Below are positions 1 to 44,582 of a DNA stretch of 44,582 bases, in pieces. This stretch comes from an uncultured Bacilli bacterium (GTDB lineage Bacteria > Bacillota_I > Bacilli_A > RF39 > UBA660). Both the position numbers and the translations under genes were made by a program. The stretch's first letter is position 1. Every line of letters starts with the position of its first letter. The notes below the pieces were generated by a model. That model ran no database searches and was not told the origin of the DNA. It saw nothing but the letters and a program-made list of their open reading frames with translations. The stretch is from the NCBI GenBank assembly GCA_944332205.1, contig CALVJN010000011.1, positions 1-44,582 on the forward strand. The letters run 5' to 3'.

Positions 1-77
1 TAGCGAAGTGGTCAAACGCGGCAGACTGTAAATCTGTTCCTTCGGGTTCCATGGTTCAAATCCATGTCCCTCCACCA
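1..77 (+). tRNA. tRNA-Tyr (GTA), 5' end cut by window edge
   Basis: The window opens inside the D-arm of a long-variable-arm tRNA. The anticodon loop carries GTA at 28-30 between stems 21-25 and 33-37, a short variable arm follows, and the T-arm contains GGTTCAAATCC. The 3' acceptor strand is 67-73 with encoded CCA at 75-77. The first acceptor strand lies upstream of base 1. Confidence 0.93.
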
Positions 78-97
78 TTTTATAGTAGTAAGCTAGT

Positions 98-172
98 TGC
101 CTCGTAGCCAAGCGGTAAGGCACCACACTTTGACTGTGGCATTCGCTAGTTCGAGTCTAGCCGAGGCAGCCA
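98..172 (+). tRNA. tRNA-Gln (TTG)
   Basis: The acceptor stem TGCCTCG (98-104) pairs with CGAGGCA (162-168). The anticodon TTG is at 130-132 in a seven-base loop, and CCA is encoded at 170-172. It lies 20 bases after tRNA-Tyr, so the two are probably cut from one transcript. Confidence 0.95.
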
Positions 173-177
173 AATAT

Positions 178-253
178 GTTCCGTTAGCTCAGTAGGTAGA
201 GCATTTGACTTTTAATCAAAGGGTCTGGAGTTCGAATCTCCAACGGGACACCA
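178..253 (+). tRNA. tRNA-Lys (TTT)
   Basis: The acceptor strands 178-184 and 243-249 pair with one G-U. The anticodon TTT is at 211-213 and CCA is encoded at 251-253. It is the last tRNA of the first group and is followed by a terminator hairpin. A second tRNA-Lys with CTT anticodon lies at 42142. Confidence 0.95.
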
Positions 254-266
254 TTTTTTTGTAAAT

Positions 267-290
267 AAGAGATTTATTCTCTTTTTTTTT
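267..290 (+). terminator. Intrinsic terminator after tRNA-Lys
   Basis: AAGAGA (267-272) pairs with TCTCTT (278-283) and runs into a T-tract to 290. The stem is short but well placed to end the Tyr-Gln-Lys transcript. Confidence 0.6.
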
Positions 291-332
291 ATTCTTTAAA
301 ATGTTATATTATATATAATTGAGGAATTGATA

Positions 333-2870
333 ATGAAAAAGTTAAAAAAAGATGATTATAAAAATATTGCTCTTATATTATTTTTGATAATAATTTATGT
401 ATTATGTATAACTAATTTTTTAAATAGTTTTTATGGTTCTACTGTAGATTGGGATTGCCAGCATTTTTCTATACCAGATTATTTTAGAAAGCTGTTTTAT
501 GAAACTGGAAATTTAATTCCTAATTTTGCTTTTAATTTGGGAAATGGTCAAAATATTTTTTACTATTCTTATTATGGATTATTAAATCCTATTATTTTAT
601 TTTCTTATTTTTTGCCTTTTGTTAAAATGGTTGACTATATTCAAATTTCATCAATTATTATTGTCATGATTAGCAGTATACTAATTTATAAATGGTTAGT
701 TAATAAATATAATAGGTCAACAGCTGTCTTTTCAACAATTGTATATTTGACAATAACACCAATTCTTTTCCATAGCCACAGACATATTATGTTTATTAGT
801 TACATGCCTTTTTTAATTTTAGCTTTAATTGGCGTAGATAAGTATTTTATGGAAAACAAAAGATGGCTATTAATTATTAGTGTATTTTTGCTAATAATGA
901 CAAGTTATTTTTTTAGTGTTGGTTCAATATTTGTAATAACTATATATGGATTATGTAATTTTATAAAAAATAATAAAAATATAAATTTTAAATTGTTTGT
1001 TAGTGAAGCAGTTAAATTCATTATTCCTATTTTTATAGGAATATTAATGGGAATGATAATAATTTTACCAACTCTTTATGTAATTTTAAGTGGAAGAGTA
1101 GATTCAAATGTTAGTATTAATTTTTTAAATTTGATTATTCCAAATTTAAAAATATTAAAATTGTTTTATTCATCATATTCTCCAGGTTTAAATGCATTAA
1201 TTTTAATCAGTATAATATATAGTATTATTTGTAAAAACAAACAAATTTTCTTTTTATCATTATTTATTATTATAATTTTTCTTTTCCCAATTTTTACTTA
1301 TATATTAAATGGAACAATGTATGTTGACTATAAAGTATTAATACCATTTATACCAATTTTGGTTTTGTTAGTAGCAAATATGATGTTTAATTTTGAAAAT
1401 AATGAAAAAATAATTAATAAAGTATTAATTCTTTCTTTAATGACAGGTATATTTATATTAGTTTTTAATTTAGATAATGATAAAAAAATCATTTTTATAT
1501 TAGAATTATTAATGTTAATATTATGTTTTATGAAAAAAATTAAATTTAAAAAACTAAAATTAAATAATTTGTTTATATTAGTTATTGTAATTGTAGTATC
1601 ATTATTTACATCTTTTAATTCAGATAATTTATATTTAAAGTATGACTATAATAATTTGATAAATTCTGATTCTAAAGTCTATGAAGAAGCTTTTAATAAT
1701 GAAGAAAGTATATATCGCGTTGCAAACAACAATTATTTATTGCAAAATATAAATAGAATATTATCTACTAATTATTATAGTGCTACTATTTATTCTTCTA
1801 CTTCAAATAATGATTATAAAAGTTTTTATTATAATGAAACAGGCAATGAAATAACTCAAAGGACTTATGGTAAAATAACCTCTAGTATGAATATTTTTTA
1901 TAATTTATATAATGCTAATAAATTTTTTGTATCAGATGGTAATGTACCTATAGGTTATAAAAAAGTATCAGTTAATGATAATCTTTATGTTAATGAAGAT
2001 GTATTACCAATAATATATGCTTCAGATAATATTATGGACTATGATGAATATAAAAAACTTGAATTTCCTTATAATATGGAAGCTTTGTTAAAAAATATAA
2101 TTGTTAAAGATTGTTCGAATGGTAATTTTGAAAGTTCTATAGAAAATTTTAATGGTAGTATTTCTATTTTAGAAAATGTTAGTAATGTTAAAATTAATAA
2201 AATAAATAATTTGTATAGTTTTGATATAGAAAACCCAACTCTTATAAAGTTTAGAGTGGATGGCTTAAATGAAAATGATATTTTAATGATTGAATTTTCT
2301 TTAGTGGATAATCAAAAATGTTCAAATGGTGATTTAGTAATAACTATAAATGGAATCAAAAATGTATTATCTTGTAAAAGTTGGAAGTATCATAATAAGA
2401 ATACAACGTTTAATTATGTTCTTTCTTCTAATGATGTTATTGATGAATTGGATGTTATGTTTAGTAAAGGTAATTATGTTATTTCAGACTTAAAGATGTA
2501 TGTTATAAATTATGACAAATTAAAAAATATAAAAAATAATGTTGATGAATTTTTATTTGATAAAGAAAAAACTAAAGATAATTATATAAAAGGAAATATT
2601 AATGTAACAAAAGATGGATATTTGTATATGTCTATACCTTATGATGAAGGTTTTACTATTTATTTAAATGGGAAAAAACAAGATTATGAAAAAGTTGATG
2701 GTTCTTTTATTGGATTTAAAATTAATAAAGGAGTTTATTCTTTAGAAATAATATATAATGCACCATTTTTAAAAGAAGGGAAAATAATATCTATAATAGG
2801 AATAATAATTTTCAGCATTGTATTTATATTAGAAAATAGAAAAATAAAAAAAGGTATTGCTAAAAAATAA
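333..2870 (+). CDS. YfhO-family multi-membrane-spanning protein
   Basis: An 845-residue integral membrane protein of the YfhO type. YfhO-family proteins resemble GT-C glycosyltransferases, and Bacillus and Listeria members are linked to glycosylation of lipoteichoic or wall polymers. The first extracellular loop holds the acidic stretch DWDCQHF (about residues 37-43) followed by the LGNGQN and YYSYYGLLNP segments typical of the family. About a dozen hydrophobic helices fill residues 12-430, a soluble extracytoplasmic domain covers roughly 440-815, and a last helix lies near the C terminus before a Lys-rich tail. I chose ATG 333 because GAGG (321-324) sits 8 bases before it; a TTG at 327 is in frame but too close to that site. 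It stands alone between two tRNA groups. The sugar donor and acceptor cannot be told from sequence. Confidence 0.7.
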   Translation: MKKLKKDDYKNIALILFLIIIYVLCITNFLNSFYGSTVDWDCQHFSIPDYFRKLFYETGNLIPNFAFNLGNGQNIFYYSYYGLLNPIILFSYFLPFVKMVDYIQISSIIIVMISSILIYKWLVNKYNRSTAVFSTIVYLTITPILFHSHRHIMFISYMPFLILALIGVDKYFMENKRWLLIISVFLLIMTSYFFSVGSIFVITIYGLCNFIKNNKNINFKLFVSEAVKFIIPIFIGILMGMIIILPTLYVILSGRVDSNVSINFLNLIIPNLKILKLFYSSYSPGLNALILISIIYSIICKNKQIFFLSLFIIIIFLFPIFTYILNGTMYVDYKVLIPFIPILVLLVANMMFNFENNEKIINKVLILSLMTGIFILVFNLDNDKKIIFILELLMLILCFMKKIKFKKLKLNNLFILVIVIVVSLFTSFNSDNLYLKYDYNNLINSDSKVYEEAFNNEESIYRVANNNYLLQNINRILSTNYYSATIYSSTSNNDYKSFYYNETGNEITQRTYGKITSSMNIFYNLYNANKFFVSDGNVPIGYKKVSVNDNLYVNEDVLPIIYASDNIMDYDEYKKLEFPYNMEALLKNIIVKDCSNGNFESSIENFNGSISILENVSNVKINKINNLYSFDIENPTLIKFRVDGLNENDILMIEFSLVDNQKCSNGDLVITINGIKNVLSCKSWKYHNKNTTFNYVLSSNDVIDELDVMFSKGNYVISDLKMYVINYDKLKNIKNNVDEFLFDKEKTKDNYIKGNINVTKDGYLYMSIPYDEGFTIYLNGKKQDYEKVDGSFIGFKINKGVYSLEIIYNAPFLKEGKIISIIGIIIFSIVFILENRKIKKGIAKK

Positions 2871-2890
2871 TTTTTGATATATAATCAAAT

Positions 2891-2909
2891 AGTCTTATGA
2901 ATTAAGACT
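2891..2909 (+). promoter_or_regulatory. Hairpin just upstream of tRNA-Leu
   Basis: AGTCTTA and TAAGACT form a perfect 7-bp stem with a 5-base loop, three bases before the tRNA-Leu 5' end. No T-tract follows, so it does not look like a terminator. It may help processing if the tRNA is cotranscribed with the YfhO gene; this is inference. Confidence 0.4.
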
Positions 2910-2912
2910 GTT

Positions 2913-3001
2913 GCCTGAGTGGCGGAATAGGTAGACGCACAGGACTTAAAATCCTGCGGGTGTTAAAACCCGTGCCGGTTCAAGTCCGGCCTTAGGCACC
3001 A
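2913..3001 (+). tRNA. tRNA-Leu (TAA)
   Basis: Class II tRNA with a long variable arm. The acceptor GCCTGAG (2913-2919) pairs with CTTAGGC (2991-2997), the anticodon TAA is at 2947-2949, and CCA is encoded at 2999-3001. No clear promoter of its own is seen; it may be read from the upstream membrane protein gene. Confidence 0.95.
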
Positions 3002-3012
3002 TTTTATGTTGT

Positions 3013-3033
3013 AACAGACGAAAGTCTGTTTTT
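3013..3033 (+). terminator. Intrinsic terminator after tRNA-Leu
   Basis: AACAGAC (3013-3019) and GTCTGTT (3024-3030) form a stem with a GAAA tetraloop, followed by a run of T. Confidence 0.85.
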
Positions 3034-3057
3034 CTATATAATATAGTTAAAATAATA

Positions 3058-3087
3058 TTGACTTTATTATATTGTAAATGTTATAAT
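3058..3087 (+). promoter_or_regulatory. Promoter of the six-tRNA operon
   Basis: TTGACT (3058-3063) and TATAAT (3082-3087) are 18 bases apart, and a TG one base before the -10 box makes it an extended -10. It lies about 38 bases before tRNA-Ser. The tRNA-Ser(GCT) promoter at 42530 has the same boxes and spacing. Confidence 0.8.
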
Positions 3088-3124
3088 TTATTTGTTGCTT
3101 TAAGTGAGTAGCAAATAGTGTTTT

Positions 3125-3216
3125 GGAGGAATACCCAAGTTGGTTGAAGGGACCGGTCTTGAAAACCGGGAGGTCGTGCAAGCGGCGCAGGGGTTCGAAT
3201 CCCTTTTCCTCCGCCA
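3125..3216 (+). tRNA. tRNA-Ser (TGA)
   Basis: Class II tRNA: GGAGGAA (3125-3131) pairs with TTCCTCC (3206-3212), the anticodon TGA is at 3160-3162, a long variable arm is present, and CCA is at 3214-3216. It is the first gene of the operon. Its wobble U is an expected target of the TrhP/TrmR enzymes encoded at 28.9-31.5 kb. Confidence 0.95.
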
Positions 3217-3225
3217 TTTATTTAT

Positions 3226-3302
<77 letters not shown>

Positions 3303-3304
3303 AT

Positions 3305-3380
3305 GGTTTCGTAGTGCAGTGGTTAACACGTCTGCCTGTCACGCAGAAGATCGCGGGTTCAATCCCCGTCGAAACCGCCA
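3305..3380 (+). tRNA. tRNA-Asp (GTC)
   Basis: GGTTTCG (3305-3311) pairs with CGAAACC (3370-3376). The anticodon GTC is at 3338-3340 and CCA at 3378-3380. It starts two bases after the fMet CCA. Confidence 0.95.
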
Positions 3381-3383
3381 TAT

Positions 3384-3459
<76 letters not shown>

Positions 3460-3490
3460 TTATTATATAATATTTATGTTACGTATTCAT

Positions 3491-3567
3491 GCGCTCGTAG
3501 CTCAGCTGGATAGAGTGTTTGGCTACGAACCAAAAGGTCAGGGGTTCGAATCCCTTCGAGCGCACCA
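3491..3567 (+). tRNA. tRNA-Arg (ACG)
   Basis: GCGCTCG (3491-3497) pairs with CGAGCGC (3557-3563). The anticodon ACG is at 3525-3527; A34 is expected to be deaminated to inosine by TadA. CCA is encoded at 3565-3567. Confidence 0.95.
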
Positions 3568-3578
3568 CTTTAAAATAA

Positions 3579-3655
3579 CGGGAAGTGGCTCAATTTGGTA
3601 GAGCACTTGGTTTGGGACCAAGGGGTTGCAGGTTCAAATCCTGTCTTCCCGACCA
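3579..3655 (+). tRNA. tRNA-Pro (TGG)
   Basis: CGGGAAG (3579-3585) pairs with CTTCCCG (3645-3651). The anticodon TGG is at 3613-3615 and CCA at 3653-3655. It is the last gene of the operon and, by its wobble U, an expected substrate of the mo5U enzymes encoded at 28.9-31.5 kb. Confidence 0.95.
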
Positions 3656-3665
3656 TTTAGTATTT

Positions 3666-3692
3666 AAGAACTTATCATTAAGTTCTTTTTTT
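3666..3692 (+). terminator. Intrinsic terminator of the tRNA operon
   Basis: AAGAACTTA (3666-3674) and TAAGTTCTT (3679-3687) form a 9-bp stem with a 4-base loop, followed by T residues. Confidence 0.85.
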
Positions 3693-3768
3693 GTGTTATA
3701 TTATAATTTTTTTTTAAAAATTTATATTAATATAATTTATAATTAAATTATATTAATTTATTTTTCGT

Positions 3769-3798
3769 TTGATAAAATAAATTGCTACGTGGTATACT
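3769..3798 (+). promoter_or_regulatory. Promoter of the DUF1003-HD unit
   Basis: TTGATA (3769-3774) and TATACT (3793-3798) are 18 bases apart, 25 bases before the chosen start codon. Confidence 0.6.
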
Positions 3799-3822
3799 AT
3801 ATATTATTATATGAGGTGTTTT

Positions 3823-4335
3823 ATGGAAAATAAAAATATAAAAGAAAAAATAGTAAAACAATTAGTAAATCAAAATATAGATATTGAAAATGAACAAGAA
3901 CTAATAGAAATGCTTATTAACGAACCAATTGCAATAGATGTTGATAAGGTGAATAAAGAAAAATTAAAGTTTGGGGATAAATTAGCTGATGCTATTACAA
4001 GATTAGCTGGTAGTTGGCTTTTTATAATAATATTTTGCTTATTTTTAATTTCATGGATGGTACTTAATAATACATTGTTTAAATCGATTGATCCATATCC
4101 ATATATTCTTTTGAATTTAATGTTATCATGTATTGCGGCATTACAGGCTCCTATAATTATGATGAGTCAAAATCGTGAATCTAAAAAAGATAGTTTGCGT
4201 AGTAAAAATGATTATAAAACTGATTTAAAAAGTGAATTAATATTAGAAATATTACATGAACAAATGTCAGAAATAATTTCTAATCAAAAAAAAATAATTA
4301 AGTCATTAGAAGAAAAAAAAGAAAGTGATAAATAA
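3823..4335 (+). CDS. DUF1003 family membrane protein
   Basis: A 170-residue protein with two central transmembrane helices. The second half of the membrane region reads FKSIDPYPYILLNLMLSC followed by QAPIIMMSQNRESKKD, the signature of DUF1003. The family's function is not established. The N-terminal 60 residues are charged and probably cytoplasmic, and the tail (about 125-170) is a Lys/Glu-rich predicted coiled coil. An in-frame ATG at 3811 overlaps the ribosome site GAGGTG (3813-3818), so ATG 3823 is taken. It abuts the HD-domain gene with no gap and shares its promoter, which suggests a common function. Confidence 0.8.
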   Translation: MENKNIKEKIVKQLVNQNIDIENEQELIEMLINEPIAIDVDKVNKEKLKFGDKLADAITRLAGSWLFIIIFCLFLISWMVLNNTLFKSIDPYPYILLNLMLSCIAALQAPIIMMSQNRESKKDSLRSKNDYKTDLKSELILEILHEQMSEIISNQKKIIKSLEEKKESDK

Positions 4336-4842
4336 ATGCGAATTCATCATTTTATTGAATATTATAACATAATAAAACCAATATTAGAAAACGAGGAATT
4401 TAGAAAAAGAAAGAAATTTATGCATCATGAAAATGAGAGTGTGTATAATCATTCATTAAAAGTATCATTGTTGTCATATAAAATTGCAAAAAAGATGGGC
4501 GTGGATTATAAAAGTGCTACTATAGGTGGCTTACTTCATGATTTTTATAGTAAACCATGGCAGGAAAATAATAATGAAAAAACTTCTTTATTTAAAATGC
4601 ATGGCTTTACACATGCTAGAGATGCTTACAAAAATTCAAAAAAATATTTTAATGACTTAATTACTCCAAAAATAAAAGATATTATAGTGAAGCATATGTT
4701 TCCACTCAATCCAATACCTCCTAAATATATTGAATCGTGGATTGTTACTGTTGCAGATAAAATGGTGTCGTCTACAGTGTTATTACATCCTACACAATAT
4801 CCAAAATATTTAGGTATTAAAAGGAGGAAAAATGAAGATTAA
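4336..4842 (+). CDS. HD-domain phosphohydrolase-like protein
   Basis: A 168-residue soluble protein with the HD-superfamily pattern: His in YNHSLKVS (about residue 39), the HD pair in GGLLHDFY (about 69-70), a further His in TTAR-like context (GFTHARDAY), and Asp in TVADKMVSS near residue 146. These are the metal ligands of phosphohydrolases that act on nucleotides or phosphoesters. The substrate is unknown. Its ATG follows the stop codon of the DUF1003 gene directly, so translation is probably coupled, and its last 11 bases overlap a small membrane-protein gene. YqeK (Ap4A hydrolase) has similar size and layout, but I do not see enough to call it that. Confidence 0.65.
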   Translation: MRIHHFIEYYNIIKPILENEEFRKRKKFMHHENESVYNHSLKVSLLSYKIAKKMGVDYKSATIGGLLHDFYSKPWQENNNEKTSLFKMHGFTHARDAYKNSKKYFNDLITPKIKDIIVKHMFPLNPIPPKYIESWIVTVADKMVSSTVLLHPTQYPKYLGIKRRKNED

Positions 4843-4924
4843 ACTTGATTGGTATAAAACTTTAGCAATTATTATAATGATTGTTAGCATTATTTTTATA
4901 ATAATTAATATTTTAAATATGTAA
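4832..4924 (+). CDS. Putative 30-residue single-span membrane microprotein
   Basis: ATG 4832 opens a 30-codon frame preceded by a strong ribosome site (AAGGAGG, 4821-4827). The product starts MKIKLDWYK and then is almost entirely Ile/Val/Leu/Phe through residue 27, a single membrane helix with a positively charged N terminus. It overlaps the end of the HD gene by 11 bases in another frame, so it is likely the third gene of that unit. Function unknown. The good ribosome site and uniform hydrophobicity are the only evidence that it is expressed. Confidence 0.55.
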   Translation: MKIKLDWYKTLAIIIMIVSIIFIIINILNM

Positions 4925-5264
4925 ATTAAATTTTTAAATTTTTTGTAAAATATTGTAATTAGTTGACAAACTAAAGAATATTATAAAGAGAAAAAATAGT
5001 TTAGCATAACTATTAGAAGTGATAATTAGATAAGTCTTAACAACATAAAAAGACGTGCATATACAATATTAGGGTAAAAGTAACTTATCGTTTTCTATAT
5101 TATAATTGTTATACATTTATCTATTTTATATAAAGAACTTTAGACTAATATTACAAAATTATGTTGGCTGTCATTTATGATGATTAAAAAAATTAAAAAT
5201 GTCCATTGTAAATATCCATAAGTGATATTTTTATTTTCTTTAAGTTTAATTATAATTATATACA
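4925..5264 (+). other. Gene-free AT-rich stretch with possible local RNA structure
   Basis: No convincing coding frame is seen on either strand. Two inverted repeats are visible: AATAGTT/AACTATT at 4995-5014, and GATAAGT (5029-5035) with ACTTATC (5083-5089), which encloses 47 bases and is followed by TTTT. A TTGACA at 4963 lacks a well-spaced -10 box. A small RNA is possible but no known family is recognised. Confidence 0.3.
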
Positions 5265-5273
5265 TGCTATAAT
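5265..5273 (+). promoter_or_regulatory. Extended -10 promoter of rsmI
   Basis: TG-C-TATAAT at 5265-5273, 18 bases before the start codon; no good -35 box is seen. Confidence 0.6.
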
Positions 5274-5291
5274 TGTTTTGGTGATGAAAAT

Positions 5292-6152
5292 ATGGGAACT
5301 TTATTTGTTGTAGCTACTCCTATTGGAAATTTAAATGATATATCAAAAAGAGTTTTAGATGTTTTAAATAATTGTGATTTTATTGCAGCTGAAGATACAC
5401 GCAATACTGTAAAGTTATTGAATTATTATGGTATTAAAAAAAGCATGACATCATATCATAAGTTTAATGAAAAAAGTAAAAGTAATGTTATAATTGAAAA
5501 AATATTAGAAGGTAAAAATGTAGTATTAGTATCTGATGCAGGAACTCCTTGTATATCAGATCCTGGATATGAATTAGTGAAATTAGCTAGAGAAAATAAA
5601 ATAACAATTATAGGAATACCTGGTCCATCTGCCATAATAACTGCATTATCAATTTCTGGATTAGATACTTCGACTTTTTCTTTTTGTGGCTTTCTTCCAA
5701 CAGATAATACAAAATTGAAAAAGAAATTAGATGAAATAAAAAATAGCGATATAAATACATTTGTAATTTATGAATCTCCAAGGCGTTTATTAAAACTAAT
5801 AGAAATATTAAATAAAACTTTTAGTGACGCTTTAGTTTTTATAGCTTCTGATTTAACTAAGATTCACGAAAGAGGTTTTTTCGGAAAGATAAGTGAGGTA
5901 TTACAAATCTTAAAGGAAGATCCTAATATTGAGAAAGGTGAATATGTAGTTGTATTACAAAAAGGAAAAAAAGAATTTAATGAAAAAAAAGAAGATACTT
6001 GTTTTAGTATTGAGGCATTACTAGTGGATATAATTGTAAAAAATAATTGTTCTTTAAAGGATGCAATAAAAATATTACAGAATAATAAATCATTAAAAAA
6101 GAATCAAATATATTTGGCTAGTTTAAATTTAAAAAAAGTTTTCGAAAAATAA
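5292..6152 (+). CDS. rsmI: 16S rRNA 2'-O-methyltransferase RsmI
   Basis: RsmI methylates the ribose of C1402 in 16S rRNA with SAM. The 286-residue product has the family's opening (FVVATPIGNLNDIS, residues 5-18), the AAEDTRNT segment near 33-40, SYHKFNE, the SDAGTPCISDPG stretch (about 80-91), the GPSA turn (about 111-114), and the FCGFLP and YESPRR elements of the tetrapyrrole-methylase fold. The length matches the family. ATG 5292 follows a GGTGAT ribosome site. It appears monocistronic and has an extended -10 promoter. Confidence 0.95.
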   Translation: MGTLFVVATPIGNLNDISKRVLDVLNNCDFIAAEDTRNTVKLLNYYGIKKSMTSYHKFNEKSKSNVIIEKILEGKNVVLVSDAGTPCISDPGYELVKLARENKITIIGIPGPSAIITALSISGLDTSTFSFCGFLPTDNTKLKKKLDEIKNSDINTFVIYESPRRLLKLIEILNKTFSDALVFIASDLTKIHERGFFGKISEVLQILKEDPNIEKGEYVVVLQKGKKEFNEKKEDTCFSIEALLVDIIVKNNCSLKDAIKILQNNKSLKKNQIYLASLNLKKVFEK

Positions 6153-6243
6153 ATGTAAAAGTAATAAAAAAAATATAATTTTATTTGTTTATTTTTTTAA
6201 TATATGATATAACAATAATATAAGATAAGTAATAGGAGGATTT

Positions 6244-6816
6244 ATGGAATTAATAATTTTTATTGCAATTTTAATAGCATCATTTTGTTTTGTAGTATAT
6301 ATACCTACAACATTATTTTTAAGAGATGTTAAAGTAAAAAGAAAAGGCAAAGAAAATTTATTGACATTTATTGCATTTTCACTTATGTTTTTATTATTAA
6401 GTTATATATGTGTTGGATTTTATTCATTAAAGTCAGTAGGTGAAGTAACAGAGTGTAGTGTTTTGTCAAATATGAATTGTTTATTTTATGATACTTTACC
6501 ACGTGTAATAAGACCTGATTTATCAATCTATATGGTTTTACTTACTCAGTTAATTCTTATGGTAGCTTATGCATATTATACTGTGAAAAATATTATGGAA
6601 TATAATAATAAAGTAAGGGTAGCTACTAATTTGTTTATTTTCTTCTTCGTTGCAATAGTTGCGTCTATTTTACATTATTTTGTATTATATGATTCAGCGT
6701 TTGTATCTGGATTAAAATATATTACCCTATTTAGTGCTAATGCATATATTATATTGCCGTTTATGTATTTAGTAATTATAACTTATGTTAATAGGGATCA
6801 ACTAAAATCAAAATAG
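6244..6816 (+). CDS. Unknown protein with five membrane helices
   Basis: A 190-residue hydrophobic protein preceded by a strong ribosome site (AGGAGG six bases before ATG 6244). Helices are predicted at about residues 1-25, 38-62, 92-115, 124-148 and 154-183. Two Cys (about 72 and 80) lie in the loop after helix 2. No family is recognised. It is followed 39 bases later by the PRPP synthetase gene with no terminator between them, so the two may be cotranscribed. Confidence 0.55.
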   Translation: MELIIFIAILIASFCFVVYIPTTLFLRDVKVKRKGKENLLTFIAFSLMFLLLSYICVGFYSLKSVGEVTECSVLSNMNCLFYDTLPRVIRPDLSIYMVLLTQLILMVAYAYYTVKNIMEYNNKVRVATNLFIFFFVAIVASILHYFVLYDSAFVSGLKYITLFSANAYIILPFMYLVIITYVNRDQLKSK

Positions 6817-6855
6817 TGGATTCCTTTTTTTTGTAGTAAAAGTAGTGGAGGTTTT

Positions 6856-7953
6856 ATGAGTAGTAGTGATTTAAAAATAATAGTTATGGATTCAATGAAG
6901 GAATTTGGAGATTTATTAGACAAAAATTTAAATAAAATAAATGGTAGTAACGAAAATCATTTGATAAGCATTTCAGCTAGTAGATTTCAAAATGGTGAAG
7001 GTAAGGTAAAAATTAATGAAACTGTAAGAGGAAAAAATATTTTTATTTTAACAGATATAGGTAACTATAATATTAGTTATATGCTTCATGGTAAAGAACA
7101 TTTTATGGCTCCTGATGAACATTTTCAAGATATTAAAAGAGTTATAAGTGCAATATCTGGTCATGCTAATAAAATAACATTAATCATGCCTTTATTGTAT
7201 CAGTCAAGACAACATAGAAGGAAAGGAAGAGAATCTTTAGATTGTGCTATAGCACTTCAAGAATTAGAAAGGTTAGGGATAAATGATATTGTCACATTTG
7301 ACGCACATGATCCTAATATTTGTAATGCAATACCAACACTTCCTTTTGAAAATTTTTATCCAACACATACTATTTTAGATAAAATAGTTGAAAATGAAAT
7401 TGATAGTATAGATAATCTTTTAGTTATTAGCCCAGATACTGGTGCTATGGAAAGAGCTAGATATTATGCTGATATGTTAGGATGTAATGTTGGCCTTTTC
7501 TATAAAAGAAGAGATTATAGTAAAATTGTAGATGGAAAAAATCCAATAATATGTCATGCATATATGGGGGACGACGTTTTTGGAAAAAATATTATTGTTG
7601 TAGATGATATGATTGCAAGTGGTGGATCTATGATTGAAGTTTGCGAAGAGTTGAAGAAAAAAGGTGCTAGAAAAATTTTTTTGGTTACGACATTTGCATT
7701 ATTTACAGAGGGAATTGATAATTTTAAAGAAGCTTATAAGAATAAATTATTTAATAAAATTTATTCAACTAATTTATCTTATGTTCCAGATAGTGTAAAA
7801 AAAGAAAAATGGTTTTTTTCAGTTGATTGCTCTAGTCAAGTAGCTAATATTATAAATACACTTAACAATAATATTTCTATTGCTCATTTGTTTAATGGAA
7901 AAGAAGAAATTGCTTTAAAAATAAAAAAATGTTTAGAAGATAATTCAAATTAA
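6856..7953 (+). CDS. Divergent ribose-phosphate pyrophosphokinase (PRPP synthetase)
   Basis: Makes PRPP from ribose 5-phosphate and ATP for nucleotide, His and Trp synthesis. At 365 residues it is longer than the usual ~315. The C-terminal half has the PRPP-binding loop VVDDMIASGGS (about 251-261) and the SPDTGAMERARYYAD element (about 193-207). A KRRDY segment matches the catalytic KRRPR loop, and FDAHDP (about 147-152) carries the catalytic His. The N-terminal half is unusual: YQSRQHRRKGRE replaces the usual YGYARQDRK region, and extra residues surround HGKEHFMAPDEHF. ATG 6856 is preceded by GGAGG. The core fold is clear; exact activity and regulation by ADP or phosphate are not. Confidence 0.8.
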   Translation: MSSSDLKIIVMDSMKEFGDLLDKNLNKINGSNENHLISISASRFQNGEGKVKINETVRGKNIFILTDIGNYNISYMLHGKEHFMAPDEHFQDIKRVISAISGHANKITLIMPLLYQSRQHRRKGRESLDCAIALQELERLGINDIVTFDAHDPNICNAIPTLPFENFYPTHTILDKIVENEIDSIDNLLVISPDTGAMERARYYADMLGCNVGLFYKRRDYSKIVDGKNPIICHAYMGDDVFGKNIIVVDDMIASGGSMIEVCEELKKKGARKIFLVTTFALFTEGIDNFKEAYKNKLFNKIYSTNLSYVPDSVKKEKWFFSVDCSSQVANIINTLNNNISIAHLFNGKEEIALKIKKCLEDNSN

Positions 7954-8022
7954 GTATTAAAATAAAATTAAATAATAAAATATATAATATGATAAAAAAA
8001 TATAGAAATTTTTTAAATAAAA

Positions 8023-8031
8023 TGATATAAT
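8023..8031 (+). promoter_or_regulatory. Extended -10 promoter of pflBA
   Basis: TG-A-TATAAT at 8023-8031, 33 bases before the pflB start. No strong -35 box is seen. Confidence 0.6.
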
Positions 8032-8064
8032 CATAAATCATGCATAATTAATGGAGGTAACAGA

Positions 8065-10296
8065 ATGAAAGAAGAATGGAAAAATTTTAAAGAGGGGAAT
8101 TGGGTTAAAGAAATAGATGTAGATAGTTTTATTCAAGAAAACTATGAAAGTTATGATGGCGATGAAAAGTTTTTATCAGCTGTAACGTCTAAAACTAAAA
8201 ATGTATGGGATAAATGTCAAGAATTATTAAAAGAAGAGTTAAAGAAACATGTTCTTGATATTGATGTTGATCATATGTCAGGAATAGATAATTTTGAAGC
8301 TGGTTATATTGATAAAGACAATGAAGTAATTGTTGGACTTCAAACGGATGAACCTTTAAAGAGAATTGTTAATCCATATGGTGGAATAAGAATGGTTTAT
8401 CAAGAACTTGAAGCATATGGTTATGAACTTAATAAAGATGTCGATAAGTATTTTAATGAGTTTAGAAAAACTCATAATCAAGGAGTATTTGATGCTTATA
8501 CAAATGATATTCGTAAGGCAAGACATGTTGGTTTATTAACAGGTCTTCCAGATGCCTATGGTCGTGGAAGAATAATTGGTGATTATCGTCGTATTGCTTT
8601 GTATGGTATTGATTATTTAATGGAACAGAAAAAAAATGAATGGGATAATAAACTTGTAGGACCAATGTCTGATGAGCTTATACAACTACGAGAAGATGTA
8701 TCAATGCAATATCGCGCTCTTGCTGCAATAAAAAGTATGGCAAGTAAATATGGCTTTGATATTTCAAAACCAGCAAAAAATGCAAAAGAAGCTATTCAAT
8801 GGACTTATTTTGGTTATCTTGCTGCTATTAAAGAAAATAATGGCGCTGCAATGAGTTTAGGTAGAGTAGACGCTTTCTTCGATATATATATAAATAGAGA
8901 TATTAATGATGGAACATTAACAGAAAAAGATGCTCAAGAATTAATAGATCAGTTTGTTATTAAATTAAGAATTGCAAGGCATTTAAGAACACCAGAATAT
9001 GATGAACTATTCTCTGGTGATCCAACATGGGTAACTTGTTCAATTGGTGGTCTAAATAAAAAAGGTAAATCTATGGTTACTAAGACAAGTTATCGTATTT
9101 TACATACACTAACTAATTTAGATTCAGCACCAGAGCCAAATTTAACTGTTCTATGGAGTAAGGATTTACCAGATACGTTTAAAAAATATTGTGCAAAAAT
9201 GAGTATTGTTACTGATTCTATTCAATATGAAAATGATGATATTATGCGTCCAATATATGGTGAAGATTATGCAATTGCATGTTGTGTTTCTGCTATGCGT
9301 GTTGGTAAAGATATGCAATATTTTGGGGCACGTTGTAATTTAGCTAAAGCATTACTTTATTCTATTAATGGTGGAATTGATGAAATTAAAGGTGATAAAG
9401 TAATAGATGGTTTTGAAATTATGCAAGACGAAGTTCTTGATTATGCTAAAGTAAAGAAAAGTTATTTTAAAATGTTAGAAAAAATAGCTGAAATATATTC
9501 AAATGCTATGAATATAATTCATTACATGCATGATAAGTATGCATATGAAGCAGGACAAATGGCTTTGCATGATACTGATGTTCATAGACTTATGGCTTAT
9601 GGTGTAGCAGGACTTTCAGTAGTAGCTGATAGTTTATCTGCTATTAAATATGCAAAGGTAAAACCAATACGTGATGAAAATGGAATAGCTGTAGATTTTG
9701 AAATAGAAGGAGATTTTCCAAAATACGGAAATGATGATGATAGAGTAGATAATATTGCAAAAGAAGTATTGGAAAAAATGTATAAAGAGTTAGCAAGTCA
9801 TAAAACACATAGAAATGCTGAAGTAACATTATCAGTATTAACAATTACTTCAAATGTTGTTTATGGTTCTAAAACAGGATCAACTCCAGACGGAAGAAAA
9901 AAAGGAATTGCTTTTGCGCCAGGTGCTAATCCAATGCATGAAAGAGATAAAAGTGGAGCATTAGCAAGTTTAAATTCTGTTGCAAAGTTAGATTATTGCA
10001 ATTGCTGTAGAGATGGAATATCTAATACATTTTCAATAGTTCCTTCAGCCTTAGGTACTAGTGAAGAAGAAAGAATTAATAATCTTGTTTCATTGTTAGA
10101 TGGATATTTTATTCAAAAAGCACATCATTTAAATGTTAATGTATTGAATAGAGAAACATTGATAGATGCAATGGAACATCCAGAAAAATATCCACTTTTA
10201 ACTATTCGTGTTTCAGGATATGCAGTTCGTTTTAATAGACTTACAAGAAAACAACAAGAAGAAGTTATAGCAAGAACTTTTCACGAGAAAATGTAA
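8065..10296 (+). CDS. pflB: Formate C-acetyltransferase (pyruvate formate-lyase)
   Basis: Converts pyruvate and CoA to acetyl-CoA and formate in anaerobic mixed-acid fermentation, using a glycyl radical. The 743-residue product has the active-site pair Cys406-Cys407 (ACCVSAM) and the C-terminal radical loop RVSGYAVRF with Gly718; the order and spacing match E. coli PflB (Cys418-Cys419, Gly734). The pocket motif [13 protein letters not shown] is nearly canonical but has Cys where E. coli has Ala. ATG 8065 follows GGAGGT. The activase gene starts two bases after its stop. Radical enzymes of this type are destroyed by oxygen, so the organism has an anaerobic phase. Confidence 0.96.
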
Positions 10297-10297
10297 T

Positions 10298-11005
10298 ATG
10301 GTAAAAGGTAGTATAAATTCAATAGAAACTTTTGGTTTAGTTGATGGTCCAGGAATAAGAACAGTCATATTTATGAATGGTTGTAAATTACGTTGCAAAT
10401 ATTGTCATAATCCTGAGATGTGGCAAATGCAGGATAAAAATTATACACCTAGAGAATTAGTTGATAAAATAGTTAGATATAAAAGTTATTATAGTAATAA
10501 TGGTGGGGTTACTTTTTCTGGTGGTGAACCTTTATTACAACCTGAATTTTTAATCGAAACTATGAAACTTTTAAAAGAAAATAATGTTCATATTGCATTG
10601 GATACTGCTGGTGCTGGTGTTGGTCATTATGAAGAAATTTTAAAATATACAGACTTAGTAATATTAGATATTAAACATATTACACAAGATGGTTATCACG
10701 AATTAACCGGTTATAATATAGAAGAGTCTGAAAAATTTATTGATGAAGTTAATAAACAAAATAAAAAAGTATGGATACGACAAGTAATTGTTCCTGGCAT
10801 TATGGATAATATTGATTATTTAGAGGGTTTAAAAAAATATTTGACGAAAATAAAAAATATTGAAAGAATAGATTTTCTTCCATATCATAAATTAGGAGAA
10901 GAAAAATATCAAAAATTAAATATAGATTATCCATGTAAAAATATACCAGAGATGAATAAGGAAGAATGTAGAAAACTATATGATGAATTCATTAAAATGA
11001 ATTAA
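10298..11005 (+). CDS. pflA: Pyruvate formate-lyase activating enzyme
   Basis: A radical-SAM enzyme that abstracts a hydrogen from the PflB glycine. The CX3CX2C cluster motif is at Cys29, Cys33 and Cys36 (CKLRCKYC), preceded by the VDGPGIRTVIFM segment. The GGVTFSGGEPLLQ stretch (about 68-80) is the SAM-binding GGE motif. At 235 residues it has no extra ferredoxin insert, as expected for the PFL1 activase. ATG 10298 begins one base after the pflB stop with only a weak ribosome site, which points to translational coupling. Confidence 0.96.
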   Translation: MVKGSINSIETFGLVDGPGIRTVIFMNGCKLRCKYCHNPEMWQMQDKNYTPRELVDKIVRYKSYYSNNGGVTFSGGEPLLQPEFLIETMKLLKENNVHIALDTAGAGVGHYEEILKYTDLVILDIKHITQDGYHELTGYNIEESEKFIDEVNKQNKKVWIRQVIVPGIMDNIDYLEGLKKYLTKIKNIERIDFLPYHKLGEEKYQKLNIDYPCKNIPEMNKEECRKLYDEFIKMN

Positions 11006-11020
11006 TCTTATAGTTTTTTT
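10972..11020 (+). terminator. Possible terminator overlapping the pflA 3' end
   Basis: AAAACTATA (10972-10980) can pair with TATAGTTTT (11009-11017), followed by T residues to 11020. The enclosed bases contain a smaller ATTCAT/ATGAAT stem. The 5' arm lies inside the pflA coding region. Confidence 0.5.
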
Positions 11021-11041
11021 CTTTCTATAATATAAGACAAA

Positions 11042-11050
11042 TGTTATAAT
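11042..11050 (+). promoter_or_regulatory. Extended -10 promoter of the methyltransferase/RluA pair
   Basis: TG-T-TATAAT at 11042-11050, 15 bases before ATG 11066, which leaves a very short leader. Confidence 0.6.
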
Positions 11051-11065
11051 TGATTTGGTGATATT

Positions 11066-11935
11066 ATGATTTTAGCTAAAAATTGGAAAGATTATGAATT
11101 AATTGAAGCATCTGATGGTCAAAAATTAGAACGTTGGAAAGATATATATTTATTGAGACCAGATCCACAGATAATTTGGAATACAGGAGTTAATTTTAAA
11201 GAATATAATTGTATAAATTCTTGTTATCATAGAAATAACAAAGGTGGTGGCTATTGGGAAAATTTAAAATCGACACCTTGTAGTTGGCAGGTTAAATATA
11301 AAGATTTAATATTTAATATTAAGCAAATGGGGTTTAAACATACAGGGTTATTTCCCGAACAAGCTATAAATTGGGATTTTATGATGAGTAAAATAGAAAG
11401 TTCTAATAGAAAAATTAAGGTGTTGAATTTGTTTGCATATACAGGTGGTGCAACCGTTGCTTGTTTAAAGAAAAAAGCTAGTGTAGTTCATGTTGATTCA
11501 TCACGTGGAATGGTTGATTGGGCCAAGGAAAATGTAAAGTTAAATAATTTGGAAAATGAGAATGTAAGATATATTGTTGATGATGTTGTAAAATTTGTTC
11601 AAAGAGAAATAAGAAGAGGACATAAATATGATGCTATTGTAATGGATCCTCCTAGTTATGGTCGAGGTTCAAATAAAGAAGTTTGGGATATCGAAAAAGA
11701 TTTATTTAATTTAGTTGAAATGTGTACAAATTTGTTGAGTGATAAGCCATTGTTCTTCATAATAAATTCTTATACTACAGGGTTGTCGAAAGAAGTATTT
11801 ACTAATATTATTAAAATGACAGTGGGATCGAAATATAATGGCAAAATTTATTCTGAAGAAATTGGATTACCTATAAAAAATAAAGATATAGTACTTCCAT
11901 GTGGAATATGTTCAAGGTTTGAATCATATGAATAG
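11066..11935 (+). CDS. Class I SAM-dependent methyltransferase, RlmI/RlmK-like
   Basis: A 289-residue enzyme of the RNA 5-methylcytosine/7-methylguanosine family (COG1092-like). Visible motifs are VLNLFAYTGGATVA (motif I, about 118-131), VHVDSS (motif II), YIVDDVVKF, and the catalytic-site motif MDPPSYGRG (about 192-200). It lacks a recognisable N-terminal PUA domain and is shorter than RlmI (~396). rRNA is the likely substrate, but the base is not known. The last 8 bases overlap an RluA-type pseudouridine synthase gene, so both probably form an RNA-modification unit. Confidence 0.75.
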   Translation: MILAKNWKDYELIEASDGQKLERWKDIYLLRPDPQIIWNTGVNFKEYNCINSCYHRNNKGGGYWENLKSTPCSWQVKYKDLIFNIKQMGFKHTGLFPEQAINWDFMMSKIESSNRKIKVLNLFAYTGGATVACLKKKASVVHVDSSRGMVDWAKENVKLNNLENENVRYIVDDVVKFVQREIRRGHKYDAIVMDPPSYGRGSNKEVWDIEKDLFNLVEMCTNLLSDKPLFFIINSYTTGLSKEVFTNIIKMTVGSKYNGKIYSEEIGLPIKNKDIVLPCGICSRFESYE

Positions 11936-12602
11936 TTTAGAAGTTATTTATGAAGATAATCATATTATTGTAGTTGTTAAACCACCTAATATATTAACTC
12001 AGCAAGATAATACTAATGATATTGATATGCTAACTATAGTAAAAAAATATATAAAAGATAAATATAATAAACCAGGAAATGTTTATGTTGGAATGGTTCA
12101 AAGATTAGATAGACCGGTGGGGGGACTAATGGTGTTTGCTAAAACTTCTAAAGCAGCGTCAAGAATGTCAGAGATGATAAAGAAGCATCAGTTTACGAAG
12201 AAATATTTAGCAATAATAACTGGAAAATTAGAAGTAAAAAGTGGTGAATTAGAAGATTATCTTTTAAAAAAAGAAAATGGTAATACAATTGTGTCAAAAA
12301 ATGGTAAATATTGTAAACTTAAGTATAAATTATTAGATGAAAAGTTAGAACTAAATTTGTCATTGATAGAGGTAGAACTAATAACTGGGAGACATCATCA
12401 AATTAGAGTTCAGTTTGCATCGAGAAATCATGCTTTATATGGTGATCAAAGATATGGTTGTAGTAAAAATAAACAAATCGCTTTATGGGCTTATAAATTG
12501 TCAATAATACATCCTGTATTAAAGAAAGAAATGACTTTTGAAAAATATCCTAGCTTAAAAGATTCGGGGTGGGGATATTTTAACGAATATTTTGTAAAAT
12601 AA
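11928..12602 (+). CDS. RluA-family pseudouridine synthase
   Basis: A 224-residue pseudouridine synthase without an S4 domain. The catalytic motif is MVQRLDRPVGGLMVFAKT, whose Asp is the nucleophile; VIYEDNHIIVVVKPP at the N terminus and TGRHHQIRVQFA near the C terminus are the other RluA signatures. I chose ATG 11928, which overlaps the methyltransferase stop region (ATGAATAG), over an upstream in-frame ATG at 11901 that would overlap more. Its RNA target is unknown. The full S4-containing RluD-like paralogue is at 24142. Confidence 0.85.
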   Translation: MNSLEVIYEDNHIIVVVKPPNILTQQDNTNDIDMLTIVKKYIKDKYNKPGNVYVGMVQRLDRPVGGLMVFAKTSKAASRMSEMIKKHQFTKKYLAIITGKLEVKSGELEDYLLKKENGNTIVSKNGKYCKLKYKLLDEKLELNLSLIEVELITGRHHQIRVQFASRNHALYGDQRYGCSKNKQIALWAYKLSIIHPVLKKEMTFEKYPSLKDSGWGYFNEYFVK

Positions 12603-12665
12603 ATCTTGCATTTATATTTGAATTTTGTTATTATTTTATTAGAATAGATTAGGGAAGAAGGATAT

Positions 12666-13742
12666 ATGATGAATATTTTTGAATTATTAAGTTTTGATAT
12701 TGTTGAGTTTGTTACGTCCATTGAGGGGATTTTAATTATTGTTGGAATTTTATTCTTGATAATTGGAATAGTTTTACTTTGTATGGGAAAAGAAAAGAAG
12801 AAAGATGATGCTTCTGCAACTACTGAAACAAATAGTTCAATAGTAAAAGAAGAGAATATAGCAACTGCTCCTATTGTTAATAATACACCAAGTGTTACGC
12901 CAGAAATGCCAAAAGTTGAAACCCCAATAGTAAACGAGCCTCAATTAGTTCAAAATGCTCCTAGTATGGTAAATAACGCTGGTGAAGCTAAACCTATAAT
13001 TGTTCCTTCAACATCAGGTGGTTTACAAGAAGGTGCAACGACTCCTGTGGTTGAGCCAATTAATTTTACAGAAGAAGCAGAAAAACAAGATATCAAAATT
13101 GAAACACTTGGAATAGATAATAAAACTGAAGAATTAAGTAATACACCAACTGCTTTGGAAAAAATAAATATTACTGATAGTAATAGTCTAAATAATGAAT
13201 CTATGGTAAAAGAAGAAACTACTCCAATTACAGTTTATGGTGGTACTAATCCAGAGACAGTAATAAAAAAAGAAATTTTAGAAGAAAAGCCAAGAGAGAT
13301 ATACGGTGGAGCAAATCCATTAGAAAATACTGCACCAATTCCTACTAATACAGTGCGTGAAGCATATTCAGGTGGAATTGCTACTCCTTCAAGTGGAACA
13401 ACTGTGGAAACTAAAACAGAGCCAGTTATTTCATCAGTAGTTGAGCCTAAAATTGAGCAAACATTAAATGAACCAGTTGATTCTGCAGTTAATTTAAGTA
13501 CACCAACACCATCAATTTCTCAACCAACAATGCCAACACCAACGCCTTCAATTTCTCAACCAACAATGCCAACACCAACGCCTTCAATTTCTCAACCAAC
13601 AATGCCAACCCCAACATCATCAGTTTCTCAACCAACAGTTCCAACACCAACGTCTATAGCTTCTCAACCAGCAACATCAACATCTGGACAAGAAAATATA
13701 GTTGAAGATAAAAAAGAAGAAATTGAAAAATTAGAATTTTAA
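12666..13742 (+). CDS. Membrane-anchored Pro/Thr/Ser-rich repeat protein
   Basis: A 358-residue protein with one N-terminal membrane helix (about 17-41, EGILIIVGILFLIIGIVLL) followed by a KEKKK stop-transfer cluster and a long low-complexity tail. The positive cluster after the helix suggests the tail stays in the cytoplasm. The tail has recurring YGGTNPE / YGGANPL motifs (about 195-220) and, at residues ~280-335, a 12-residue repeat of the form PTPSISQPTMPT in four to five copies. No enzyme domain is visible. AAGAAGG lies just before adjacent ATGs at 12666 and 12669, either of which may start it. It has its own terminator and precedes spoVS. Function unknown. Confidence 0.6.
   Translation: MMNIFELLSFDIVEFVTSIEGILIIVGILFLIIGIVLLCMGKEKKKDDASATTETNSSIVKEENIATAPIVNNTPSVTPEMPKVETPIVNEPQLVQNAPSMVNNAGEAKPIIVPSTSGGLQEGATTPVVEPINFTEEAEKQDIKIETLGIDNKTEELSNTPTALEKINITDSNSLNNESMVKEETTPITVYGGTNPETVIKKEILEEKPREIYGGANPLENTAPIPTNTVREAYSGGIATPSSGTTVETKTEPVISSVVEPKIEQTLNEPVDSAVNLSTPTPSISQPTMPTPTPSISQPTMPTPTPSISQPTMPTPTSSVSQPTVPTPTSIASQPATSTSGQENIVEDKKEEIEKLEF
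13503..13670 (+). repeat. 36-bp in-frame tandem repeat (12 residues)
   Basis: A 36-base unit recurs four to five times, the middle copies being nearly identical and the last two diverged. It encodes the PTPSISQPTMPT repeat. Such a tract can change in copy number by slippage without breaking the frame. Confidence 0.85.
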
Positions 13743-13766
13743 ATACCATTATTTGGTATTTTTTTT
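13742..13766 (+). terminator. Intrinsic terminator after the repeat protein
   Basis: AATACCA (13742-13748) and TGGTATT (13754-13760) form a stem with a 5-base loop, followed by eight T. Confidence 0.85.
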
Positions 13767-13819
13767 CATAAAAAAAGAATTTTTACATATTATTATTGTA
13801 GAAAGGAAGATATATAATA

Positions 13820-14080
13820 ATGGAAACACTTAAAGTATCGAATAAGTCAAATCCGAATTCTGTAGCTGGTGCTTTAGCTAATATATTTAAAGAAAAAAGT
13901 AAGGTAGAGATACAATCTATAGGAGCCGGAGCATTGAATCAAGCTATTAAAGCAATAATAATTTGCAGAGGATTTTTAGCTCCTTCTGGTAAAAACATAA
14001 TTTGTGTTCCTGCTTTTGCTGATATCATGATTGGAGAAGAAGAAAGAACAGCTATAAAATTACTTGTTGAAATAGTGTAA
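13820..14080 (+). CDS. spoVS: Stage V sporulation protein S
   Basis: The 86-residue product matches SpoVS along its whole length: LKVSNKSNPNSVAGALANI at the N terminus, IGAGALNQAIKA in the middle, and APSGKNIICVPAF followed by EERTAIKLLVE at the end. SpoVS is a small Alba-like DNA/RNA-binding protein; in Bacillus subtilis its loss affects spore coat and septation. SpoVS homologues also occur in non-sporulating bacteria, so this gene alone does not prove sporulation. It is monocistronic between two strong terminators and has a good ribosome site (AAAGGAAG) before ATG 13820. Confidence 0.95.
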   Translation: METLKVSNKSNPNSVAGALANIFKEKSKVEIQSIGAGALNQAIKAIIICRGFLAPSGKNIICVPAFADIMIGEEERTAIKLLVEIV

Positions 14081-14082
14081 AT

Positions 14083-14115
14083 ATAAAACTTGAATAATTA
14101 TTATTCAAGTTTTAT
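14083..14115 (+). terminator. Intrinsic terminator after spoVS
   Basis: A perfect 15-bp stem: 14083-14097 pairs with 14101-14115 around a 3-base loop. The palindrome is A-rich on the left and T-rich on the right, so it could act on either strand. Confidence 0.8.
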
Positions 14116-14140
14116 TATGTGTTTATATTATTATAATTGG

Positions 14141-14170
14141 TTGACATTTTTTTGACAATTATGATATAAT
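14141..14170 (+). promoter_or_regulatory. Strong promoter of the AMP-forming ligase gene
   Basis: TTGACA (14141-14146) and TATAAT (14165-14170) are 18 bases apart with TG at the extended -10 position. A second TTGACA at 14152 lies too close to the -10 box to pair with it, but duplicates the -35 sequence. Confidence 0.8.
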
Positions 14171-14202
14171 ACATGCAAAGTTAATGCTTAAGGGGGATAT
14201 TT

Positions 14203-16110
14203 ATGGCTTTATCAGTAGTTGATTATATAAGAAAAAGAGATGAAAAAAGAGATAAGGATGGAATTGTCATTGAATTTGATGGAAGAAAAATAACTAGAGA
14301 CGAATATTGGAAATTAGTTGAACATTATAAAAATTACTTTTTGTCACAAGGCTTTTTTTATGGATGTGGTAAACCTGTCACAATATGCAATCGAAATGTT
14401 CCAGAATATGAATTTATGTATATGGCTTTATTAGAACTAGGTGCAATTGTTAGTACTGTTAGTTTATCATTTTTTATGAGTGATATAAAAAGACATACTA
14501 TTGATAAGGGGGCAGATACAATAGTATTAAGTGCTGAATATATTACACCTGAATTAAAAAAAATATTGCAGGATATTAATTCTGGAAAAAATAAAATTAA
14601 AAGAATTATTTTTACTTCAGCAGGTGATTTTCGCAGTGAAGAAAATGAACAAAAATACAATAACCAATATGATTTTAAGCAGTTGATAAATTCTTTAGAT
14701 TTACCAAAAGATATAGAAATAGTTTATCCTGGAGAAATAAAAAGTAAGTATAGTAATAATTTTAGTATAATTAAAAATGATAGTTCGATTAACTTATTAG
14801 ACCATAATGCAACTTATTCAAATACAGGTGGTACAACTACTGGTATTCCTAAATGTGCAGTACATACTCATAGGGGAATTATTGAACTACTAAAAGCACA
14901 CGAAAATGATATTTTTCCAGAATTTCCTGTTAAAGAAGGGGATAAATCTTTATTATTAATACCAATTTCACATATTACTAGTCAATTTTATGCATTGTTA
15001 TTAAGACGTGCTAGTGGAGCTGATATTATTTATAATCCAGGAGCATTTGAACCAGATAAGATTACTAAAGCGTTAGTAGAAGATGAAATAAGTGATGTTA
15101 TTGCTCCTTTTGGACTTTATGTAGCAGTTGCTCATTCTCCATTAAAGGAAGGTGATTTAAAATATTTGAAGCCTAGTTGTGGTGGTGAGCCAACTCCTTT
15201 AGGACCTACTAAAGTAGTAAATGATTTACTTATGAAAGCTGGATCAGAACCAATTGTTATAGGTGGCGGAAGTACTGAATTTGGTTCAGCAATAATGACT
15301 ACTTATGGAATTATTGGTAGAGAAAATGAAACAGGTGTATTGATTCCTAACGCAGAAGCAAAAATTATTAATCCATTGACAAGAAAAGATGTTCAACCAG
15401 GTGAAAGAGGAATTTTATATGCAAAATGTCCTTGGCAAATGAAAGAATATTTAAATGATCAAAAAGCGACTCAATCATTTTATAATTACATTGATGACGA
15501 AGGAAATATTTGGGGAACAAATAATGATATTGCAGCTGTAACAGGTGAATATAATGATAAACCAATTTATTCAATTTGTGGTAGGGTAAATGATTTTGTT
15601 TTACCAGTGGATGGAACAAAAAGATATACTCCAGGTATTACTTTTTCAGGCAATAAAATAGATCCAGTAGATTTATCAAAAGGAAAATTTTTATTTGATA
15701 TGCGCGATAAATTATTGAATGTTCCAGGTGTTATTGAGGCAGAAGCTTTATTGATTTCAAATAATAAAGAAGATAAATCTGGAGTACCTGTTGTTAATTT
15801 AGTAATAGCTAGAAATTTAAATCCAGTTGATATCATTAAAGAAGTTTATGATTCTTATTCTGAAGAAGATAAATTTGTTCCAGAAGGTCTTATTTTTAGG
15901 ACAAACTTTGCACGTAGTTTAGCAACTGATAAAAGAGAAACTGTCTCATTGCATGACGAAAGAACAGATTATTATTGCTTAAGCAAAGATGGTGAGATTC
16001 TTAAAGTAACGATTCCGGAAAATGGTGATATTATTTATGAACCGGTTACTAACACTGAAGACATTAAGCCATTGAATCCACCAGCACCAAGAAAAATATT
16101 AGTTAAATAA
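14203..16110 (+). CDS. AMP-forming acyl-CoA synthetase-like enzyme
   Basis: A 635-residue member of the ANL (acyl-CoA synthetase/NRPS adenylation/luciferase) superfamily. These enzymes activate a carboxylate to an acyl-AMP and usually pass it to CoA. The ATP-binding motif STGG-type loop is seen as NTGGTTTGIPKCAVHTH (about 206-222), with PISHITSQFYAL and a TYGIIGRENETG region further on. The C-terminal motif with the catalytic Lys, usually (T/S)GK(I/V), is weak here; LATDKRE near residue 575 is the best match. The substrate cannot be told. It is a single-gene unit with a strong promoter and terminator, which suggests high expression. Confidence 0.8.
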   Translation: MALSVVDYIRKRDEKRDKDGIVIEFDGRKITRDEYWKLVEHYKNYFLSQGFFYGCGKPVTICNRNVPEYEFMYMALLELGAIVSTVSLSFFMSDIKRHTIDKGADTIVLSAEYITPELKKILQDINSGKNKIKRIIFTSAGDFRSEENEQKYNNQYDFKQLINSLDLPKDIEIVYPGEIKSKYSNNFSIIKNDSSINLLDHNATYSNTGGTTTGIPKCAVHTHRGIIELLKAHENDIFPEFPVKEGDKSLLLIPISHITSQFYALLLRRASGADIIYNPGAFEPDKITKALVEDEISDVIAPFGLYVAVAHSPLKEGDLKYLKPSCGGEPTPLGPTKVVNDLLMKAGSEPIVIGGGSTEFGSAIMTTYGIIGRENETGVLIPNAEAKIINPLTRKDVQPGERGILYAKCPWQMKEYLNDQKATQSFYNYIDDEGNIWGTNNDIAAVTGEYNDKPIYSICGRVNDFVLPVDGTKRYTPGITFSGNKIDPVDLSKGKFLFDMRDKLLNVPGVIEAEALLISNNKEDKSGVPVVNLVIARNLNPVDIIKEVYDSYSEEDKFVPEGLIFRTNFARSLATDKRETVSLHDERTDYYCLSKDGEILKVTIPENGDIIYEPVTNTEDIKPLNPPAPRKILVK

Positions 16111-16120
16111 ATACTAGATT

Positions 16121-16153
16121 AAGTGATATTTGTATAAATATATCACTTTTTTA
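16121..16153 (+). terminator. Intrinsic terminator after the ligase gene
   Basis: AAGTGATAT (16121-16129) and ATATCACTT (16140-16148) form a 9-bp stem followed by T residues. Confidence 0.8.
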
Positions 16154-16192
16154 TTTACTAATTTTTAATTAATTTACACATAATTATTAATT

Positions 16193-16201
16193 TGTTATAA
16201 T
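16193..16201 (+). promoter_or_regulatory. Extended -10 promoter of the hybrid kinase gene
   Basis: TG-T-TATAAT at 16193-16201, 17 bases before ATG 16219. Confidence 0.6.
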
Positions 16202-16218
16202 TATTAATAGGTGATAGT

Positions 16219-18066
16219 ATGATTATTAGTATGACTGCTATTGGTTGCAGCTTTCTTTATACGTTTTTAATATCAGTATTATATTTTTTTAAGAAAAAAG
16301 TGAATAATTTTGAAACTAAGATTTATAATCTATTAATAGTTTTAGCAATGATTAATATGATTTTAGAACTTAGTTTATGTACTAATGTGCTTTTAGGTAT
16401 AGATTCTGAAAATTTTTATAATATGTTATTGAACCGTTTATTTTTAGTAGCTATGTTTAGCTGGATAACGGTATTTTCACTTTATATTTTAAAAATATCT
16501 TTTAATCCTAATGATGAAATATCAAAAAAATTTTCTAGAAAAAATAAAGGTATTTTCTTTTATTTATCATTATTATTTTTTATAATAAGTATTTTTTTTC
16601 TATTTACTCTAGAATTACATCAATTCAATAATGGTACATATTCTTATTCTTATGGTCAAGCGGCTGATTATTTAATAATTGTTTACGCACTTTATTTTTC
16701 TTTTTGGCTTTTTAGTCTTATTTTTAAAACAAGTAAAACTGGTTATAAAAAATATTCTCCTTTATTCTTGTTTGTTATTTTTACCGGTGGTGCTTTAATT
16801 ATTAGGCAAATTAATCCAGGAATTTTATTGAATTCGTTGCCATTTTCTTTTGCGGTTGCATTAATGTATTTTACAATAGAAAATCCAGATATAAAAATGA
16901 TTACAGAACTTAATTTAGCAAAAGAACGAGCTGAGAAAGCTAATATGGCGAAAAGTGATTTTTTATCTAGTATGTCACATGAAATAAGGACACCTTTAAA
17001 TGCAATTGTTGGTCTTTCTTCGGATATATATAATCGAAAAGATGTTTCTAGTGATATAAAAGAAGACTTGAGTGATGTGGTTTCAGCATCAAAAACTTTA
17101 TTAGAGATTGTTGGAAATATAATGGATATTAATAAAATTGAAAGTGATAAATTAGAAATAATCAATGTAAAATATAATTTTAGTGAAGAAATAACTAGTT
17201 TGGCAAAAGTTGTAGGTACTAGAATAGGAAATAAATCAATCAATTATATAATTAATATTTCTAGTGATATTCCATATCAATTAATTGGTGATAAAATTCA
17301 TGTTAAATCAATTATAAATAACTTATTAACTAATGCAATTAAATATACAGAACAAGGATTTGTTGAATTAGATATTAAATGTATTAACAAAAAGGATATT
17401 TGTACTTTGTTTATTATTGTTAAAGATTCAGGATGTGGAATTAAGGCAGAGAATATTTCAAAATTATTTGACAAGTTTGAAAGACTTGATATTGAAAAAA
17501 ATACTACTGCTGAAGGCACAGGTCTAGGTTTAGCCATAACGAAAAGATTAGTTGAGTTGATGGGTGGAAAAATAAATGTTGAAAGCAATTTTGGTAAAGG
17601 ATCAATATTTATGGTTACATTGCCACAAAAGATAGATTTGGAATATAAAGAAGAATCTGTTACATATAAACCTTTAGATAAACAGGTTGATTATTCAAAG
17701 AAAAAAATCTTAATTGTTGATGATAACAAGTTAAATATTAAAGTAGCTAAAAGAAGCTTAGAAGCTTTAGGAATAGCGACGTTTGATGAATGTTATAATG
17801 GAAAAGAATGTTTAGAAAAAATAATTAATGGCAATATTTATAATATTATTTTAATGGATATAATGATGCCTGAAATGGGTGGAGAAGAATGTTTAAAAGA
17901 ATTAAGAAAAATTGATAATTTTTCAGTTCCGGTAATTGCCCTTACCGCTGATGCTATTAGTGGAGCAGATCAAAAATATAAAGATGAAGGTTTTACCGAT
18001 TATATATCAAAGCCTTTTACTAAAGAAGAAATTAAAGAAAAGCTTGATTCTATTTTTTATGAATAA
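16219..18066 (+). CDS. Hybrid sensor histidine kinase with C-terminal receiver
   Basis: A 615-residue membrane kinase. About seven hydrophobic helices occupy residues 1-225 and form the sensor; a short coiled coil ([16 protein letters not shown]) leads to the dimerisation domain with His254 in SHEIRTPLN. The ATPase domain shows the N-box ([10 protein letters not shown]), DSGCGI and GTGLGLAI boxes up to about residue 470. A receiver domain follows (KILIVDDN to the end), with phospho-acceptor Asp547 in [11 protein letters not shown] and a conserved Lys in ISKPF. No HPt domain or output regulator is encoded beside it, so its partner is elsewhere or the receiver acts by itself. Signal unknown. 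Confidence 0.92.
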
Positions 18067-18079
18067 TTATGTAATTTAA

Positions 18080-18112
18080 TTTGTTTAGTAATTAAACAAA
18101 ATTTGTTTTTTT
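18080..18112 (+). terminator. Probable terminator after the hybrid kinase
   Basis: TTTGTTTA (18080-18087) and TAAACAAA (18093-18100) form a stem with a 5-base loop; a T-rich run follows at 18105-18112. It overlaps the start of the ATPase remnant. Confidence 0.55.
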
Positions 18113-18274
18113 GCAATTGAAATGAAGTTTCCTATTTTGCTTTTAAGTGTTTTTGGGATAGTTATTATGTGATTGGCAGTATTTACTGATATTGGTGCTA
18201 CTCTTATTCTTATTTTAAATACATTGTGTTTTTTTAATAAGTTTGGTTGTAAAAAGAAGCGTAAACAAATGTAA
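18092..18274 (+). pseudogene. Remnant of a heavy-metal P-type ATPase C terminus
   Basis: Reading frame 18092-18274 gives, apart from one TGA at 18170-18172, a sequence like the last two membrane helices of Cd/Zn/Cu P-type ATPases. FPILLLSVFGIVIM precedes the stop and LAVFTDIGATLILILNTL follows it, matching the family pattern (M-W-x-A-x-F-x-D-x-G-x-x-x-x-x-L-N). The TGA falls exactly where the family has Trp, so a TGG to TGA change explains it. Everything upstream of the last ~55 residues is missing. TGA ends other genes here, so recoding is unlikely. Called from pattern recognition only. Confidence 0.6.
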
Positions 18275-18309
18275 ATTAGTTTCTTTTTTTTTACTGTAAA
18301 AATATAACA

Positions 18310-18318
18310 TGATATAAT
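18310..18318 (+). promoter_or_regulatory. Extended -10 promoter of the rlmN operon
   Basis: TG-A-TATAAT at 18310-18318, 23 bases before the rlmN start. It would drive rlmN-prpC-prkC-rsgA-rpe. Confidence 0.6.
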
Positions 18319-18341
18319 AATGTTATTGGTGGAAGTGGATT

Positions 18342-19364
18342 ATGAAGAATATTTATGATTTGACAATTGAAGAACTAGAACAATATTTTATTTCTATTAA
18401 TGAAAAAAAATTTAAAGCAATTCAACTATATACTTGGTTATATGATAAAAAAATAAAAAAATTTGAAGAGATAACAGATATTAAGAAAAATGTAATTGAA
18501 AAATTAAAGGAAGATTTTGTAATAGGAAATCTAAAGAAGATAAAAGTAGAAAGGGATATAGAAGTAAATAAATACCTTTTTAGTTTATATGATAATACAT
18601 TAGTTGAAAGTGTTTTAATGCGTCATGATTATGGAAATAGTATATGTGTATCTAGTCAAGTTGGATGTAATATGGGCTGTAAATTTTGTGAAAGTGGCAG
18701 ATTAAAGAAAGTAAGGAATCTATCTTCTGGTGAAATTGTTAATCAGATAATGGAAGTAGAAGAAGATATTAATGAGAAGATTACTCATATAGTTATAATG
18801 GGAATAGGTGAACCATTTGATAATTATGAAAACGTAACGAAATTTATTAAAATTATAAATAATCCGAAGGGTTTAAGTATTGGAAGTAGACATATTACTG
18901 TTTCAACGGCTGGCATAGTTCCTAAAATACTTGAATTTGCTAAATTCCCTTATCAAATTAATTTGGCTATAAGTTTACATGCTCCAAATAATGAAATAAG
19001 AAATAAAATAATGCCAATTAATAAAGTGTATCCAATTGAAATGTTATTGGATGCTTTAAAAATATATTATAATTGTACTAAAAGAAGAATTACTTTTGAA
19101 TATATAATGCTTGATGAAATAAATGATAGTGTTGAAAATGCTAAGCAATTGGTTAGTTTACTTAAGGGATTGAATTGTTATGTAAATTTAATTCCTTATA
19201 ATGAAACAAATAATATAGACTATAAGAGAAGTAAAAAAAACAAAATATTAGAATTTTATGATATAATAAAAAAGAATAATATAAATGTTACAATAAGAAG
19301 AGAGTTTGGAACAAATATTAGTGCTGCTTGCGGTCAACTTAGAAGCAAGAGGGAGGATATATGA
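18342..19364 (+). CDS. rlmN: 23S rRNA A2503 / tRNA A37 C2-methyltransferase RlmN
   Basis: A radical-SAM methyltransferase that makes 2-methyladenosine in 23S rRNA and some tRNAs. The 340-residue product has the cluster motif Cys109-Cys113-Cys116 (CNMGCKFC), the IVIMGIGEPFDNYENV segment, and STAGIVP. CGQLRSK near the end carries the second catalytic Cys. It is the first gene of the operon, and its stop overlaps the prpC start by 4 bases (ATGA). The rlmN-prpC-prkC-rsgA-rpe order is common in Bacillota. Confidence 0.96.
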   Translation: MKNIYDLTIEELEQYFISINEKKFKAIQLYTWLYDKKIKKFEEITDIKKNVIEKLKEDFVIGNLKKIKVERDIEVNKYLFSLYDNTLVESVLMRHDYGNSICVSSQVGCNMGCKFCESGRLKKVRNLSSGEIVNQIMEVEEDINEKITHIVIMGIGEPFDNYENVTKFIKIINNPKGLSIGSRHITVSTAGIVPKILEFAKFPYQINLAISLHAPNNEIRNKIMPINKVYPIEMLLDALKIYYNCTKRRITFEYIMLDEINDSVENAKQLVSLLKGLNCYVNLIPYNETNNIDYKRSKKNKILEFYDIIKKNNINVTIRREFGTNISAACGQLRSKREDI

Positions 19365-20101
19365 AGACATTTTATTTAACGGATGCTGGAAAAGTTCGTT
19401 CCCATAATGAGGATAGTGTTATAATAACTAAAAACCAAAGTGGAGATTATTTGATGGCTGTTGCTGATGGAATGGGCGGACATTCTGCTGGGGAAGTTGC
19501 ATCTTCAATAACAATTAGTCATATAAGTAAATGCTTTAATGAATCTTTTTGTAATATGGAAAAATCTAAAGCTGTTGAATGGTTACGGGAGATGGCATCA
19601 GAAGTAAATGAGTTAATTTTTAGCTATGTTGATGAGCATCCAGAAAGTAAAGGAATGGGAACTACTTTAGTAATTGCTTTAGTTACAAAAGATTATGTAC
19701 TAATTGGCAATATAGGTGATTCTTCTGGATTTGTAGTTAAAAATGATAAATTACATAAGGTAACTTATGATCATACTTTGGTTAATTTATTACTAAAAGC
19801 TGGAGAATTAACAGAAGAAGAAGCAAAAGATCATCCTAAGAAGAATGTTTTAATGAAAGCACTTGGAGCTAATAATCCAATTGATATAGATATTTTTGAT
19901 TGTGATGTTGATATTTCTTCAATATTATTATGTAGTGATGGATTAACTTCAATGTTAGATGTTGAGCAAATTGAAAAAGTATTATTAAGTGAATTGGAAA
20001 TAGAAGATAAAGTTATTAAATTAATAAGAAAGAGTAACAACCGAGGTGGAACTGATAACATATCAATAGCATATATGGAATTTGTGGAAAGCGGTGATTA
20101 A
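19361..20101 (+). CDS. prpC: PP2C-type Ser/Thr phosphatase
   Basis: A 246-residue metal-dependent phosphatase that reverses phosphorylation by the downstream PASTA kinase. PP2C motifs are TDAGKVRSHNEDS (residues 6-18), VADGMGGHSAGE (about 34-45), GMGTTLV, GNIGDSSGF, and the terminal LCSDGL and DNISI boxes; their Asp residues bind Mn or Mg. It has no membrane segment. It overlaps rlmN by 4 bases and is followed two bases later by prkC, so the pair is tightly coupled (PrpC/Stp1/IreP in other Bacillota). Confidence 0.95.
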   Translation: MKTFYLTDAGKVRSHNEDSVIITKNQSGDYLMAVADGMGGHSAGEVASSITISHISKCFNESFCNMEKSKAVEWLREMASEVNELIFSYVDEHPESKGMGTTLVIALVTKDYVLIGNIGDSSGFVVKNDKLHKVTYDHTLVNLLLKAGELTEEEAKDHPKKNVLMKALGANNPIDIDIFDCDVDISSILLCSDGLTSMLDVEQIEKVLLSELEIEDKVIKLIRKSNNRGGTDNISIAYMEFVESGD

Positions 20102-20103
20102 TA

Positions 20104-21843
20104 TTGATAACAAAGGGGCAAAAAATAAATGATCGATACGAAATCATTAAAAGTATTGGCGAGGGTGGAATGGCTAATGTTTATTTAGCTGAAGATATTA
20201 TTTTAAATAGAAAAGTAGCAATAAAAGTATTACGTGGTGATTTAGCAAATGATGAAAAATTTATAAGAAGATTTCAAAGAGAAGCAATAGCGGCATCTTC
20301 TTTGTCTCATCCTAACATTGTTGAGATGTATGACGTTGGTGAAGATAATGGCAATTATTATATAGTAATGGAATATGTTGAAGGCAAAACGTTAAAGCAA
20401 TTGCTTAAAAAAAGAGGAACACTTACACCGACAGAAGTAATTGACATAATGCTTCAGCTTACAGATGGTATTGCACATGCACACGATAGTTATATAATTC
20501 ATAGAGATTTAAAACCACAAAATATAATGATAGCAGATAATGGCGCAATAAAAATAACGGATTTTGGTATAGCCATGGCTTTAAATTCTACTCAATTAAC
20601 TCAGACTAATTCTGTTATGGGATCTGTTCATTATTTACCACCAGAACAAGCTAGTGGTAAAGGTTCAACTACAAAATCTGATATATATTCAATGGGAATA
20701 CTTTTCTTTGAATTGCTTACTGGAAAACTTCCTTTTAAGGGGGATAATGCTGTTGAGATTGCTTTAAAACATATGAAAGATCCAATACCTAGTGTTAGAA
20801 AAATTAATCCAGATTTACCACAAAGTGTCGAAAATATTATTTTAAAAGCAACAGCAAAAAATCCTAAGAATAGGTATAATGATGTAAGAGAAATGTATAA
20901 TGATTTAAAGACAGCTCTAGATGAAAATAGGACTAATGAACCTAAATATGTATACAAGTATCCAGAACACGATGTTGATGAAAAAGAACCTATTTTGCAA
21001 GAAGTAAAGGAAGATGAGGAACCAGTTGCTAAACAAATAACTGATGAAAAAGAAGGAAAATCAAATGCTATTATTTGGATATTGGCAATAGTATTTTTAG
21101 TTGGTGTTATTAGTTTAGGAATAATAATATATCCGACTTTTAAAGGTTCTGATAATGTAAAAATACCTGATGTTACAAATCTCAGTGTTGAACAAGCTGA
21201 AAAAGCACTTACAAATATTGGCTTTAAAGTATCAAACGATACAATCGAAGAATATAGTGATACTATTTCTGAGGGAAAAGTAATAGGGACAGATCCAGCA
21301 ATTGGAAGAAGTAGGCCTAAAGGAACAGTTATAACTCTTATTGAGTCTCTTGGGAAAAATGATACTTATGTTATAGAAGATTACACTGGAAAAAATTATA
21401 TTGAAATTCAAACTACTTTAGAGAAAATTTATAAAATGAATGTAACAATTGAAAAAAAAGATATTGAAATTACAGAAGATATGGATTTGCAGCTTATTAT
21501 TGATCAAAGTTTAGAACCAGGAACTACTATTACTATATCGGAAGAAGAACCTGCTAAAATAACTCTTTATATTCCAAATGTTTATGATCAATATCCTGAT
21601 TTTGTAAAAGAAGGATGGACAGTTGGTGAAGTAGAAGAATTTGCTAAAAAATATAATTTAATTTTGGATATTAAATATATTGAATCTACAGAATATGCTG
21701 ATGGAACCATAATAAATCAATCACGAACTGGAAAGATAGTAGAAGGAGCCTCACTTACTATAACAGTTACTCATGTTAAAGATGAGATTGTTCCAAGTGA
21801 TGATGAGGAAATTTTAGATGATGATTTAGAAAAAAATGAATAA
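20104..21843 (+). CDS. prkC: PASTA-domain Ser/Thr protein kinase
   Basis: Membrane kinase that senses cell-wall fragments or lipid II through extracellular PASTA repeats and phosphorylates cytoplasmic proteins. In the 579-residue product the kinase domain (about 11-270) has GEGGMANVY, Lys41 in VAIKVL, HRDLKPQN with Asp135, and DFG at 153-155. A membrane helix follows at about 319-344. Three PASTA-like repeats lie at about 353-420, 422-495 and 496-560, the second and third diverged, before an acidic tail rich in Asp/Glu. The start is TTG 20104, two bases after the prpC stop, with GGTGAT as ribosome site. IreB, its likely substrate, is encoded at 26738. Confidence 0.95.
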   Translation: MITKGQKINDRYEIIKSIGEGGMANVYLAEDIILNRKVAIKVLRGDLANDEKFIRRFQREAIAASSLSHPNIVEMYDVGEDNGNYYIVMEYVEGKTLKQLLKKRGTLTPTEVIDIMLQLTDGIAHAHDSYIIHRDLKPQNIMIADNGAIKITDFGIAMALNSTQLTQTNSVMGSVHYLPPEQASGKGSTTKSDIYSMGILFFELLTGKLPFKGDNAVEIALKHMKDPIPSVRKINPDLPQSVENIILKATAKNPKNRYNDVREMYNDLKTALDENRTNEPKYVYKYPEHDVDEKEPILQEVKEDEEPVAKQITDEKEGKSNAIIWILAIVFLVGVISLGIIIYPTFKGSDNVKIPDVTNLSVEQAEKALTNIGFKVSNDTIEEYSDTISEGKVIGTDPAIGRSRPKGTVITLIESLGKNDTYVIEDYTGKNYIEIQTTLEKIYKMNVTIEKKDIEITEDMDLQLIIDQSLEPGTTITISEEEPAKITLYIPNVYDQYPDFVKEGWTVGEVEEFAKKYNLILDIKYIESTEYADGTIINQSRTGKIVEGASLTITVTHVKDEIVPSDDEEILDDDLEKNE

Positions 21844-21851
21844 GGAGTTTT

Positions 21852-22694
21852 ATGAAAGGTCAAATTATAAAAATAATTAGTAATTTATATTTTGTAAATT
21901 GCAATAGTGAAATTTACAAATGTCATAGTAGAGGCAATTTTCGAAATAAAAATATTTTGCCTGTAGTTGGAGATTTTTGTATCATAGATAAAGATGATAA
22001 TTATATTTTAGAAATATTGCCAAGAAAAAATTTTTTAATAAGACCTTTAGTAGCTAATATTGATCAAGGTTTAATTGTAACTAGCCTTAAAACACCAGAC
22101 TTTTCTGAAAATCTTTTAGATAAGTTATTATTAGTTATGGAAATAAATAAAATAAAACCAATAATTTGCATAACAAAAGAAGATTTAGTTAATGAGAAAG
22201 AAAAGAATAAATACAGGAATATTTTAAATTATTATAAAAAAATAGGTTATGATGTTTATTATAATACACAATTAGATAAATTAAAAAGGATATTTAAGAA
22301 TAAAACCACAGTGTTCACTGGGCAGACCGGTGCTGGAAAATCTAGCCTTTTTAATAAACTTGATAGTAGATTAAATTTGGATGTAGGCGAAGTTTCTATT
22401 GCATTAGGTAGAGGTAAACATACTACTAGATGTGTAGAGTTGATTGAAATTTTTGATGGCAAGTTAGTTGATACTCCGGGTTTTTCAAGTATTGATTTAT
22501 CTATTTTTTTAAATGAACAAATTAGAGATAACTTTATAGAATTTAAAAATTATATTTGTAAATACAGCAATTGTACTCATACTAATGAATCAATAGAAGA
22601 ATGTAGCATAAAGAAAGCTGTAGAATCTGGAAAAATTTTGAAAAGTAGATATGAAAATTATTTAAAGTTTTTAAATAATGATAAGCATTCTTAA
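21852..22694 (+). CDS. rsgA: Ribosome small-subunit GTPase RsgA
   Basis: A circularly permuted GTPase that checks late 30S assembly and releases at maturation. The 280-residue product has an N-terminal OB fold, then the permuted order: ITKEDL (G4-like), TGQTGAGKSSLFN (P-loop, about 156-168), GKHTT, and DTPGFSS (G3). The C-terminal zinc site is CKYSNCTHTNESIEEC (about 236-251). ATG 21852 follows AAGGAG closely after the prkC stop. RsgA is a known PASTA-kinase substrate in Bacillus, which fits the neighbourhood. Confidence 0.95.
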   Translation: MKGQIIKIISNLYFVNCNSEIYKCHSRGNFRNKNILPVVGDFCIIDKDDNYILEILPRKNFLIRPLVANIDQGLIVTSLKTPDFSENLLDKLLLVMEINKIKPIICITKEDLVNEKEKNKYRNILNYYKKIGYDVYYNTQLDKLKRIFKNKTTVFTGQTGAGKSSLFNKLDSRLNLDVGEVSIALGRGKHTTRCVELIEIFDGKLVDTPGFSSIDLSIFLNEQIRDNFIEFKNYICKYSNCTHTNESIEECSIKKAVESGKILKSRYENYLKFLNNDKHS

Positions 22695-22703
22695 GGAGGA
22701 TTT

Positions 22704-23348
22704 ATGAAGAAAATATCTGTTTCATTTTTAAGCAGTAATAATAAAGAGAAAGATATATTGAATTTGGATATTAGTAATACTGACTACATTCATGTTGATG
22801 TGATGGATGGTAGGTTTGTAAAAAATAAAAATAATCCATTTAAAATATTATCTAAATTATCCACTGTCATGACAAAAAGGCTTGATGTTCATTTGATGGA
22901 TAAAAATCCTTTGAAAAATATAAATTATTATGCCTCACTTAATACTGAATATATAACAGTACATGCTGAATTAGAAAAAGTTGACAAGTATCTTGATTTG
23001 ATAAAGGAATATGGAATAAAATGCGGATTAGCAATAAATCCTGAAACAGATATTTCAATATTGTTACCATATTTGTCTAAAATTGATTTAATTTTAATTA
23101 TGAGTGTTAATCCTGGGATGGGAGGACAAGAATTTATTGATGATAGTATAAAAAAAATATTGAAAATAAAGAAAATTCTTGTTAGCAAAAAATTAAAAAC
23201 TAAAATAAGCATTGATGGTGGTATAAATGATGAAGTTGCTAAAAGATTAGATTTCGTTGATATAATAGTTAGTGGTAGTTATGTAATAGATAGTGATAAT
23301 TATGATGAAAGAATAGAAATATTAAGAAAAAATTCTAATAAAAATTAA
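22704..23348 (+). CDS. rpe: Ribulose-phosphate 3-epimerase
   Basis: Interconverts ribulose 5-phosphate and xylulose 5-phosphate in the pentose-phosphate pathway. The 214-residue TIM barrel has HVDVMDGRFV with the metal-binding His/Asp (residues 31-36), HLMDKNP, GLAINPETD, MSVNPGMGGQEFI, and SIDGGIN near 170. It is the last gene of the operon and ends at an intrinsic terminator. rsgA-rpe adjacency is typical of Bacillota. Confidence 0.93.
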   Translation: MKKISVSFLSSNNKEKDILNLDISNTDYIHVDVMDGRFVKNKNNPFKILSKLSTVMTKRLDVHLMDKNPLKNINYYASLNTEYITVHAELEKVDKYLDLIKEYGIKCGLAINPETDISILLPYLSKIDLILIMSVNPGMGGQEFIDDSIKKILKIKKILVSKKLKTKISIDGGINDEVAKRLDFVDIIVSGSYVIDSDNYDERIEILRKNSNKN

Positions 23349-23375
23349 TATTGACCTTTAGGGTCAGTATTTTTT
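23347..23375 (+). terminator. Intrinsic terminator of the rlmN-rpe operon
   Basis: A 10-bp stem, 23347-23356 with 23362-23371 (one G-U), runs into six T. Its 5' arm begins within the rpe stop codon. Confidence 0.85.
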
Positions 23376-23419
23376 GTAATTGTTTCTTTCTATTTTAGTA
23401 TAATTTATTAGGAGGAAAT

Positions 23420-23653
23420 ATGCGATTATCAGATTTACAAACTAAATATATAGTTAATGTACAAGATGGAAAAAATATAGGTAATATAATAGATGTTAAA
23501 ATAGATGAAGAAACAGGAAATATTGTTTCTTTAGTTATAGAGCCAAATAAAAATTTTTTTTCTTTTAATAAAGGAAAAGTTGATACTGAAATTAAATGGA
23601 AAAATATTGAAAAAATAGGTGAAGATGTTATTTTAGTAAATATTTCTTTATAA
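23420..23653 (+). CDS. YlmC/YmxH-family PRC-barrel protein
   Basis: A 77-residue small beta-barrel protein. MRLSDLQTKYIVNVQDGKNIGNIIDVKID is the standard opening of the YlmC/YmxH family, whose Bacillus members are tied to sporulation-stage expression but have no settled role. AGGAGG lies six bases before ATG 23420. It stands between the rpe terminator and lspA. Confidence 0.8.
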   Translation: MRLSDLQTKYIVNVQDGKNIGNIIDVKIDEETGNIVSLVIEPNKNFFSFNKGKVDTEIKWKNIEKIGEDVILVNISL

Positions 23654-23690
23654 TAATAAAGTTATTTGATAAAATAATTTTGGTGATAAA

Positions 23691-24158
23691 ATGAAAAAGA
23701 AAATCTATTTATTAGCGATTATTGGTATAATTTTAGACCAGACTACAAAATTATTGATAACAAGTTTATTAAAATTAAATGAAGTTGTTAATGTTATAAA
23801 TGGCTTTTTTTCAATAACTTATGTTAGAAATACTGGTGCAGCATGGGGAATGTTTTCAAATAATACATTATTATTATCTATAATAAGTATTTTATTTTTA
23901 ATTTTTTTTATAAAATATATTGAAGAATTGTCTAAAGTAAGTTTTTTTTATGAAATAGCATTTGGTTTAATAGTTGGTGGCATTGTAGGTAATCTTATAG
24001 ATAGATTGTTTAGGGGATATGTTATTGATTTTTTTAGATTTATTATATTAGATTACAATTATCCAATTTTTAATATTGCAGATACATTGATTGTAATAGG
24101 AGTTATAATTTTAATAATAAATTTTGTAAGGGATGATTTAATTGAAAAAAGAAAATAA
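23691..24158 (+). CDS. lspA: Lipoprotein signal peptidase LspA
   Basis: An aspartic membrane protease that removes signal peptides from prolipoproteins after lipidation. The 155-residue product has four membrane helices, the DQTTKLL segment in helix 1, TYVRNTGAAWGMFSN, GNLIDRLFRGYVIDF and FNIADTL. The two catalytic Asp are in NLIDR and NIAD. lspA overlaps the next gene by 17 bases; lspA-rluD (ylyB) is a Bacillus arrangement. Confidence 0.95.
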   Translation: MKKKIYLLAIIGIILDQTTKLLITSLLKLNEVVNVINGFFSITYVRNTGAAWGMFSNNTLLLSIISILFLIFFIKYIEELSKVSFFYEIAFGLIVGGIVGNLIDRLFRGYVIDFFRFIILDYNYPIFNIADTLIVIGVIILIINFVRDDLIEKRK

Positions 24159-25017
24159 GGAAAGATTGGATTTATATTTAGCTAATTTATTAAATGTTTC
24201 TAGAAGTAGAGCACAAAAATTGATAAAAGATGGTTGCGTTTTTGTTAATGGGGTTGTTAAGGAATCTAATTATTTAGTTGATGATAATGATAAAATAGAT
24301 GTTAATGGTGATTTGAGTTATGAAATTAAAGTTGAACCAGAAAATATACCGTTAGATATTGTTTACGAAGATCAATATTTACTTGTTGTAAATAAAAAAA
24401 GTGGTATGGTAGTTCATCCAGCACCAGGGAATTATAATCAAACTTTAGTTAATGCCCTTTTGTATAAATTTAGTTTGAGTAAAGGTGAAAACAAATTTAG
24501 ACCAGGTATTGTTCATCGAATAGATAAAGATACTTCTGGATTAATGCTTGTCGCAAAAGATGATAAAACTCATGAATTATTAAGTAAAATGATAAAAGAA
24601 AAAAAAGTGGAAAGAAAATATTTAGCATTAGTATCTGGGGTTATAAAACATGATACTGGAACAATAGATGCGCCAATTGGAAGAGATATTGTTAATCGTC
24701 AAAAAATGTCTGTTACGGATATTAATAGTAAAGAGGCAGTTACGCATTTTAGAGTTTTGAAAAGATATGCTAATAATACATTAATAGAATGCAAATTAGA
24801 TACAGGAAGGACACATCAAATTAGAGTCCATTTAGCATATATTGGTTATCCAATTGTAAATGATCCACTGTATGGGAAAAATAAAAATACTACTTCTTTT
24901 GGACAATTTTTACATTCTAAAAGTATAAAATTTTCTCATCCAATTACTAAAGAAGAGTTATATTTTGAAAGTGATATACCGTATGAATTTAAAGAATATT
25001 TGGATAAACTTAGTTAA
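24142..25017 (+). CDS. RluD-like 23S rRNA pseudouridine synthase
   Basis: A 291-residue enzyme with an N-terminal S4 RNA-binding domain (residues 8-65, LDLYLANLLNVSRSRAQKLIKDGCV) and a catalytic domain. The nucleophile Asp is in GIVHRIDKDTSGLML, and TGRTHQIRVHLAYIGYPI is the conserved C-terminal motif. It is the orthologue of Bacillus YlyB; RluD-type enzymes modify helix 69 or nearby sites of 23S rRNA. The start is TTG 24142, inside lspA, with GGGATG upstream. Its stop codon overlaps that of the convergent minus-strand gene. Confidence 0.9.
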   Translation: MKKENKERLDLYLANLLNVSRSRAQKLIKDGCVFVNGVVKESNYLVDDNDKIDVNGDLSYEIKVEPENIPLDIVYEDQYLLVVNKKSGMVVHPAPGNYNQTLVNALLYKFSLSKGENKFRPGIVHRIDKDTSGLMLVAKDDKTHELLSKMIKEKKVERKYLALVSGVIKHDTGTIDAPIGRDIVNRQKMSVTDINSKEAVTHFRVLKRYANNTLIECKLDTGRTHQIRVHLAYIGYPIVNDPLYGKNKNTTSFGQFLHSKSIKFSHPITKEELYFESDIPYEFKEYLDKLS

Positions 25018-25469
25018 GAATTGTTTAAAAAGAATATAGAAATAGAAACAAGAGTTAAGTAAAAACACCATAATATATATATGTTTAAAAACTTGGCACT
25101 TGTTTTACTTTGTGAAATTATTTCTTCATTTAAATATAAAGAGGAAACAAATTGAAAAATTTTTGTTGAGAAAGATAAGAAGGGGCTTATTAATCTAAAA
25201 GTAAAAATGTTATATAAAATATATAAAAAAATATTTATTATGATAATATTTTTTAATCTTCTATTAAATTCTAAAAATGAACCATTAAAATTTTTTGATA
25301 TAATAAGTATTGGTATAATTGATATTAAATATATAATGATACTACAATATTTGTAAATAGTAGCTGGAAGTGCAAAAAATGGAATTTTAAACAAATAAAA
25401 ATTTTTAATTATTAAAAGATTAATGAAAAGGATAAATAATGCAAAAATGGGAAAAATTACATATTTCAC
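25014..25469 (-). CDS. Unknown membrane protein, convergent to rluD
   Basis: A 151-residue protein with four or more strongly hydrophobic segments (about 1-25, 35-60, 75-98 and 128-148). The GTG start is at 25469-25467, preceded on the minus strand by AAGAGGTG at a spacing of about eight bases, which supports a real gene. Its stop overlaps the rluD stop by 4 bases. No family recognised. Its promoter must lie in the 68-base gap shared with the divergent rhomboid gene. Confidence 0.5.
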   Translation of the reverse strand: MKYVIFPIFALFILFINLLIIKNFYLFKIPFFALPATIYKYCSIIIYLISIIPILIISKNFNGSFLEFNRRLKNIIIINIFLYILYNIFTFRLISPFLSFSTKIFQFVSSLYLNEEIISQSKTSAKFLNIYILWCFYLTLVSISIFFLNNS

Positions 25470-25496
25470 TTATTTTACACCTCTTTATTAATTTTA

Positions 25497-25505
25497 TGTT
25501 ATAAT
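25497..25505 (+). promoter_or_regulatory. Extended -10 promoter of the rhomboid operon
   Basis: TG-T-TATAAT at 25497-25505, 32 bases before TTG 25538. A minus-strand promoter for the divergent gene must overlap this region. Confidence 0.6.
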
Positions 25506-25537
25506 GTATAATGTTATTAATTAAAGGAGTGATAAAA

Positions 25538-26686
25538 TTGCAAGAGGCATTAGATAGGAAAAACTTAATAGCAATGAAGCTTCTTCATTATTTTATAACT
25601 GAAAAGAATTATAATCCAATAATTCTTCAAGGTGCAGAAGATGAGATATGGCTTGAAAATTTGAATGGTGATTATAAGATTGTAAGAATAGTATCTAATC
25701 ATATTCATAATGAGGAACAATTGGATTTCGATTTATATAAAACAAGACATGTAGTAAAGAAAATTAAAAAGAAAACATTTTCATTTAAAATGAATGTTTT
25801 AAGTATTTTTACTGATCTTGCTGATGATATAGTGTTAGAAAATGTTAAAAATATTGATTGTATTTCATTGTATGATATAAATGATTTAAAAAAGTATAAA
25901 TTTATATATAGTGCTTTTCCGGATATAAGTAAAAAAATGACATTTTCTGAAGAAGGGTTTCAATTATTTATGAAAATAACTGCCGATATAAATAAAAAGA
26001 ATAAAGAAGATGCTATAAAAGTAGATGAGGTTTTTAAACAGAAAAAAACATATATTACATATATATTAATTGCAATAAATACAATAATGTTTATATTAAT
26101 GTTTATGTTTGATAAATATGACTATTTTGTTTATAACTATTCTGTTTATGGTTATGATATTGTTGTTCATCATGAATATTATCGATTGATTACTGGTGCT
26201 TTTCTTCATGCTGATATATTTCATTTTTTGTTTAATATGTATGCACTTTATTTAATAGGAACACAAATTGAAAACTTTATGGGAAAAGTTAAATATATAA
26301 TAATTTATTTTTTTAGTATTTTATCTGCAAGTCTTTTGTCAATAATATTGAATAGATATGCATCAATTGGTGCATCAGGTGCTATATTTGGTTTGTTAGG
26401 CTCTCTTTTATATTTTGGATATCATTATAGAGTATATTTGGGTGGAGTGATAAAAAGTCAAATTATTCCAATAATTGTCATTAATCTATTATTTGGATTT
26501 TTACCCGGTAGTAATATAGATAATTATGCTCATATTGGTGGACTTATCGGAGGATTATTAATAACTATTGGTGTAGGGGTTAAATACAAAAGCAATAATT
26601 TTGAAAAAATAAATGGTTTAATAGTATCTATATTATTTATTATGTTGTTATTGTTCATAGCTTTTAATTATGTTAATTTTAGTTGA
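25538..26686 (+). CDS. Rhomboid-family intramembrane serine protease (GluP-like)
   Basis: A 382-residue protein: a soluble N-terminal domain (about 1-165) and a six- or seven-helix rhomboid domain. Catalytic Ser280 is in GASGAIFG and His332 in AHIGG; HADIFHFLFNMYAL carries the conserved HxxxN element. Bacillus GluP (YqgP), of the same layout, cleaves the Mg transporter MgtE. I chose TTG 25538 because AAAGGAGTG (25523-25531) is correctly spaced before it; an ATG at 25511 lies before the ribosome site. It heads the ireB-ruvX cluster. Confidence 0.88.
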   Translation: MQEALDRKNLIAMKLLHYFITEKNYNPIILQGAEDEIWLENLNGDYKIVRIVSNHIHNEEQLDFDLYKTRHVVKKIKKKTFSFKMNVLSIFTDLADDIVLENVKNIDCISLYDINDLKKYKFIYSAFPDISKKMTFSEEGFQLFMKITADINKKNKEDAIKVDEVFKQKKTYITYILIAINTIMFILMFMFDKYDYFVYNYSVYGYDIVVHHEYYRLITGAFLHADIFHFLFNMYALYLIGTQIENFMGKVKYIIIYFFSILSASLLSIILNRYASIGASGAIFGLLGSLLYFGYHYRVYLGGVIKSQIIPIIVINLLFGFLPGSNIDNYAHIGGLIGGLLITIGVGVKYKSNNFEKINGLIVSILFIMLLLFIAFNYVNFS

Positions 26687-26737
26687 TTAATTAATAATTA
26701 AATGATAGAATTATTCTATAGTGATAGAGGTGGTAAT

Positions 26738-27010
26738 ATGGATAATTCTTCTGAAAATAAAGAAATAGAACAGACAACTTTATATTCGATTGATGAATTT
26801 GAAAGCTCTTTAGTAGCTACAACTTTAAAAGAAGTTTGTATTGCATTAAAAGAAAAAGGTTATAATGAAATAAATCAATTGGTTGGATATATTATGAGTG
26901 GTGATCCTGGATATATATCTTCACATAATGATGCTAGAAATAAAATAACTAGTATTGAAAGAAGTACAATAATTGAAGTTTTACTTAAAAACTATGTAAG
27001 TAAATTATGA
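26738..27010 (+). CDS. ireB: IreB family regulatory protein (DUF965)
   Basis: A 90-residue protein matching IreB/YrzL: ALKEKGYNEINQLVGYIMSGDPGYI and HNDARNKI are the family signatures. In Enterococcus faecalis, IreB is phosphorylated by the PASTA kinase IreK on N-terminal threonines and controls cephalosporin tolerance. Here Thr13-Thr14 (EQTTLYS) are the equivalent candidates. ATG 26738 follows GAGGTGG; an upstream ATG at 26702 has no ribosome site. Its stop overlaps ruvX by 4 bases. Confidence 0.92.
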   Translation: MDNSSENKEIEQTTLYSIDEFESSLVATTLKEVCIALKEKGYNEINQLVGYIMSGDPGYISSHNDARNKITSIERSTIIEVLLKNYVSKL

Positions 27011-27423
27011 GGTATTTAGGACTGGATTTAGGAAGTAAAACTTTAGGAATGGCTTTATCTGATCCTAATGGAATAATTGCTTCTAGTTATAAAATAATAA
27101 GACATGATGAAGAATATGAAAGATTAGTTGAAGAAGTGAAGAATGTTGTAGAAAAAGAGAAAATAGAAAAAATTGTATTGGGACTACCTAAAAATATGAA
27201 TAATACAATTGGCTTTAAAGGAGAACTATCTTACAATTTTAAACAATTATTGGAATCAAAAATTGATAGAGAAGTAATATTAGTAGATGAGAGATTAACA
27301 ACTAAAGAAGCAACTAATTTATTGATAAAGAATGATACATCTAGAAAAAAAAGAAAAAAAGTAATTGATAGTTTAGCTGCAACCATTATATTACAATCAT
27401 ATTTAAATATGATTAGAAAATAA
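27007..27423 (+). CDS. ruvX: YqgF/RuvX family nuclease
   Basis: A 138-residue RNase H-fold protein (YrrK/YqgF). DLGSKTLGMALSDP (residues 6-19) holds the first catalytic Asp, KIVLGLPKNMN the middle motif, and VDERLTT plus the late Asp in KVIDSLAA the rest. Family members are proposed to act in 16S rRNA 5' maturation or Holliday-junction resolution; which one applies here is open. It lies in the order ireB-ruvX-yrzB seen in Bacillus. Confidence 0.92.
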   Translation: MRYLGLDLGSKTLGMALSDPNGIIASSYKIIRHDEEYERLVEEVKNVVEKEKIEKIVLGLPKNMNNTIGFKGELSYNFKQLLESKIDREVILVDERLTTKEATNLLIKNDTSRKKRKKVIDSLAATIILQSYLNMIRK

Positions 27424-27439
27424 AAAAGGAGATTAGAAT

Positions 27440-27769
27440 ATGGAAGATAATGAATTAAAACAAGAAGAGAATACATTTAAAGTTATAAATGATCGTGGTG
27501 AAGAAATTATGTGTGATATACTTTTTACTTTTGATTCTGAGGAAACAAAAAAAAGTTATATAGTATATACAGACAACTCAAAAGATGAAAGTGGTAATAT
27601 TCAAGTTTATGCTTCAATATATGATCCAAATCAAGAAGATCAAAAATTAGAACCAATAACTACTGAACAAGAGTGGAAAGTTATAGAAACTATTTTGAAT
27701 ACATTACAAGAAGAAATTAAAAAGAAAATTGATACTGCTAATAATGAAGAAGGAAATAACGAGCAATAG
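27440..27769 (+). CDS. yrzB: DUF1292 protein, YrzB family
   Basis: A 109-residue acidic protein. FKVINDRGEEIMCDILFTFDSEETKKSYIVYTD is the DUF1292 signature, and EWKVIETILNTL closes the domain; the tail is Glu/Asn-rich. Function is unknown in all species. AAAAGGAG lies before ATG 27440. Its stop codon TAG forms the loop of a perfect 11-bp hairpin ahead of mltG. Confidence 0.88.
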   Translation: MEDNELKQEENTFKVINDRGEEIMCDILFTFDSEETKKSYIVYTDNSKDESGNIQVYASIYDPNQEDQKLEPITTEQEWKVIETILNTLQEEIKKKIDTANNEEGNNEQ

Positions 27770-27780
27770 TTGCTCGTTAT
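27756..27780 (+). promoter_or_regulatory. 11-bp hairpin with the yrzB stop codon as triloop
   Basis: 27756-27766 pairs perfectly with 27770-27780 around the 3-base loop TAG (27767-27769), which is the yrzB stop codon. No T-tract follows, so a normal intrinsic terminator is unlikely. The mltG start codon lies 10 bases after it. It may be an attenuator, a processing site or part of translational coupling. Confidence 0.7.
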
Positions 27781-27789
27781 ATTATAGTT

Positions 27790-28857
27790 GTGAAAATATT
27801 TAGAAATATAGCAGCAATTATATTAGTATTATTAGGGATAACTATATTATCTCTTTGTACAATTTATAATATAAATATTAAAGCAGTAGATAAAAATGAT
27901 GATAGTAAAATAGAAGTGATAATTCCACAAGGAACTAGTAAAAAAGAAGTAGGTAATATTTTAGAAGAAAATGGTTTAATAAGAAGTAGTAATTTTTTTA
28001 GTATTTACATAAAGTTATTTGATACTAAAGATTTTAAGGCATCAACTTATTATTTATCTAAAAATATGGATTTAAAAGAAATAATATCTGTTTTAGAAAA
28101 TGGTAATTCTTATAATCCAAATCAAATAGCAATTACTTTTAAAGAAGGTATTAATATAAGAAAATTAGCGACACTTATACAAGATAATACTAATAATTCT
28201 TATGATGATGTAATTAGTACTTTAAATAATGATAAATATTTGGATGAATTAATAGAAAAATATTGGTTTATAACAGATAATATAAAAAACGATAAGTTAT
28301 ATTATTCTTTAGAAGGTTATTTATTCCCTGATACTTATTATTTTTCAAGTAAAAATGTGACAGTAAAAGAAATACTTGAAAAAATGTTGGATAAAATGGG
28401 AAGTGTTTTAGAAGAATATAAAGATAAAATTAAAAATAGTGATTTAAATGTTCATGAGATTTTAACATTAGCTTCAATAATAGAAAAAGAAGGAAAAACT
28501 AAAGATTTTGGCAAAATTTCATCTGTTTTTTATAATAGATTAAAATTAAATATGTCTTTAGGTAGTTGCGCCACTGCATATTATGGAATGGGAATGGATT
28601 TTGATGAAGTAGGTATTGCTACTAGTGAAATGATGTCTAATGTTAATGATTATAATACTTATATTTTAAAATCTTTACCAATTGGTCCTATTTCTCTTCC
28701 TGGGATGAGTGCTATAGTAGCAGCAATAACTCCTGAAGAGTCTGATAATTTATACTTTTTATCTGATAATGAAGGAGTAACATATTTTTTTAAGACTCTA
28801 CAAGAACAGATTGCAAAGAAAAATGAACTTATTCAATCTGGAAAATGGCAAAGATAA
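27790..28857 (+). CDS. mltG: Endolytic murein transglycosylase MltG
   Basis: Cuts nascent glycan strands at the membrane and so sets peptidoglycan strand ends. The 355-residue product has an N-terminal membrane helix (about 6-26), a LysM-like region with IIPQGTSKKEVGNIL, and the YceG domain. The catalytic Glu is Glu232 in LASIIEKEG; NDYNTYILKSLPIGPISLPG is the other family motif. The best start is GTG 27790, but no Shine-Dalgarno is visible between the upstream hairpin and this codon. Position after yrzB matches Bacillus yrrL. Confidence 0.9.
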   Translation: MKIFRNIAAIILVLLGITILSLCTIYNINIKAVDKNDDSKIEVIIPQGTSKKEVGNILEENGLIRSSNFFSIYIKLFDTKDFKASTYYLSKNMDLKEIISVLENGNSYNPNQIAITFKEGINIRKLATLIQDNTNNSYDDVISTLNNDKYLDELIEKYWFITDNIKNDKLYYSLEGYLFPDTYYFSSKNVTVKEILEKMLDKMGSVLEEYKDKIKNSDLNVHEILTLASIIEKEGKTKDFGKISSVFYNRLKLNMSLGSCATAYYGMGMDFDEVGIATSEMMSNVNDYNTYILKSLPIGPISLPGMSAIVAAITPEESDNLYFLSDNEGVTYFFKTLQEQIAKKNELIQSGKWQR

Positions 28858-28872
28858 TTAAAGGAGAATGAA

Positions 28873-29478
28873 ATGATTGGTAAATTTCATACAATGGTTA
28901 AGGAAATTAAGGATTATGCTTTAAAAGAAAATGTTCCAATTATGTTAGATGATGGTATAGAGTTTTTAACAACTTTTATATTAAAGCATCAAATAACTAA
29001 GGTTTTAGAGATTGGAACAGCAATAGGTTATTCTTCAATAATAATGGCTTTATCTAGTCCTAATTTAAAAATTGTAACGATTGAACGTGATGAGGCAAGA
29101 TACTTAGAGGCTCTAAAAAATGTTAAAAAATTTGATTTAGAAAATAGAATAACTTTGATATTTGGGGATGCTTTGAATGTTAATTTAGATGATAAATTTG
29201 ATTTAATATTTTTAGATGGTGCTAAGGGCAAAAATATTGATTTTTTAGAACATTTTGAAGGTAATTTAGAAAAAGAAGGCTTTTTTATAACAGATAATAT
29301 TAATTTTCATGGTTATGTTAAGAAAGATGAAAGAGAAATTAAAAGTAGAAATTTAAGAGGTTTAGTAAAAAAAATAAAAAAATATATTGAATATTTAAAA
29401 AATTCAAATGTTTATTCAACAAAATTTTATGAAATTGGTGATGGCATAGCTGTAACTAATAAAAAAGAAGTTGGGTGA
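28873..29478 (+). CDS. trmR: tRNA 5-hydroxyuridine methyltransferase TrmR
   Basis: A 201-residue class I O-methyltransferase (YrrM). The SAM-binding motif is VLEIGTAIGYSS (about 43-54); FDLIFLDGAKG (about 113-123) holds the metal-binding Asp, followed by FITDNINFHG. In Bacillus subtilis, TrmR methylates 5-hydroxyuridine at tRNA position 34 to 5-methoxyuridine. Gene order with trhP1-trhP2 downstream supports that assignment over a generic catechol methyltransferase. AAGGAG precedes ATG 28873; it ends with TGA. Confidence 0.9.
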   Translation: MIGKFHTMVKEIKDYALKENVPIMLDDGIEFLTTFILKHQITKVLEIGTAIGYSSIIMALSSPNLKIVTIERDEARYLEALKNVKKFDLENRITLIFGDALNVNLDDKFDLIFLDGAKGKNIDFLEHFEGNLEKEGFFITDNINFHGYVKKDEREIKSRNLRGLVKKIKKYIEYLKNSNVYSTKFYEIGDGIAVTNKKEVG

Positions 29479-29482
29479 TATC

Positions 29483-30340
29483 ATGAAACTAGTAGTAGTG
29501 CCAAATAAAAAAGAAAATATTAAAAAATATAAAAAAATAGGGGCAGATGCCTTTATTTTTGGGTTAAAAGGATTTTCTTCTGGTTATAATCTTACTTTAA
29601 ATAAAGAAGAAATTAAAGAAATCGTTGATGAAAATAGAGATATAGAAATTTTTATTTCTATTAATAAAAATATTTTTAATGATGAATTAAATCAATTAGA
29701 AGAAAACCTTTTATATTTAGATAAATTAAAAATCTCAGGGATTTTATTTTATGATTTAGCAATATTAAATCTTAAATTAAAAAATAGATTATCAGTAGAT
29801 TTAGTATGGAATCAAACACATATGGTAACAAATTATAAAACATGTAATTATTACTATGAAAAAGGTGTAAAATATGGTGTTGTTTCTACAGAAATAACTT
29901 TAGAAGAAATAAATGATATTAAAAAGAATACTAATATGTTATTATTTGCTATGGTTATTGGTTATCCATTAATGTCTTTTTCAAGAAGAAGTCTATTAAG
30001 TAATTATTTTTTTGCTAATAAAAAGAAACAGGAATCTTTAATATATCGTCTGACTAATAATAATGAAGACTATTTTATAAAAGAGGAAGATTCTGGTGAT
30101 GGTATTTATTACGGGAAAATTTTGAATGGAAGTTCTATTTTAAATAATATAACTGTTGATTATGCTATTTTAAATGAATTCGAAATTGAAGGAAATACTT
30201 TTGAAAAAATAATTGCTTTGTGTAAAGAAATTATAAATAATAAAAATGTAAAAGCAGTTGATGAAATAAAAAAACTAATTGGAAATTATCAAGGATTCTT
30301 TTTTCAAAAAACAATTTATAAGGTGAAGAAAAATGATTAA
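29483..30340 (+). CDS. trhP1: tRNA uridine-34 hydroxylation protein TrhP1 (U32 family)
   Basis: A 285-residue member of the peptidase-U32-like family, equivalent to Bacillus YrrN. It shows the TIM-barrel start (KLVVVPNKKENIKKYKKIGADAFIFGLKGFS) and the central VWNQTHMVTN strand, but lacks the Cys-rich signature of its larger partner. TrhP1 and TrhP2 together form ho5U34 in tRNA using prephenate, as shown in Bacillus. I chose ATG 29483 with GGGTGAT upstream over the in-frame TTG at 29471. It overlaps trhP2 by 8 bases. Confidence 0.85.
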   Translation: MKLVVVPNKKENIKKYKKIGADAFIFGLKGFSSGYNLTLNKEEIKEIVDENRDIEIFISINKNIFNDELNQLEENLLYLDKLKISGILFYDLAILNLKLKNRLSVDLVWNQTHMVTNYKTCNYYYEKGVKYGVVSTEITLEEINDIKKNTNMLLFAMVIGYPLMSFSRRSLLSNYFFANKKKQESLIYRLTNNNEDYFIKEEDSGDGIYYGKILNGSSILNNITVDYAILNEFEIEGNTFEKIIALCKEIINNKNVKAVDEIKKLIGNYQGFFFQKTIYKVKKND

Positions 30341-31514
30341 AAAGGTGGAATTGTTATCACCAGCCGGTGATTTGGAACGCTTAAAAATAGCTTTATTGTA
30401 TGGTGCCGATGCTGTATATATTGGTGGACAAGAATACAGTTTGAGGGCTAATGCTAATAATTTTAGTTTAGATGAAATAAAACAAGCTACTACTTTTGCT
30501 CACAATTTGGGAAAGAAAGTATATTTAACTTTAAATATTGTTTTTCATAACGAAGATTTATATGGTGTATATGACTTTATAAAAAAAGTTGTAGATGCCA
30601 AAATTGATGCTTTTATTGTTAGCGATCCTTTTTTAGTAAAATATATAAAAGATAATTTTGATGTTGAAGTTCATTTAAGTACACAAGGTTCGACAACAAA
30701 TTTAGAAGCAATTAAATTTTGGAAAAAAGAAAAAATTGATAGAGTTGTTTTGGCAAGAGAGGTATCTATTAAAGAGATTAAAGAAATTTTAGATAAAATT
30801 GATATTGATTTAGAAGTATTTATTCATGGTGCAATGTGTACTTTCTATAGTGGTCGCTGTTGTTTATCAAATTATTTTACTAATAGAGACTCTAATCGTG
30901 GGGGCTGTGCTCAAATATGTCGCTTTGCCTTTGATATAGCTAATTATGAAGAAAAGTTTACTATGGCAACTAAAGATTTAAATATGGCAGAATATTTAGA
31001 TATGTTAATTGCAAGTGGAGTTAAGTCGTTGAAAATTGAAGGGAGAATGCGTTCACCTTATTATTTGGCTACTGTTATTTCTTCTTATCGAAAACTTATT
31101 GATAGCTATTATGATGGGACACTGAATAAAGATATAATAAAGAAGGAAGAAAAAATATTATCGCGTGTTGCTAATCGAGAAACAAGTTCCCATTATTATA
31201 TGAAAAAAGCAGACTACACTGATCAGTATTATACTGGCAGACAAGAAAATTCTAATCAAGATTATTTAGGCTTAATTTTAGATTATGATAAGAATACTAA
31301 AATAGTAACTCTTACCCAAAGAAACTACTTTAAAGAAAATGATGAAGTAGAAATTTTTACTCCTAGTGGTAGCATTTATTCATTTAAAATAGATAAAGTT
31401 TATGATGAAAATATGAATTCTATTGAAGTAGCTAGGCACCCAGAACAAATAATTAAGTTAATAGTGGATTTTCCAATTGAAAAAAATTCAATGATGAGGA
31501 TCAAGGTGAAATAA
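30333..31514 (+). CDS. trhP2: tRNA uridine-34 hydroxylation protein TrhP2 (U32 family)
   Basis: A 393-residue U32-family protein matching Bacillus YrrO and E. coli TrhP (YegQ). It opens with ELLSPAGDLERLKIALLYGADAVYIGG. The U32 signature VFIHGAMCTFYSGRCCLSNYF (about 165-185) is followed by NRGGCAQICRF. The four Cys in these two segments are expected to bind an iron-sulfur cluster. The C-terminal ~90 residues form a small barrel (QRNYFKENDEVEIFTP). With TrhP1 it hydroxylates wobble uridine before TrmR acts. Earlier annotation as collagenase or protease is probably wrong for this clade. Confidence 0.93.
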   Translation: MIKKVELLSPAGDLERLKIALLYGADAVYIGGQEYSLRANANNFSLDEIKQATTFAHNLGKKVYLTLNIVFHNEDLYGVYDFIKKVVDAKIDAFIVSDPFLVKYIKDNFDVEVHLSTQGSTTNLEAIKFWKKEKIDRVVLAREVSIKEIKEILDKIDIDLEVFIHGAMCTFYSGRCCLSNYFTNRDSNRGGCAQICRFAFDIANYEEKFTMATKDLNMAEYLDMLIASGVKSLKIEGRMRSPYYLATVISSYRKLIDSYYDGTLNKDIIKKEEKILSRVANRETSSHYYMKKADYTDQYYTGRQENSNQDYLGLILDYDKNTKIVTLTQRNYFKENDEVEIFTPSGSIYSFKIDKVYDENMNSIEVARHPEQIIKLIVDFPIEKNSMMRIKVK

Positions 31515-32635
31515 TGGATGTTTTATTATTTGTAAAAGAAAATTTATTAGAAAGAGAGAAGAATTTGTCTATTTATGCGACTAAAAGTAAAGATGCAATA
31601 AGAATTGTAGAAAAAAAAGAAGATATTAGACCAGCTTTTTTTCATGATATAGATACAATAATCCATAGTACTTCTTATAGCCGTTATATAGACAAAACAC
31701 AGGTTTTTTCTTTTAATGATAATGATAATATATCTAAAAGAATGATACATGTACAATTGGTCAGTAAAGTTGCTAGGACTATAGGAAGAGCACTTAATTT
31801 GAATGAAGATTTGATTGAAGCGATCGCTTTAGGCCATGATATTGGTCATACACCTTTAGGACATGTTGGAGAAAAAATATTAAATGATATTTCTATTAGG
31901 GAAATTAAAACTCCTTTTATGCATAATTTACAAAGTGTTAGAACTTTTGTAACTTTAAAAAATGATAATTTAACTATTCAAGTTTTAGATGGAATAATGT
32001 GTCACAATGGAGAGATATTAGATAATATTTATGAGCCTAAAAAGAAAAGTAAAGAAGATTTTTTAAATGATTATGCTTTAGCCTGTGTGAGTTTTGATTA
32101 TGCAAAGAAATTAAGACCTATGACTTTAGAGGGGTGTGTTGTTAGAATATCAGATATTATTGCATATATTGGTCGCGATATTGAAGATGCAATTAGAATT
32201 GGTAAATTGAAAAGAGAAATGATTCCTGAAAATATAAAAAATGTATTAGGTAATAATAATCGTGAAATTATTAACAATATTATATTGGATATAATTGAAA
32301 ATAGTTATGGAAAAGATAAAATAGTTTTAAGTAAGAGAGTATTTAAGGCTATTAGTGAATTAAAAAGGTTTAATTATAAGGAAATATATGAAAAAGCAAA
32401 TACTAAAGAACAAATAAAATATTACGAAGATCGAATGAATAAACTATATTATTTTTTATTAGATGATTTAAATAAAAATAAAGATGATAGTATTATATAT
32501 AAAGTATTCATAAATAATATGCCTTTTGAATATATTAATAAGAACGACAATAAAAGAATAGTGATAGATTTTATAGCAGGTATGACTGATGATTATTTTA
32601 TTAGTATGTTAAAACTGTTAACTAAAAACGATTGA
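31514..32635 (+). CDS. HD-domain dGTPase-like dNTP triphosphohydrolase
   Basis: A 373-residue HD protein. The pattern is that of deoxyguanosinetriphosphate triphosphohydrolase: SRYIDKTQVFSF, HVQLVSKVARTIGR, EAIALGHDIGHTPLGHVGE (about 108-126) with the HD pair, then HNLQSVRTF and a later Asp near residue 195. Such enzymes cut dNTPs to nucleoside and tripolyphosphate. The start codon overlaps the trhP2 stop (TAATG). In Bacillus this place between yrrO and greA is held by udk, so this is a lineage difference. The product ends with TGA. Confidence 0.8.
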   Translation: MDVLLFVKENLLEREKNLSIYATKSKDAIRIVEKKEDIRPAFFHDIDTIIHSTSYSRYIDKTQVFSFNDNDNISKRMIHVQLVSKVARTIGRALNLNEDLIEAIALGHDIGHTPLGHVGEKILNDISIREIKTPFMHNLQSVRTFVTLKNDNLTIQVLDGIMCHNGEILDNIYEPKKKSKEDFLNDYALACVSFDYAKKLRPMTLEGCVVRISDIIAYIGRDIEDAIRIGKLKREMIPENIKNVLGNNNREIINNIILDIIENSYGKDKIVLSKRVFKAISELKRFNYKEIYEKANTKEQIKYYEDRMNKLYYFLLDDLNKNKDDSIIYKVFINNMPFEYINKNDNKRIVIDFIAGMTDDYFISMLKLLTKND

Positions 32636-32660
32636 CAGAAAGTGCTATTTATGATATCAT
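32632..32660 (+). promoter_or_regulatory. Promoter of greA
   Basis: TTGACA (32632-32637) and TATCAT (32655-32660) are 17 bases apart with TG at the extended -10 position. The -35 box overlaps the stop codon of the dGTPase-like gene. Confidence 0.8.
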
Positions 32661-32690
32661 TATGCTTAATGAAAAAAGAGGTGATTCGTC

Positions 32691-33158
32691 GTGAAAGAGA
32701 AAAAAACATTGTTGACTGAAGAAGGATTAAATGATTTAAAAAAAGAATTAGATGAATTAATAAATGTTAAAAGACCAGCAAACTTAAAGGCTATTAAAGA
32801 AGCTAGAGCTTTGGGTGATTTGTCAGAAAATGCTGATTATGATGCTGCAAAGAACGATCAAGCTGAATTAGAAGGAAGAATAAAAAAGATTGAAAAAATG
32901 TTGGAAAATTATGAGATAATTGAAAATAAGTCATCAGATAAAGTTGAGCTTGGTTCTACAGTTGAAATAAAATACGTTGATGATGATGAAACAGATGAGT
33001 ATAAAATTGTAGGAAGTCAAGAAGCAGATCCATTTATGAGTAAAATATCTAATGAATCTCCAATAGCAAAAGCCCTTTTAAATAGAAAAGTAGGAGATAT
33101 TGTTGAAGTAGAAAGTCCAAATGGAGTATATAAAATAGAGATTACTGGTATAAAATAA
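32691..33158 (+). CDS. greA: Transcript cleavage factor GreA
   Basis: Rescues backtracked RNA polymerase by stimulating transcript cleavage. The 155-residue product has the N-terminal coiled coil (about 10-75) with the tip DLSENADYDAAK (Asp, Glu, Asp acting at the polymerase active site) and the FKBP-like C-terminal domain (ELGSTVEIKY, SPIAKALLNRKVGDIVEV). GTG 32691 follows GAGGTGAT. It has its own promoter and a strong terminator. Confidence 0.96.
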   Translation: MKEKKTLLTEEGLNDLKKELDELINVKRPANLKAIKEARALGDLSENADYDAAKNDQAELEGRIKKIEKMLENYEIIENKSSDKVELGSTVEIKYVDDDETDEYKIVGSQEADPFMSKISNESPIAKALLNRKVGDIVEVESPNGVYKIEITGIK

Positions 33159-33183
33159 ACATTAGATTATCTAATGTTTTTTG
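33157..33183 (+). terminator. Intrinsic terminator after greA
   Basis: 33157-33165 pairs with 33171-33179 around ATTAT, followed by T residues; it starts inside the greA stop codon. Confidence 0.85.
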
Positions 33184-33198
33184 TATAATTATTTTTTC

Positions 33199-33227
33199 TT
33201 GTTTTAAATATTCAAATATTATATAAT
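33199..33227 (+). promoter_or_regulatory. Promoter of tig
   Basis: TTGTTT (33199-33204) and TATAAT (33222-33227) are 17 bases apart; a second TATAAT overlaps at 33227-33232. Confidence 0.6.
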
Positions 33228-33250
33228 ATAATGGAAATGTGGAGGTAAAA

Positions 33251-34513
33251 ATGACAAAAGATAAGAAATTTAAAGAAGTAATAGTAAAAATAGAAGGCGA
33301 AGATTGGAATAAAGCTTTAGATAGAGCTTTTTCTGAAAAAGTAAAAAATACAACAGTTGCAGGTTTTAGAAAAGGTAAAGTACCTCGTGATATATATGAG
33401 AAAAAGTTTGGAAAAGAAAGTTTGTATTTACCAGCAAGTGATTATGTTGTAGAAAAAGCATATAAAAAAGCTTTAGAAGAATCAAAGTTAGTTCCAGTTG
33501 TGCAACCTAAATTAGAAGTAAAGAGTGTTGATGATAGTGGTATTGAATTTGTATTTAAAATAATAACTAAACCTGAAATAAATATTAAGAAATATAAGGG
33601 ATTAAATATTAAGCCAGAAAAAGCAAATGTTACTAAAGAAGAAATTGAACATGAAATTGGGCATTTGTTAGAAAAATATAGTGAAACTGTATCTAAGGAA
33701 AATGGAAAGGTTGAAAAAGGAAACATTGCTGTAATTGATTTTGAAGGATTTAAAGATAAAGTACCATTTGAGGGTGGAAAAGCTGAAAATTATGAATTAG
33801 AAATAGGAAGTAATACTTTTATACCTGGATTTGAAGAACAATTAATTGATATGAAATTAAATGAAGAAAAAGAAATAGAAGTAGTTTTTCCAAAAGATTA
33901 TCCTCATGAAGATTTAAAAGGAAAAAAGGTAACATTTAATGTAAAAGTTAATGAAATTAAAGAGAAAATTCAAAGAGAGTTTGATAAAGAATTGTTTGAA
34001 GATTTATCTATTGAAGGTGTAGATTCAAAAGAAAAATTAGAGAAACATATTGAAAATACAATAAGAGAACAAAAAGAAATGGAAAATGAAAATAAATATG
34101 TTGATTCTTTATTAGAAGCTGTTGCAAAAAATGTGGAAGTTGATATTCCAGAAGAAATGGTTGAAGAGGAAATAGATAGATTAATTCATCGTTACGAAGA
34201 ACAATTAAAAATGCAAGGTATAACTTTAGAAATGTATTATCAGTTTACAAAGACTACTGAAAAACAATTGCGAGCTAATATGGAAAAAGAAGCATATAAT
34301 CATGTATTATATCGATTAATGTTAGAAGAAATAGCAAATATTGAAAAAATTGAAATTTCAGATGATGAAGCTCAAAAAGAAGCAGAAGAACTAGCTAAAA
34401 AGTATCAAATGAAGAAAGATGATTTTGTCAAAATGTTTGGTGGAATAGAAATGGTTCAATACGATTTAGAAATTAGAAAAGTAATTGAATTATTAAAAGA
34501 ATATAATAAGTAA
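33251..34513 (+). CDS. tig: Trigger factor
   Basis: Ribosome-bound chaperone and prolyl isomerase for nascent chains. The 420-residue product has the ribosome-binding domain with GFRKGKVPRDIYEKKFG (about 37-53), an FKBP-type isomerase domain (about 145-235, VIDFEGFKDKVPFEGGKAE and FIPGFEEQLIDM), and the helical C-terminal arms rich in Glu/Lys. ATG 33251 is spaced correctly behind GGAGGT; the in-frame GTG at 33239 overlaps that site. It is monocistronic with its own promoter and terminator. Confidence 0.95.
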   Translation: MTKDKKFKEVIVKIEGEDWNKALDRAFSEKVKNTTVAGFRKGKVPRDIYEKKFGKESLYLPASDYVVEKAYKKALEESKLVPVVQPKLEVKSVDDSGIEFVFKIITKPEINIKKYKGLNIKPEKANVTKEEIEHEIGHLLEKYSETVSKENGKVEKGNIAVIDFEGFKDKVPFEGGKAENYELEIGSNTFIPGFEEQLIDMKLNEEKEIEVVFPKDYPHEDLKGKKVTFNVKVNEIKEKIQREFDKELFEDLSIEGVDSKEKLEKHIENTIREQKEMENENKYVDSLLEAVAKNVEVDIPEEMVEEEIDRLIHRYEEQLKMQGITLEMYYQFTKTTEKQLRANMEKEAYNHVLYRLMLEEIANIEKIEISDDEAQKEAEELAKKYQMKKDDFVKMFGGIEMVQYDLEIRKVIELLKEYNK

Positions 34514-34549
34514 AAAGTTCATTAAAGAACTTTTTTTTTTTTTTTTTTT
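34512..34549 (+). terminator. Intrinsic terminator after tig, 19-base T run
   Basis: AAAAAGTTC (34512-34520) and GAACTTTTT (34527-34535) form the stem. The T run extends from 34531 to 34549 without interruption. Confidence 0.85.
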
Positions 34550-34585
34550 ATGTTATTATATATTTATTAAGATAGAGGTGCTTTT

Positions 34586-35116
34586 ATGGAAGAACAAAAG
34601 ATAATTGAAGAAGGGTTAAAGAAAAATACAAAGTTAGATATTGTTTGCTATATAGGTATGGCAATACTTTTTATTATGATTTTTATTCCACCTATTTTTA
34701 GAGTAGTATTTTATGATGAAGAAAGTAATAAAAATGAAATTGAAGTAGTTTATTTAGAATTATCATGTCGTAAAGCTGTTTATCGTGATGGAAAAAAGGT
34801 ATCAATGATAATTAATAATTCATACAAGGATAGTATTTTGCAGAAGTCTGTTGCTGAATATACATATGAAAGTAGTGATGGTGAAGGAATTGCAGAGGTT
34901 AATCAGTTCTTAGCTATAGATTCAGATAGAATTTTAAGTGAAAAAATAAGTGACGGTTATAAATTTACATTTGATTATACAAATAATTCGGATTTGTTTG
35001 ATTTAGTTGAACTTTCTGATTATTATAAGCCGGCTCCAGCACAAATGAATTATTATAAAAGTAATGGGTATACTTGTGAAAGTACATCAACTGTTAAAAA
35101 AGAGGAAAGGAAGTAA
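34586..35116 (+). CDS. Unknown single-span membrane protein
   Basis: A 176-residue protein with one helix (about 19-41, DIVCYIGMAILFIMIFIPPIF) and an outside domain of about 130 residues. The outer domain has two Cys (in LSCRKAV and GYTCEST) that could pair, and a repeated pattern of short beta-like stretches. The N terminus is cytoplasmic and charged. No family recognised; it could be a lineage-specific envelope protein. GAGGTG precedes ATG 34586. The phosphohexomutase gene starts two bases after its stop region, so the two are probably cotranscribed. Confidence 0.55.
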   Translation: MEEQKIIEEGLKKNTKLDIVCYIGMAILFIMIFIPPIFRVVFYDEESNKNEIEVVYLELSCRKAVYRDGKKVSMIINNSYKDSILQKSVAEYTYESSDGEGIAEVNQFLAIDSDRILSEKISDGYKFTFDYTNNSDLFDLVELSDYYKPAPAQMNYYKSNGYTCESTSTVKKEERK

Positions 35117-35117
35117 T

Positions 35118-36488
35118 ATGAATTTAACTAAAAATATTAATAAATATATATTTAGAGGATATGATATAAGAGGTATTTATCCGGTTGATTTGAATTGTGA
35201 TGTTGCATACACTATTGGTAAAAGTTTTGGAAGTTATGTTAAAAGATTAGGCAAAAATAAAGCGATAGTAGGTATGGATAATAGATATTCTTCGTTAGAA
35301 TTAAAAAATGCATTAGTAAGTGGTATATTAGATACAGGAATAGATGTTATTGATTTAGGATTAGTTACTACACCTATGTATTATTATGCTTGCATAAAAT
35401 TAAATAATCCAACTGGTGTTATGGTAACCGCTAGTCATAATCCTAAAGATGATAATGGTTTTAAATTTGCTTTTGATGAAAGAGGAAATGCTCGTGGGCA
35501 AATGATTGAAGAATTTAGAGATTTTACTTTCAATCAAGATTTTGAAAATGGTCAAGGTATTCTTACAACTTATGATGTTCGTGATGAATATATTTCTCTT
35601 TTTAAAAAGTCTTTAGAATTTGGTTCAAAAAGAATAAAAGTTGTACTTGATCCTGGTAATGGTACTACTTCGATTATTGCAAAGGATTTATATGAAATGT
35701 TTCCGATTGATGTTGATGTAATTTTTGGTGATAGTAATCCAGAATTTCCAAATCACCATCCTGATCCTTGTGTTGAAAGTAACTTGGAATCTTTGAAGAA
35801 AAGAGTTTTGGAAACAAATGCCGATTTAGGAATAGGATTTGATGGTGATGGTGATAGATTAGGTATTGTTGATGAACATGGTAATTATATTGCAACTGAC
35901 AAATATATGATTATTATTATAAGAGATATTTTTGATAAGGTCAGAGAAAAAAAATTTTTATATGATGTAAAATGCTCTAAGGCATTATCTGATGAAATAA
36001 AAAAATTAGGGGCAGAAGGAATTTGCTATAGAACTGGTAATTCCTATACTAAAGCAAAAGTTAAGGACGATAATATTCCGTTTGGTGGAGAACTTTCTGG
36101 TCATGTTTATTTTAATGATAGATGGCCATGTTTTGATTCTGGCCTTTATGCCGGATTAAGATTAATTGAAATATTATCTAAAACTGATAAAAAGGTTAGT
36201 GAACTTTTAAATGGAATAAATCAATATTATTCGACAGCGGAATTAAAATTTAAATCACAGGATGATAAAAAGTTCTTAATAGTTGATAAAATTAGAGAAT
36301 ATGCTGAAAGTAAAGGGTATGATTTATTGACAATTGATGGAGTGCGAGTTAACTTTGACTATGGATGGGCACTTGTACGTGCTAGTAATACAGGGCCTAA
36401 TATAACAGCAAGATTTGAAGCTAAGACTTTAAATGATTTAGAAAGTTTAAAAAAGGAATTTATTTTATTAATTGAAGATAATTTGTAG
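35118..36488 (+). CDS. Phosphomannomutase / phosphoglucomutase family enzyme
   Basis: A 456-residue alpha-D-phosphohexomutase that moves phosphate between C1 and C6 of a hexose. Domain 1 has FRGYDIRGIYP and the phosphoserine loop VTASHNPKDDNGFK; domain 2 the metal-binding FDGDGDRLG. Domain 3 has the sugar-specificity loop GGELSGHVYF, and domain 4 the phosphate-binding RASNTGPNIT. The GEXSG pattern fits enzymes using glucose or mannose phosphates. I chose ATG 35118 with AAAGGAAG just upstream. It ends at a strong terminator. Confidence 0.92.
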   Translation: MNLTKNINKYIFRGYDIRGIYPVDLNCDVAYTIGKSFGSYVKRLGKNKAIVGMDNRYSSLELKNALVSGILDTGIDVIDLGLVTTPMYYYACIKLNNPTGVMVTASHNPKDDNGFKFAFDERGNARGQMIEEFRDFTFNQDFENGQGILTTYDVRDEYISLFKKSLEFGSKRIKVVLDPGNGTTSIIAKDLYEMFPIDVDVIFGDSNPEFPNHHPDPCVESNLESLKKRVLETNADLGIGFDGDGDRLGIVDEHGNYIATDKYMIIIIRDIFDKVREKKFLYDVKCSKALSDEIKKLGAEGICYRTGNSYTKAKVKDDNIPFGGELSGHVYFNDRWPCFDSGLYAGLRLIEILSKTDKKVSELLNGINQYYSTAELKFKSQDDKKFLIVDKIREYAESKGYDLLTIDGVRVNFDYGWALVRASNTGPNITARFEAKTLNDLESLKKEFILLIEDNL

Positions 36489-36518
36489 AACATACAATAA
36501 TAAATTTGTATGTTTTTT
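36489..36518 (+). terminator. Intrinsic terminator after the phosphohexomutase
   Basis: AACATACAA (36489-36497) and TTGTATGTT (36506-36514) form a 9-bp stem followed by six T. Confidence 0.85.
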
Positions 36519-36918
36519 ATTTAGTAGTTTATTTTATACTTCTTTTTGATTATTGCATATCAATAAATATAGCGGTGAATGTTGTATGTTATATAAAAAG
36601 AAGAACATATTTATATAGTGTATTTGGAATATCATAATGCTTTTATTATTAAAGAATCATTGAATATTTTGGAATTTTGTAGTTTATTTATTCAATGTAT
36701 GGTGTGTTTATATCTTAAATTAGCATAGAATATTAAGTAATCTTTTGAATAATTTAATGGATACAGAATATTCAATTAACTTTTTGAATTTTCATTCATT
36801 AATAAAAGATTATTTTATTGTCTGTAGTTATTATTTGTTAGATGTAACAACATTTAATTTTATATTGCTATTTTAAGATTATATTTTAGTTTTGATACAA
36901 TCTTTTTAATCTTTTTTA
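36519..36918 (+). other. Gene-free 400-base stretch upstream of lon
   Basis: No supported gene is seen on either strand. TAATCTTTT (36738-36746) and AAAAGATTA (36804-36812) form a 9-bp inverted repeat enclosing a smaller ATTCAA/TTGAAT stem. A 39-codon frame at 36757-36876 has no ribosome site. No CIRCE or CtsR heat-shock operator is recognised. Confidence 0.3.
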
Positions 36919-36947
36919 TTGCATTTTTATTATATAAAAGTTATAAT
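36919..36947 (+). promoter_or_regulatory. Promoter of lon
   Basis: TTGCAT (36919-36924) and TATAAT (36942-36947) are 17 bases apart, 32 bases before the lon start codon. Confidence 0.65.
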
Positions 36948-36979
36948 AAAAAGCATGACTTTAAGGAGGTGTAACCATA

Positions 36980-39316
36980 ATGAAAAGTAACTTACCTGTA
37001 CTTTTACTTAAGAATATGGTGTTATTTCCTTATAATGAGATAAGGTTAGAATTTGAGAATGATAATGATAAAAAGCTTCTTTCTTTATCAGAATCTTGTT
37101 ACGAAAATAGTATTTTAATTGTTAATCCTAATGATAGTTTAGAAACTGATCCTGAGATAGATGAATTACCTAATTATGGAGTTGTGGGTAAAATAAAGAT
37201 GAAACTCGATATGCCTAATGGAAAAACTCGTATAATTTTGTTGGGCGAAAATCGTGCAAAGATTTATGCTTATTCTAAAGATGATGGAATTTATGAAGCT
37301 TTATATAGTAATGCTCCGATTGAAGAAATGAGTGTAAAAGAGGAGATTGCTTATGTACGAGCTTTAAATAAACATATTGATGTTTATGTAAGAGAAGTTC
37401 CTTATATGTCTAATACTATTTTATCACAAACTGCTGGTATTAATAGTATTGAAAGATTAACAGATATTGTAGTTCTTTATTTACCAATTAATTTTGAAAG
37501 AAAGCAAGAATATTTAAAAGAATTTTCATCAACATCTAGAGTAAAAATGATTTTAGACGATATAAATCGTGATATAGAAATAATTCGTCTGGAACAAAAA
37601 ATAGAATCCTCTGTTGCGGCAGGACTTGAGCAAACACAAAAGGAATTCGTGTTGCGTGAAAAGATTAAGGCAATAAGAGAAGAATTGGGCGAAGAAGAAC
37701 AAAATGAAGTAGAAATTTTGAAAGATAAAATTAATAAATTAGAATGTCCAAAAAAAGTAAAGGAGAAGTTGCTAGTAGAACTTAATAAATATTCGATGGC
37801 AAACTTTTCTTCTCCTGAGACTGGAATGATTAGGAATTATATAGATTGGCTTATTAATTTACCATGGAATAAATATACTGATGATCGAAAAGATTTAAAT
37901 AAAGTACGTGAAATATTAGATAGCACTCATTATGGACTTGATAATGTTAAAGATAGGGTAATAGAATATTTAGCTGTTAAACAAAATACTAATAATCTCC
38001 GAAGTCCAATAATTTGTTTAGTAGGACCACCAGGTGTTGGGAAAACTACATTTGCAAAAAATATTGCAAAAAGCTTAAATCGAAAGTTTACAAAAATTTC
38101 TGTTGGTGGTATCAATGATGAAGCTGAAATTATTGGTCATCGTAGAGCTTATATAGGTGCTGCTCCTGGACTTATAATTCAAGGCATGAGAAAAGCAGGA
38201 ACAAAAAATCCAGTATTTATAATAGATGAAATTGATAAAATGACTAAAGATATTAAAGGTGATCCAGCATCTAGTCTTCTTGAAGTTTTAGATAAAGAAC
38301 AAAATAAATATTTTGTTGATCATTATATAGAGGAAGAATTTGATCTTAGTAGTGTAATGTTTATTGCTACTGCAAATTATTTATCTCAAATTCCTGATGA
38401 ACTTCGTGATAGATTAGAAATAATAGAATTATCTTCTTATACAGAATTTGAAAAATTAGATATTGCAAAAAAGCATTTAATTGTTAATCAATCTAAAGAA
38501 CATGGATTGAAAAATGGGCAAGTAATATTTGATGATGATTCAATATTAACTCTAATTCGTAATTATACCAAAGAATCTGGCGTAAGAGAATTAGATAGAT
38601 TGATAGCTACAATAATGAGAAAGATAGTAAAGAAAATTGTAGTTGATAAAAGTAAAGAAAAGTATATAATTACATCTGATAGTCTTGAAGAATACTTGGG
38701 CATTAAAAAATATTTATATAATGACAATAATGATAATATGCAAATTGGTATTGTTAATGGATTGGCTTACACTATTTATGGTGGAGATATTTTACCTATT
38801 GAAACTACTTTATTTAATGGAAAAGAAGAACTTATTTTGACCGGTTCTTTAGGCGAGGTTATGCAAGAATCTGCTAAAATTGCATTGGATTATATTAAAT
38901 CTAATGCTGAACAGTTTGATATTGATTTAAATAATTTAGTAGATAAGTCTATTCATATTCATGTTCCAGAAGGTGCAATTCAAAAAGAAGGTCCATCTGC
39001 TGGAGTAGCACTAACTACAGCCTTAATTAGTTTGCTTTCTAAAAAACCAATTTCATCTAAAATAAGTATGACTGGTGAAATTACACTAACTGGAAAAGTA
39101 TTACCTATTGGTGGTCTAAAAGAAAAGGTTATTGGTGCATATAGAGCTAGAATAACAAAGATTTTTATACCTAGAGAAAACGAAAAAGATTTAAAAGAAG
39201 TTACTGATGATATTAAAGAAAAAATTGAATTTATATTAGTAGACAATTATAAAGATATTTATAATAATCTTATTTTGCAGCAAAATAATAAAAAAATTCG
39301 TAATAAAAAGATATAA
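36980..39316 (+). CDS. lon: ATP-dependent protease Lon
   Basis: Cytoplasmic AAA+ protease that degrades misfolded and regulatory proteins. In the 778-residue product the N-terminal substrate domain spans about 1-200. The AAA+ module has the P-loop GPPGVGKT at 349-356 and Walker B FIIDEID near 412-418. The protease domain has catalytic Ser673 in EGPSAG and Lys716 in GGLKEK, 43 residues apart as in E. coli Lon. AAGGAGGTG is the ribosome site. Transcribed alone; no heat-shock operator is visible. Confidence 0.97.
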   Translation: MKSNLPVLLLKNMVLFPYNEIRLEFENDNDKKLLSLSESCYENSILIVNPNDSLETDPEIDELPNYGVVGKIKMKLDMPNGKTRIILLGENRAKIYAYSKDDGIYEALYSNAPIEEMSVKEEIAYVRALNKHIDVYVREVPYMSNTILSQTAGINSIERLTDIVVLYLPINFERKQEYLKEFSSTSRVKMILDDINRDIEIIRLEQKIESSVAAGLEQTQKEFVLREKIKAIREELGEEEQNEVEILKDKINKLECPKKVKEKLLVELNKYSMANFSSPETGMIRNYIDWLINLPWNKYTDDRKDLNKVREILDSTHYGLDNVKDRVIEYLAVKQNTNNLRSPIICLVGPPGVGKTTFAKNIAKSLNRKFTKISVGGINDEAEIIGHRRAYIGAAPGLIIQGMRKAGTKNPVFIIDEIDKMTKDIKGDPASSLLEVLDKEQNKYFVDHYIEEEFDLSSVMFIATANYLSQIPDELRDRLEIIELSSYTEFEKLDIAKKHLIVNQSKEHGLKNGQVIFDDDSILTLIRNYTKESGVRELDRLIATIMRKIVKKIVVDKSKEKYIITSDSLEEYLGIKKYLYNDNNDNMQIGIVNGLAYTIYGGDILPIETTLFNGKEELILTGSLGEVMQESAKIALDYIKSNAEQFDIDLNNLVDKSIHIHVPEGAIQKEGPSAGVALTTALISLLSKKPISSKISMTGEITLTGKVLPIGGLKEKVIGAYRARITKIFIPRENEKDLKEVTDDIKEKIEFILVDNYKDIYNNLILQQNNKKIRNKKI

Positions 39317-39396
39317 TTATGGATAAATATACTTGTTTCTTATGCAAGGAATTATTCGTAGTTATATTTTTTTTATTTTAATTTTTTTAAATTTGA

Positions 39397-39405
39397 TGTT
39401 ATAAT
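39397..39405 (+). promoter_or_regulatory. Extended -10 promoter of uppP
   Basis: TG-T-TATAAT at 39397-39405, 32 bases before ATG 39438. Confidence 0.6.
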
Positions 39406-39437
39406 TAACATATTATTAATAAAGAGGTGTTTATATT

Positions 39438-40244
39438 ATGATAGCAATTATAATTCTAGGTATAATACAAGGAATTTCTGAGTTTTTACCAATATCTTCA
39501 TCGGCACATTTAATAATTTTTAGAGATCTTTTTTCTTTGGGGAAAGACGTTATTGATACTGAATTGGCTCTTTCTTTTGATATTGCGTTACATTTTGGAA
39601 CAGCATTGGCTATATTAATTTTCTTTTTTCGTGATTTTTGGAATATGGTAACTAGAGGAATAACTAAAGGAATGAAAGATAGTGAAGGAAAAATGTTGTG
39701 GTATATAATTATTGCGACAATACCAGCTGCTATAGTTGGTGTTTTGTTTGAAGATATTATTGAAGATATTTTACGTACAAAGTATTTTTTAATTGCTTTA
39801 GCATTAATTTTTGTTGGTATAATATTATATTTAGTTGATAAAAAAATGCCAAATAATAAAGTAATGAACGATTTAACTATTAAAGAAGCTTTCATAATTG
39901 GATGCAGCCAAGTATTTGCACTAATTCCTGGATTTTCAAGAAGTGGTACCACGATTATAGCAGGTAGAATTTTAAAACTAGATAGAGAGAATGCTGCTAA
40001 ATTTTCTTTTTACTTATCGGCTCCAGTTGTAATTGGAGCAGTTGTTTTGCAACTTTTAAAGTGTGATTTAACAATAATTGTAAATAATGCTGGTATATTT
40101 TTTCTTGGAATGCTTATTTCATTTGTAACTGGAATAATATGTATAAAGACTTTATTACAATTTCTAAAACACTATGATTTTAAAATGTTTATGCTATATC
40201 GATTAATCTTTGGTATATTTGTTATAATTTATTTATTAGTATAA
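39438..40244 (+). CDS. uppP: Undecaprenyl-diphosphatase UppP (BacA)
   Basis: Recycles the lipid carrier undecaprenyl pyrophosphate for wall synthesis; overexpression gives bacitracin resistance in other bacteria. The 268-residue membrane protein has the two signature segments: IIQGISEFLPISSSAHL (residues 9-25) with the catalytic Glu and Ser, and PGFSRSGTT (about 161-169) with the phosphate-binding Arg. About eight helices are predicted. GAGGTG precedes ATG 39438. Confidence 0.96.
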   Translation: MIAIIILGIIQGISEFLPISSSAHLIIFRDLFSLGKDVIDTELALSFDIALHFGTALAILIFFFRDFWNMVTRGITKGMKDSEGKMLWYIIIATIPAAIVGVLFEDIIEDILRTKYFLIALALIFVGIILYLVDKKMPNNKVMNDLTIKEAFIIGCSQVFALIPGFSRSGTTIIAGRILKLDRENAAKFSFYLSAPVVIGAVVLQLLKCDLTIIVNNAGIFFLGMLISFVTGIICIKTLLQFLKHYDFKMFMLYRLIFGIFVIIYLLV

Positions 40245-40262
40245 TTTAATAATTGAGTTTTA

Positions 40263-40291
40263 TTGACATAATTTTTTTAATGTATTATATT
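40263..40291 (+). promoter_or_regulatory. Promoter of the WXG-like operon
   Basis: TTGACA (40263-40268) and TATATT (40286-40291) are 17 bases apart; alternative TATTAT boxes overlap. It precedes ATG 40319 by 27 bases. Confidence 0.6.
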
Positions 40292-40318
40292 ATACACATA
40301 ATAGGTTAGGTGGTTTTT

Positions 40319-41467
40319 ATGAACGAAAATTCTATTCAGAATTATACTGAGAATATTGAATACAGTGGCGAAGACTTAATGAATTTAAATTCATTACCTG
40401 AAAAGGAAATATTTTTAAATTCTGCTTCTATAACAGATTTATGTTCTAATTGGAAGTCAAGAGTTAATAATCTCAATCTCACTTCAGAACGAATTACCAG
40501 TTCAGCTTTAAGATATTTTTCTTCATATGGTATTCTAGAAAATTATTGTGTATCTTTGTCTACAGCTATTAATTCAATAATTTTGACTATTAATAATATT
40601 AACGATAGTATTAATAATAGTAAGAATAGTCAGATTATGGTAGATGAGTCATATTCTAATAATAAAGTTATAAATAATGATTATACGACTAATTCAGTTA
40701 ACAATTCGTATAGAAAAGCCAATACTACAGTTAATAATAATTTTTATAATGCTAGTATAAATTCTAATCAAATGGGCGTTAATGATTTTAATTTGATAGA
40801 CTATATAGGAATATCGGTTGTCTTATCAAAGTTTCTATCTGCTTCAAATTCAACTTTTTTTGATATAGTTAATGATGATATCAAAATAGAGAATGTAAAA
40901 AAAGAATTACTAAATTCTATTAATATAACTGATGAATTGAAAAAAAGTTTACTTAATATGGATATTTCTGCTTTGAAACAAATATTGGTTAAACTATATT
41001 CTTCTGGTAATATAAATTTAATAAATTCAGAAAATATAGAGTTTTTGAATTCTTATTTTACAAAAATAGCAAATATTAATAATATTGATTATAATTCTTT
41101 GATAAGTAATGCAGAAAATCAACAACTTCTTTATAATAACTTTAATTATTTTAATAATGCTTTAAATTATATAGATTCAATTTCAAGTGATAATGTATTT
41201 AGGTTTAGAGAAAAAATATTAAATATATATGAAGGCAAAAATATTTATAATTTGGATTCTAATAGTGTTTCTGCTTTGAAAACTATGATTGATGTAGTAG
41301 CAGAAAACAACAATACTAGTTCTGAACAGATACTTAATGGAGATTCAAGAAACTATTTATTACCAATTATAAATTCAAAAGAATTTTTTTATATGTTCTG
41401 TAATTTAGATATGGAGAATAATCAAAAAATTTTATCTAATATTTTTTATAGGGAGGAAATAGAATAG
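40319..41467 (+). CDS. Unknown Asn-rich helical protein, first gene of WXG-like operon
   Basis: A 382-residue soluble protein with no signal peptide or membrane helix. Residues ~30-105 look like a helical hairpin (TDLCSNWKSRVNNL, then ALRYFSSYGI and AINSIILTINNINDSI). Residues ~105-155 form an Asn/Ser/Thr-rich linker, and ~160-382 are a second helical region with no known domain. Asn content is high throughout. ATG 40319 follows TTAGGTGG; the in-frame GTG at 40310 overlaps that site. Its stop overlaps the next start (TAGTG). The domain plan, a helical head, a linker and a unique tail, recalls type VII secretion (T7SS) substrates such as LXG proteins, but no LXG motif is seen. Function not known. 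Confidence 0.55.
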   Translation: MNENSIQNYTENIEYSGEDLMNLNSLPEKEIFLNSASITDLCSNWKSRVNNLNLTSERITSSALRYFSSYGILENYCVSLSTAINSIILTINNINDSINNSKNSQIMVDESYSNNKVINNDYTTNSVNNSYRKANTTVNNNFYNASINSNQMGVNDFNLIDYIGISVVLSKFLSASNSTFFDIVNDDIKIENVKKELLNSINITDELKKSLLNMDISALKQILVKLYSSGNINLINSENIEFLNSYFTKIANINNIDYNSLISNAENQQLLYNNFNYFNNALNYIDSISSDNVFRFREKILNIYEGKNIYNLDSNSVSALKTMIDVVAENNNTSSEQILNGDSRNYLLPIINSKEFFYMFCNLDMENNQKILSNIFYREEIE

Positions 41468-41778
41468 TGGCAAATATTTTTAAAATAAATTGTAAAGAAT
41501 TATACAAAATTGGAGCTTTTTTTAATTTGCAAGGTAATAACTTAAAAAATATTGTTGATAATATGAAAAAAACAAACGAAGATATTAAAGCTTTATGGAA
41601 TGGAATTGATTCTGAAATGTTTTATGAAAATTACAATGAATTTTTAGTGAGCATAAATGAAGTAGAACTTTTTATGATAGAGAAAGGAGAATTATTAAAA
41701 GAAATGGCGATTAAACATGGAAATATTGATAAAGATTTGTCTAGTAATTTAGAATGGAGAAGTAATAATGACAAGTAA
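41467..41778 (+). CDS. WXG100-like small protein
   Basis: A 103-residue all-helical protein starting at GTG 41467, with GGGAGG upstream. A central W-N-G (KALWNGIDSEMFYENY, about residue 44) sits at the turn between two predicted helices, the place of the WXG motif in ESAT-6/EsxA proteins. Length and layout fit WXG100 proteins, which are secreted as helical hairpin dimers by type VII systems. No YxxxD/E tail motif is seen. It overlaps the first gene by one to three bases and the third by 11 bases. No T7SS ATPase is encoded in this window. Confidence 0.6.
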   Translation: MANIFKINCKELYKIGAFFNLQGNNLKNIVDNMKKTNEDIKALWNGIDSEMFYENYNEFLVSINEVELFMIEKGELLKEMAIKHGNIDKDLSSNLEWRSNNDK

Positions 41779-42067
41779 TATAAAAATAGATTTCAATGGA
41801 TTAAAGGAGAAAATAGCAGAATTAAAAAAAGAAAATTTAAATATTGCTACATTGTTTGATAATGTTAAGACTAAAGCTAATCAAATACCAAATTTTTGGT
41901 TATCTCAAACAAGTGATGTAGTAATTAATGATTTGAAAAATTTGTATAATAAATTTGAAGAAATTATTGCTAGTAATGAGAAATATATATCATATTTAGA
42001 AACTGTTTGTAATAATTATATCAATACAGATAAGGACATAGAAACATTGATAAATAGTAATTTGTAA
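41768..42067 (+). CDS. WXG100-like small protein, second copy
   Basis: A 99-residue all-helical protein overlapping the preceding gene by 11 bases. Trp at about residue 43 (PNFWLSQTSDVV) sits at the hairpin turn, but the third position is Ser instead of Gly, a degenerate WXG. YINTD near residue 87-91 fits the YxxxD/E export motif at the C-terminal end. It may pair with the preceding WXG-like protein as a heterodimer. Terminated by the hairpin at 42066. Confidence 0.55.
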   Translation: MTSNIKIDFNGLKEKIAELKKENLNIATLFDNVKTKANQIPNFWLSQTSDVVINDLKNLYNKFEEIIASNEKYISYLETVCNNYINTDKDIETLINSNL

Positions 42068-42108
42068 GATTTTATATTATTTTTTAAATAAAGTCTTTTC
42101 TTTTTTTT
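42066..42108 (+). terminator. Terminator of the WXG-like operon
   Basis: 42066-42075 pairs with 42088-42097 (10 bp, one G-U), followed by a T-rich run. It starts within the stop codon. Confidence 0.7.
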
Positions 42109-42114
42109 AAAATA

Positions 42115-42123
42115 TGTTATAAT
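42115..42123 (+). promoter_or_regulatory. Extended -10 promoter of tRNA-Lys(CTT)
   Basis: TG-T-TATAAT at 42115-42123, 18 bases before the tRNA. Confidence 0.65.
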
Positions 42124-42141
42124 TTATTAGTAGCTTATTTT

Positions 42142-42217
42142 GGGGCGTTAGCTCAGTTGGTAGAGCAACTGACTCTTAATCAGTGGGTCTAGGGTTCGAA
42201 TCCCTAACGCCCCACCA
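42142..42217 (+). tRNA. tRNA-Lys (CTT)
   Basis: GGGGCGT (42142-42148) pairs with ACGCCCC (42207-42213). The anticodon CTT is at 42175-42177 and CCA at 42215-42217. A single-gene unit reading AAG codons. Confidence 0.95.
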
Positions 42218-42251
42218 TTTATTGTTATAGAATAATTTTTTGTATTAAATA

Positions 42252-42294
42252 AAAACTACATTGAAATAAAAGTAAAAGTAGTTTTCTTTTTTTG
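42252..42294 (+). terminator. Terminator after tRNA-Lys(CTT)
   Basis: AAAACTAC (42252-42259) and GTAGTTTT (42278-42285) form an 8-bp stem with an 18-base loop, followed by CTTTTTTT. Confidence 0.7.
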
Positions 42295-42529
42295 AAAAGA
42301 TAATTTAATTATATTTGTGAAAATATTTTATTATAATTTTTTGTAAATATATAATGAATTAAATTGAATTTATATTATTTTTTAATTATAGTTATCTATT
42401 TAGTAGTTGAAATGATTTTTTGATTAGTTTATTAATAATATGATTATATCTTTTATTTATTTAAGTTAGTGTTATTTTTATTTTAATATTATTTTGTTAT
42501 CAAAATAATATTAAAAAAGAATTTAATAG
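42295..42529 (+). other. AT-rich spacer containing a perfect palindrome
   Basis: No gene is seen. The only clear structure is the 16-bp inverted repeat at 42481-42516, listed separately. Confidence 0.4.
42481..42516. repeat. Perfect 16-bp inverted repeat with TTAT loop
   Basis: 42481-42496 and 42501-42516 are exact reverse complements around TTAT. Neither strand has a T-tract after the stem, so it is not an ordinary terminator. It lies 13 bases before the -35 box of tRNA-Ser(GCT). Confidence 0.75.
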
Positions 42530-42559
42530 TTGACTATGATTACTAATTTAAGGTATAAT
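42530..42559 (+). promoter_or_regulatory. Promoter of tRNA-Ser(GCT)
   Basis: TTGACT (42530-42535) and TATAAT (42554-42559) are 18 bases apart, as in the six-tRNA operon promoter. Confidence 0.75.
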
Positions 42560-42572
42560 TAATTAGTCAGCT

Positions 42573-42663
42573 GGAGACATACTCAAGAGGCCGAAGAGGC
42601 GCCCCTGCTAAGGGTGTAGACTGGGAAACTGGTGCGAGGGTTCAAATCCCTCTGTCTCCGCCA
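42573..42663 (+). tRNA. tRNA-Ser (GCT)
   Basis: Class II tRNA: GGAGACA (42573-42579) pairs with TGTCTCC (42653-42659). The anticodon GCT is at 42607-42609, the variable arm is long, and CCA is encoded at 42661-42663. It borders the accessory-looking end of the window; no copy of its 3' end is found downstream. Confidence 0.95.
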
Positions 42664-42703
42664 TTATTTTGATATTATTTTTAGAAAAATATATTTATTA
42701 AAT

Positions 42704-42740
42704 GTATCTTTTTGTACCTGATATTCAAAAAGATACTTTT
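42704..42740 (+). terminator. Hairpin after tRNA-Ser(GCT), possible terminator
   Basis: 42704-42714 and 42726-42736 form a perfect 11-bp stem followed by four T. The short T-tract makes it a weak terminator; the next hairpin may back it up. Confidence 0.5.
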
Positions 42741-42755
42741 AAATAATTTTAGTAG

Positions 42756-42799
42756 AAGATTGTTACTTATAAAATATAAGGTACGATCTTTTATTTTTT
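42756..42799 (+). terminator. Second hairpin with T-tract
   Basis: 42756-42771 pairs with 42775-42790 with one G-U and two mismatches, followed by a T-rich run on the plus strand. It lies between tRNA-Ser and the convergent minus-strand kinase gene. Confidence 0.5.
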
Positions 42800-42860
42800 T
42801 AAAATTAATTATAAATTTTCATGAAAACAAAATCTTTTATTTTATTATTTGTTTTGGATA

Positions 42861-43700
42861 TCAATTTTTTAAATATTTCCGTATTAATTTTTTACGTTTT
42901 TCTGTTATCTCTGTATATTTTTTCCTTTGTAGAATAGGAATTTTAATTTTATATTTATTACTAATTATATCAAGTATATCATTTATATCTAATGTAGTTA
43001 TTATTTGTAATAAATTTTGTAATTCCGGATATTTAACTAATTCGTTGTAATTTGACATGTCAATTCCAAAAATACATGAACTATATTGTGGACTGTCTGT
43101 TGTTGATGATGTTATTGTGAGAGATTTTTCATAATCATAAAGTGGCGCTAATATAATACCATTTTTTTCTTTTTCAAAGAGAAAATTGTTTTTTGTTCTA
43201 TCTTGTTGATTCATATAAATGTCTAATGCAATCATTTTCAATAACTGCAATAATAATTTTTTATACATTTCATTTGATTTACAGTAATGTTTAAGATTTA
43301 TTAAGTTATTGAGCTGAGTACAATTAGCTTCTAAATATAAATCAGTAGGAACAATATATTTTTTTCTTTTTTGTCTAAAGTTTTCTGATAATAATCCATA
43401 TTCCATTTCTTTTTCACAATTAAGTGTACATCCAATTTGATAATTTATGGTATTTAATCCTAAAAAGGTTGCTAAAAATTCTCCAATTAGTTCATTTAGG
43501 AAATGCTCATCTGAATTTTGGTATTGAAGAAAATTTTTATAATAATACCATTTGTTATTTATATAAAACCAATTGTTCCATGTTTTTACAATTTGATAAT
43601 TTATATTTAATATTTTTGCTATTTTTTTGGGATTTTGTAAATTTTTTTTGTTAAAATATATAGGAGATGTTTCTGGCAATATTAGATTCTTGATTTTCAT
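42861..43700 (-). CDS. HipA-like kinase, no antitoxin partner seen
   Basis: A 279-residue protein with the catalytic features of the HipA-type kinase fold in its C-terminal half. ALDIYMNQQDRTKNNFLFE (about 158-176) gives the catalytic Asp167 and Asn171 or Asn172, and APLYDYEKSL carries the metal-binding Asp189. The usual N-terminal HipA domain is missing; residues 1-150 are Asn/Tyr/Lys-rich and unfamiliar. HipA toxins phosphorylate aminoacyl-tRNA synthetases and are blocked by HipB, but no HipB-like gene is next to it. ATG 43700 follows GGAGGA on the minus strand; it ends with TGA. A role outside toxin-antitoxin systems is equally possible. Confidence 0.6.
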   Translation of the reverse strand: MKIKNLILPETSPIYFNKKNLQNPKKIAKILNINYQIVKTWNNWFYINNKWYYYKNFLQYQNSDEHFLNELIGEFLATFLGLNTINYQIGCTLNCEKEMEYGLLSENFRQKRKKYIVPTDLYLEANCTQLNNLINLKHYCKSNEMYKKLLLQLLKMIALDIYMNQQDRTKNNFLFEKEKNGIILAPLYDYEKSLTITSSTTDSPQYSSCIFGIDMSNYNELVKYPELQNLLQIITTLDINDILDIISNKYKIKIPILQRKKYTEITEKRKKLIRKYLKN

Positions 43701-43798
43701 AATTTTCCTCCATATGTAAAGTTGGTTAAAGTGAATATAAAATTATTTTAACATTAATTTGTGTTAATTTAAATGATTAAATGGTATTCATTTCTTTC

Positions 43799-43827
43799 TT
43801 GAAATATAGTATATGTTATTATATAAT
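43799..43827 (+). promoter_or_regulatory. Promoter of the Lys-rich membrane protein gene
   Basis: TTGAAA (43799-43804) and TATAAT (43822-43827) are 17 bases apart. It faces away from the HipA-like gene. Confidence 0.7.
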
Positions 43828-43854
43828 ATGAGATATAATAGGAGGTCTTTTACT

Positions 43855-44382
43855 ATGGAAGAAAATACTAAAGGAGTTAATATTGATAAAGAAAAGAAAA
43901 AAGCAATAAGAAAAGAAGAAAAAAAAAGAAAAAAAAAGATTAATAAGGCATTTAAAAAATTAACATTAGAAAAAGAAAAAATTATTGAAATCAGAAAGAA
44001 AAGATATATATTTGAGGCTGTTACTATTATTATAATTGTAATATTTATGTTAATTTTATTATGTAATAGAACTTTTTTTAGGGAAAATTATAAAACAGAT
44101 TATATAGATGTAAATATTCCATTATTGAGCTTTTTTATTAAAGATGAGGATAATGAAATAGTGTTAAAGACTTTACGAAAGTCTGAATACTTAAGGGAAT
44201 ATTTTTCTAGTTATTTATCTAGTTTTCCTCGTTATAGTTGCGGTGATTTTGTGTTTTATTATGATAACTCTACTAATACAGCTATATATGATATTTCAAT
44301 TGAGAAGAATGGGATTATTAAAACAATAAAAATTAATTATATTCATGAAAATGCAAATGTGATATGCGATAATTTGTTATAA
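43855..44382 (+). CDS. Unknown Lys-rich single-span membrane protein
   Basis: A 175-residue protein. Residues ~10-48 are almost all Lys, Glu and Arg, a likely charged helix that could bind nucleic acid or acidic lipids. A membrane helix follows (about 52-70, AVTIIIIVIFMLILLC), and then an outside domain of about 100 residues with two Cys. ATG 43855 is taken because GGAGGT (43841-43846) precedes it; an upstream in-frame ATG at 43813 lies within the promoter. No family recognised. It is divergent from the HipA-like gene. Confidence 0.55.
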   Translation: MEENTKGVNIDKEKKKAIRKEEKKRKKKINKAFKKLTLEKEKIIEIRKKRYIFEAVTIIIIVIFMLILLCNRTFFRENYKTDYIDVNIPLLSFFIKDEDNEIVLKTLRKSEYLREYFSSYLSSFPRYSCGDFVFYYDNSTNTAIYDISIEKNGIIKTIKINYIHENANVICDNLL

Positions 44383-44402
44383 TTTTTAAAAATAACATTA
44401 AA

Positions 44403-44495
44403 ATGTCATATTATGTATTGACAACATTAAGTGATAACTCTAAAATAGAAACAAGATATTTAACTTATCCATTAGACAAAGATTTAAAAAACTAA
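44403..44495 (+). CDS. Possible 30-residue small ORF or gene fragment
   Basis: ATG 44403 opens a 30-codon frame (starting MSYYVLTTL) that ends 18 bases before the insertion-sequence end. It has no ribosome site. The same frame is open upstream to 44373. It may be a leftover of a gene disrupted near the insertion, or chance. Confidence 0.2.
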   Translation: MSYYVLTTLSDNSKIETRYLTYPLDKDLKN

Positions 44496-44512
44496 TAAAA
44501 GAAAGATGAACT

Positions 44513-44582
44513 TGTCAATAAAAAGTAGACACAAAAAGTTCTAATTAAACCCTAATTGAGTTCTATACTCGATTGGGGTTTT
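44513..44582 (-). mobile_element. Terminal part of an IS3-like insertion sequence
   Basis: From 44513 the sequence TGTCAATAAAAAGTAGACAC looks like an IS3-family terminal inverted repeat (outer TG). The minus strand inward of it carries the last codons of a transposase-like frame. The rest lies beyond the window, so the other end and target duplication cannot be checked. Confidence 0.55.
44541..44582 (-). CDS. Partial transposase C terminus (IS3-like)
   Basis: The minus strand reads KTPIEYRTQLGFN followed by a TAG at 44541-44543. The (S/T)P(I/V)EYR motif close to the C terminus is typical of IS3/IS150-group transposases. The start is outside the window. Confidence 0.5.
   Translation of the reverse strand, partial: KTPIEYRTQLGFN

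What the first reader, a model, noticed from the sequence alone, without database searches (positions are those of the whole stretch)
40319..42067. Three-gene overlapping operon with two WXG100-like proteins and an Asn-rich partner
Seen: one promoter, three genes overlapping by a few to 11 bases, one terminator. The second product has W-N-G and the third W-L-S at the expected hairpin turn, both are 99-103 residues, and the third has YxxxD near its end. Known: WXG100 proteins travel as helical dimers through type VII systems, often with a larger substrate. Inference: the first gene may be a substrate or adaptor of a new type, because its tail matches no domain I recognise. No secretion ATPase or toxin/immunity pair is in the window.
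Basis: partly seen in the sequence, partly recalled or inferred. Interest (0 to 1): 0.72.

Follow-up and report, generated by a model that had tools for sequence, protein, structure and literature searches.

The report
Type VII secretion module, new partner
In an uncultured gut bacterium, three overlapping genes encode two small WXG100-type proteins and a larger protein of an undescribed family; together they look like a cargo module of the type VII secretion machine encoded elsewhere in the same genome.

Summary
Three genes (40319-41467, 41467-41778, 41768-42067) overlap by 1 and 11 bases behind a strong promoter match. Genes 2 and 3 are WXG100 relatives: family profiles match solved EsxA/EsxB along their whole length. 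The genome encodes the EssC ATPase, a YukD/EsaB candidate and an Esx pair on another contig, so the missing ATPase is only a window effect. EssB (genus) and EsaA (this genome) were not found. Gene 1 belongs to an unnamed family (A) in all 12 genomes examined of the genus, 2-8 places each. Its members sit before two WXG100 genes and usually before a larger cargo-like gene (D): A-B-C-D. Family A has an N-terminal helical region, a low-complexity linker and a C-terminal helical-repeat domain with no confident known fold. The parts are exchangeable: the repeat domain ends some D-type proteins, the N-terminal region is fused to C39-like peptidases, and two members carry a phage-type lysozyme domain. 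Best reading: A is a type VII cargo or co-exported partner carried by B and C. The window's three-gene form has no D and is shared with one other species. Export was not shown. New variant of a known kind.

The parts
40263..40291 (+). promoter-like site TTGACA-17-TATATT
   Evidence: 11 of 12 consensus bases; consensus match only
40319..41467 (+). gene A (P0001, 382 aa), first gene of the operon, family without a name in Pfam or NCBIfam
   Evidence: relatives in all 12 genomes of the genus
40409..40642 (+). N-terminal helical region of A (about residues 31-108), candidate type VII hairpin, acidic residue at its end
   Evidence: predicted helices 35-52, 56-68, 74-102 at low confidence; D or E at the end-of-hairpin column in 42 of 44 relatives; only marginal likeness to DUF5344 and EsxB
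40625..40786 (+). Asn-rich, predicted disordered linker of A (residues 103-156)
   Evidence: pLDDT below 50 over 91-156; 30% Asn
40787..41464 (+). C-terminal all-helical domain of A (residues 157-382); longer repeat series in relatives at the EssC locus
   Evidence: pLDDT 80, pTM 0.70 when predicted alone; no confident PDB match; repeated profile hits in longer relatives
41467..41778 (+). gene B (P0002, 103 aa), WXG100-like, W-N-G
   Evidence: family profile matches solved EsxA, E 5e-7, full length; W invariant in 45 of 45 family members, WxG in 44
41768..42067 (+). gene C (P0003, 99 aa), WXG100-like, W-L-S, YxxxD
   Evidence: NCBIfam NF035934 E 4e-11, below its cut-off; family profile matches solved SAG1039 and EsxB, E about 2e-6 to 3e-6; W in 45 of 45, YxxxD/E in 36 of 45 family members
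42066..42109 (+). A+T-rich hairpin followed by a T run, possible terminator

Best explanation
The operon is a substrate module of the cell's own type VII secretion system. B and C are WXG100-type proteins that probably pair and act as carrier or targeting partners; the YxxxD end of C would be the export signal. A binds them through its N-terminal helical region and is carried out with them, so that its C-terminal helical-repeat domain reaches the cell surface or the outside. In most modules a further protein, D, travels or is targeted with the same partners; in the window's three-gene form A would be the only cargo. Shown: gene order, WXG100 relationship of B and C, EssC in the genome, domain exchange between A-type and D-type proteins. 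Inferred: the complex, the export, and what the repeat domain does.
For: EssC and further WXG100 genes are in the genome, and an A-B-C-D set lies directly between the YukD-like gene and the Esx pair at the EssC locus. Forty-five A-B-C sets were found in the genus; 38 are followed by a D gene. A, B and C distances between modules correlate (rho 0.44-0.51; maximum of 500 permutations 0.17), so they are inherited as a unit. The A repeat domain ends LXG-like proteins (L098, L099), the A-type N-region is fused to C39-like peptidases (L122, L124, L125), and two A proteins carry a phage-type lysozyme domain: features of exported, wall-facing proteins. No transmembrane-like stretch in A by hydropathy. 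A, B and C are kept intact at 46-54% identity between two species while the neighbours UppP and Lon keep 80 and 92%; pN/pS is about 0.5, below 1. Known parallels: Lap1/Lap2 with LXG toxins (PMC9600955) and EsxB/C/D with EsaD (PMC10653861).
Against: The N-terminal region of A is not a demonstrable WXG100 or LXG domain: profile comparison with B and C gave nothing and DUF5344 matches are marginal (E 0.04 at best, 3 of 24). Lap1 and Lap2 in streptococci were not secreted (PMC9600955), so partner status does not prove export. EssB and EsaA were not found, so the machine differs from the textbook one. The loci were collected mostly by A hits, so the 45 is not an unbiased count.
Confidence: 0.6

Rival explanations
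1. A, B and C are a cytoplasmic targeting or chaperone set, not themselves exported, that serves a D-type cargo encoded elsewhere in the genome.
For: 38 of 45 sets have a D gene directly downstream; G000 has four other sets with D-type genes; Lap1/Lap2 act inside the cell (PMC9600955); some A-position genes lack the repeat domain and end in other low-complexity tails (L043, L125).
Against: Each other set in the genome has its own D, so an orphan escort is not needed; lysozyme and C39 domains fused to A-type proteins are hard to explain in the cytoplasm; the repeat domain recurs as the tail of cargo-like proteins.
Confidence: 0.25
2. The three-gene form is a decaying remnant of a four-gene module that lost its cargo gene.
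For: D is absent here and in the one orthologous locus; the genes evolve quickly.
Against: All three frames are intact in two species that differ in about half of the residues, with pN/pS about 0.5; the 11-base overlap of B and C is kept.
Confidence: 0.1
3. The small proteins are generic helical hairpins unrelated to secretion.
For: Individual Pfam scores of P0002 and P0003 are below the WXG100 cut-off.
Against: Family profiles find EsxA- and EsxB-type proteins first among all solved structures; relatives sit at the EssC locus.
Confidence: 0.03

Closest known systems
EsaD with EsxB, EsxC and EsxD (Staphylococcus aureus T7SSb; PMC10653861)
   Same: Small helical partners plus a larger cargo near the secretion locus; a WXG100-type pair of which one carries YxxxD/E.
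   Different: Here the third partner candidate (A) is large, with a linker and a repeat domain; no EsaD nuclease or EsaE was identified or sought by profile.
LXG toxins with Lap1 (DUF3130) and Lap2 (DUF3958) (PMC9600955)
   Same: Two small helical genes next to a larger cargo gene; an acidic end-of-hairpin residue.
   Different: TIGR04197 (Lap1) gave no match in this genome, though the control genomes gave none either; no LXG match to P0001 nor among the families listed for 18 D proteins; the A gene comes first.
T7SSc to T7SSj variants (PMC11217815)
   Same: EssC plus a ubiquitin-like protein plus WXG100 without EssB/EsaA, with small WXG100 partners beside candidate substrates.
   Different: The results section describes no component like A; no serine/threonine kinase near EssC here, the only one detected lies on another contig.

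Membership tests
WXG100 (P0002, gene B) | about 100 residues with W-X-G at the turn | tested here: met
   103 aa, W44-N-G; W in 45 of 45 and WxG in 44 of 45 family members
WXG100 (P0003, gene C) | W-X-G at the turn | tested here: not met
   W-L-S; W invariant in the family but WxG in only 26 of 45 members
WXG100 superfamily (genes B and C) | full-length sequence-profile relationship to solved EsxA/EsxB hairpins | tested here: met
   EsxA 3zbh E 5e-7; SAG1039 3gvm E 2e-6, EsxB 3fav E 3e-6; B against C hhalign 96%
WXG100 Pfam PF06013 | curated score cut-off of 27.3 bits | tested here: not met
   16.9 and 22.6 bits; other genes of the genome exceed it
Type VII substrates | EssC-type ATPase in the genome | tested here: met
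   TIGR03928 1047 bits at C2:23642-27532, with FHA and FtsK/SpoIIIE domains
Type VII substrates | T7-dependent export | not testable with these tools
   needs a secretion assay
T7SSb machine | EssB and EsaA present | tested here: not met
   PF10140 in 0 of 12 genus genomes, control B. subtilis rings; TIGR03929 no match in own genome; divergent forms not excluded
LXG effector (gene A) | LXG domain match | tested here: not met
   no Pfam hit to P0001 and no LXG hit in NCBIfam
Lap1 / DUF3130 (gene A N-terminal region) | TIGR04197 match | tested here: inconclusive
   no hit in own genome, but the controls gave none either; no match among A8 members
DUF5344 / YwqI (gene A N-terminal region) | profile match | tested here: inconclusive
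   3 of 24 relatives, best E 0.04, not P0001 itself

The most novel reading that the evidence does not exclude
Family A is a new class of type VII substrate, neither WXG100, LXG nor PE/PPE: a targeting region joined by a linker to an exchangeable outside part (helical repeats, lysozyme or peptidase), expanded into as many as eight loci in genomes of 1.1-1.9 Mb that run a type VII machine without detectable EssB.
Probability: 0.4. Interest if true: 0.72.

Novelty: new variant of a known kind. Interest (0 to 1): 0.52.

Why it matters
Which features make a protein a type VII substrate is still an open question. Here small genomes carry several parallel, diverged partner-cargo sets with swapped ends, which allows the targeting part and the carried part to be told apart by comparison. 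The family is unnamed in Pfam and NCBIfam, so annotation pipelines would call it hypothetical. It also hints that gut bacteria export wall-active enzymes through type VII systems.

Tried and rejected
Two pattern searches with diverse alignments failed for lack of conserved stretches. Profile comparison of the A N-terminal region with B, C and the repeat domain found nothing. Fold searches of the whole model and of the C-terminal domain gave no confident match (best Z 6.0, to Cmr5), which is within noise for helical bundles. GerD matches to three A relatives (best E 1.7e-6) were set aside as a likely helical-repeat likeness. The search for DUF5344 in the class found only two sub-threshold matches, so no profile of that family could be built for comparison. 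Literature searches found no description of an A-like component, though only open-access papers are held. Asn-richness as the defining feature was rejected: it is a trait of this member. Structures of B and C were not predicted; the two structure jobs went to A.

Full report
What is there. The window is contig 11 of a 1.25 Mb genome in 34 contigs, about 95% complete, at 26% G+C. At 40319-42067 three genes run in one direction: A (382 aa), B (103 aa, GTG start) and C (99 aa). A and B overlap by 1 base, B and C by 11. Ribosome sites precede all three. A strong promoter match stands before A, and an A+T-rich hairpin with a T run follows C. Next come tRNA-Lys and tRNA-Ser genes. Upstream are UppP and Lon genes (named from the protein sequences).

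B and C. Alone, both score below the Pfam WXG100 cut-off; C matches NCBIfam NF035934 at 4e-11, below its cut-off. Profiles built from relatives settle it: the best matches of both among all solved structures are EsxA- and EsxB-type proteins over the whole length, and B and C are related to each other. The W is invariant in 45 members of each family; B keeps WxG in 44, C in 26, with the rest WxS, WxT or WxA, so the window's W-L-S is a normal variant. C keeps YxxxD/E in 36 of 45.

The machine. The genome encodes EssC (1047 bits) with FHA and FtsK/SpoIIIE domains, next to an 83-aa protein whose position suits YukD/EsaB (no Pfam match), and an Esx pair preceded by a DUF4176 gene. EssB was not found in any of 12 genomes of the genus while B. 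subtilis gave a hit; EsaA was not found in this genome. EssC is present in all 12 genomes of the genus and in many others of the family.

Family A. P0001 has no credible library match. Relatives occur in all 12 genomes of the genus, in 2 to 8 places each, and hardly outside: among 385 genomes of the order only two from other genera gave weak matches. Named records of the genus are uncultured Bacilli, Erysipelotrichaceae or Clostridium by title, with titles pointing to rabbit and roe deer samples among others. Family members have an N-terminal helical region of about 80 residues, a low-complexity linker and a C-terminal domain of helical repeats, longer at the EssC locus. The C-terminal domain alone is predicted with fair confidence (pLDDT 80) and has no confident match in the PDB. 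The residue ending the N-terminal region is D or E in 42 of 44, at a place comparable with the FxxxD and YxxxD/E signals known from other type VII partners (PMC9600955); that comparison is inference.

The module. Mapping genes around these hits gave 45 A-B-C sets, 38 followed by a larger gene D. Two sets of this genome, on contigs 15 and 7, came from the WXG100 search rather than from A; the first gene on contig 7 is too diverged to match the A profile. D proteins vary: alpha/beta hydrolases, C39-like peptidases, a metallo-beta-lactamase-fold protein with choline-binding repeats (upstream of A in that locus) and many without a known domain. None was filed as LXG. Seven sets lack D downstream, among them the window and its only close relative, on contig 17 of genome G009, which has the same Lon-UppP neighbours. 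Between these two, A, B and C share 46-54% of residues, UppP 80% and Lon 92%; pN/pS is about 0.5 for the operon. The genes change fast but are kept.

Exchange of parts. The repeat domain also ends proteins with an LXG-like coiled region (judged by eye; one has a weak WXG100 match) in L098 and L099. The A-type N-terminal region is fused to C39-like peptidase domains in L122, L124 and L125. Two A proteins begin with a phage-tail-type lysozyme domain (E 2e-22 and 8e-20). This pattern, one targeting part and several carried parts, is what one expects of exported proteins, and it is the main reason to prefer A as cargo or co-exported partner over a purely cytoplasmic helper.

Mechanism. The nearest worked-out parallels are EsaD, which needs EsxB, EsxC and EsxD (PMC10653861), and LXG toxins, which need Lap1 and Lap2 (PMC9600955). 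By analogy B and C would pair, A would join through its N-terminal region, and EssC would recognise the YxxxD end of C. Complex formation and export are inferred, not shown. What the repeat domain does outside the cell is unknown; given the lysozyme and peptidase fusions, a role at the cell wall is the most likely guess.

Verdict. The system belongs to a known kind, type VII secretion with WXG100 partners; the A family and its cassette-like build are, as far as these libraries and the open literature searched here show, undescribed.

Noticed in passing
window 42861-43700 (minus strand): 279-aa ORF without a Pfam match whose sequence recalls HipA-like kinases by eye (ALDIYMNQQDRTKNNFLF).
   Followed up: partly
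window 20104-21843: The only serine/threonine kinase gene detected in the genome lies in this window, on another contig than EssC.
   Followed up: partly
L041:8572-9489, and genes of similar size beside EssC in L050 and L117: A 305-310 aa gene without a Pfam match sits next to EssC in several genomes of the genus; a candidate for a missing machine part.
   Followed up: no
L123:2006-4690: 894-aa protein with a metallo-beta-lactamase fold and choline-binding repeats, overlapping the start of an A-B-C set: a possible type VII-exported surface enzyme.
   Followed up: partly
L047:4832-7378, also L049 and L056: Tandem D genes of about 410 aa; the first in L047 has a C-terminal alpha/beta hydrolase; PAP2 and VanY genes lie upstream in L047.
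   Followed up: partly
genomes G004, G005, G006 and others: Two or three EssC genes in one small genome.
   Followed up: no
L040:19601-19999 and the end of L041:1-1203: Low-complexity repeat (GGSST-like) at the end of the D gene by EssC, read on the other strand as LLLNFLLLDF.
   Followed up: no

What the first reader, a model, noticed from the sequence alone, without database searches (positions are those of the whole stretch)
42861..43700. Solitary HipA-like kinase with an unusual N-terminal half
Seen: Asp-Arg...Asn catalytic loop and a later Asp motif in the order of HipA-type kinases, but no HipA N-terminal subdomain and no small HTH gene beside it. It sits with an unknown membrane protein between tRNA-Ser(GCT) and an insertion sequence. 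Inference: either an orphan toxin, a phage-defence kinase, or a kinase with a new target.
Basis: partly seen in the sequence, partly recalled or inferred. Interest (0 to 1): 0.6.

Follow-up and report, generated by a model that had tools for sequence, protein, structure and literature searches.

The report
Lone HipA-like kinase without partner
This gene encodes a probably active kinase with the fold of the HipA growth-stopping toxins, but it stands alone without an antitoxin gene and has an odd front end, so it looks like a solitary offshoot of a known kinase superfamily whose target is unknown.

Summary
Window 42861-43700 (-) encodes a 279-aa kinase whose predicted fold (pLDDT 88.7, pTM 0.91) matches CtkA best (Z 16.3), then HipA and HipT. 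In 68 non-redundant relatives K55, D167 and D189 are invariant, E70 is kept in 66 and N172 in 60. It lacks the HipA N-terminal subdomain. Where HipA and CtkA relatives carry a Gly-rich loop, two models predict two short helices. It is solitary: among 257 neighbour ORFs of 69 loci no gene family has more than 8 members. The adjacent membrane gene is not a partner: it is in 11 of 12 genomes of the genus, a full-length kinase at this site in 2. The family is patchy (78 of 386 genomes) and under purifying selection; no relative was found in phage, plasmid or viral collections. Best reading: an autonomous accessory protein kinase outside the antitoxin-paired Hip families, substrate unknown. Toxin or phage-defence roles are not excluded. 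New variant of a known kind. A more striking side observation, a ToxN-HipA fusion, is listed in passing.

The parts
42861..43700 (-). Solitary HipA/CtkA-fold kinase, 279 aa
   Evidence: ORF; HipA_C 15.1 bits, sub-threshold; fold model pLDDT 88.7, pTM 0.91; CtkA Z 16.3; 68 non-redundant relatives aligned
43572..43700 (-). Residues 1-43: predicted short strand and two helices (24-31, 35-41) where CtkA/HipA relatives have a Gly-rich loop
   Evidence: second model, of a 28%-identical member, shows the same; Gly counts
43536..43538 (-). K55, predicted ATP-binding Lys
   Evidence: 68 of 68 non-redundant relatives
43491..43493 (-). E70, predicted helix-C Glu (NELIGE)
   Evidence: 66 of 68
43185..43202 (-). 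Catalytic loop D167-R168-T-K-N-N172
   Evidence: D167 68 of 68, R168 63 of 68, N172 60 of 68
43134..43136 (-). D189, predicted Mg-binding Asp (LAPLYD)
   Evidence: 68 of 68
42573..42663 (+). tRNA-Ser(GCT), conserved left neighbour of the site; not part of the system
43813..44382 (+). Core-genome small membrane protein, right neighbour; not a partner
   Evidence: 11 of 12 genomes of the genus; kinase-less sites

Best explanation
A catalytically competent, free-standing Ser/Thr protein kinase of the HipA/CtkA fold that works without an antitoxin: an accessory regulatory kinase gained at a chromosomal site between a tRNA-Ser and a core gene. ATP would bind between the lobes through K55/E70, with D167/N172/D189 doing catalysis. 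A helical hairpin (residues 24-41) takes the place of the Gly-rich loop, so the HipA style of control (phosphorylation of a Ser beside that loop, a HipS-like lid, a HipB partner) should not apply, and activity is probably set by expression and by the hairpin itself. Shown or strongly predicted: fold, active-site conservation, absence of a partner gene, purifying selection, patchy chromosomal distribution. Inferred: that it is active, that its substrate is an intracellular protein, and that its role is regulatory.
For: Fold; a second family member modelled independently gives the same top hits. Active site across 68 non-redundant relatives. No recurrent partner: 257 neighbour ORFs (+-2 genes) of 69 kinase-bearing loci, largest cluster 8, next 5; only 8 of the close same-strand neighbours (gap <=60) are <=150 aa and they are mostly unlike each other. 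In a Pfam scan of 46 neighbours of part of the clade, of the 25 families shown (77 in all) only DUF192 (3), Flp_Fap (3) and Vut_1 (2) had more than one member. As a contrast, CtkA-type relatives do have partners: 3 of 3 scanned neighbours resemble PDC-M03B and one kinase follows a Cro/C1 HTH gene. Within subgroups the flanking genes are conserved (a radical-SAM-like gene at 5 loci, DUF192/Flp at 3, Vut_1 at 3), i.e. stable residence. dN/dS 0.07-0.38 in the 5 kinase pairs. No relatives in phages, plasmids or IMG/VR.
Against: Activity and substrate are untested. Patchiness (78 of 386 genomes of the family), tandem copies (7 of 69 loci) and faster change than flanking genes (45% identity against 86, 71 and 64% for three flanking genes between two genomes) also fit a defence or toxin gene. 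8 of 68 relatives lack N172 (5 E, 2 S, 1 T), so some members may be inactive or use other chemistry. The Gly-rich-loop replacement rests on predicted models and Gly counts, not on a solved structure; 33 of 68 relatives have one Gly and 4 have two in the region.
Confidence: 0.5

Rival explanations
1. A single-gene abortive-infection or other phage-defence kinase.
For: Weak partial match to PDC-M03A, E 1.6e-9 over residues 63-200; patchy, tandem, fast-evolving; site next to a tRNA. A HipA-like kinase plus DUF3037 protects against a phage (PMC12548924, passages read).
Against: The PDC-M03B half is not beside it. Neighbours are mainly housekeeping genes; the PADLOC hits shown for 46 neighbours are mostly HerA models hit by one protein, which alone do not make a defence island. 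No repeat of the tRNA end was found.
Confidence: 0.22
2. A toxin whose antitoxin is unlinked, an RNA, or a gene too short or too varied to be seen.
For: Well-studied relatives by fold (HipA, HipT) are toxins. The family occurs as tandem copies at 7 of 69 loci.
Against: No recurring small same-strand neighbour; no Rfam RNA other than tRNAs above cut-off near the gene; many members lie singly among housekeeping genes.
Confidence: 0.13
3. A kinase of a lipid or small molecule rather than of protein (PI4K-II-like), or a non-phosphorylating enzyme such as an AMPylase on this fold.
For: PI4KII matches the fold (Z 12.1-12.7) and 2 of 15 relatives hit the PI3_PI4_kinase model.
Against: CtkA, HipA and HipT rank above it in both fold searches and HipA_C is the commonest Pfam hit (10 of 15).
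Confidence: 0.1

Closest known systems
CtkA (Helicobacter pylori; PDB 3akj/3akk/3akl)
   Same: Best fold match over residues 11-279 (Z 16.3, rmsd 3.9, 242 aligned); core kinase without N-subdomain-1; similar length.
   Different: 14% identity; the window protein finds no PDB chain by sequence whereas a true CtkA relative in the same bacterial class does (E 1e-80). CtkA-type relatives carry a YGG or YSG segment before the Lys; the window protein does not. CtkA acts on host cells and is tied to a T4SS (PMC5536186, listing and start of abstract only); nothing like that is seen here.
HipT of HipBST (PDB 8ezr, 7ab4)
   Same: Core Hip kinase without N-subdomain-1; best sequence-profile hit in PDB (8ezr, E 0.0036); fold match.
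   Different: No HipS- or HipB-like neighbour; no Gly-rich loop with an adjacent autophosphorylated Ser.
HipA of HipBA (PDB 4pu4, 2wiu)
   Same: Kinase core and order of catalytic residues (Z 12-14.5).
   Different: Lacks N-subdomain-1, Gly-rich loop and HipB.
YjjJ/HipH and HipL (monocistronic Hip kinases; PMC8262856, abstract and passages)
   Same: Encoded alone.
   Different: Those carry an HTH, or HipS-like plus HIRAN domains, in the same chain; here Pfam finds no such domain and only 54 residues precede the catalytic Lys.
PADLOC candidate PDC-M03 (A+B)
   Same: Kinase half matches weakly.
   Different: Partner PDC-M03B absent.

Membership tests
HipA/HipBA toxin-antitoxin | HipA-type kinase core fold | tested here: met
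   but HipA_C 15.1 bits is below the Pfam cut-off of 30.5
HipA/HipBA toxin-antitoxin | N-subdomain-1 (Couple_hipA) | tested here: not met
   54 residues before K55; no such Pfam hit at E<=1
HipA/HipBA toxin-antitoxin | Gly-rich loop before the catalytic Lys | tested here: not met
   no Gly in the 44 residues before K55; helices modelled there. Based on prediction, not a solved structure
HipA/HipBA toxin-antitoxin | Adjacent HipB-like HTH gene | tested here: not met
   neighbours; family-wide
HipT/HipBST | HipS and HipB genes upstream | tested here: not met
   a divergent membrane gene lies upstream, found without the kinase in most of the genus
CtkA | Same fold and domain extent | tested here: met
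   Z 16.3 over 11-279
CtkA | Sequence-level membership (CtkA clade) | tested here: not met
   no PDB hit by phmmer; CtkA-type rows form a separate clade, support 100/100, in the opposite half of the tree (midpoint root, ten open forks)
CtkA | Secretion and action on host cells | not tested
   none
PDC-M03 defence candidate | Kinase component M03A | tested here: inconclusive
   E 1.6e-9, residues 63-200 only; PADLOC cut-offs were not shown
PDC-M03 defence candidate | Adjacent component M03B | tested here: not met
   no M03B hit among 4 window neighbours
Phosphatidylinositol 4-kinase II | Lipid-kinase activity | not testable with these tools
   fold similarity only

The most novel reading that the evidence does not exclude
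A distinct Hip-superfamily branch that gave up both the antitoxin and the Gly-rich loop: a helical hairpin built into the N-lobe replaces the loop and gates the ATP site, so the kinase carries its own off-switch and acts alone on a new substrate. A survey that required a Gly-rich loop and an adjacent antitoxin gene (PMC8262856, data-sampling passage) would have left such kinases out by design.
Probability: 0.25. Interest if true: 0.55.

Novelty: new variant of a known kind. Interest (0 to 1): 0.35.

Why it matters
Hip kinases are known mostly as antitoxin-paired toxins. A family that is widespread in one group of uncultured Bacilli-like bacteria (44 of 150 genera sampled), keeps the active site and has neither a partner gene nor the usual Gly-rich loop would show that this fold also works as a stand-alone kinase, and gives a small, single-domain target for asking how such a kinase is kept in check.

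Tried and rejected
Membrane-protein partner: rejected, since the neighbour is core and the site is kinase-less in most of the genus. Conserved small partner: looked for at 69 loci, not found. Phage, plasmid or viral carriage: no matches (these test close to moderate relatives only). Duplicated tRNA end as an integration mark: no 9-12-mer of the tRNA was found in the rest of the window. Antitoxin RNA near the gene: Rfam found only the two tRNAs and two antisense plastid-family matches far below their cut-offs. HTH DNA-binding reading of residues 22-41: no HTH Pfam hit at E<=1, not pursued. Foldseek against viral models: one match at E<=0.001, a PI3/4-kinase-like phage protein. Literature searches with no papers.

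Caveats on counts: the 70 loci given to include one contig taken twice (L018 and L126 are both the 7,413-base contig), and L180 gave no kinase ORF. The genomes behind overlap. The tree left out L015 and L020 as near-duplicates. Not all of the hits were fetched: 60 places were taken. Some one search hits are longer relatives outside the window's own clade. In the genus, G003 also has a match (E 1.7e-6), but it is a longer relative at another place, not counted in the 2 of 12.

Full report
The ORF at 42861-43700 (-) encodes 279 aa and has a GGAGG six bases before its ATG. By sequence it is only marginally recognised: HipA_C 15.1 bits against a cut-off of 30.5, no NCBIfam family above its cut-off, no PDB chain at E<=10. 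Relatives settle it. Nine of 97 genomes searched, the window's own included, carry one, and 12 loci came from named genome records (MAGs labelled Bacilli, Bacillales, Tenericutes, Mollicutes, Firmicutes, Onthousia). A profile of 11 rows finds HipT of Legionella as its best PDB hit (E 0.0036), and 10 of 15 family members hit HipA_C at E<=0.1, best 5.9e-6.

Fold. A model from 13 sequences has pLDDT 88.7 and pTM 0.91. Foldseek ranks CtkA first (E 1.1e-6), with HipT and HipA among the next; VIA-align gives CtkA Z 16.3, HipA up to 14.5, HipT 13.8, and also CotH 13.0 and PI4KII 12.7. A second model, of L016 (28% identical), has pLDDT 85.8 and again CtkA, HipA and HipT on top. Profile-profile comparison with the CtkA-type clade and with a longer HipA-type clade aligns the same catalytic stretches (96.4 and 97.9% probability).

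Active site. Over 68 non-redundant rows K55, D167 and D189 are invariant, E70 is kept in 66, R168 in 63, N172 in 60. The exceptions at N172 are 5 E, 2 S and 1 T. Rows were found by profile search, so some conservation is built in. The roles given to these residues (ATP Lys, helix-C Glu, catalytic Asp/Asn, Mg Asp) follow from the known HipA and protein-kinase pattern.

N-terminus. Both models put two short helices (24-31 and 35-41 in the window protein; 21-31 and 35-39 in L016) before the strand that ends in the Lys. CtkA-type relatives have YGG or YSG segments there, and the long clade has TDG, SDG or ADG. In 31 of 68 window-type rows the stretch K-40 to K-12 has no Gly, in 33 one, in 4 two. 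So 'no Gly-rich loop' is good for the window protein and likely, not proven, for the family.

Genomic site. In G005, the other genome of the genus with a full-length copy, the gene has the same place: tRNA-Ser(GCT), kinase on the - strand, then the small membrane protein (the further genes, ankyrin-like and MiaB-like, and the names Lon and UppP, are recognised by me and come from no call). In 8 genomes the tRNA-Ser lies beside the membrane gene; 2 have the kinase, 1 (G010) has another small gene and 5 (G002, G003, G006, G007, G008) have no ORF of 60 aa or more between. The membrane protein is in 11 of 12 genomes. So the kinase is an accessory insertion and the membrane protein a bystander. The window's own genome has no other HipA_C-like locus.

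Neighbours across the family. 60 loci were fetched by place and joined with 10 earlier ones; 69 of 70 held a kinase ORF, giving 257 neighbour ORFs within two genes; the largest similarity cluster has 8 members (it reads like an ABC transporter), then three clusters of 5. Of 68 full-length kinases, 31 have a same-strand upstream ORF within 60 bases, but only 6 of these are <=150 aa; 13 have such a downstream ORF, 2 small. That is not the layout of a toxin-antitoxin pair. By contrast, CtkA-type relatives in the same class have a neighbour resembling PDC-M03B (3 of 3 scanned, best E per protein 0.025, 2.6e-5 and 5.5e-6) and one has a Cro/C1 HTH gene ending 10 bases upstream.

Distribution and selection. 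78 of 386 genomes of the taxonomic family, 44 of 150 genera, match at E<=1e-15; 28 of 296 across the class at E<=1e-3. More than one kinase ORF occurs at 7 of 69 loci. The kinase changes faster than its neighbours between G000 and G005 (45.1% identity against Lon 86.2, UppP 70.9, membrane protein 64.0) and in two other comparisons (74.6 against 87.8; 57.1 against 79.4), but not between L014 and L015 (94.0 against 94.1). dN/dS is 0.070, 0.118, 0.283, 0.295 and 0.381 in the five kinase pairs; dS is over 1 in three and 0.06 in the last. This fits purifying selection.

Placement. In a tree of 34 rows the window protein joins L002 (94/93) inside a 17-row half that holds other short solitary kinases and a four-row longer group; CtkA-type rows (100/100) and the long clade (100/99) fall in the other half. 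The split has support 91/98 and ten forks are open, so this is a grouping, not a firm phylogeny.

Literature. The main survey of Hip kinases (PMC8262856; abstract and passages) kept only sequences with all four motifs, including the Gly-rich loop, and an adjacent putative antitoxin gene, so this family would not have been included. I found no description of it in searches, which cover open-licence papers only; of the 12 papers listed I opened four. HipA-like kinases in other settings: with DUF3037 in phage defence (PMC12548924, passages), in gut phages (PMC8008677, passages), in Legionella (PMC9758233, passages).

Verdict. It is a solitary member of the HipA/CtkA fold superfamily, probably active, not linked to the membrane gene. 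Whether it regulates, poisons or defends cannot be told from sequence.

Noticed in passing
L085 2583-4346 (-) and upstream 4360-4480; L192, L193, L194, L195: A ToxN/AbiQ RNase domain (Pfam ToxN 64.7, 68.1 and 56.6 bits, cut-off 25) fused in one chain to a long HipA-like kinase (HipA_C 24.0-25.7 bits, below its cut-off 30.5). Of 43 genomes searched, one match spans both parts in 4 (G156, G666, G677, and G663 with one internal stop); G676 has the two parts as neighbouring matches. Upstream of all 5 lie two or more copies of a 34-35-base repeat and then a hairpin with a T-rich tail, the layout of a ToxI-type antitoxin RNA (hairpin read by eye); Rfam has no match. This would be a type III toxin-antitoxin with a two-headed toxin. 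A paper search for ToxN, HipA, fusion and type III toxin-antitoxin listed five papers, reviews or a database by their titles (listing only).
   Followed up: partly
L091 5090-6359 (+): A close relative of H. pylori CtkA (E 1e-80) in a genome of the window's class directly follows a Cro/C1-type HTH gene; other CtkA-type relatives (L084, L087, L088) sit beside a PDC-M03B-like gene. CtkA may descend from a paired toxin or defence system.
   Followed up: partly
window 41467-42067 (+): Two small WXG100/ESAT-6-like genes in a row (NF035934 E 4.4e-11 for the second, below its cut-off) before tRNA-Lys; no such genes at that place in G005.
   Followed up: no
window 44506-44582: The window's last 77 bases recur identically at the ends of two other contigs of the genome, as an IS end would.
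   Followed up: partly
L018, L074, L165, L169, L170, L172, L175: Divergent kinases of the family with E, S or T in place of the catalytic-loop Asn, two of them in tandem at L165: possible pseudokinases or altered chemistry.
   Followed up: no
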